From Gracilaria vermiculophylla (Eukaryota > Rhodophyta > Florideophyceae > Gracilariales > Gracilariaceae), in assembly GCA_019155205.2 (NCBI GenBank), contig JAHNZQ020000172.1, positions 2,758,011 through 2,798,788 on the forward strand: a stretch of 40,778 nt of DNA, given 5' to 3'. Under the pieces are notes generated by a model. That model had not been told where the DNA came from and ran no database searches. It was given only the letters and a program-made list of their open reading frames with translations. This document shows positions 1 through 40,778 of the stretch, piece by piece (position 1 is the stretch's first letter; each line of letters opens with the position of its first letter). The position numbers and the translations under genes are program-made.

Positions 1-69
1 TACATCACTTCGATGCCGAAACACTGCATTAGCGTGATACAGCAAAAAGGATGCAAAATAAACTATTAA
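1..69 (+). pseudogene. Tc1-like transposase, C-terminal fragment
   Basis: Frame 1 reads directly from the first base to a TAA at 67-69. The peptide contains SMPKHC followed by VIQQKGCKINY, the typical end of Tc1-family transposases (a SMP.RC core, then VI..KG...Y). The same ending occurs in Tc1-C at 37400-37470. Only 22 residues lie in the window, so catalytic status cannot be judged. Confidence 0.8.
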
Positions 70-226
70 GCGTCGCGCAGTAAAGATTTGTTATTGATGA
101 TCATATGTTTTTGAAACGTTTTTTTGACTTTACTTTTTTCTGAGACCTATTTTTGTAGGCGTACAGTATACATTTGTTCGTTTTGTTGAGATTTCACAGC
201 ATGTCGTATGTTTTTGAAACAGTCTG
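1..226 (+). mobile_element. Tc1-like transposon, 3' end only (Tc1-A)
   Basis: This is the 3' end of a Tc1/mariner-superfamily DNA transposon whose 5' part lies outside the window. It holds the last 22 transposase codons (1-69), a spacer, and the right terminal inverted repeat. The repeat carries two copies of the motif TGTTTTTGAAAC, an inner one near 106-117 and an outer one near 209-220, which is the IR/DR arrangement known in Tc1 elements. The outer end CTG at 226 is followed by TA (227-228), the expected target. The whole stretch is a close direct repeat of 37400-37628, the right end of Tc1-C, so the two belong to one family. Immediately after the TA comes coding sequence of a second Tc1-like element, so Tc1-A appears inserted into Tc1-B. 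Confidence 0.85.
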
Positions 227-228
227 TA

Positions 229-1172
229 CGATTGAAAGCAAACGGAAAATCATATGCCGAAAGTGGCCGACATTTGAAGCGTCATCCTGTCACAATTCTC
301 CGTTTTCTTAAAACCCCAGCAAGTTTTAGAATAAAAAAGTCTACAGGGGATCCACACCTTCTCAGTTCTGCAGATAAACACGGTGTAAAACGGAGACTGT
401 GTTCAGAAGACGTTTCGTGCAAGAACATTACAAGAAACGTGTACCTTAATGTATCTAAATCATTACCATAGAAGAAAAATAAAAAATAAATTGTTCAGAT
501 ATAAAAGGATGACAAAAACATTCCGTCTAAAAGATCATCACAAGTAAAAAACAATTGTTTAGGTGTACAAACGTGGTGCAGAAGAACGGTCAATAGAACA
601 CTGTCATATTTTTTGATGAACATAAGTTTACCTTGGATGGTCCAGATTGTTTGAAGTATTGTTGATATGATCTTAGAAAGAAACGTTCATAATTTTACAG
701 AAGACCTTCTAGAGCCGGTTCTTCACTGGTATGGGCCGGTATATTAAATTATGGAAAAACAGAAATTGCCGTTATTGATGTACAAATGGATTCTGCACGC
801 AACTAAGAAGTTTTTTTATTGCTGCATGCTACTTTTTGGATATTTTTTACATGGAAAAAATAATTTCAACAAGATTATGCCCCGGTACACAAAACTAATT
901 TGATGTCAGACTGGCTACAAAAAGCAAACACTCAGGTCATGGAATGGCCAGCGCGCTCACTGGCCTAGAAACCCATTGAAAATATATGAGGTCTATTGTC
1001 GAGAATGGTTTATAGCCATGGCAGGTAGTTTAGCATAGGTTTTGATTTGAAAAACTGTATTAAGAATTACTGGGACAATATTTCAATTTCGACAGTCATT
1101 GGCTGCATCAATTCAATGCTTGAATGCTGTAGTGGCGTTATTCTGCAAAAAGGTGGAAACAGTAGTTACTGA
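229..1172 (+). pseudogene. Tc1-like transposase, DD34E type, degenerate
   Basis: The N-terminal part (229-471) is open and reads as a homeodomain-like helix-turn-helix, with LKANGKSYAESGRHLKR followed by a second helix and a basic GRP-like stretch. The catalytic part is broken by stops and frameshifts but can be followed. FFDEHKFTLDGPD (about 609-650) carries the first Asp at 615. QQDYAPVH carries the second Asp at 873. WPARS...KPIENI carries Glu at 978, 35 codons further on, giving DD34E spacing and hence Tc1 rather than mariner (DD34D). The frame ends near 1170 with a remnant of the QKKG..Y tail. Stops interrupt the DLRK, SRN and WPARS regions, so the gene is dead. All three catalytic codons survive, scattered over frames. 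Confidence 0.85.
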
Positions 1173-1330
1173 GACACCACAAGAGACTTAAAGTTGATAA
1201 ACATGTTTCGTTTTTGAAACGGGTTTTGGACTCGAATTGTTTTTGAAACTCGATTTCGTCGTCGTACAGTGCGAAAATGACAATTGTTTTTTACTTTTAC
1301 ACCAACGTGATCTGATTTTGAAACAGACTG
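229..1330 (+). mobile_element. Tc1-like transposon lacking its 5' end (Tc1-B)
   Basis: This is the body and right end of a second, older Tc1-like element. Its sequence starts in the middle of the transposase helix-turn-helix domain directly after the end of Tc1-A plus TA. The missing 5' part should therefore lie upstream of Tc1-A, outside the window. After the transposase relic come two copies of the TTTTTGAAAC motif, near 1208-1220 and 1312-1325, ending CTG at 1330. This matches the inner and outer repeats of Tc1-A and Tc1-C. The base pair after the end is TG then TA, so the target dinucleotide may be mutated. Confidence 0.75.
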
Positions 1331-3877
1331 TGTAATATAAAGCACTGATGCATGCAATAGCACAAATTCAGCGGCAGCCCCATGGTAAACTGTCTTGCTT
1401 CTTCGCTTTTCAACTGCCGCCCGTCCCCCTTGCGGTCGCTTCTCGGGCCTGTTCCAGTCGCTTTTAGGCTCTTTCTGATAAAAAGACATTTCACGGTGCG
1501 CATTATCTACAATATCCAGTATTCAGAATAACTATTGTTTTCTAGGGCGTTTACGAACCTTTTTAAAACTCTCGTCATTTTTGGGTCGCTCTATAGCAAT
1601 TCCAACTTTAAATCCACCCATATCCCATGGTCACCCTGCAAAAAAAGTCACGCAGGTTAATTTCTTGCAATTGCGACTAACATTCTTTCGATAGAGAATC
1701 ACAACTACTATAAGCATGTGGTTTAAACCTTCCCGTTCACTTCCCATTCAATATTCGCAGCACTGGTTAGGGCGCCAAATGCGAAAAAGCGTGAACGAAA
1801 TGATCTTTAAAAAGGCTTCGATATTGTCCAGCGTGGTTTGATATAGGCCGAAAACCTCAACAAAGGATAATTGAGATCACCCTGGTGCGAGACGTTAAAC
1901 GGAAGAGCTTAAAAGCACCAGAGTTCTTGATGGGCATCTTTATTTCTTTGCAAATGCTTTCAAAACTACTTTTTTTCATAACGCTATTTGGTGGAGTTGC
2001 TTTTACACCACGCCTTTCATCTTACCGAGAGTTCCAAACGGGCGATTACTCTATACCCTAACAGCAAGAATGTGGACGTAAGGCGAGATACCTATTTACC
2101 GGCCATCACAGGGCCTTTAAAGTTTCTTAAAATCGAGTTTATTTACTTAAGCTGGCTTGCGAACTTCAAGAACTACTATTAGCTGGCTTATAATTTGTAG
2201 TTTCTACTTCTTTTTTTTATATTTTACTCCACGTGTGTGTTGCTTCTACGCGAAGGGGCCATAAAAGCAGCCTAGGGGCAACCGCAGTACCTTTTTTGGT
2301 GGCGGCAACTTGGATCAGATACAGAACTAGCCGAACGGACAGCTTTGAAACAAAGCTGGAGCACAGGGGTGACGGTTTGCCAAACTTGACTTTTACAATT
2401 ATCCTTACGGCAGTCACGTGAATTGCCTTGCTACAGCTATGCTTATGTAACAGAGACACAAGAAAATCACAGAGAGCGTGCACTTCATACCCCACACCCC
2501 CTCGTGGGACCAGGGACCTCATCGCGAGATGAGTGAAGCGCGGGCAAACAAACTGCAGAAGTGTGCGTCTGTCACTGGTTCTCCAGGAACTCACAGCATT
2601 GAGCTGGCGTACACAACATCTAACCTCGGACTCTCTGCATAAAATCAATACCCACTACGCAAGTCTTCAACAGACCAAGTTCCGATATTTCCCATGCGCT
2701 AAACACCTACCTAGCTAACGACGGAGTTGGAAGGCAAAGCGCCAAAATGGAACGATATTGTGACAAAAATCCCCTCAGTCCCGGCTCAGCCGGTACCTTT
2801 AGATATTAACAGCAGACCTGTTTCTTCCTCCATTGAGTCCAAAAGTGGACGGCGCTAGCCTTCGTATGACTGGTTTTTTGGATGTAACCCCACCAGCCGG
2901 CAAGGTGCCTTGCGTCTCCTACTTGCGTAGTGTTTTCATCCATCCATCTTCCGGGATGCTACTCTCTTATACTGTTATATAAACGGCACTGACAACCGAT
3001 AGTGGGATCTTCACGCGATTTCACTCACTTCTTCACACTCGGGGACCCGCACGGCGGTACTCACACGTCATGTCCGACGTGGTCAATTGGATTATGTGGC
3101 AACGGCAAACGCTGCCCTGTGCCGTCTTGGGTATCAACGGAAAGGTTGGGCACTTTTTGAGGAGATGATCTCGTTTGACCTGCTGTTTGACGTATAAGTC
3201 TACCACACACGCGGAGGGACTTGATAATGTGTCCGCCTAGCCGAGTTAGAAACCCTCGCATGGCGAATTTCTTCTATTGCATGGCAGGAAGCTCTTTGCT
3301 GTTCTTGTTTTCAGTGTAATCGGAGTGGCTACAAACCAAAGTGTGTTCGTGTAGACGTGTGGCTAAAAAGCGCGCGGTGGGCTCAACTCAGAAGTTGGGG
3401 TAAGGAACCTTGAGGAATACGCGGTAGCACAACCACTGGGGGTGCGAGATAGCTGGCGCGCATAATGCACATATATTTGCAGTGATAAAATGCAATGTAG
3501 GGGCGCTAGTAGAACCGTAGGGTAATGGACTAGCCGTAATGGTCCACTGTAGAAACCAAAACGGGGGAAGAGTTGGGCAAGAGGTGCTTGCATATACTTC
3601 TTGTGACGGATGTGGCTTGCACGGTGCGTTTACTCACTATACGGGGCCCCCAGATCGCCCTGGCCCGCCAAGCCATGTTGCAACCGGCGGGTGCATTCGA
3701 AGTGCACCCCCAGCACCTTACTGTAAATTCTAAAATCAGTCCAGCAATTAGCACTACCTCTAGGTAGACCATGCGGCTATGTGCCATGAGTATAGTGCAC
3801 ACCAGCCTTGGTACATAGACGTGGAAATAATACCACATACACTACACCACATCGACCCAATCTCCGTATTGAGTTTC
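1331..3877. other. No identifiable gene or repeat
   Basis: This interval contains only short frames. The longest are a 143-codon minus-strand frame at 2217-2648 and a 102-codon minus-strand frame at 3530-3838. Neither shows a motif I recognise, and the opposite strand is open over parts of both. Around 1380-1450 the sequence is locally GC-rich and may be an old coding relic, but no family can be named. Confidence 0.4.
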
Positions 3878-4887
3878 GCTACTGAAATGCAACACCCTCC
3901 AGGGAGGTTTTTCTTGGCACTTGGCCAATTCAACGGATTCGGGATAGGCCGTACATAAGAAAACTGTTAACGTGGCAGGTGCGATTCACATCCGTTTGGA
4001 TGGTGGACTCCGGAATTGCCACAGCAGTGCGTGTAGTGCGACGTGACACGCGCACTAGACGGCATCCCGACACGCGCGCGGCAGCCGCGCGCGTCCCGCT
4101 GGCTACAGCATGGGCGCCGAATGGCACCTGCTTTGCACGGTTAATTTAGTATTTTCGATATTTATTTATTTAGTAGAACCGCGGGTCCTGAAAGTCCTGT
4201 GACTGAGGCAGTTTCCATAAATTCGGTGAGATTCCCCTGTAATATATCGGGCTGACTTGGTGCGGCTCTGTAACATATTGGGGCACGCACGTTTTGGGCA
4301 AGCCGCGTTGAGCGGGTGGCAGACGGAGTCCAGAAAGGGGTAAACCGGAGGTCCGACGGGGCTAAACTCGTTCGAGGATGAACCTGAAAGAAGGAAAGGA
4401 TAGTCTAGACAATGATTCTCGGCGTCACGGGTGGTTGGCTTTCGTAGTCTACGGCGTACTTCTCCAAGGTCGAGAGCGTTACCCGCGTGTGGGGCAAGTT
4501 CGGACCGAAGATCCCGCTTGGTGAGATTTACTGTGCGTGACCGCCGAAAGGCCGTCGCGCGAAGTACAGCAGCTTTAAGGCCGAAATAGCCAAAATAACT
4601 AAATAAATAAATATCAAAAATACTAAATTAACCGTGCCAAGCAGGTGCCATTCGGCGCCCATGCTGTAGCCAGCGGGACGCGCGCGGTTGCCGCGCGCGT
4701 GTCGGGATGCCGTCTAGTGCGCGTGCCACGTCGCACTACACGCACTGTTGCGGCAATTCCGGAGTCTATCGTGCAAACGGACGTGAATCGCGCCAGCTAC
4801 GTTAAAAGTGTTCATATGTACGGCCAGTACCGCATCCGTTGAATCGGCAAAGTGCCAGATAAAACCAACCTGGAAAGCGTTGCTCTT
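3878..4887. repeat. Large imperfect inverted repeat (fold-back), arms about 295 bp
   Basis: The arm at 3878-4172 is the reverse complement of 4590-4887 at roughly 85 percent identity by eye. The arms enclose about 417 bp of unrelated sequence. The inner ends share an AT-rich block containing three ATTT units, and the middle of each arm is very GC-rich (CGCGCG runs). Each arm contains a 65-codon frame in mirror orientation (3930-4127 minus, 4645-4842 plus). Their peptides begin with the same 14 residues but then differ by many amino-acid changes, so protein constraint is not evident. No clear target-site duplication was seen. It could be a fold-back transposon, or two copies of one repeat in head-to-head orientation. 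Confidence 0.75.
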
Positions 4888-7044
4888 CATATCAGCCACC
4901 TTAGGACAGGGTCCGCACCTCGGCGAGGAAGGGCCAATTCGAAAAGTGGCATTAAGAGCACGCCCGACTGGCCAGCTTCCGGAATTCCGTCACGACGGTC
5001 GACACGCGCTGCTCGCGAATCCTCTCCGAATACTTCGGCAACCGCTTCCAACAAACGCACAATGTCCAAACGCGCTCTAGGCCACCCTGCAATGGGTTTG
5101 ACCGGCTTCCTATAGGTTCCAACCCAGCGGCATAGCGGCACTCCGCCTGAAGCGCCTGAACGGGAAGTAACCGACTTCGGATTTGAAGATGCGACAGCCG
5201 CTCATGCGCATACTCCGACCTCGGACTCGCCCGATACGGGAAGCCCAACCATGGCGTACCGGGTGCTCGGTGGTGTCTCTCGCGGTTGGTCGCCAGTACA
5301 ACCCCTGGCCGACTTACGACGCTGTAATGGCGGCAGATCCAAGAACTCGGCAAAGAACCCTGATACTCAGGCTCACTCCATGGATCCTCCCGATCGCGGT
5401 CCACGACAAGCCCTTGATTGTTGCGTACACCTACAACTCGAGCAAACTTCCCGGAGGGATTCCCAGAGTGGTTACTATGTCCTGAAACTGGAGTTACTGC
5501 ATCAAGAAACCGTCTTATCCCAGCATCCGCCGTCGTGGAGAACCTTTGGAAGACGCCCATTGCACGATGATCCTAGTTGCGCCCTTCCGATAGTTTCCAA
5601 CCCCGTTCAAGACACCGTTCTGGGGCCTTGTGTCCTGCGACATCCTGTTCTACCGCACGCGCGGTGAAGTCTGGTACTGCGTTGTGCTTCATCAACTGGA
5701 AGTCGCCGAGTGGGGTAGCCGGGTCCCAGTACGCCAATAAGCTTTAAGCCGTACGTGGCCTATCATCCTCGCTGAATTTTATTACCTCTCCTGGCAGAGC
5801 CGGTCGCGCTTTTTGCAGAGCTTCATCTGCAAGGAGCGACGTTGGGGAGTCCGAACCGACTTCTCCGTACCGTATTAGAATACGAAGATCGGGCGCATCG
5901 CTCCGCGCTACCGCAGGTGGCGGTATATCCCAATTCCGGATTGGTGGGTCCCAGTCGAGGCATGCTGGGGGTGTTTTGTCGAGCCCCCCCCGGTCCTGAT
6001 GTATATGGGCTCCACCATCGTGGATTATCTCTGTTTTGGGTACTGCTTCGTTGTCTTCACGGAGTGGAGGGTCCGCATTGCAGCTTACGACCTTGCCGAG
6101 GCGTACGACCAATACCATCTTTGGCACGTCCCGACACGGTTGCGAAGATCTATCCGTATCTTGGATATGAAATCCTACTCGGGGGCTAAACCGTTCCGGA
6201 ACAGAAGCTGGAGTCGCTCGACTACATCGACTAAGTCCATTAAGACAAAGTGCCATGCCAGAACTCCCAGCATGACCATCCGCATCGCGGATCAGGTACC
6301 GGGCTCGCGCGTACCACAGCGGACGCTGGCGACTTCGTGTACCTCGATCCATGGGAGTACACCGAGATCAGCCGCGCTGAGGTGGAGACCTATTGCAATA
6401 CACCCCGGAGGATTCCGGCTGACCACCCTTGCGGATAAATCGACGCCGGCGGCTATGACCGCGCCAATGCGGATGATGATCCTATGGTAGATCAGGAGCC
6501 AGCAGCAGTGGTACACGATGTTACTACCGAATCGGGTCAATCCAACAACGGGGTGGACGTGGCGCCCGCCGTGCAGAGTTATACCTCCATGGAGGAAGAC
6601 GCTCTGCGTAATAGGAGCGCTGCCGCTTTAGCAGATGATCCTGAGGACATTTCTCCGGTTGCTCCCTCGCGCACGACGATTCGGGCGACCTCGCCATCCA
6701 CGGTGGACGTTACCGGTTTCTCCGCGTACTCTGCTGACTCGGTGCCTGGAAGCGATGTTATCACGCACTTTCTCCGAGAGATCAGGCTGCGCCCTAGCGA
6801 GATTTTGGGGGATGTGGCCGAGATGCGGAGACCCTTGCAAACCACCCTGAGGACTTTGACTAATAGAGTGCCAGCAAAAATTTGCGCGACTTGCGTATTC
6901 CACTATAAAATCTGGAGTCTTTCCATACTTTCTCTTGATCTTTGTTCTCGCGCGATCCGCGCGTCGAATGATAGTCACCGGCAAACATCGGAAAAAGTGC
7001 CATTATCGATGAGGAAACCGTGTTCACGGCGACTTGCGGTGTGA
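4645..7044. other. GC-rich block with long open frames on both strands, unassigned
   Basis: Plus frame 1 is open from 4645 to 7044 apart from about ten stops, for example at 4840, 5113, 5665, 6187, 6436 and 7042. The minus strand also has long frames at 4952-5560 and 5744-6352, both in the same reverse frame. The 6439-7044 plus segment encodes an acidic, Ser/Thr/Ala-rich, low-complexity protein. Another acidic, proline-rich stretch lies near 5137-5250. This composition resembles the N-terminal part of retrotransposon Gag proteins, but I see no zinc knuckle or Gag core. High GC alone lowers stop frequency, so much of the openness may be trivial. The block ends where minus-strand Gypsy-1 begins. 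Confidence 0.4.
6439..7044 (+). pseudogene. Acidic low-complexity protein relic, possibly Gag-like
   Basis: This is an open frame of about 200 codons with an ATG at 6484. It continues an upstream open segment in the same frame (6250-6438) across a single stop. The peptide is rich in Asp, Glu, Ser, Thr and Ala for its first 90 residues, then has the segment FLREIRLRPSEILGDVAEM. After about residue 125 it becomes Cys/Ser/Arg-rich and looks non-coding. No domain is recognised. A disordered N-terminal Gag region is the best guess because the surroundings are gypsy elements, but this is inference only. Minus-strand frames over the same bases are shorter. Confidence 0.3.
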
Positions 7045-7222
7045 AATGAAGCCCGCGAGCTGGGTGAAAAAACCACGACCTTGAAAAGTGGCGAAGAAGA
7101 GATGGGGGTGGAGGTCATGTTCCACTATCGATGTCCGCTCTTCAGTGACTGGTAAAGCTTCTTGCCGTTCTTGTGATTTTTCATCCCACTCGGGCCTCAT
7201 CCAGTGTCTTCGGCAGAGAGGA

Positions 7223-7990
7223 CTACGCCTTGCGGTGATGCAGAAAAACCGCGGAGCGGGGTAGATGCTCCATCGGCTTTCGCCAGTCCAAATTCGGGTC
7301 ATTTCCGTACCTACGGACTCGGTTCAGGACGCTCCCTTGGAAGTCCACTTTGTGTCCGACTCCTCTCTCGAGAACGTACTCTTGAATGTAAACCTCCCCG
7401 CCTCGTGGCCTTCCGATCACGCCTGGGGCGTTCTTACTCCCTTTGTGGAGCCATATGTTCCCCGGCAGGGTTTCCGGTGAAAGCGCCTGCTCGGTTTCCT
7501 TGTCTTCTCGGTATGCCAGACGAGTACTGGGGGATTCTCGTGCGTTTCTGGACTCGCGTTTGGGTGGGTTTCCGGACGGGGAGCTCCACGTTGGGGTTTG
7601 CAACTGCTCATCACGTGGTGCTACGGCGTTGTCGAGGGCGCTCATTGGTTGCAGTTGGATGGGGTCCGTCACACAGGCTCGCGTGGAATCTGCTGTGTTC
7701 GGCGTGTGCACACGATTCCTTGAGGGTGTACCGTCCGACTTCAGAGATCTGTCCGTGGTTTCATCCGGAATTTCTGCCCTTGGGGTTTCCTCTTCCCTGT
7801 TTCCAGCGCTGTTTCCGTGGGCGAGAAGTGACACGACAACGGCGTTCCGTCGCGACTGCAAGAATCGCAGATCCGGGATTGAGCGGCCGGCTCCTCCATC
7901 CTCAGACAGATCGGCAATCTTTGGGCGCACCCCATCATTTCGGCGGCGGTACTCGCCACGGAAGGCAAAAGGAGCAGCGCGGGCGAGCAA
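7223..7990 (-). pseudogene. Integrase tail with low-complexity linker and chromodomain (Gypsy-1)
   Basis: This is a 255-codon open frame on the minus strand. Residues 1-190 are polar, Ser/Pro/Arg/Glu-rich and probably disordered. Near the end come EVYIQEYVLERGVGHKVD, then VLNRVRRYG and EHLPR. These match the chromodomain pattern EYVVE.IVGHK...G..LYRVRWYGY....TWEP..HLP. The aromatic cage is incomplete: the usual RW is RR here, and the TWEP Trp is displaced. It follows the integrase C-terminal domain on the same strand but in another frame, so a frameshift separates them. The plus-strand frame over the same region (7204-8013) is longer but has no recognisable motif, so it is treated as a shadow. 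Confidence 0.65.
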
Positions 7991-8091
7991 GCCTTCGAAG
8001 CCGGGACACCTGAAAAAGATGGCAGGTCCGAAAGTCCGGGCGCGGTGTTACGATGCACCGGAGGCCGATAAACCGTGGTGTTGGAATCGCT

Positions 8092-9330
8092 CTAAAACCG
8101 GAACAGGGGCATCATCGGCCTGTGAGACCTCATTTGAGATATACGTGCCTGTACGACGCCGATGCGTGACAGGCGCTCTTTTTTATCGCCAACAGTGATT
8201 ACCACCATGTGGCGATCGGAGGGGAAAGCCCGAAATGAGCTATCTGCTATGGTCGAAAGCATATAGAGACTTCTTTTCTTTTTGGTGTTCAAGAACTCCT
8301 TGTGGACAAACACGTAGATCCTACGGTTAACACGCTCTTGCGGATTACTGCGCAAGCGGGCATCGAAGCTCTCTTTACATGCGGCTTGAGGGCACTCCGA
8401 CGCCTTCCGGGCGACGGGCACGAGCTTGGAAAGCCAATCCTTCCACCGCAAGTGGTATTTGCCAACGGAAGAGAAAGTATACGCTTGTGCTTGTGGTTCC
8501 TACGCCAAGGGCTGCTGCCTCCACGACAAGACTAGCTTGAATTGATTAAGATCGGTGGTCTGGTTTATCTGCATATTGTACGCACATTTCACGGCATCCT
8601 TAAATAGATTGCACGAGGTGGGTTGGTCCACGACAAAGTTGCGCAGCGACGCGAGTGGTGTTCGGTTGAACCATTCCACATGCCCGCTACTTTGCAGTGA
8701 ATAGGTCGTGGCAAAAAGATTTCTCACGTCCAATATGCGGCAAACGTCTTAAAAGAATTGCTTCGCAAATTGCTTGCCATTGTTCGATAGTAATTCAACA
8801 GGAGGCCCTTAAACAAAGACCCAATGAGTTGCAAACGCTTATGCCACCGCGAAAACAGAGATCGTCCTTCGGTAAAATGTCCAAGCAAGCATCTAGAAGC
8901 GGTCGATGTATACAAACAGAAAGCTATCTCCTTTTTTCGTCTTCAAAAGGGGGCCAAGAATGTCGATGGTGCCAAACTCGAGAGGAGCTCTGGCAGGGAA
9001 AAGCTTCAACTTGTTGGAATGCTTCCGGAGTCTGACTCAGTTCCTCGCACTTCGTGTGCAGAACCGCACAGCTGCATAGCAATCTACTGCCATGGCGGGC
9101 CATTCAAAGTCCCTGCAAAGAGTAAGATAACGTTTTCTCCCACCATGATGTCTACTGAGCTTTGGGTAATGTGTCTGTTAAAAGATCCGTGCCTGGAGGA
9201 CGTAGGGTACCACAATGTGTTTGTGAGGCTCCACTTTCCGGACAAGATAGCCCCTGTCGTTAACCTCGAAAGGTATTTTTTCTCCTCCATTCATATGAGC
9301 ACGTAGCTCTAAGCAGATTGGGTTTACGGG
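8092..9330 (-). pseudogene. Gypsy integrase, degenerate (Gypsy-1)
   Basis: The order on the minus strand runs from 9330 down to 8092. First is an HHCC zinc-finger region containing RGYLVRKVEPHKHIVVPY and later YLTLCRDFEWPAMA (9270-9100). Next is the core start PLEFGTIDILGPLLKTKKG near 8970, with the first catalytic Asp in TIDIL. LLSNNGKQF follows near 8790, where the second catalytic Asp of the usual SDNG has become Asn. Then comes the segment with HVEWFNRTPLASLRN (8500-8733), which keeps the third acidic residue. The C-terminal part (8092-8451) reads KLVPVARKA, SFDARLRSNPQERV, HMVVITVGDKKERLSR, the SH3-like end of this family. Stops and frameshifts separate the pieces, and the Asp to Asn change alone would inactivate it. 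Confidence 0.85.
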
Positions 9331-10305
9331 TGATGGCCCAAATGGCAGGGTGTTCATTTATTGCGAAGTTCTCCTATTTACTTAATTTGCACTACTGTAT
9401 TTAAAGGTGCCAACGTCACCGCCGCCACCCTCTTTAAGAATGAGCTAAAGTTACGGCTATAAGCCTTTTACTTACGTCTGTATTTCCTCTCACGAGTTAT
9501 ATCCCGAAGCGTTCGGTTGCTCACACGCCTTGTTCACGAATATTTACTGTGAACCGTTGTCCTTTTTTCTGCTACCTCCCTTTTCTAGTACATTGTATCC
9601 TAATGTGATATGGTGGTGTAGCTTTATGACGAGATATTTATTAAAAGAGCTCGTATTTTATTACCAGAGCCACGTGGTGCAGAATTTGGCCCATGTGTGC
9701 TACAGTACCGCTGTGATACGGTAGAATTTAGGTTTGTCTTAGTTGATTTGTGTTGGTAATTACAACAACAGGGAGACCTGTCGAGGCGAGCTCCCGGCGT
9801 GATACTTAATCTGTCGGTCGAGTTTAACCTCTGGGGAAGTTAACGAAGCCCCCTTGAGTCGTTATCTGTTTTTCTGGTCGGAGACTTTTGTCGATCATTT
9901 TAAGGTTTCTAAGCCGCCGATCCCCAGGTCGCCTTGTAGCAGCAGCTGTAGGGGCATTGTCTACCCAGCGAGCCTCCCCCTCCGCTTGGTGTTTGCGGAT
10001 CCCCTTTCAGAATTCTTCCGTCTCTTGATAGCCATTACCGAAGACCACCTCTAGGAAAGCGCGCCTTTGGAGTCAACAAAAAAGCACCTAACGGACGGTG
10101 TACACTACCACCTCAAAAGGAGAACTGACGGTATTCCACCTTTTTTCTACCTCAATATAACATCCTCCACCATCTATATCTCGTAACCCGCGCTCCCCCT
10201 TAATATCCCATCTATTTCCTCCATAGAGGCACCGCACACTCATAAACCCACTTAATGGGGATATTTATTATAACACTCCTGCCAAGTGCTGCCGGAAATC
10301 CTCTG
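9331..10305. other. No identifiable gene or repeat
   Basis: This lies between two minus-strand gypsy fragments. It contains AT-rich sequence and short frames only. Read on the minus strand, the Gypsy-2 integrase cannot be followed below 10306. I see no LTR boundary, target duplication or tandem repeat here. Confidence 0.4.
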
Positions 10306-10890
10306 TCATACACCCGAAATATTTTTGTTGTTCCCTCGAAAGGGCTCAACCACCGAACTACATCTGCAAAAAAAGATTTGGACGTCTGCGTCAGCTTCCC
10401 TGCTTTCAGGCTTTTGCACTACATGTAACTCCGCTAAAGAACAAAACAAAAATATCCAGTGCGTTAGAAACGCACCAGCAACTGTGAAAGTAGCAGTACT
10501 TGGAAGAGGGACAGCGCGAACGAGTATTGAGAAGCGATTTATTTTAACGAGCAAGAACTTGTTCCTTCTCGTGGTGTTTAGAAGTCGCCCCAGGATATCG
10601 GTCACAACGAACTCAAGCGGCACCTTTGCGAGGCATAGTGAGGGCTTGTCGTGTTCTTCTAAAGCTTTCTTGGGGTTCCTGGCACACTCGGTACAAAACG
10701 GTACAGCTACGCAACAATTCCCCGCCACTGCAAGCCAGTAGAAATCCCTTCCGAGGGTTACCTAGAGATTTTTACCTGCGGCATGGCCGCCGATTTTCGC
10801 GTAGTAGAAGAGGTGGAGCACCCGCGCTTGCAGGGAGTGTGACAACACTACTTTGGTTCTTCGTCGACGGTTAGGACAATTTAGCCGACG
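10306..10890 (-). pseudogene. Gypsy integrase, N-terminal half (Gypsy-2)
   Basis: The zinc-finger part, upstream of 10728, reads VVLSHSLQARVLHLFYY, then GRDFYWLAVAG and the pair CTECARN. The core begins PLEFVVTDILGRLLNTTRR (near 10560), with the first catalytic Asp in TDIL. It continues FLLVKINRFSILVRAVPL and AFLTHWIF, all typical of gypsy integrases. After about 10380 the sequence loses similarity: where a SDNG..F motif with the second Asp is expected, there is only KPESREADADV. One in-frame stop lies in the zinc-finger region. Downstream integrase is absent, so this is a 3'-truncated relic. Confidence 0.8.
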
Positions 10891-11087
10891 TAAACTACTC
10901 CAAAAGAGAGAGGCTCACCACTGCTAATACGGGCGCGTATTTTAGTGCAGAAGGGGTCAGCGAACTGGTCCCGGATCATCTCCTTCGGTTAGATTGGTAC
11001 GACATTTCCTAATACGAGTTTATAAATAATTTCCTTGTTTACGGTGAGCACCTTTTCACTATCAGCGTCAGCTTCCTGATCCTCTGG

Positions 11088-11470
11088 CTACTCTGGATCT
11101 GTGGAATCCAATGTTTTGGAGTCAATTGACTCTGCCGCGAAGCACAAGATACCATATCCTTCATTTGGGAGTGCTTCCCTATCCGTGAGCAGGCGCAATA
11201 GAGCGTCAGCATGGGTATTCTGGAAACCCTTCTTGTAAACGACCTGGAAGTAGGATTCCGCTAAGCAAGGTTTCCACCGCATGAGGTGGCGAAACGGATC
11301 GGAGTTGTTCGCTAAGAACCTCAACGAGGCATTGTCAGTACAGACGGCGAAGGAACCCCCGATAAGGTAGATGTAGAGGTTGGGCAAGGCCATTGTGATG
11401 GCACGGCACTCTTTCTCCGAGACAGAGCAGTTTCGCTCGTGATCATTGCGCGAGCCCGACCAAAAACCAA
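11088..11470 (-). pseudogene. Gypsy RNase H (Gypsy-2)
   Basis: The minus-strand frame reads NDHERNCSVSEKECRAI (around 11440-11400), then LYIYLIGGSFAVCTDNASL, MRWKPCLAESYFQVVYKKG and NTHADALLRL. These are the Glu, Asp and final HADAL.RL landmarks of the retroelement RNase H domain. The catalytic Glu (SEKE), the Asp (CTDN) and the C-terminal Asp (HADAL) remain in one open frame. It ends with a stop at 11088-11090. Immediately upstream, from about 11740, a weak match to the RT-RNase H connection is seen (KKDDYTETPN, then GDPVGFWSGS). Confidence 0.8.
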
Positions 11471-11479
11471 CTGGGTCTC

Positions 11480-12300
11480 CATCAGGTCTGTGTAGATCAT
11501 TTTGTTCGCTTGTAGTTTTTATTTCTCCAAAGCCGTTTGCCCTACCTTGTAAGGCTGTGGTGATAATTTCTTATCGTTCTTTTGCAGATCGATTTGGTGT
11601 TTCGGTGTAATCATCTTTTTGAGAAGCCATCTCAAATTGTGGTGAATTCTTGCAGACTGTCGCGGAGACGTCCGAGATGAAAATCCGGAACATGCGAGAG
11701 ATGAAGCTCTAAAAGAACCTTCTGAATCTAGACGGTGTGCGGCGTTTCCCAGCTCATGTCGTTCTTTTTCTCGTGTCTCTTAACTTCTCCTTCTCATGAA
11801 CTTGCGGTACTGTTTCTTACCCCATGGGATAGGGCACTTATCCCCGTTAGGGTATAAACATTTATAATAATTCCAAGGTCCTGGGTCGTAGTCATCTAGG
11901 TCCGAAGCATTGCAGGGAAGTGAAGGGTAACGGGGCCATTGTTGTAGTTCTGTGACCAGAACTGAGAGGTGTTACCAAGAGTGGCGACCAGAATACTCAA
12001 CGGAGTACGCGGCGTCCCCTGTACGATCCCGTTAGCAACGGGTAACTGGCAGTTTCGTTCAGCGAAAGAAAAGATTGAACCACTGGTAAACGGTGCTGCC
12101 AGGTTTTGATTTCCACCTTGACTTGCGTCTTTGCCGATATTCAGATTGAAGAAGCAACATGAAGCTTCGTGGATTCGAATGAGCTAGGTTCTGGATCCTA
12201 CTCAGCGAGAAGCAGAAATTCTACCCAGCAGGAAACGTCACTCTTTCTTACGAATCAGGCTTTAGCGGGCTGCAAAGGATGGGGATGGAAGAGCCATCGT
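11480..12300 (-). pseudogene. Gypsy protease-RT linker joined to RT connection, palm deleted (Gypsy-2)
   Basis: The upstream half (about 12160-11900, minus) contains LPVANGIVQGTPRTPLSIL and SQFWSQNYNNGPVTLHFP. This is the linker segment (vANGi.....P..ilvaN) that precedes the reverse transcriptase in the gypsy elements here; Gypsy-4 has it at 35095-35200. The downstream half (about 11740-11480) resembles the end of RT (FRIFISD, KKDDYTETPN). Nothing between them resembles the RT palm or a YxDD box, although about 500 codons would be expected. The piece is full of stops. Confidence 0.6.
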
Positions 12301-12304
12301 CTAG

Positions 12305-12679
12305 TTAACAACGCCTGTGGTAGGGTATAGTGGTATCGGCGACTCGATCGCAATAGTCACATTTCAGTATAGCTGGACCTGCTAGCGACCGACATACAGC
12401 TAAGTCAAGCTTGAAGATCAAGGATCCCAGACGCATGACCAGATGAATCGTTCCTACCCTTTTCAACGGGGTGCCATTTGCATCCGCAATATCCAGTACC
12501 GTTCCTGAATGGAAACAGCACCACATTTGCGGAGATGAAATGAATTCCACAGCACAGTTGGGACCTCCACCGGTATCGAAAACCATGAGATACCATACCA
12601 TAAACTGGAAGTTCAGGCTGTTGGTGCAAGTGCCTTTGCTGTCCATGAAAACCAAATTTTTCTTGTTGGTTATCAGCAA
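12305..12679 (-). pseudogene. Gypsy aspartic protease (Gypsy-2)
   Basis: This 124-codon open frame on the minus strand reads MVFDTGGGPNCA, with the active-site DTG of retropepsins (usual DTGAG, here DTGGG). It continues with VLDIADANGTPLKRVGTI and, at the end, SLAGPAILKCDYCDRVAD. The last part corresponds to the flap-distal ILG.DF/Y segment; the usual Gly after IL is Lys here. The first 20 residues (ITNKKNL and so on) are the Gag-protease linker. It lies between the gag relic plus inserted LTR upstream and the RT linker downstream. Of all gypsy proteases in the window this one is the most complete. Confidence 0.8.
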
Positions 12680-12699
12680 TGCTAGTTAAATACATTGCT

Positions 12700-13111
12700 A
12701 GCTATGTGCATTGCTGAGGGACTGGATTGCCGGTTGAGTGAATACGAGGGCTGAAGTGACGTGGAGGACGCTCACACATGGAGGTGGATTACAGTGACAC
12801 GCAGGAATTGTGAATTAGTGCACTGTCATGTTCTTGAGAGTGCATGTAACTGAGTAACTGATATGTATCGATGTACCTTGCAGTTGTAAGCATTATTGAA
12901 TTGTGGCCAGCACATCTATTTCATGTTACATTACGAAGGGTAGTATTGATTGTCTCTGCTTTGCAGTGAAATTTATGCTCTGCCAGAGTTTGTGCGACAG
13001 AACTACTATATAAGTTTTCGTCAGGGCATCTCCACATAAATCCGAGCCTGAGCTGGCCATCTTCCTTTGCATCTCGTCATTCTTTTCTTTGACACATTGA
13101 CCTCCATTACA
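12700..13111 (-). repeat. LTR-like repeat, second copy of the 20820-21383 family
   Basis: The reverse complement of about 12800-13111 is similar to 20820-21130. The shared landmarks are ATGGAGGTCA at the start, GCCAGCTC, an ACTTATATAGT TATA-like box, AATTCAATAATGCTTACAAC and CATGACAGTGCAC. It starts with TGTAATGGAGG, the canonical TG of an LTR, exactly where the Gypsy-2 gag similarity to Gypsy-4 breaks off (13112). Its far end is not resolved. A 9-bp perfect inverted repeat (12673-12681 with 12709-12717) lies near the likely boundary, just outside the protease. Because gag is interrupted, this is most likely a solo LTR of another element rather than Gypsy-2's own. Confidence 0.65.
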
Positions 13112-13260
13112 GGCCATGGTTCTTGTGAAAGTTTTAGTTACGCTTGGCCATGACCAGGATTCTCCACAAGATCCGGTTTAATTTCACTCATATGCACGGT
13201 TAGCGAAGAACACCAAAGTGTTCCGGGTCCGCGTGAGTGGCGTCTTTATTTGTTATGAAT
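13112..13260 (-). pseudogene. Gypsy gag 3' relic (Gypsy-2)
   Basis: Read on the minus strand, this stretch aligns with 28770-28900 of Gypsy-4. Both contain a CTTTGGTGTT block, then GAATCCTGGT followed by ATGGC.AAGCGTAACTA, which encodes RILVMAKRN in both. In Gypsy-2 the similarity stops abruptly at the LTR-like repeat. Function is inferred only from position upstream of a protease; no zinc knuckle is visible. Confidence 0.55.
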
Positions 13261-14582
13261 TTTGCCATGGTGCAAGGTTACAGTGCCATTGGCGTCACAA
13301 ACCTAAACTATGTGGACGCCGCTCCCGAGAGGTAGACTCCAGCGGTTAGTTTCATTTGACCCAGGCGTCCTGAGGGGATTGTACAGCTTTCTCTATCACT
13401 ATGACTCGGCTATTAAGGCCTTGAGATCCCATTAAATCAGAGTTTGTGCTAGTCTCCTTCCATGGGGACCGCAATGATTAGACCAGCTCGCCTCGCTTTG
13501 AAGGGTTATGAGGGGCTACTGTGAAAAAGTCCACCATAGCACCGAGATACGATGCAATCGGGACTGCTACCTTTTCTGCCGAGATCAGTGCCCCGAAGTT
13601 GTCCGTTACTGATGGAAATTTTCTTCATCTACTGGAGACTCTGCGAAGGCGTATGACCATGAGCGTAGCACGGTTGGCAGATCAGGTTAGCCACGCGCCA
13701 CGGGAGAGCATACCGAGGTTCCCCTACCCGTCCCGGCGTGCCAGAGTGTGACCATCCTAGTAGCTTGTTGCTGGCATATTATTTTTGATACGGGATTCGA
13801 AGGTGTGGATCATCCCTTTATTAGCGTACCAAAAGGCTTTAGTTTTGGTTTTGTCGCAGGTTCCGTCCGTCGTAGGCTGGAACTCTGCCATCGGAACAAG
13901 TAGAGAATTGCCTTGAGTAAAATGAACACAACCATACCCTCTTTGAGTTTGCTCCTCAGCTTTGAAGAAAAAAGATAGGCATTTCTCTTTATCGTCAACG
14001 CCTTGACGGATTTCAACATATGTTGTGGGTGGCTGGCACAAAGCGCATCACGCTTCAGGCATGTACTACAAGAGATTTAGGTATGTCAATTTCGGCCCAT
14101 CCTCTCAAAATCGGGCACCCGGCGTTTTTATCACCGAGTTACGTCCGCCGATGAGCGTCATATAGCGCTCTCTCGTGGATAAAACATTTCAACTACAGGA
14201 GAAAGCCTTGTTAAGGGGTATAGAATAATCGAGTTCCGTCTCGCCTCTCTCTAATTGTATCTTTTAACACAAGAATTGCGGCCTGAACGGCCTAGTGAAT
14301 GTTGTAAAAGCACAATGTGTATTGCACTTCCTCCAACCAGCAACGACCTCCTACTTTGGAGGTATGAATCGAGCCTCTTACAGAGTTGAATAGGTCCTCG
14401 GCCACTACATGTAAACGGTACGGCAAAGTAATGTAGATGTGGCTCAATTTCATCCCGGGTTATTGCCTTCCAAAACAAACCGAGCAAGGACACCCAGCAC
14501 CAGTGTAGGTTCTTCTCCAGAACTTTTTTTGTTGCGCAGTGTGAGATGCATCCATTCGATAGACTCCTGCGCTCATCCTGCG
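13261..14582. other. No identifiable gene
   Basis: Only short frames are present: 13521-13751 plus, 13757-14041 minus and 14251-14586 minus. None shows a motif I can name. The minus strand may continue the pol relic described at 14583-15172, but the stop density is too high to follow it. Confidence 0.4.
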
Positions 14583-15172
14583 TCAAAGGGCGTTTGATCC
14601 ATCGAGGTATTCTCCATCTGAAAGTCTCGGTTTGAAACCATCTTCAGATACGTTGATTTTGTTGCAGGGAGCTCCTTTAGTCCAAAATAAAAGCTTACAG
14701 TACGATGCCAGGCATTCAGTGAAGAACCCGACATAAGCAATGCGACATGTGCAGGATTCGGCTGCCTTGCTTACTTCCGCCTGCGGCCTTCTATCTGCTT
14801 TCCCCTGCATTTATCACGCTGATAGATAGTAGCCGGATACGCAGGGGCAGGCCAATCCATGACCTTCGATAGCTGCGACGTCTTGAGCCGGACCCCAACA
14901 CGGTTGAACCGGAAGTATATCCCTTCTTTTAAAAAAACTGGACAAACAAAGCATTCCACCGGCGTGTTGACATTCACTCGCATTAGCCCGAGGTCCTCGA
15001 CAATATCTCCATCACGGTTAGCTTCTAGGCTCCGCCAAAGGGTGGCGGAATCCCTAGGAACGGGAAGAAAAGGAGTTGGCAACGAGCGCAGCTGCTGCGT
15101 CAGGGTCGCAGCGTGATCTGTTTCGGCAAAAACCTGCGCTGTTCCTTTGACCAGGACAGCGACAGAAGCCAC
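14583..15172 (-). pseudogene. Possible gypsy RT thumb/connection relic (Gypsy-6)
   Basis: In the minus-strand frame 15172-14771 the segment GVRLKTSQLSKVMDWPAP resembles the RT thumb signature GV...P.K...I.DWP.P found just after the palm in gypsy elements. It is preceded by ECFVCPVF where KC.F is expected. The frame then runs into 14583-14810 with only weak resemblance to the connection and RNase H region. No palm motif is seen upstream, and only one signature carries the assignment, so this is tentative. Confidence 0.35.
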
Positions 15173-18100
15173 TTAAAGTCTAGCACTAAGCGTCAGGCCA
15201 TCCAGAAAAGCTGAAGACGTTCTTCTGATTTCAGGTTGACGGTCTGCATATTGAGAATCCCTTGCGGGTCCTCTCCATTCAGGTCGAGTTAGGATCCACG
15301 ATGGCATCTGGATTTCTAGGCGATGGCCACAAAGGTGCGAATCACGTCTAAAAACAGCGGATTCCGCGCCAGATGGGTTGCTGGTAGAACACTCTATAGA
15401 AACGGGAAAACAGGGATATTTTCCGTAGCCAAAAGAAATACTTTTATTAAAGAAAACCCACGCACTCATGTGGCAAACGTTTAAGTTGGAAGCCCAACTG
15501 TGGTGCAATAGACCGCAAGCGTGAAACCATCTCCAAATCGTGCCGAAACCTTCTCTACTAGAGGAGACCAAGCGGCCATAACTTTCTCGAGGAACCTGTT
15601 CGACTACGTCGCATTGTAAGGCCCGAAATGGGTTTTTCCGCACTGGACCAAACAGAATAAAAAAGCTGATCTTCACCATGTTGATTATGAGGTATGTTTC
15701 TATCCTCTGAAGAGGGGAACGGAAGTAAAGCAGCGCGAATTACTAAGTTTGCGTGATCCATGGACGTGACTACTATATCACAGTAGCAAGCTGTGGGGTG
15801 CCGTAAAGGCAGAAAAAAGCAAAGCCGAAAACGACTCTTACGTAAGGGCGAGCACACTAACGATTGTGAAAGTAATTCGAAGTAGAGAAGCTCTTGGCCA
15901 ACAGTATGGGTGAGCAACCGAAGGCCACGGATATCTTTCGTTAAGGAACGGAAAGCACCGCAAACGGAAGACTCAAATTCGGCAACTTTCATGGTTTCTA
16001 CCGAAATTGGCGGCGAGGACGCTGGTACCCATATTTACTACACCGCAGAGTACAGTACTCTAGCATACACTAGAAAAACTAAAAAATTAAAAGGCTGTTA
16101 TATCCTGTTCTTGCACCTGTGGTGCACTCTGCTTTGTATTCGTACTCCAGCCCTGGCCGTTCTATTTACGTGAGAGGCGATCCTTCTCCGGCAGTATTCG
16201 TGCCTTTAGTCATAGACGGACGCAAACCAAAATTCCTGGAAAAAGCTTAAGTAGCTACAAAACAACCTCATAGAGGGCGTGTGCTTCAAATCTTTTGAGG
16301 AAAGAAAAAACGCCATAGTCCAAAACTCCATACCAGAATGGGTAAACGTTGTTTCACTATTGCCAAACCCCTGTTTAATTTCATGTGCAAATAGTCCGTT
16401 TCAACTAGAAATTGGCTCAAATACTATGTCTGCCGCAGAAAATGCGGTTTCAAAATCAATTGCGTCAAATTAAAAAGTAATGGAGTCGATCACGATTTTT
16501 GGGGAATGAAATATTACTATGAGTTAGTGCATAGACGACCTAGTGGTTTTGTATGTGTCGTATCCATGGTGACTAAATCCAAGTACTACTCAGAGGCCAC
16601 GAAGTCTAAATAATTGATTCTAATTGATGCTGGCTCGCTCCAATAGGCAGTGTGGGGGAGGCCACCATTCCTGGTACTGTCAAAACATGGATGGTTGGCG
16701 GAAATTCATAGCTCTGCATAATACTTAGAGAGGTGCATGGGCTCCTCCACTACTTTCAAGTAAAGATACGTACCTTTTGCGTAAGTGGCGACTTCTATGG
16801 TTTTTGCAGTCGACCAATGGGATAGTTAGCTTTACCAACAGTTTTCACTGACTTGCATGCGATGCATGCGCCCCTACCACTTGACTTTCGTAAGCCTGCC
16901 AGCCATCCTGTATCTACAGCCATTCTGGTGCTGCTACTGTCAATCTCCGTACGGTTTGGTCTTTCCTTATTGGTTGAGCTCCCCTGAAGTCCCTAGTCCG
17001 GGTGCCCTTTTGTGCTTACCAACCGATCCCTCGTGAAAGCCTCGCTGTATAACGTACATTATACCAGACATAAAAACTGAAGATACATACCGATTGATTG
17101 AAAATATAAGTCCAAGAATTCATTTGAGTATCTTTTGGCTACAACGACTACTGTAAAGCAGTTCGTCTGAATCACCAACCCTCACCAATTGGAATCATGC
17201 CTATCAAGAAATAGTTAACAACTAGTTGGTCGGGAGATGAGCCCGTCCCCCTCTCTGAACAAACGAATTCGGGCAACCCAGAATAGTTCCTGAAGAGGAA
17301 AACCAATACGATATTCCCCAGTGGCCAGCAAGACGGAAGAGAAGCCGTGCCTTAACTGGCAGGGAGAAATGTGCTGGTCCAGGTCATAAAGCCCATCCCA
17401 CAAACCGAATGTGGACCAAAAAGGACATTTAGGATATCCGAATGTAAGTTCTTCGCTTAGAAATCAATTCGAATAATGCTGTACATGTTGAACGCGTCCA
17501 GAAAACCTTGACCGACATGATTTCCGCAGTTGTATACCGCTGTCTAGAACAGAATACCCGGACGTATGCAGACCACATGATATGAAAAAATTTTCAGGAG
17601 CACCAAATGGCGAAGTCTCTTCGATATGGACTGTGAACTTCTCTTACAGTTCACATGGCATCACGCCATGGCCAATTCATTGACGAGAAAGCTTCCCGGC
17701 TGGCTGATCAGACCGTCCATGGAATAAACTCGAGTAATTTACAGCTACAAGTCCCTATAGGAAGAAGGGTAGACCCTTGGAAAGAATTGGGCCCGGTATT
17801 GTACTTCTTTCAAGAACCAGCTGGTTAAACCGTGTAAAGTGCGAAAGAGGTACACCTTAACGGTTGCGGTTCGTCGGACCCAGAGAACGAGAACGGACGG
17901 AAACGAAAACGAAAAGGGTAGAAAACCAATCAGAAAAAGAAACGAGCCACATGGTCTGCCTCGGAGACTTCCAGTTTTAGATCCGAAGCGAACATCTTCA
18001 TAGACCAATGGCGAAGACGAAAACGGAGTACATGGAAGTATTTCCGCCATGAAATCAAAAGTTAGCAAAAAAGAGAACCATTCGGCACACCACATCAACT

Positions 18101-18277
18101 TTTGATGCTGATGATGAGAACCTGTACTTACTGCACCCTTCTAATGATATGGTCAAGATTGCTGTCGACCACCGCATCCATATTTTGACAAATCGCGATG
18201 CATCGTACACCGAAGGTGCTGCGTAGTAAAAAACGAAGCCGCATCGCCGGCCTAGTTTCTAAATAGCGAATAAAACC
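15173..18277. other. No identifiable gene; includes purine-rich tract
   Basis: No domain was recognised in any frame. Minus-strand frames at 15173-15679 and 15558-15992 overlap each other and show no motif. A purine-rich, GAACG/AAACG-like low-complexity run lies at about 17879-17945 and explains the open minus-strand frame 17745-18098. The part closest to 18278 probably holds the 5' region of Gypsy-3 (LTR and Gag N-terminus), but no LTR boundary could be set. Confidence 0.4.
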
Positions 18278-19000
18278 ATGAACGGCGATTATCCCCCCGA
18301 AATTATTGATTTTCTCTCACATTTTAAGCTGACATATGACAAAAATGGCTTCTCGAAAGGCATCTATATGTGGTTGTTTCAAGTCTGCATTAAAGGACCC
18401 GCTCTTTTATTGCTTCACAGTAAGATGCAGAAGAATACCATGGTGGTTGACGAGAATGCCACAGCAATGCTTCGCCTCTTTTGCCAAGTGGTGAACATTC
18501 TCTTGAAGATTCACGCTATAGATGAGTTCATTCAAAATTTCTATGGGGAAGTGATAAATAGCCGCCATTGGGTGTACCAGACCGAGTTGAGCTTCCCAAA
18601 CAGACTGTTTCCCGCTTTCTCTTGGTGTGGGAATGGCTTTGATACCTCTCGGCTGAAATGTTTGTATATTTAAAATGTCTATACCGCCATCAAGGCGCAC
18701 GCTCGTATCCATTTTGAAAATCATCGCAAGATAGATTATAATGCTTGAGCCCGATATGCCCCAGGGACTGGTGGTACCCACCAGGTCAGATGCCGCATTT
18801 GAATACCAGAAGGGGGTACTTCAATAGAGAAACCGAAATCCAAAAGAATCGAGTCAACAGAGTTCTCATACCTATCAGAAAAACGTGTGCAAGTCGTATT
18901 TGGGTCTACACCACAAGCGGTCCAATTGATTGCCGGCGACGGCCCTATCGGTGTTGCTTTCTCATGTAACTGGCCGTGTATTGTGCCCTCTAATCTAGTA
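18278..19000 (+). pseudogene. Gypsy Gag (Gypsy-3)
   Basis: An ATG at 18278 opens a 131-codon frame. It contains NGFSKGIYMWLFQVCIKGPA, a central helix region and, after an in-frame TAA at 18671, the continuation AHARIHFENHRKIDYNA in the same frame. The arrangement (WLF..y.kGPA, CQVVN.LLK, later QA.I.F.dhrkidy) matches the capsid-type Gag core of gypsy retrotransposons as I know it. Three in-frame stops lie before 19000 (18671, and two further on). A CCHC zinc knuckle is not visible, so either it was lost or it lies in the shifted stretch 19000-19600. Confidence 0.65.
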
Positions 19001-19639
19001 TAAGATTAGACCCCGTTTCTACAAGATGATGCGAACCGGGAGGTGTTCACCATGCCTTATGAGATGAATACGCCGGGAAGCAAAAGGCTTCATACCGAAC
19101 GGCAATGTTGCAAACCGTACAGGAGGGCCAAGCACCACGAAGTACCTTTGGGTCATCAGCCTTTAGGAATCCGTCGACGGGACACCTACTTGGTCTTTTC
19201 TTCCTGTCCCCCCACCATTTCGGTACAGCTTGTCTCAGTGGAACTCGGCTTCGACAAGCACCTCATCTACACGTTCGACAACCAGTTTAGCAGGAGATGA
19301 TAAATAAACCAACGGGAAGAAGGTGGCAAGCATCTGATATAGGGGCCATCTAAAGAGGACAGCGGCCACATCAGGAACGGATAATTCAATTGGTAATTGT
19401 CCCAGATTCTTGGACCAAAGCCTCCAAATGACAGACAGATAGAAAACAAACAACGCGTGGCTATGAGGCCGCCAATGAATGAATGCCGAATGGCAACATC
19501 ACAGACCCCGTGGAGCCTAGCTCGGGTGCAGACTAGCTGTAACTGAACAAAACATCGGACACTAAACAAGTGGATACAATGTTTTTGATGCAAGTGGACG
19601 AAAATTAAGTTTCTATCTCCTTCATAGTTTCACCCACTC

Positions 19640-19965
19640 TAAGAATACCCTTTATTGTCGTTCTGGACACAGGCGCCGGATGTGGTATGGTTTATAAGAA
19701 GCGTCAATCAACTGGAGGCTTTCAGAAGCTTCAACAAGTGTATCTGCTAAACCCATTTGGTAGATGTCAATTGACATCTGCTTTTGACCAATGGCTCCAG
19801 TTATTTTCATAAAATCGTGAAGAATCTAACTATCTGCAGGCAGTTCTTTGTAGTAAACCAGCTGGCAACAGACTGTCTGCTTGTTATATCCTTCATCGAC
19901 TAACGTTTTAGAGCAGTTAACCCCCGTTCCGACACAATTGCCATCCACAAAGGTACTTGTATGTC
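19640..19965 (+). pseudogene. Gypsy aspartic protease (Gypsy-3)
   Basis: PFIVVLDTGAG (Asp codon at 19666) is the intact retropepsin active-site motif. About 75 codons later, after frame changes, come VVNQLATDCLLVISFID and RAVNPRSDTIAI, corresponding to the ...LATD.LLG..FID segment that closes the domain. Stops and at least two frameshifts separate the halves. It lies 0.6 kb after gag and 0.55 kb before RT, as expected for a gypsy element. Confidence 0.7.
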
Positions 19966-20509
19966 TATTAGGTGCAGAGCGCTTTAGCACAAACGCCCAC
20001 AAGTTTATGAGCAACCAATACCTGCAGGTAGAACGTCTAACGAAATACTCCTCGCCCACAATGTGGGGATTTCACCATCATAGGAAATGTTTATCAAGAG
20101 TATCTGTGATGGACCCAGATTCGTGTCCCTCCAAAACGACTGTAGCCTACTCGAACGTAGCTCTCTCTGAAAGACCACTGGAATCGTTGAAAACACCCGG
20201 AACGTCTCGTTCAAGGTTTTTCTTAAAATATACAGTAGCCACGTATTAAAACTTCCCAAGTGGACCATTATCGGCTGTGGGCTACCCGCCAGGTGCGTAG
20301 TATTTTTCTTTTCGATGCACACGGTCGACGTGATCGACGAACCTAAATAGGGAGGGCCATACGTTTATTCCGCCCACAAGAACGACAAGACTACCAACTG
20401 GAAGTAAATTGTAACATTGGCCTTGAAGGAAACGTTTTGCAATGCAGAATTGTTGACCTGTTGGAACCATTTAGATCCATATGATTGGACCAATTGGGCT
20501 CCATCAAAG

Positions 20510-21900
20510 CTACCAAGCACGGTACGGAACTCCGCCTGATGGCTAAACCAGTCACGTCGGCTCAGTTCCGGGCGAGACCGAAAACCAGACAGGTAAAACT
20601 CCGAGAAGTCAACGGGCTGCTCAAAGAAGGCATGATATAACCCGCCGCGTCTGGAATGGCTTGGCTCAGTGTCTGTGGTCCACAAGAAGGGAAATATTGG
20701 AATTCGTTTCTGTGTTGAATATGAATAGTCAAATGAAATGACGTCTAGGGACTCTTCACCGACACAACAAATGGAAAAGTGCATTAATTTGCTTGGAAAT
20801 GCGAAAGTATTTACTACCTTATTGGAGGTCAGAGAGCCAAGGGAAAGTTGGAGGGATATTAAGAATGTTCGCCAGCTCTGGCTTGGATTTACTTGGAGGT
20901 GCCTCGACAACGACTTATATAGTGGTTCAATCGCACCCACTAAGTTGCATCAGAAATTACAGTACAAAGGCGAGAGACTCAATACTACCAATCATATTGT
21001 AACATGACATAAATATACTAGCCGCAATTCAATAATGCTTACAACAGCAAGGCACAACAAGGCATGACAGTTCCGTACACTCACGATACCATGACAGTGC
21101 ACAAATTCACTCAACCATCTTACACTCTCTGTGTTCCGCCACCACTCGTGTCCATACAGCAATGTGTGTGTATAGTTACCATGACGAGGCACATTACACT
21201 AAACAATATCTGGTGTACATTAAGCTGAGTTTGCAATGTGTACACCTGGAAACCATATTGTAGTGAACAACGTGCCAAGTAGCACACCTGCACACGTGTA
21301 CCACACAGAGTCAACTTCAAACACAGCCCATGGTCCCCTGGAACATTTGGTTGTCAATGACAGCACAGGCACTTCATCCAACATACCTTAGATGCCAGAT
21401 ATGGCTAGTGGCAAGACGAAATCCCAAAGAAAGACAGGACAAAAACGACTTTCTCATGCTAATCAAGTATCTACCGATATAGACTGATGCTCTTTGGTTT
21501 GCGCTACTCGCACGCCACTTTCCAAAAAAACTTTGGATGTGATTATGTCCAGTGTTAAACGGCAATCCACGGTAATATACATCGGAGATGTCTTAATCTA
21601 GTTCAGTACCTTAAAGGGACCTTCTATCCATCAAGAGACTGCATTACATTTCCCCAACTGGCAGAAGCGATTCTAAATTTGAACAAGTTTATGACTTTTA
21701 CCAGAACGTGGAGTAGAGTGGGCAATTTACTAGTCATCGGCGGCTTGAAAATAGCCAAAGAAAACTTCTTATAGGTAAACGAAGGGCAGATCCCGAGAAA
21801 CCAGACCTGCATTGGTTCTTTTCTTGTCTTATGTAATTTACACCGTCGCTTTATACATGGATTGTCCAAAATAACCGCCCCGCATAGCTAAATTTAACAG
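20510..21900 (+). pseudogene. Gypsy reverse transcriptase, split by a solo LTR (Gypsy-3)
   Basis: The fingers begin near 20516 with KPVTSAQFRARPKTRQVKL, EVNGLLKEGMI and a PAASGMAW box, then RFCVEYE (about 20705-20726) and NAKVFTTL (20798-20821). The reading frame is then cut by 564 bp of LTR and resumes at 21385 as TLDARYG.WQDEI, KTTF, LMLFGL and HATFQ. The catalytic box, normally Y(I/L)DD, is YIGD at 21578-21589, so the first Asp is replaced by Gly. The thumb and connection follow, with GSFLVLCNLHRRFIHG near 21820. Removing the LTR and one 5-bp duplicate restores the frame, showing that the domain was continuous before the insertion. Confidence 0.85.
20820..21383 (+). mobile_element. Solo LTR, 564 bp, inside Gypsy-3 RT
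   Basis: Directly flanked by TACCT at 20815-20819 and 21384-21388, a perfect 5-bp target-site duplication. It ends with CA; the start is TATTGGAGG where the second copy has TGTAATGGAGG, so the initial TG appears mutated. It contains a TATA-like ACTTATATAGT (about 20911-20921). No internal retrotransposon sequence is present, so it is read as a solo LTR left by recombination between two LTRs. Removing 569 bp rejoins the RT codons exactly. A related copy lies in reverse at 12700-13111. Confidence 0.8.
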
Positions 21901-22430
21901 ACAGACCAGCCGAAAAGTTTCAATTACCTAAATTACGTCGAGAAACAGGTTTCCCTATCGCTTACCACTGCACTTCTTACCCCATAGGTGTTATCCCTGC
22001 TAAATGCGGGACGTCCGCACACGTTGGACACTTCTGAATCAGCCAATCAGGTAGAATGCTGCGTCGTGCAGGAGGAAGTCGAAAATTGTATATTGCCGTT
22101 TAGATATTGTAGTAAACATCTGCTCACGGCCGAGCAGAACAATGCCGCAACGAAAAAGGCATGCCTTTCGGTAGTATGAAGCATTCTAATACTCAGGCTC
22201 TTCCTATATGGAGTTACTTCTGCCCTTTAAAAGGACCATGATTCCCCGAGGTGGACTCTCAACCTGGCGGATGCATGTCGACGGCTGGCCAGATGACGAT
22301 TGTACCATTTTGAATCGAAATATAAGGGACAACAACGACCGGATACAATGCACGATGTGGAAGAGGCGCTGTTACGCCTGCAAACGGATGGGTTCGAAGG
22401 GTAAAGTACAGGGGACGAAACACAATGTTT
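21900..22430 (+). pseudogene. Gypsy RNase H (Gypsy-3)
   Basis: The frame 21988-22179 reads NAGRPHTLDTSESANQVECC, then RYCSKHLLTAEQNNAATKKA. These match the gypsy RNase H pattern LDTDAS..QVG and YCSK.LT.AE.NYA.TEKE. The catalytic Asp of the usual TDAS is Ser here (TSES), and the SEKE/TEKE Glu is altered (KKA), so the domain is dead. Further on, in other frames, FLYGVTSAL and a LADACRRLAR segment continue the domain. The end of RNase H near 22430 is approximate. Confidence 0.8.
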
Positions 22431-22710
22431 CATGGTGCAACCGACTGGGAATGACGAAGAAAACGCATATACTGTACGCAAAGGAGGCATTCTAAAATAA
22501 AGAAAGCATTGAAGACACGAGGGTACCTGTGCTGACGATGTATAATCTATCGAAGCCTACAATCAAAACCGAATCTTTTGAGAACATAGGACCGACAGAT
22601 ACTGCAAGAGGGTATCCCCAATTGTAGGTCCAAAGAGGACTTGGTTAGAGTACGACCACAAAAGGTACTTGATGCTGAGATTCACACTTGATGGTATGAC
22701 CCAAAATACA

Positions 22711-23000
22711 GTACCCAAGTCCTCACACCAAGTGCTTCTACGTCAAGCACATGTTTCTGTACTCTTGGGCCATCTAGGTTGATCACGGATTTATTTATCA
22801 TGAAGGCAAGAGTTTTCCTGGCCTCCGTTGGCACATGATGTGTACGCCCTTGTCACTAGCTACCCATATTATACAAATACCGGCGGGTGGGTCCAAAAGC
22901 ATAGGAACTACTCAAAGCTTTTTCTTCATGTGAGCCCATTGGAGTTTATTGCTACTGATCTATTGGAAAAAGTATCCCAAACTTTCAACACCTACTAATT
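22711..23000 (+). pseudogene. Gypsy integrase N-terminal half (Gypsy-3)
   Basis: The plus frame near 22711 reads VPKSSHQVLLRQAHVSVLLG, then a FSWPPLAHDVYALV segment typical of the zinc-finger region, and PLEFIATDLLEKVSQTF (about 22937-22987), the start of the catalytic core with the first Asp. The zinc-binding pair C..C is replaced (SYPYYT). Beyond about 23000 similarity is lost, and the second and third catalytic residues are not found downstream. Confidence 0.65.
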
Positions 23001-23269
23001 TTCATCTACAGGTTTTTTTTGGGTAGGTGAGATATCTGAGGCGATAGAAACTTTATACTTCTCGTGCTGCATGAAGCAAGTCGGATTCATTCGGTCTTTT
23101 GCTCATGCTTTGCCGAAACCCAATTGGATTCTATTCGTTCTAGATTCTCAAAAGGGTGCATGAATGCCAACTGGGCTTCTGTCGAGGTCGGCTTTACGTC
23201 TGGGCGTTACTAGTTTCTGTTTTTATGGCTTATTTTGAGGCTTTGCACCCCATACTCAGGCGTTGTGAT

Positions 23270-24400
23270 CTATTAGACATTCCCTTTCTGTTTTCGCGTC
23301 AATACTCGTCGGTCGGCTCCTTCTCTAAATCGTGGCGTTCTCCATCCGGTTGGCGTCCGAAGCAATCCCTGTTGCTTCTGCTGGCAGACCCGTACGAGAG
23401 GTGCATACAGTCGTATAGTCACGATGGTGGCCCAGAGGTGGGGTGATAGGCAGAACAATTACAGAACGCTACCCGTTGACAGCTACCTAACCACTGAGGA
23501 CACACGGTTGTTCGGTAATGTTTGTGGTTCCCATATGGTCTGCATGATTGTTGTTCGGTTCGTAGTTTGCTTAAATACTGACATAGTCATCCCGAACGGC
23601 ATAGCAAGCTCCACGTGGTTCAAACAATTGAGTTCAAGCTGTCGATTCTTCCTTCCTGGAGTATATTGCATGACAATAGTCCAGTTGAACAATGGAATAG
23701 CAGCCTTGAGCCTGCTCGCGTGTATTTAGTAAATCACTTGAAGTGCGTGCTTTAAACCAGCTGGGTCTTTCTTTTTAGGCAACGAATTGATTCATCACCA
23801 GGATCCTTATGACTTTCTTTATCGTACATGGTATTATATGCTTGTATTTGAATGAATTTTTGAACTCAGTGGGTGTTTCCAATTCCTTTCGCGTATCAAA
23901 CTAGTGTGTTATTTGACAGTTGGCAATGATTCGCCAAATGGCTACAAACGCGCGCCCTGGTGCCTTCTTCGACAATTGTGGCATACAAAGACTTCAGCTG
24001 AAAGGTGATTCAGGCGCTTCTACATTAAAACTAAGTGAAAAACAGTTTATTAGGGAAGTCTGATTTGGTCTCTTCAGCCCTTTTGTGGCAGCTTAATACT
24101 TCTGCGTAGGTCCCTTTAATGCCCTAATCTTCAGAAAATGTCTGCAACAGATGGTTCACCACTTTTTAATAGGTACAAATAATTTCTGTACCATCTTCGT
24201 CAATCACCATCTTGCTTTCCTGCATCCTACCGGGAAGCATTGTTCTACCTGCATCCTTGATGTATTACTGAAACGACAAAAAAGTCATTCTCGAAAGGCT
24301 ATTTTGCTCCCACGCAACCTCAAACTGCCCAAAGGAATCGAGTATTGTGATCGGTTTACCACCAACGAAGTTTGTATCTACCACTCGTAATATAATACAG
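23270..24400 (-). pseudogene. Gypsy RT/RNase H/integrase relic of a second lineage (Gypsy-5)
   Basis: Read on the minus strand from 24400: EDGTEIICTY and a thumb-like stretch (24240-24100), then a possible YNTMYDKES (RNase H Glu region, near 23850). The frame ending at 23483 contains LFNWTIVMQYTPGRKNRQ, matching the end of RNase H in gypsy elements (fdf.i.Y.PGk.N). Next, 23458-23273 contains RVCQQKQQGLLRTP, which resembles the C..CQ..K....GLL.PLP joint between the integrase zinc finger and core in chromovirus-type gypsy elements. This GLL-type joint differs from the PLEF type of Gypsy-1 to -4, hence a separate lineage. Stop density is high and the boundaries are uncertain. Confidence 0.5.
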
Positions 24401-27400
24401 TGGTACTATTTAAAATTTTCATGTGTGGTTCCCTCGGCATAGAATAGGTCGGAAGTGGTCAGTCTTTGTGTCCGATACTCTTTTTCACTCGTTCACTCGT
24501 GAATAGTTCATGCACTGTTTGCAGGACCTTCAGGTTCTCATAATCGAAATATTAATGTGGTGGTGCATGTGGACTGCTTTTTCCGTTACGGCGACGATTT
24601 CCCTTGCTGTGGGATTTCTCCCATTCCCTCTATTTGCGGTCCTTCTCTTGGTCAGTTTAGAGGTCTGTTTCGCTATCTGAACTATACGTCTCCGAGCCAG
24701 ATCATACGGCTCGTTTCTTCTGCCGATTGGTTTTTCTCCTTGTTTAGGCTTCCGTTGGTTTTTGCACACCGAGAACAATAAACCGCCACCGTTAGGATCA
24801 CTCTCATCAGCTCCGTATGCAACATCACAGCTGGAAGTGAAAAATGAAAAATGCCGCGCTCTTTTTGTCCCGAGGGTCTGCCCAATTTCCAACTGGGGCT
24901 TCTAGCTGCCTACAAACCCAGATTACGGGATGTGAGAACAGCCACCTGGTAAAATGCCTCATCCGCTAATTGCTTGAAGGTTTCCCCACTGGTACTGAAG
25001 GCGTAGGTGATGGCTGCTTCTGGAAGGAAGTGGCTGACAAGTGCTCTTGGAGAGCTTATCGTACTTTTTGGTCTATATACACCCAGACGACCACTTACTA
25101 GACTTGATGACAGGAGTAGGGAAGCTGACCGGTGAGTCCGTATGGGAGCGCTGGTACAGTACGGCAGTGATCTCATTAGTATTCAAGCAGAAAACTGCCA
25201 TTTGGATACTTTGTACTCCCTCTATGGTCGCCAATGAGTCTGTTAGATATGCATTACGGATCGATACAGCTTTCTCATTCTCCATTGGGTGATTTAGGGT
25301 CTATCTGCTCTTTGGATGTCTGTTGAGGGGTGGACCCACTGGTTTCATTCCAGATCCACTCCTGCAACATGTCCAACATGCGATGTTCTGCTGGAGAGGC
25401 GCACTTTCGTCCCTATTAAGGAGCCACCTTTCTTGGTAGGCACTCGTGCAGTTGAAATGAGTAGGTGATTCCAGTAAATCGTTCTACGGCCGTTTCGGAA
25501 ACCAAACCGTATCCGTTTTTCTACTTTTAGTCGGGTATGCTTTTCTCTACGAATCGTTTTGTACATCCACATCCATGTAAATGAACCGAAACGAATGCGG
25601 TACAGTGCGCAGCATATGCACAACCCGTCGGTAGGCTCAAAAGAGCGAGGCTTCTCTAATGATCGCAGAGGTAGCTGAATCTTAAAGATGAAATAGAAGT
25701 GGTACGAAGTACGGTAGAGGCAGCACCAGAACATCAGTTGGTACACGATGACCAGTGAGCTAACGGTGCGCAATTGATAGTGTTGATTGGCTTCCCGAAG
25801 GGAGGTATGATTGGATGGAGAGCTATCTACCCTGTCGGGTGACTTTGAAAATTGCAGTGGTTACAAATTTAGCAAGAAGCTGCTTCGATCTATTAAATAG
25901 CGATAAAAGACCCCACGCACATCTCCAAGTATGGTGCAGAGCTCTGACCTCTCTAGAGTCCATGCATGCGGCTACAGTATCGCAATGGAGACATCTGGCT
26001 AGCTGTGTACTATATATAACCGGATTAGTAAAACTCTGCGCTTGCTACTTTCACTACCATTGCTGTCGAAATGTGACTTCACAACGGTCACAGCGGATGT
26101 CAAAGCAATAGAAAAATTGCTCATTGTGAAACAAATTTGCGTTTTTCCTGAAACGTTTTTGTTCGATTTATCCGTCTGAAGTCAGAGAGTTTAGCAATTT
26201 CTTTTGAAATATGAACATCTTTGGTACAAAAGAATGGAACCGAGTCCTCAACGGAATCAAAAAAATAAAAGCACTCTCGTAAAATGTGCATGTCGGAATA
26301 GATCCTAGGGAGGTGATTTATGTTTTAACGTAGATTTTGAACTTTCCGCCATTTTGGAGGCTGCTTTATTTCAACTTACTTTTATCACGGAATTTCTGTC
26401 CGCACCCGTCTATGGATACATGCACGGTTAGGTCCTGGATTGATCCGCGATACACGTTTGTCGCCAGTGTTGTAGTGTGGATGGTGTGCACAAAGCAAAA
26501 AAGTGGAAGAACAAAAGGCCAGAATCATTCTCTCCTATATCTCTTTCTCTATTTCAGTTTACAGTACAGTTCTTTACTCTCCATTATAGTATTTCAGGGG
26601 GCCCCATCATCGCTGCTACCCTCAGTAAAAATCAACCAAGGTTCCAGCTGTCAGCCTGCCGCTTTCGGCATTATTTATTTCTGTACGAAAGATATTCCGT
26701 TACACACGATCTTTTATAGGTTTTGATGGCCAAGAGCGCCCACACGTAATATTATTTCCACCAGTGTTACCTTGCTTTCTCTTTTATCGTTATATGTAGT
26801 GCACTTACCGATGTCTGCTTCTGCGGTACCCAATCTCTCATTATTGCGGTAAAGCCATCAGTTTCGTTGATCACGCAAACCTATTGGCCCGCGGTCTTTT
26901 ATTTCCCTCATTGTTCTAGAGGAATATAAATGTGTCTCAGAACATGAACTTAGGTTGATCCGCTTCTAGATCCTCTCCTGCCAGTTTCGACACGAATAGA
27001 CGTAGCCCTGTCATTCCGGCTTTGCCGTTATGTTGCCTTGAGTGGTTTCTACGCACTGCGTTTCATCTAGTTCTGTAAGATATCGAACTTCTTCGTGATG
27101 TTTTCCTACCAGCATTCTACTGTCTATATGTGGTCTCCTGACCTATACTTGGATCATTTGAAAGCGTTAGTTTTCTCACTGAGGGTTATTTTTGTCCCAA
27201 GAAGATCTTACTGTTCTCCCATTCTAGCCATTGTTATGCGGAGGATTCCATCAGTCCTGATGACCAATCTGAGTCAAAGCACCTTCTACCCTGGTGGGGA
27301 TCACCTAAAAGACCGGATGCCTTCACGGATACCGATCCAATCTGGATCCTGTCTAGCTAATAGGATTATCTGATCTGTGTGCCATAGAGCGGAAGCCCGA

Positions 27401-28560
27401 GACCCTTCTTCAACGTTGCTGAATAGCCTGAAGCACGGTGCTGGACCATTGACGGTATCTTCCGCAGTCTTGGTCTGCTCAACATCACATGCAGAAGATG
27501 ATACCAACAAAGCGTAGACACTAGAATACCAGCTTCGTTCGTTACAGGCTGCTTACAATGCACTTGCTAAAGATTTCATTACCCTTTCGAGAAATATTAA
27601 AGCGACCCCCGCTACTTATTTTTAAGAAGCTCCGCTTTATTCCCACGGATTTTAACATCGTCCTGGAAATCTTCGGTGGTCCTGCTGCCTTTGTGAGAGG
27701 AATTGAGTGCTGGTGTATCCGTATTTGCGTCCATCTTGGAACGTTTAGGCAAATCAGTGTGATAGATTCGCATGCCTCGGTTGAACCAACTGCAAACTTC
27801 TAGCATGAAGAACACCAGAAGAAGTAAAACACATCTCCCAGGTGGACTTCAAAGAGGCAGTAGCATTCTGAGTATGACGTATCATCTTTATCTGTTTCTT
27901 CAAGTAGTGCCTTGGATCGTGCCAGTTTCTCGTACTTTGATGCGGAGGGTCGTAAAAGGCACTCGTTTCGCTGTAAACCGTCGTCCGCAGCTATCAAAAT
28001 AATGCGAGAGAGTTCATAGGGCAGGAAGTAGCTGGGTCTCGAATAACTATCTCCAACGAGCCCATGTATCGGAACTTGTCGTCATACCAGTACTACTACT
28101 GGGGGATGCCTTGATGGATAGAACGCCGCGTGACATGAGATGAATGAGGGATTAAATCTTACTCAAGTACATTATGCTGTGGAACTAGAAGGTTCTTGGA
28201 GAGGATTCAATATTGTTTTTGGATTCATTATCGCGCTTTTTCGCGGAAGCCCATACAATTCGGACGATTGAGGGCTAAGCTTGCCATAAAGTGCGGTAAT
28301 TTTTACGAGAGACTGATGAAAACCAATTCGACTATATAAGGTGCTCCAGTCATGCCTTGGAAGGAGACTTTAGCTGCTGGCCAAAGGCAGTGCAGATCGT
28401 ACTGCGCTTCTATGCCACCCACCAGGCGATTCAGGCTGATTTTAAAGATTAGCGAGACAACGACCTAAAAGAAAGCAAGACTTAAATAGATTATTAAGTA
28501 AACCTTAAGAATTCTTTCGGCCGTTGTGAGAATTGGTTTGTCGCTACTGAGCTGTGTGCG
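24401..28560. other. No identifiable gene; AT-rich, many short frames
   Basis: No domain was recognised in either strand over 4.1 kb. A 120-codon minus frame at 24530-24892 (basic, Lys/Arg-rich) and a 142-codon minus frame at 25345-25773 show no family signature. A TATA-like TACTATATATAACC near 26008-26021, inside a 98-codon plus frame, could belong to an LTR. The last kilobase probably holds the 5' part of Gypsy-4 (LTR and Gag), but I cannot delimit it. Confidence 0.35.
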
Positions 28561-28975
28561 ATGTTCGCCGACGTACGGAACCCAGAGCTCAAAATGCTGA
28601 TTCCCCGTAATCTGAAAGATAGGCCGCAGTTTTCATACTTGGAGCTTTTGAATTATGCACGTGCCAAAAGAAGCTGCACTTTGTGCCCACCATCCTCCAC
28701 AAAAGTCGAAGTCTTTCAACGCGTTGGTGATGGAGCATGGTTCTCTATTTCTTTATTTCATGGCTAAAAAGAACGCCGCTGGCGGGGACTTAAAACGCTT
28801 TGGTGTTTTTCGTTGTCTATACATACGGGTGGAAAATTTCTGGTTCCCAGATAGAATCCTGGTGATGGCGAAGCGTAACTACAAGGATTATGCTGAACAT
28901 TGGCTAAGCGTCCATTTAAGTGTACAACATCTCAAAGTGTTACAGACAGGTGATTTATCGTTAAAGCAGTCTTAA
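28561..28975 (+). pseudogene. Gypsy gag 3' part (Gypsy-4)
   Basis: Two overlapping frames carry the relic: 28561-28767 (RNLKDRPQFSYLELLNYARA) and 28655-28975 (AALCAHHPPQKSKS, later DRILVMAKRNYKDYAEHWL). The switch between them near 28660-28680 is a frameshift. The end matches the Gypsy-2 gag relic at 13112-13260 in sequence and in the encoded RILVMAKRN. The assignment to Gag rests on this match and on position before the protease; no CCHC knuckle is seen. Confidence 0.5.
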
Positions 28976-28977
28976 AC

Positions 28978-29265
28978 TTGCAATTGCGGTCTCGTATATG
29001 TCCAAAAAGCCGCCCTTGGATATGGCTGACGCAAACGGCAACCTACCGAAAAACGGAGTGGACGATTGATTTCGTCGTGCGATCGGGGTCTTCGAGCGCG
29101 AAACACGACCTCAACGTATTTCAGTCACAGGCCTCTCCCGTCATGCTTGGACGTGACTATTACGATCGATTTGTCGACGCCATTGGGCACTATCAGTGGC
29201 GTGTTGAACTATTCAAAAGCTCTCCTGCTTCCATCGTGCACCACCCTTTAAACTGGCTTCGATAG
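28978..29265 (+). pseudogene. Gypsy aspartic protease, second half (Gypsy-4)
   Basis: In one frame the sequence around 29020-29040 reads DMADANGN, matching DIADANGT of the Gypsy-2 protease. In another frame it reads VFQSQASPVMLGRDYYDRFV and IGHYQWRVEL, matching the closing VC.SLA.P.IL.CDYCDR segment. The N-terminal part with the active-site DTG is missing: the gag end lies directly before the ADANG segment. An internal deletion of about 50 codons near 28975 is therefore likely. It is followed by linker sequence up to the copia insertion at 29429. Confidence 0.65.
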
Positions 29266-29428
29266 AATGGGTGGAGCGTTCTGCTGCGCAGGTTCTAGAA
29301 CGTAGTTCCAATAAGTCCACAGTGCTTCTTGTTACCTATTCATTCCTCATTCCGGAAGGAACGCATTTCATCGTAGACATAAACACCTGTCAACATGGTG
29401 TACATGTGGGTCAATACCAACGATCGTT

Positions 29429-29771
29429 TGTCGCAGAAAGTGGCTCACCATACTGCATGAAGACGATGAAACAGTACTTTCATTTGATTACCTGATTTCA
29501 CATAAATATGTGTGGCGTAATTGGAATCACCGACATAACATTGTTGTTCAGTCATGTAGCTGATGCGGCTCAAATTGCATGTGCTCAAAGTGCAGTTGGA
29601 TGTCAAGGACATCCTGGTAAACCATCTGTTTTAGGCTCACATTTTCAAATCCATACACTAGATCAATATACCGGTCCTGACACTGAATAGAAGTACTTAT
29701 AAACTGCTTGGTCAAGCTGGAGTCCTAGAACTCTCAGTCAGTCTTTTCGATTCAATTAAAAATTCGTGAAA
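29429..29771 (+). repeat. Copia 5' LTR
   Basis: This 343-bp sequence is repeated at 34727-35070 with about 20 differences by eye (about 94 percent identity). It starts TGTCGCAGAAAG and ends TTCGTGAAA, without the usual CA. A TATA-like ACTTATAAAC lies at about 29695-29704. Directly after the LTR, GATTATGGGCTTG (29772-29784) partly resembles the complement of an initiator tRNA-Met anticodon arm, as in the half-tRNA priming known for Drosophila copia. A 60-codon frame (29508-29690) occurs in both LTRs simply because they are copies. Confidence 0.93.
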
Positions 29772-29918
29772 GATTATGGGCTTGTAGCTGCCGCTTGCGT
29801 TACGAATTCATCACATTCGACCATTATCCTACGCGTTGCTCACCTGCGTGGCTCACACTTTCTTTTGGTGGTTAACTTGCGCTAATGAAGAGCTTCTTGA
29901 AACCTTCTGGCAATTTCC

Positions 29919-30650
29919 ATGTCAGGGTCAGAGAAAACGCGCATGGATCCCCTGAAAAAGGGTTCGGACTTTAATATACGGACGATTCGAGTAGAAGCAG
30001 CATGGAATGCAAAAAGTCTCAGTGAAGTTCTAGAGAATGAAGTTTGTCTTTCCGATGAGGAAGGCAATAAGACTCAATTCTCGGCTTCTCAGAAGATGGC
30101 TTCTGGAATCATTGTTGCAGATCTTTTGAACGAGGCGCTTCGAGTGGTTCCGAACTGTGTGCAGAACCCTTGCATTATGTTAAGGAAGCTCGGAGAGCGC
30201 TCTGACTGTTAGACTGCAGCCTCTAGAATAGCCAATATGACTGAACTCATATCACTGCGCTACAGTAGCACTAAACAGAATATGGGAAAACATTTTGACA
30301 GGATGAAGGCAATTCTTGAGAAGCTAGAGGCATTGGATACAAGGATTCCAAAGGAACTGGCCATCCCAATACTCATTGCCTCAATTGGTGGAAGCGAACC
30401 TCTCCCTATAACCGCAGCCTTGAAAACATTAACTGATGAAGCCGCTACTTGGGACAGAGTATCCGTCCGACTAATAGAAGAGCAGCAATCTGTGAAGAAG
30501 AAGCAAAATAGGCTTGAACGAGTTCACACCGCAAAATCGCATTATTATATATGCAATAACGCTGGTCATAGTACGGACAGATGCTGGATCAATCCCAAGC
30601 ATCCCGAAAACAGACTCCGGTCCTCGCATGACAAGGCAAGTGAGTAGAAT
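29919..30650 (+). pseudogene. Copia Gag with damaged zinc knuckle
   Basis: The frame starts at ATG 29919 (MSGSEKTRMDPLKKG), has an in-frame TAG at 30210 and continues TAASRIANMTELISLRYSS to a TAG at 30645. The middle part (NMGKHFDRMKAILEKLEALD, then IPILIASI) matches the copia-type Gag core (UBN2 family). The zinc knuckle near 30540-30585 reads YYICNNAGHSTDRCW, so the pattern C-x2-C-x4-H-x4-C has lost its first Cys to Tyr. Protease follows in the same frame 2 codons after the second stop, showing that the ancestor was one gag-pol frame. Confidence 0.85.
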
Positions 30651-31690
30651 ATGGCCGAGACTCGAAGCATCATTGAGGGTTTCCTTAAGGACGAGAACTA
30701 CAATAAAAATGAGGGCAAAATTCGAGCTGCAATAGTGCTTGTAATATCAGCCAAGGTGAGAGATGAAGAAAGAATGATGGTAGACTCGGGAACCATCTCA
30801 CACATGACACCCTTCCCAAACACTCTACATGACGTTGAGTGTTAGGATTTACATTGTTTTATGCTTTTATTTTATGAATCATGAGTAATAGACGTGATAT
30901 TATATGTTTTACGTAGCCTAGATGCATTCCTCGTGAATTCCACTTTGATTCGATGTTTTTTCTGCCCTAGACAGGCTTTACAACCACGTTTGATGATACA
31001 TGTCATCATGCTATGTTTGAAGTCATAAGCCTTACAGGAACCTATTGGCACTCTTGTTGTCAATGTAAGCATCCCAACTGTGTCCACGACGGAATGTTCT
31101 AGAAGCATCTTGCGAAGGACAACTGTCCCATGAAGGACATTCGTTTCGACTTTGCATAACTGGCAATAAGATGTTTCATAGCCAGTGCATCTAAAGGGGT
31201 ACCGTAGAAATCATTTACTGTGGCCTCGTTTTCGAAGGTTTGATTCTCTACGTAGACCCTGGTCAACCCGCCGACTTCTTCTCGGCTGGGCACCATCGTT
31301 CCGGTTCTCAACCATTGACCCATTGTTCTAACATTGACGAATGCCTCGCTCCAATATCCTTGGGTGATGGCTTTGTGGTTCATGCCATACAATGCGGAAC
31401 CAAAAGTGTGAATGGAGTGCATGTGATCAGCGGACAGAAGGTTTCCTAAGCAACACGCTAAATGCCGAAAGCCTAGCGATGAATCTACTTTCTGTTCCAG
31501 CCTTGACCGGGAAGGAATTATGTGTTCTCTTCACAAGAGACAAAGTAGTCATATTCGATGAAACTGACAATCTGAAACCGGTCGCCGAAGCACCAAAAGG
31601 CACGGATGGGCTCTATTACACTAGAAGTAGAGTAAACGACTCTCTTAATGGCGAGAACAAAAGAATCGGCAATGCTAACAGAATTTCTTG
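30651..31690 (+). pseudogene. Copia protease, split by a solo LTR
   Basis: The active site MMVDSGTISHMT (Asp codon 30783) is the copia-type DSG..SHM motif, with spacing as in functional enzymes. The frame is cut at 30839 by a 494-bp insert and resumes at 31334 with DECLAPISLGDG and VHVISGQKVS, the strand that follows in copia proteases. At about 31445 a 1-bp loss (TTCCTAAG where TTCCCTAAG is expected) shifts to the frame that carries SNTLNAESLAMNLLSVPALT. A compensating shift occurs before about 31690. The downstream part to 31690 is the protease-integrase linker. Confidence 0.85.
30840..31333. mobile_element. Solo LTR, 494 bp, inside copia protease
   Basis: It begins TGTTAGGA and ends TTCTAACA, inverted ends typical of an LTR (TG...CA). 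It is flanked by TTGAG (30835-30839) and TTGAC (31334-31338), a 5-bp duplication with one mismatch. Removing 499 bp rejoins the protease as HDVDECLAP and shifts from frame 0 to frame 1, exactly as observed. Minus-strand frames at 30872-31108 and 31099-31422 lie within it and show no convincing domain. Orientation is unknown, and no related sequence was seen elsewhere in the window. Confidence 0.8.
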
Positions 31691-32991
31691 AAGAAAGCAG
31701 TGGAGAGAGCAGCAGTGTGGGAGACCTCTCGTCAGTATTAAACAACATTTCAGAGCTTGCAGAGTATGAACCATCGTACGGTCCGCAGGTCCTTGGTCAT
31801 GAAGACCACATCAACGAAGTGAGCAATATGTCCGAGAAGGATGATTTTGAGGAAGCTTTTGACCTCACCGACGACAAAGAAGGGGAAAGCACACCCCAAC
31901 CCAATGGTATAAAGGGTAGGATGAAGAGTGCAGCGGAGATATGGCACAATCGCCTAGGCCAATTTAGCTCTTAACATGGAATCAAAGAGCTCATGGCCGA
32001 AGGTACTTTACCAGCTCCTTCCACAACCATCAGCAAGTGTGATCCATATGAGAAGGCGAAGTTCAGACGCTCTTATACTGGAAGCCTCACCACGACTAAG
32101 GAGCCTGGAGCAATACATGCTGATGTGGTAGGACGAATCAAACCGAGTGCAATTGATGGTTCCAAGTACTTCTGCACCGTCACTGATGGGTACAGCAGGT
32201 ATGTATTTGCAAGTTCCCTTATCACAAGAAAAGAGCCATCCAAGGCAATTAGCCTCTTCATGACCTTGATGGAAAGGCAAACTCTGTATAAAATCACGTC
32301 CTTGCACAGCGATGGCGGGAAGGAGTTCAGGGGCATGCGCTCAGAAATGGAAGCACTCGGAATTGAAGTATTCATCACCACACAGTATACGCCATCTTTC
32401 AATCGATTAATTAAGCGAACGCAGGGTGTACTCATAACAGCCATCCGTACATGCCTTGGAAAATCACATCTTCCTGGGCGGTACTGGGGCTACGCTCTGC
32501 AACATGTTGTGGATAAAAAGAATATTGTAAGGCAATCGTTAACGAAAACAAGTTCACATGTAGCTCTTAAGGGAGCTGCCCTATTCCATGCAAAACATAT
32601 TCGGCCTTTCGGCTGTCTGATTACCGTGGAGTCCTCGAAAGAGGAAAGGAAGCAGAAGGGGAAGATCGCGCTCACAACGCAGAATGGATTGAACTTCGGG
32701 CATATCACCAAATGCATTTACAGAATACAAACCAAAAGTGGTATTGGGCCTTCGAAGCATGTTAAGTTCCATGAAGAATCGTTCCCGAGCGTAACGATTC
32801 TCAGAAATCATGATGCAGAAAAATACGTGCAGGAACATGAAGATAATGTCTCATCTGTAATGGAAGAATCATTCGTAGACGAAGAAGAATTGGAAAAAAG
32901 AAACCATGAAGAGGAAATTGAAGCTAATGAAGTATTCTTTGATGCGACTGAAGAACTGGGTAACAACGACACAGAGAATTGGAGCTCCTGA
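31691..32991 (+). pseudogene. Copia integrase, catalytic Glu replaced by Lys
   Basis: The zinc-binding start reads AEIWHNRLGQFSS (31939-31971), where the His of the usual LGH is Gln. It continues past a TAA at 31972 to KCDPYEKAKFRR, where the second Cys of C..C is Tyr. The core has HADVVGR (first Asp 32122) and LHSDGGKEF (second Asp 32311). It then has RLIKRTQG, where Lys (32413) stands at the position of the third catalytic residue (usual NG.IER). The 3' part to a TGA at 32989 is acidic and low in complexity, as is common between copia integrase and RT. Three key positions are lost, so it is inactive. Its 332-codon frame 31993-32991 is the longest in the window. Confidence 0.9.
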
Positions 32992-34008
32992 ACGCACTAC
33001 GCCGAACAACCGTCAACGTTTGATGGTACTCATTATCATGATAGTGGCACAACGATAGCTGAATCCGATCCTTCAATACAGTCAAGACACGGGTATGATC
33101 TGCATTCTCTTTCGAAAGCAACCCTATAGATACCACAATCCATATCTACGGTTGATGAACCCACGTTAACCGACGCAATGCGCAGCAAGGAATGGAAGCA
33201 CTGGGAGAATACGATCTAAGAAGAGTTCAAAATTTTCCCTGAAGCAGAAACCTACGAACGGATCACAGAAGTGACATGCAGACCACTCCCTACATCAATC
33301 ATTTTGTGATTGAAGCGAGACGAACACAGGAACCCAGAAAGGCCCAAGGCAAGACTTGTGGCTCGTGGAAATCTACAACAGCTTAAGAGCATTGAGGCCA
33401 AACACTGCTACGTCCCCGTCATAGGTTTCGAGATATTTTGGGTTTTATCATGCCGAGCTTCAATTTTTGTATGGGAGAGACAGCAAGTAGACATTAAAGG
33501 TGCTTTTCTGTGTGCCGCACTTCTCGAGGAGTTTAATGTTGACATTTGCATCACAAAGCGTTTAGGCAATGCTGAAGCCGGTGGTGGCCTTGCAATACCT
33601 AAAAAGTCTCTTTATTGTCTGCGAGAAGCTCCGAAACTGTGGTACCGTACCTTGAAACGCTTTCTTACAAATCTTGGATTCTCTTCAGTATCCGTCTCAA
33701 ATTGTCTGTTTGTGCGATGTGAGAGCAATGGGATGGTTGTTCTGTTGGCGTACATCGACGAAATTATTTTGCTCGGAAATGCTGAACTTGTTCAACAGGC
33801 CGAAGAGGAAATGAAGAAATCCTTTTCGGAAAAGGAACTTGGACATGAGAAAAATTTTCTCCGGGTTAGCATACAGGAAACAGACACGGAAATGGTTTAG
33901 TCTCAAGCAGCGCTGATTGAGATAATTCTTGTAGAAGCAAACATAAAACACTGGAAGCCCGTCAGAACACCTCTGCCAATTTCTCACTCACTTTAAGATT
34001 TGGCTCGT
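32992..34008 (+). pseudogene. Copia reverse transcriptase, YIDE instead of YVDD
   Basis: The same frame as the integrase reads DEPTLTDAMRSKEWKHWENT (fingers, near 33150-33210), then PKARLVARGNLQQ and QQVDIKGAFLCAAL, where DIKGAFL carries the first catalytic Asp. Next come KSLYCLREAPKLWYRTL and LLAYIDEIILLG (33745-33780). The catalytic YVDD is YIDE: the second Asp of the pair is Glu. In-frame stops lie at 33127, 33217, 33307, 33898 and 33994. The order and spacing are those of Ty1/copia RT (RVT_2 type). Confidence 0.9.
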
Positions 34009-34719
34009 GATAGACACGAAGAGGACACCAGTGAAGTGGAGAATGTCCCGTACAGGGAAATATTCGGAAAGCTACTTTTTTTCTCCACGCGAACAAGGCC
34101 AGACATCTCAACTGCTGTTTTGATGTTTGGAAAGTTTCACTCAAAGTACTTGCAAGTGCACTGGAAAGCTATGAAGCATCTTCTTCGGTACTTAAAGGGC
34201 TCGATAGACTATGGATTGTCTATTCCAAAGGGCAGTTCTACAGCCATTCGTGCATAGTCTGATGCCGATTGGGTAAGACAAACAGATGGAAGACGATCAA
34301 GAACAAGAGCACTCATTTGTATCGGTGGAACGCCTGTTATTTGGATATCGAAACGTCAACAATCCATTGCGTTGTCCACTTGCGAAGCCGAATTTAACGC
34401 TTTATCTGAAAGCGTAAGGAATTTGAAGTGGATATTACAGCTCTATAAAGAACTTGGTTTGCATACAAAAAATTCTGTTAAGATCTTTCAGGACAATTTC
34501 CGGAGCATTAAAAAGACCAATGAAGTGCAGAGTATTCGAAATGTGAAACACATTGGCATTTTTTACAACTTTGTCAGGGAAGCTGTTGAGAATGGTCAAG
34601 TTGCGGTTGAATGAACACTCTCTGAACTCAATTACGCGGATTCTTTGACGAAGATCTTGCCAGCACCAACCATGCAGAATCACATCCAAGCACTTCGAAT
34701 CCTACAATCATTTTTGTGA
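34009..34719 (+). pseudogene. Copia RNase H and pol C-terminus
   Basis: The frame continues with NVPYREIFGKLLFFSTRTRP and HWKAMKHLLRYLKGS, the RT-RNase H connection of copia elements. Then come SDADW (first Asp, near 34260), STCEAEFNALSE (Glu, near 34377-34410) and SIRNVKHI where TSHRTKHI-like sequence is usual. The catalytic Asp and Glu are kept; stops lie at 34255 and 34612. After the 34612 TGA the frame still reads LNYADSLTKILP, the typical YADVLTK ending, to a TGA at 34717-34719, the original end of pol. The polypurine tract and 3' LTR follow 7 bp later. Confidence 0.9.
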
Positions 34720-34726
34720 GGGGGCC

Positions 34727-35070
34727 TGTCGGAGAAAGTGGCTCACCATACTGCGTGAAGACGATGAAACAGTACTTTCATTTGATTACCTGATTTCACA
34801 TAAATATGTGTGGCGTAATTGGAATCACCGACATAACATTTTTGTTCAGTTCTGTAGCTGATGCGGCTCAAATTGCATGTGCTCAAAGTGCAGTTGGATG
34901 TCAAAGACATCCTGGTGAACCATCTGTTTTAGGCTCACATTGTCAAATCCATACACTAGATCAATATACCGGTCCTGACACTGAATAGAAGTACTTATAA
35001 ACTGCTTGAATACGCTGGAGTCTTACAACTCTCAGTCAGTCTTGTCGATACACATAAAAAATTCGTGAAA
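34727..35070 (+). repeat. Copia 3' LTR
   Basis: This 344-bp copy of 29429-29771 is preceded by a purine-rich GAGGGGG (34718-34724) directly after the pol stop, a plausible polypurine tract for plus-strand priming. It is followed by the target duplicate TCGTT. The differences from the 5' LTR include several adjacent substitutions near the 3' end. These show that both have mutated since insertion, so the insertion is not recent. Confidence 0.93.
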
Positions 35071-36350
35071 TCGTTGTGTGAGAAGAACCCATTAACCGTT
35101 GCTAATGGAATGGTATAGGTGATGCTAGATACCCGGCTTCGGAACTTAGCTGGTAAACTAGAAATCATCCCCTGGATTCTGATGAAGAACCACGTCACTG
35201 GCTTCAATACGTAACATCTTCTACCCATTCTCCAAAACAAGGAGACTAAGTCCGGGATTGTCGGGCTTTATAGAAATGAAGGTACCCAAATGACGAATGA
35301 CGACCTGTCCTAGGGAAATAAAACGGTACCTCAAGCCCACGAGTCAGAAATTAACCCATCACGAGACATGGATTAATATGAGAGAGAAACAACCGCGAGC
35401 CGACTATCTTCAATTTCATGGACCCCTAGAGGACGCCCGAGGAACAAGATACCAGACATGTCCCAGATATGTATCGCAAACCCCTCTGCAACATGCTTGG
35501 GAAATCTAACTCGATGTGGGATACCACCCTTGGGGAGATCAAGGCAGCAGAACACCGTATTGGTCTGCACCCAAACGCTAGACTAGTGGAGGAGTATCCT
35601 TATAATTATAAATTGAAGCATAAGCTCTGGGACGAAAAATAGTTTCAAGCGGATGGTATGCTCCGTGCGGGGGTTCTTAACCCCACTCAGTCTCCATGGA
35701 CATTTTCAGTTGTACTATCTCTTAAACAGGGCGGATCCTGGAGATTTTTCGTCTACCGTCAGAGTAAAAATGCCGTCCAGATATGCGGTGCGCACCCCTT
35801 TCATTGCACCGACGCCTGCTTTGACTGCCTTGACAGCGTCATTTTATTCACGGCGTGAGAGTCAAAAAGACGCCATTGCCAAGTTTTTGATCTGGTAGAA
35901 GACCACGAGAAGACCGTCTTTGTCTGACATTCTGCTTCATGCGTATACGGTTTGAGCTCACGAATGCGCCTACTACTTTTCAGCATGCTTTCCACTTTTT
36001 GTTGAGCCGCTTCAAATGGCGAACGTGTCTCATATACCTGGATGACATTATTGTTTTCTCGGATAGTGTTGAAGGCCAACCCACCAATGTGAAGGAGGTC
36101 ATGACCGACTTACAGGATGCTGGTATCACATTCAAGCCGATTAAGTGCCCATTATTTCCCACTACTGTCAAATAACTGTGGCATCTGATCCGTTCTGGAC
36201 GATTTTTCGATCGAAAAAGGGCATGGATAATTCATGTCAGGGGCAAATGAATTCCGGAAATAGACAAAGATGTGCACCTTGTTGGGGCTTATAACCTTCT
36301 ATCGGCGGTTCATCCCAAGGTTTTTGAACATAGTTGCACCCCTGAACGTA
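35071..36350 (+). pseudogene. Gypsy RT with intact YLDD box, 5' of Tc1-C (Gypsy-4)
   Basis: The linker PLTVANGMV (near 35090) is followed, after stops, by fingers with GAHPF- and LRAGVLNPTQSPWTFSVVL-like sequence (35640-35730). The palm in frame 35939-36175 reads RFELTNAPTTFQHAFHFLL, SRFKWRTCLIYLDDIIVFSD (YLDD at 36035-36046) and LQDAGITFKPIKC. It then continues as the thumb and start of the connection up to CTPER at 36348. YLDD is one of the standard variants of the catalytic box, so this part alone is intact. The frame is cut at 36350 by Tc1-C and resumes at 37629. Confidence 0.88.
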
Positions 36351-37628
36351 CAGTGCGTTTCAAAAATATATTTCCCGTCAAAAGTGCACCAAAATTGTAC
36401 TGTAGACTAGATTTTGTACGTAGTCTATATAGAATCGTTTCAAAAAGATATATACACCGTCTTCTTTCTATTAAAAATGGCTCGATGCCCGCCACTTTCC
36501 AAACAAGAACAGCTTCAAACAGTAAATTTAAACGCCGAGAAGCATTCCTAAAGAGCTATTGCTAAAACATTAAAGCGTTCTAGGGTCATAATTGCTACTT
36601 TTCTCGAAAACCCGACTCTTTATAGATTAAAACGATCTCCGGGACGCCCGAAGAAGCTCAGCCCAGCAGATAAAAGAAGAATTAAAAGGGTGTTGGGAAA
36701 CGGAAAAGTATCGTGCAAAAAAATTGGAAAATATCCTATTCTAAACGTTTTTAAATCTACTATATAGAGGTAGATAACCAGTACAAATTTATTTAAATAT
36801 ATTAAATTAAAAAACCCTTCTTTCTCCAAGACCATCACAAGTAGAAGAGAGTTGACTGGTGTGTTGGAAAAGCCTACTGGAAAAACCAATGGGAAAATGT
36901 TATTTTTACAAATTAAAAAATGTTCAATTTGGACGGAACAGATTGCTACCAATTTTATTGGCACGATTTTCGTTAGGAACGTCATGAGTTTTATACCAGG
37001 AATGCAGACAGAGGCTCTGTAATGGTTTGTGCAGGCATTTCTGAAAAAGGTCTATCGGAATTTGCCTATATTGAAACAAACATGAATTCGGAAAACATCA
37101 GAAAGTTCTATACAATTATTTGCTACCGTATGGTTTATGTTTTCATGAAGAAAATTTCATTTTTGAACAGGATAATGCTCCTGTACACACTTCATCTGTA
37201 ATCAAAAACTGGCTACAGGAGTCTGAAGTATCTATTTTAGAGTGGCCTGCGCGCTCACCAGATTTGAACCCAATTGAAAACGTTTAATGACTGCTGGGAA
37301 GGATGGTATATGTACATGAAAGGCAATTTCAGACAGTTTTTGAATTCAAAAACTGTATTAAAAATTGCTGGAAATCTATACCAGTTTCAACCGTAAAAAA
37401 GTACATCAATTCGATGCCCAAACGTTGTGTTAGCGTTATACAGAAAAAAGGATGCAAAATAAACTATTGAGTGTAACGCAGTAAAGATTTGTTATTGATG
37501 ATCATATGTTTTTGAATCGGTTTTTTGACTTTTGTCTTTTTTCTGAAACCTATTTCTGTACGCTTACAGTATACTTTTGGTAGTTTTTTGAGATTCCACA
37601 GCATGTCGTATGTTTTTGAAACATTCTG
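36351..37628 (+). mobile_element. Complete Tc1-like transposon inserted in Gypsy-4 (Tc1-C)
   Basis: The 1,278-bp element is flanked by TA on both sides (36349-36350 and 37629-37630). Its ends are inverted: CAGTGCGTTTCAAAAATATA at the left against CAGAATGTTTCAAAAACATA read inward from the right. Each end holds a second, inner copy of GTTTCAAAAA (left 36436-36446, right 37505-37517 as complement), the IR/DR structure. It carries one transposase relic. Its last 230 bp are a direct repeat of 1-226. Removing it with one TA restores the gypsy frame as PERTAVKGK. This is the only Tc1-like element in the window with both ends visible. Confidence 0.92.
36477..37470 (+). pseudogene. Tc1-like transposase, DD34E type, degenerate (Tc1-C)
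   Basis: The start ATG at 36477 (MARCPPLSKQEQLQ) gives a frame of about 331 codons to TGA 37468-37470, the usual size for Tc1. The N-terminus has a helix-turn-helix (RAIAKTLKRSRVIIATFL) and a GRPKKLSPADK hinge typical of Tc1, with an in-frame TAA at 36549. Several frameshifts and stops follow. FTN.K.FNLDG (36905-36930) has Asn where the first catalytic Asp is expected. FEQDNAPVH gives the second Asp at 37171, and PDLNPIEN gives Glu at 37276, 35 codons later. The C-terminus KKYINSMPKRCVSVIQKKG is well kept. It is inactive. Confidence 0.88.
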
Positions 37629-38220
37629 TACTGCGGTGAAAGGAAAACCGAACAAACTGGAGCCCTTCACATTTGCGCAAACGGATGCTTTTAGTTCCCT
37701 ACTATATGTGGGCATCACATTACCAACTCTGTTGTTGTCCCATACCGAATCTTACATACTCCGCGGACACAAACGCAAGCCTCTGCCAAGTTGATTGCGT
37801 CTTCTTTCAATCCACCACGGAGGGTGTTCGACTCCAATTTTGTTTTCGGTTGCGCTCACTTAATTAGCCTGATCGAAATTATTTCGTCTCGAGAAATGAG
37901 TACCTTGACGTCATGGGGGCACTTTTCAGGCAATGCGTTTACCTTAAAGTGGTCTCTTCATCATTTACGTGGACCATTTATCACTGAGATGATTGATAGT
38001 AATCTCCAAATTTCCGCGTTGCCTCGTTCAAAGGAGGCTTCGCTTTGTGGAACATAAATTCCAGGTTATTCACCAGAACGGTGCCCGGAACACCCGTGCC
38101 AACGTCCTGTCGCGCTTGACCTCAGATGAAACAACGCTCCCAAGGGAGGAAGATAACGTCCCATGCGGCACGCCTGATTCAACCAACTCGGGAATATTCT
38201 ACCCGCCAGAGCTGGAATAG
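37629..38220 (+). pseudogene. Gypsy RT end and RNase H, 3' of Tc1-C (Gypsy-4)
   Basis: This segment resumes the gypsy frame with KGKPNKLEPFTFAQTDAF and a LPTLLLSHTESYILRG stretch, the connection region (Q.dAF..L...P.L.LP). In other frames, RSLN.PDRNYFVSRNEYLDV (37850-37905) corresponds to the RNase H ERNY..SEKE segment with its Glu lost. The end HKFQVIHQNGARNTRANVLS (38043-38105) matches VVYKKG.QN.HADALSR of Gypsy-2; the catalytic Asp in HADAL is Asn (RANVL). The stop after the PELE residues is at 38218-38220. Confidence 0.8.
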
Positions 38221-39240
38221 ACCAATGACTAGCAAATTAAGGATGAGATTGGACACGGACTTACTTACCCGCAATGGTGGTCGGTTGCCACACAGCTGTG
38301 CGATTCTATTCGTGGTGCGCGAAAAACAGATTGAAGATCCAGAAGAAGGCCACAAAGCTCTCGCTATTCCAGGCAAGAGCGCCGCTTGAATTCGTCGCCA
38401 TCGATATAGGGCCGTCACTTCTGCACACCCCAAGGAGATAGAAGTTCTTGCTCGTGGTGACGGATTGATTCTTGAAACTAGTTCAAACTTTCTCTTCCTT
38501 AAAATCTACCTATTTTACCATGGGCAGTGCATTCATTACGCGTTAAAGCTTCGTGTTTGGCCCTTCAAAGCAGAAAATTTCCGATAACGGAAAACCAGTT
38601 ACGCCCAAGTTCTTCCAAGATGTATATCGCATCTTGTATGTTGAGAATCCGAAGACGACAACCGTCCATTCTCAATGTAGTGCACAATTCGACCGATTCA
38701 ACGGGACTATAATCGCCTTATGTATTTTTTACGTTCCTCACAAACCCAAAACGTAGGACATGTACATAAACTCTTTCATATTTGCGTGCATTACGCAACT
38801 GCACTAAAAATGTAAGGTGTCGAAATTCCAGCTTGCGTTATTTCAAACTCTAGCTATAGTGGCTTTTGAAGTACAAGAAAAGCTTGGCAATTTCCATTCA
38901 GTGAAGGGTTGTCCCCAAACGTAGATGAAAGAGCTTCCACATTGGGGTTTCTCGACATATCAGTGCCAAATGCAAGCAAAAGCATCCTACAAGCATGAAT
39001 TCGATGCCAGCCTGTGGTCTGAATGCGCGCAGTTTATGGCGGACAGTGATCTCTTTTTCAAACGCAAAGAATACTGCATCCACGAATTGAAGAAGGATGA
39101 TGATGTTTTATCTGCGTTGGACGAAATATTAAAGGTCACCTCAGTTGCCACCAATACCGTTAGGTTTTCCATAAATGACAACCACGAGCGTCTATAATGT
39201 GATCGATCTACACTGGCCCCTGCTCCTTCATCTGAGATTA
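38221..39240 (+). pseudogene. Gypsy integrase (Gypsy-4)
   Basis: The zinc-finger part (38221-38390) is badly scrambled. The core begins near 38388 with EFVAIDIG (first Asp), continues in the frame 38553-38756 with SDNGKPVTPKFFQDVYRILY (second Asp), and then has QFDRFNGT, where Asp replaces the usual Glu of VERFNRT. The C-terminal frame 38925-39197 reads SYKHEFDASLWSE, VTSVATNTVRFSIND and NHERL. It corresponds to the SFDARLR and VVIT.GDKKERLS segment of Gypsy-1, showing a common family. No chromodomain could be shown convincingly after 39240. Confidence 0.85.
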
Positions 39241-40778
39241 TCCTTCGCCGCAATCGGTAAGCCCCAACATTTCTGATTCGTCAGCATTTCCCAATACACC
39301 AATGGAAAGACGGCCTGCTGTCTTATGGCAGACCTTGCGAGGCCTCTTAGACTTCCGGTACGTGTGGGGTGGGCAACAGACCTGGTTGGAGACTCTTGGC
39401 CTACCCGGCCAAGCGGTAGTTTTTTTCGCCGTTGCCGCTGACGCACTTCGAGCTTGTCAGATAATTGCATCGGCACCACCAAGTGGACTCCCTCATCCCA
39501 AGGAGCTACCGAAATTGATTTAAGACTCCCTGAAAGATTTCCAGCTCGGTCCGAATAACGGAACAGAAGACTAGAATACAAGACTGCCGCTGCATGGATC
39601 CACGGCGCAAGCCGCATACCCAAAGCACCTTGCTGGCTGCTAGTACTTAAACCAAACAAAGAGTTAGAGGACGGCCATAAGCAATCAGAGAGTCGTAGGA
39701 CGGCTACTCGGTCGCCACTGCCCTTTAAGAAGTACGAAAGTGCTCTGGGGTTGCTGTTTCGCGACAGCGACGGACCCAGATCTGAATGGAATCCGATGAC
39801 AGTGTAGTTCCGGTTGCTTGCTTTGCCATTCGAATCAGTCGGTAGTTGGTTGGATTGCTTGCACTTGAGATGTGTTATGCGACAAATCGTTGGAGAAATA
39901 CGCGGTGCAGATTGGTCGGATAAAGATAAGTATAGGCTGATTGTTGTGCACGGCGGCTTACTGCCGTGAGTACCGGGAGATTCGGTCGCAATATCTAGTG
40001 TCAGATGCGCACGTATGCATATCCATCGCCAGAGAGCCACTTATAGCGCTATAACGACCCGGATTGCAGGGGTAAGATATGAATCACACATCCTCCGGGA
40101 GGTCTTTTTGCTCCTACTTACGTGTATCCCAGAATTCCAGTCTGCGCCTGTACATGACTTAAAGCACGGCTACTGCCATTGAAAATCCCAGCTAGACGTG
40201 TGTTGGACAACCAGTGCTAGTGTCTCTCTGACCAGCGACCTCATATGAGGTCAATTTTAATTACTTTATAATTAGGTGAAAACACTAAAACTTTTCCCAT
40301 AATTTTTTTTGTTCTGATATCCTTATCATATTGTCGATGCCAGCAGCGCTGCACTGTGTCAACAACAACAAAGGGTGAATTGTGACTGTTACATAAATCA
40401 GAGCCGTCTACAACATTCGTAAACTATAGCATCGTCCACAGATCCTTGCAGAACTGTTGGAACAACTGTCAACAGCCGCGCTCGCCTGGTTACCAGTGAC
40501 ATGGAATTTAAAAACTGTTATGGATCTTTGGGGAAGTCAACAACGGTCATAAGAGTAGTTCAAAATCTTGATGTTCGCAGAATCAACAATCGAAATCTGA
40601 CATTCTTAACGGTAACCTTTGGTTTATCCAATAGTGAGAAAACAGTCACTGCGTCGGTGTTCTCGGAATGCTAGATAAGGGTGCTAGATTGCAAGTTTGT
40701 TAGGGAATCACTCAAAAAAACTACGAAAACGCTAGATTCTGCTAGTTCGCGGTGGTTGGCAAGCAAAAAAAAATATTT
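39241..40778. other. No identifiable gene; probable Gypsy-4 tail then unknown
   Basis: A 270-codon minus-strand frame at 39228-40040 has no recognisable motif and lies opposite the expected integrase tail, so it is treated as a shadow. A weak chromodomain-like reading on the plus strand near 39890-40000 is not strong enough to call. From about 40240 the sequence becomes AT-rich with A and T runs. No LTR, tandem repeat or RNA gene was seen. Confidence 0.35.

Follow-up and report, generated by a model that had tools for sequence, protein, structure and literature searches.

A stepwise transposon nest in a red algal contig: a solo LTR inside a Ty1/copia element inside a Ty3/gypsy relic, with a Tc1/mariner element in the same relic

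Our locus, on a nuclear contig of the red alga Gracilaria vermiculophylla, is almost certainly a transposon nest of the ordinary kind, built up step by step. A decayed Ty3/gypsy relic is interrupted by a Ty1/copia element and by a Tc1/mariner element, and the copia element is itself interrupted by a solo LTR. The supported order of events is gypsy, then copia, then the solo LTR, with Tc1 arriving after gypsy; Tc1 and copia cannot be ordered relative to each other from this locus. Here, we demonstrate the boundaries, target duplications, empty sites, and order of each insert and its host, with boundaries set by genome-wide repeat alignments and target duplications, and with the host genome of the window (44.8 Mb, 27 contigs) as the search space for empty sites. 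The window is the whole stretch of DNA that was analysed (40,778 nucleotides; C3:2758011-2798788), and its right end lies ~22 kb short of the end of the 2.82-Mb contig, where no obvious telomeric repeat was seen by eye in the last 300 bases.

The nest had been proposed in an earlier note on this DNA and was borne out by the boundaries, target duplications, and empty sites. The five junctions given there (29429, 30840, 35070, 36350, and 37628) match our re-derived ones to within one base, and the three target duplications that it named (TCGTT, TTGAG/TTGAC, and TA) are all present. Its range for the nest (28978..39240) was sound for the junctions but too short for the host gypsy, which extends from ~27840 to ~39412 by alignment to two relatives. 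The host gypsy was recognised as follows:

26544..26761, + strand: candidate remnant of a host gypsy 5' LTR or leader (weak; 62% match to a stretch of the C8 relative)
27840..29428, + strand: host gypsy relic, left part (by eye, a gag region and a protease-like stretch; supported by relatives)
35076..36350, + strand: host gypsy relic, middle part (reverse transcriptase; PF00078 (RVT_1), E=1.7e-9, in 35891-36172; supported by relatives)
37629..39412, + strand: host gypsy relic, right part (by eye and position, the region of RNase H and integrase; 56-63% DNA alignment to relatives)

The left part has a 58-64% DNA alignment to C8:156600-167600 and C1:51600-59000, and ~0.7 kb near 28771 that both relatives possess is missing from the host. 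The C8 stretch that matches 26544-26761 starts downstream of a 71-bp direct repeat, ~125 bp past the second of its copies. Among six gypsy pieces compared with Pfam, only the reverse transcriptase reached the cut-off, and the three pieces tested from the right part gave no Pfam matches. A PR-RT-RH-INT gene order is tentative: this reverse transcriptase and collinear relatives suggest it, and protease, RNase H, and integrase were picked out by eye and by position. A search up to 4.7 kb past the window gave no 3' LTR and, with two LTRs not recovered, we file the host gypsy as a truncated relic only. When read with the least disruption (frameshift cost 4), its 1110 codons contain 26 stops and one frameshift (ten shuffles: 33-48 stops and 1-3 frameshifts).

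The first interruption of this relic is the copia element:

29424..29428, + strand: target duplication TCGTT, left copy (copia insertion)
29429..35070, + strand: Ty1/copia element (5642 bp in all, or 5143 bp once the solo LTR and one target copy are taken off; LTR pair, target duplication, gag_2/rve/RVT_2)
29429..29771, + strand: copia 5' LTR (343 bp, TGTCG...GTGAAA)
29772..29781, + strand: copia primer binding site (one mismatch against the complement of tRNA-Met positions 31-40)
30237..30647, + strand: copia gag open stretch (Retrotran_gag_2, E=1e-4, 22.3 bits, under the cut-off of 27)
31993..32991, + strand: copia integrase open stretch (PF00665 rve, E=6.8e-9, over the cut-off)
33310..33900, + strand: copia reverse transcriptase open stretch (PF07727 RVT_2, E=4.1e-25, over the cut-off)
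34727..35070, + strand: copia 3' LTR (344 bp)
35071..35075, + strand: target duplication TCGTT, right copy (copia insertion)

The two LTRs are direct repeats that are 94.8% identical, with TCGTT outside both. The placement in Ty1/copia follows from this LTR pair with its 5-bp duplication and from an integrase located 5' of the reverse transcriptase (Pfam). Searching with the copia LTR returned 20 matches in the genome, two of which are the window's own, and the inner part is covered by four other copies (L013, L017, L020, and L021; 84-86% identical over ~1.4 kb).

A search for gypsy empty sites by plain DNA identity was dropped, as no close copy of the host exists (65-82% identical, at most 459 bases). 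Besides the window itself, the left, middle, and right parts had 2, 22, and 8 weaker matches in the genome, respectively. We used divergent gypsy relatives (L059, L060, and L061, with L005 as a fourth) for empty sites. The copia site was empty in all three relatives that span it (L059, L060, and L061). In these, alignment of the left flank stops 14 bases short of the site and that of the right flank picks up again after 9, and thus exactly one 5-bp target fewer is present at the copia site. When compared with short joined flanks, the three relatives are gap-free over the join and carry one 5-bp target (TCGTT in 2/3, ATTTG-like in the third).

Within the copia element lies a shorter insert, flanked by its own target duplication:

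30835..30839, + strand: target duplication TTGAG, left copy (solo LTR insertion)
30840..31333, + strand: solo LTR of a chromodomain Ty3/gypsy family (494 bp; shared family ends, family inner domains)
31334..31338, + strand: target duplication TTGAC, right copy (solo LTR insertion), one base changed

All four copia copies that cover this site (L013, L017, L020, and L021) lack the insert: 30839 and 31334 directly adjoin each other in them, with a single TTGAG (ATGAG in one copy). The insert starts with TGTTAG and ends with CTAACA, and its ends are those of a family: of 72 candidates, 40 were scored, and the 39 matches besides the window's own all begin no more than 7 bases from 30840 and stop no more than 5 from 31333. 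Among 29 fetched copies of this family, 12 are solo, bounded by exact 5-bp duplicates, and two more have duplicates with one mismatch. We took seven copies, which are followed by TTGGT (6) or TTAGT (1), to be 5' LTRs next to a primer site, and seven others, which are preceded by AGTGA, to be 3' LTRs next to a polypurine tract. The remaining one (L034) is unclassified.

The solo LTR is a member of a chromodomain Ty3/gypsy family (such elements are called chromoviruses), an assignment that adds to the first reading of the locus. It is made because sequences upstream of family 3' LTRs at two other loci match SH3_Tf2-1 and Chromo (7.4e-16 and 4.9e-16, respectively, at L051) or SH3_Tf2-1 (2.8e-13, at L052). 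A piece from a further locus (L042) had no domain matches. At our locus, by contrast, the LTR is all that is retained, a single family LTR between target duplications, one base changed. This 494-bp unit could instead be a non-autonomous LTR-ended element or a captured fragment, as a lone unit with a target duplication would look identical by any origin. However, the unit bounds both sides of a longer element (C7:24765-32012, with LTRs at C7:24765-25260 and C7:31513-32012 and ACGAG outside both), other copies have stretches of gypsy integrase and chromodomain located 5' of the unit, and solo copies are frequent in the family (12/29), as LTR recombination gives. We therefore consider such an origin highly improbable and retain the reading of a recombination-derived solo LTR.

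The other insert in the host gypsy is a DNA transposon:

36351..37628, + strand: Tc1/mariner element (1278 bp; PF13358 DDE_3, E=5.1e-9; family ends; imperfect terminal inverted repeats)
36349-36350 (left) and 37629-37630 (right), + strand: TA duplicates flanking the Tc1 element

As in known Tc1/mariner elements, this copy has a TA target and terminal inverted repeats (imperfect, with 13 of the first 16 bases in agreement), and the DDE_3 match (profile positions 80-125 of 146) points to a transposase of this superfamily. It differs in being disrupted, with six stops and one frameshift in 329 codons in its least-disrupted reading. Its family ends were seen in 26 of 51 other matches, both limits of which fall no more than 8 bases from those of the element with its TA (40 of 652 candidates scored); the remaining matches are shorter or continue past one end. 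The Tc1 site was empty in two of three gypsy relatives (L059 and L005), gap-free at the join with small gaps further out. In the third (L060), no alignment was possible left of the site, and L061 was excluded from this count because its gypsy match stops before the site.

The relative order given in the earlier note is thus upheld by uninterrupted genomic copies that match the inferred joins. The check that it had suggested, copies across the junctions, found the insert absent in 4/4 cases at the solo-LTR site, 3/3 at the copia site, and 2/3 at the Tc1 site. The divergence of the two host families ranks in agreement with this order (host-gypsy matches 65-82% identical over at most 459 bases, copia copies 84-86% over ~1.4 kb), and no direct evidence contradicting it was met. 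The duplication lengths (5, 5, and 2 bp) are those known for the superfamilies concerned.

An assembly artefact that fused unrelated repeats deserves mention, considering that four distinct rbcL genes occur in this assembly, including one within a 5.2-Mb contig that also bears these transposon families; with several plastid types in the assembly, some contigs may be chimeric or mixed. Nonetheless, each of the three junction pairs has the target duplication expected for its superfamily (one with one base changed), which a chimera would not create, and the flanks are continuous in independent copies. An artefact is thus extremely improbable here, and we continue with a genuine nest.

The series of events that best accounts for the nest begins with the insertion of a Ty3/gypsy retrotransposon that later decayed. 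A Ty1/copia element then integrated between the gypsy protease-like and reverse transcriptase stretches, through a 5-bp staggered cut at TCGTT. Next, a chromodomain gypsy element entered the copia gag-pol region at a 5-bp TTGAG, and recombination between its LTRs would have removed its interior and one LTR, leaving the solo LTR. Separately, a Tc1/mariner element jumped, probably by cut and paste, into a gypsy TA located 3' of the reverse transcriptase. We infer the recombination route and the cut-and-paste step from established knowledge of these families.

It had also been claimed that the host frame is intact once the inserts are removed. For copia, this holds with regard to phase: the gag, integrase, and reverse transcriptase open stretches lie in one phase after the 499 inserted bp are subtracted. 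For gypsy, it holds only locally, as gap-free alignment at both joins, and the claim means little there because the gypsy is a decayed relic. Even in copia, the frame past the solo-LTR site (449 bp, 149 codons) contains 7-8 stops in each of five copies, and so the family does not have one clean frame just after this site. The least-disrupted reading of the window's copia element has 19 stops and no frameshifts in 1423 codons, with 40-72 stops and 1-4 frameshifts in ten shuffles (frameshift cost 4); cheaper frameshifts changed this to 11 stops and two frameshifts.

A less usual but minor point is how the copia LTRs end. At superfamily level, the element is like other Ty1/copia elements in its gag, integrase, and reverse transcriptase order, its 5-bp target duplication, and its primer site complementary to part of tRNA-Met, and it differs in that its LTR ends are TG...AA instead of the usual, though not strictly defining, TG...CA. 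Among five copies with exact target duplications (the window, L021/L025, L020/L024, L017/L018, and L019), the LTR terminus is AA in three, GA in one, AT in one, and CA in none. The L021/L025 duplicate can be read up to two bases longer, with an end that is still not CA. In a sixth copy (L011), the duplicates differ by one mismatch, and for the pair L013/L012 we could see none. Directly 3' of six copia 5' LTRs we found GGTTATGGGC, exact in two and as a near-match in four; it is complementary to positions 31-40 of the tRNA-Met genes that lie in L069-L071 (three loci, on C8, C9, and C11). Exceptions to TG...CA are on record (TG-GA, TA-CA, TG-TA, TG-TT, and AA-CA in the relevant passages of PMC5659011), and TG...AA is not among the ends named in those passages. 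Because exceptions of this kind are known, the copia assignment is based on the remaining features.

The nest can also be read against the LTR clock. The copia 5' and 3' LTRs differ at 17/343 sites (K2P 0.051) and group as sisters in the LTR tree, where their terminal branches measure 0.027 and 0.028. The solo LTR must be younger than copia because it cut copia, yet its terminal branch (0.052, tree of 30 copies) is longer than both copia LTR branches. By the copia LTR clock, the solo LTR therefore looks too old, the reverse of what a naive clock would give, although a terminal branch is only an upper bound on insertion age. Either the solo-LTR branch holds change that predates insertion, or the copia LTRs were kept alike by gene conversion. 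The latter would make the copia insertion older than its LTR similarity implies, in addition to the nest as described, and we regard it as possible but rather unlikely. The long branches of the inner parts of the window's copia element (0.098 and 0.078) favour it, with the reservation that these trees of five copies lack the nearest LTR relatives. The same age paradox was reported for 1042/4126 nested plant pairs in the part of PMC7251063 that covers them. Stop codons were also used to gauge the age of copia (19 in frame vs. 5.2 expected from the LTR clock), and this test was dropped: of 10 stops covered by relatives, eight fall in one 300-bp stretch and seven of those eight are common to relatives, and its support for an older copia element thus collapsed. 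As a tentative and somewhat doubtful proposal, the nest may serve as a natural check on LTR dating in an alga, with a solo LTR that looks roughly double the age implied by the copia LTR clock and copia LTR pairs that may be kept alike by gene conversion, together with TG...AA copia LTR ends fixed by target duplications and by the adjacent primer site complementary to tRNA-Met.

Structures of this type are well known and nested transposons are common. Sections of PMC6911290 on plants list 1491 nested LTR retrotransposon pairs from 12 genomes, which likewise formed by stepwise entry of LTR elements into older ones. Unlike those nests, as far as these sections describe them, our locus is in a red alga with a compact 44.8-Mb assembly, and it includes a DNA transposon and a solo LTR. 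Red algae are known to carry a GalEa-like clade of Ty1/copia, according to portions of PMC3587641. Topic searches, mostly of the open literature, gave general work on nesting and non-canonical LTRs, with neither this locus nor its families among the papers listed. The surrounding genome is rich in old transposon copies. Contig C17, where the same transposon families occur, encodes a RuBisCO large chain that has 8bdb (1065 bits) and 1bwv (970 bits) as its best relatives of solved structure, from the red algae Griffithsia and Galdieria, in line with a red algal host. The locus alone leaves the general view unchanged, nests being common. It does make an insertion order in a little-studied algal genome readable at one locus and checkable against other copies, and it supplies one nested pair for tests of the LTR clock.

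The long terminal repeats of the copia family, both in the window element (29429-29771) and among other copia LTRs (loci L011-L026), have the non-canonical ends TG...AA, which are supported by the target-site duplications and by the adjacent primer site complementary to tRNA-Met. Eight stops in the gag/INT phase were found across ~300 bp of the copia element (31342-31641), and when four other copies were compared, seven of these eight recurred in one or more of them. The true frame of the family may differ at 31342-31641.

Further Tc1 sequences were observed. At the left edge of the window, 1-226 is where another copy of the Tc1 family that interrupts the gypsy ends, with 88% identity. A Tc1-like stretch of lower similarity (67%) lies at 942-1257. 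On the opposite strand, a Tc1-like stretch with 66% identity directly follows the RT match in the gypsy relative on contig C1 (L061, C1:51600-55600). The window also has an inverted repeat (arms 3883-4174 and 4598-4889; 292 bp, 89% complementary, spacing 423 bp), perhaps another transposon. The C8 gypsy relative contains a 71-bp direct repeat, and the sequence at 23011-24312 showed a 58% match to DNA ahead of the first repeat copy; this sequence may be an older element adjoining both gypsy copies (window and C8).

Four different plastid-type rbcL genes were detected in this one assembly:

C17:3154212 (L062), rbcL
C20 (L074), rbcL
C2 (L075), rbcL
C19 (L076), rbcL

Over 347-349 residues, identity was 94.5% for C17 vs. 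C20 and 94.8% for C2 vs. C19, with the two pairs 81-82% alike. The C17 rbcL is followed by a cbbX-like gene (named by eye) and has a tRNA-Met ~47 kb away, whose matched pattern letters are those found on C2, C19, and C20. This rbcL sits within a 5.2-Mb contig that also has nuclear transposons, and its presence there could reflect a large plastid insertion, a chimera or a mixed culture.
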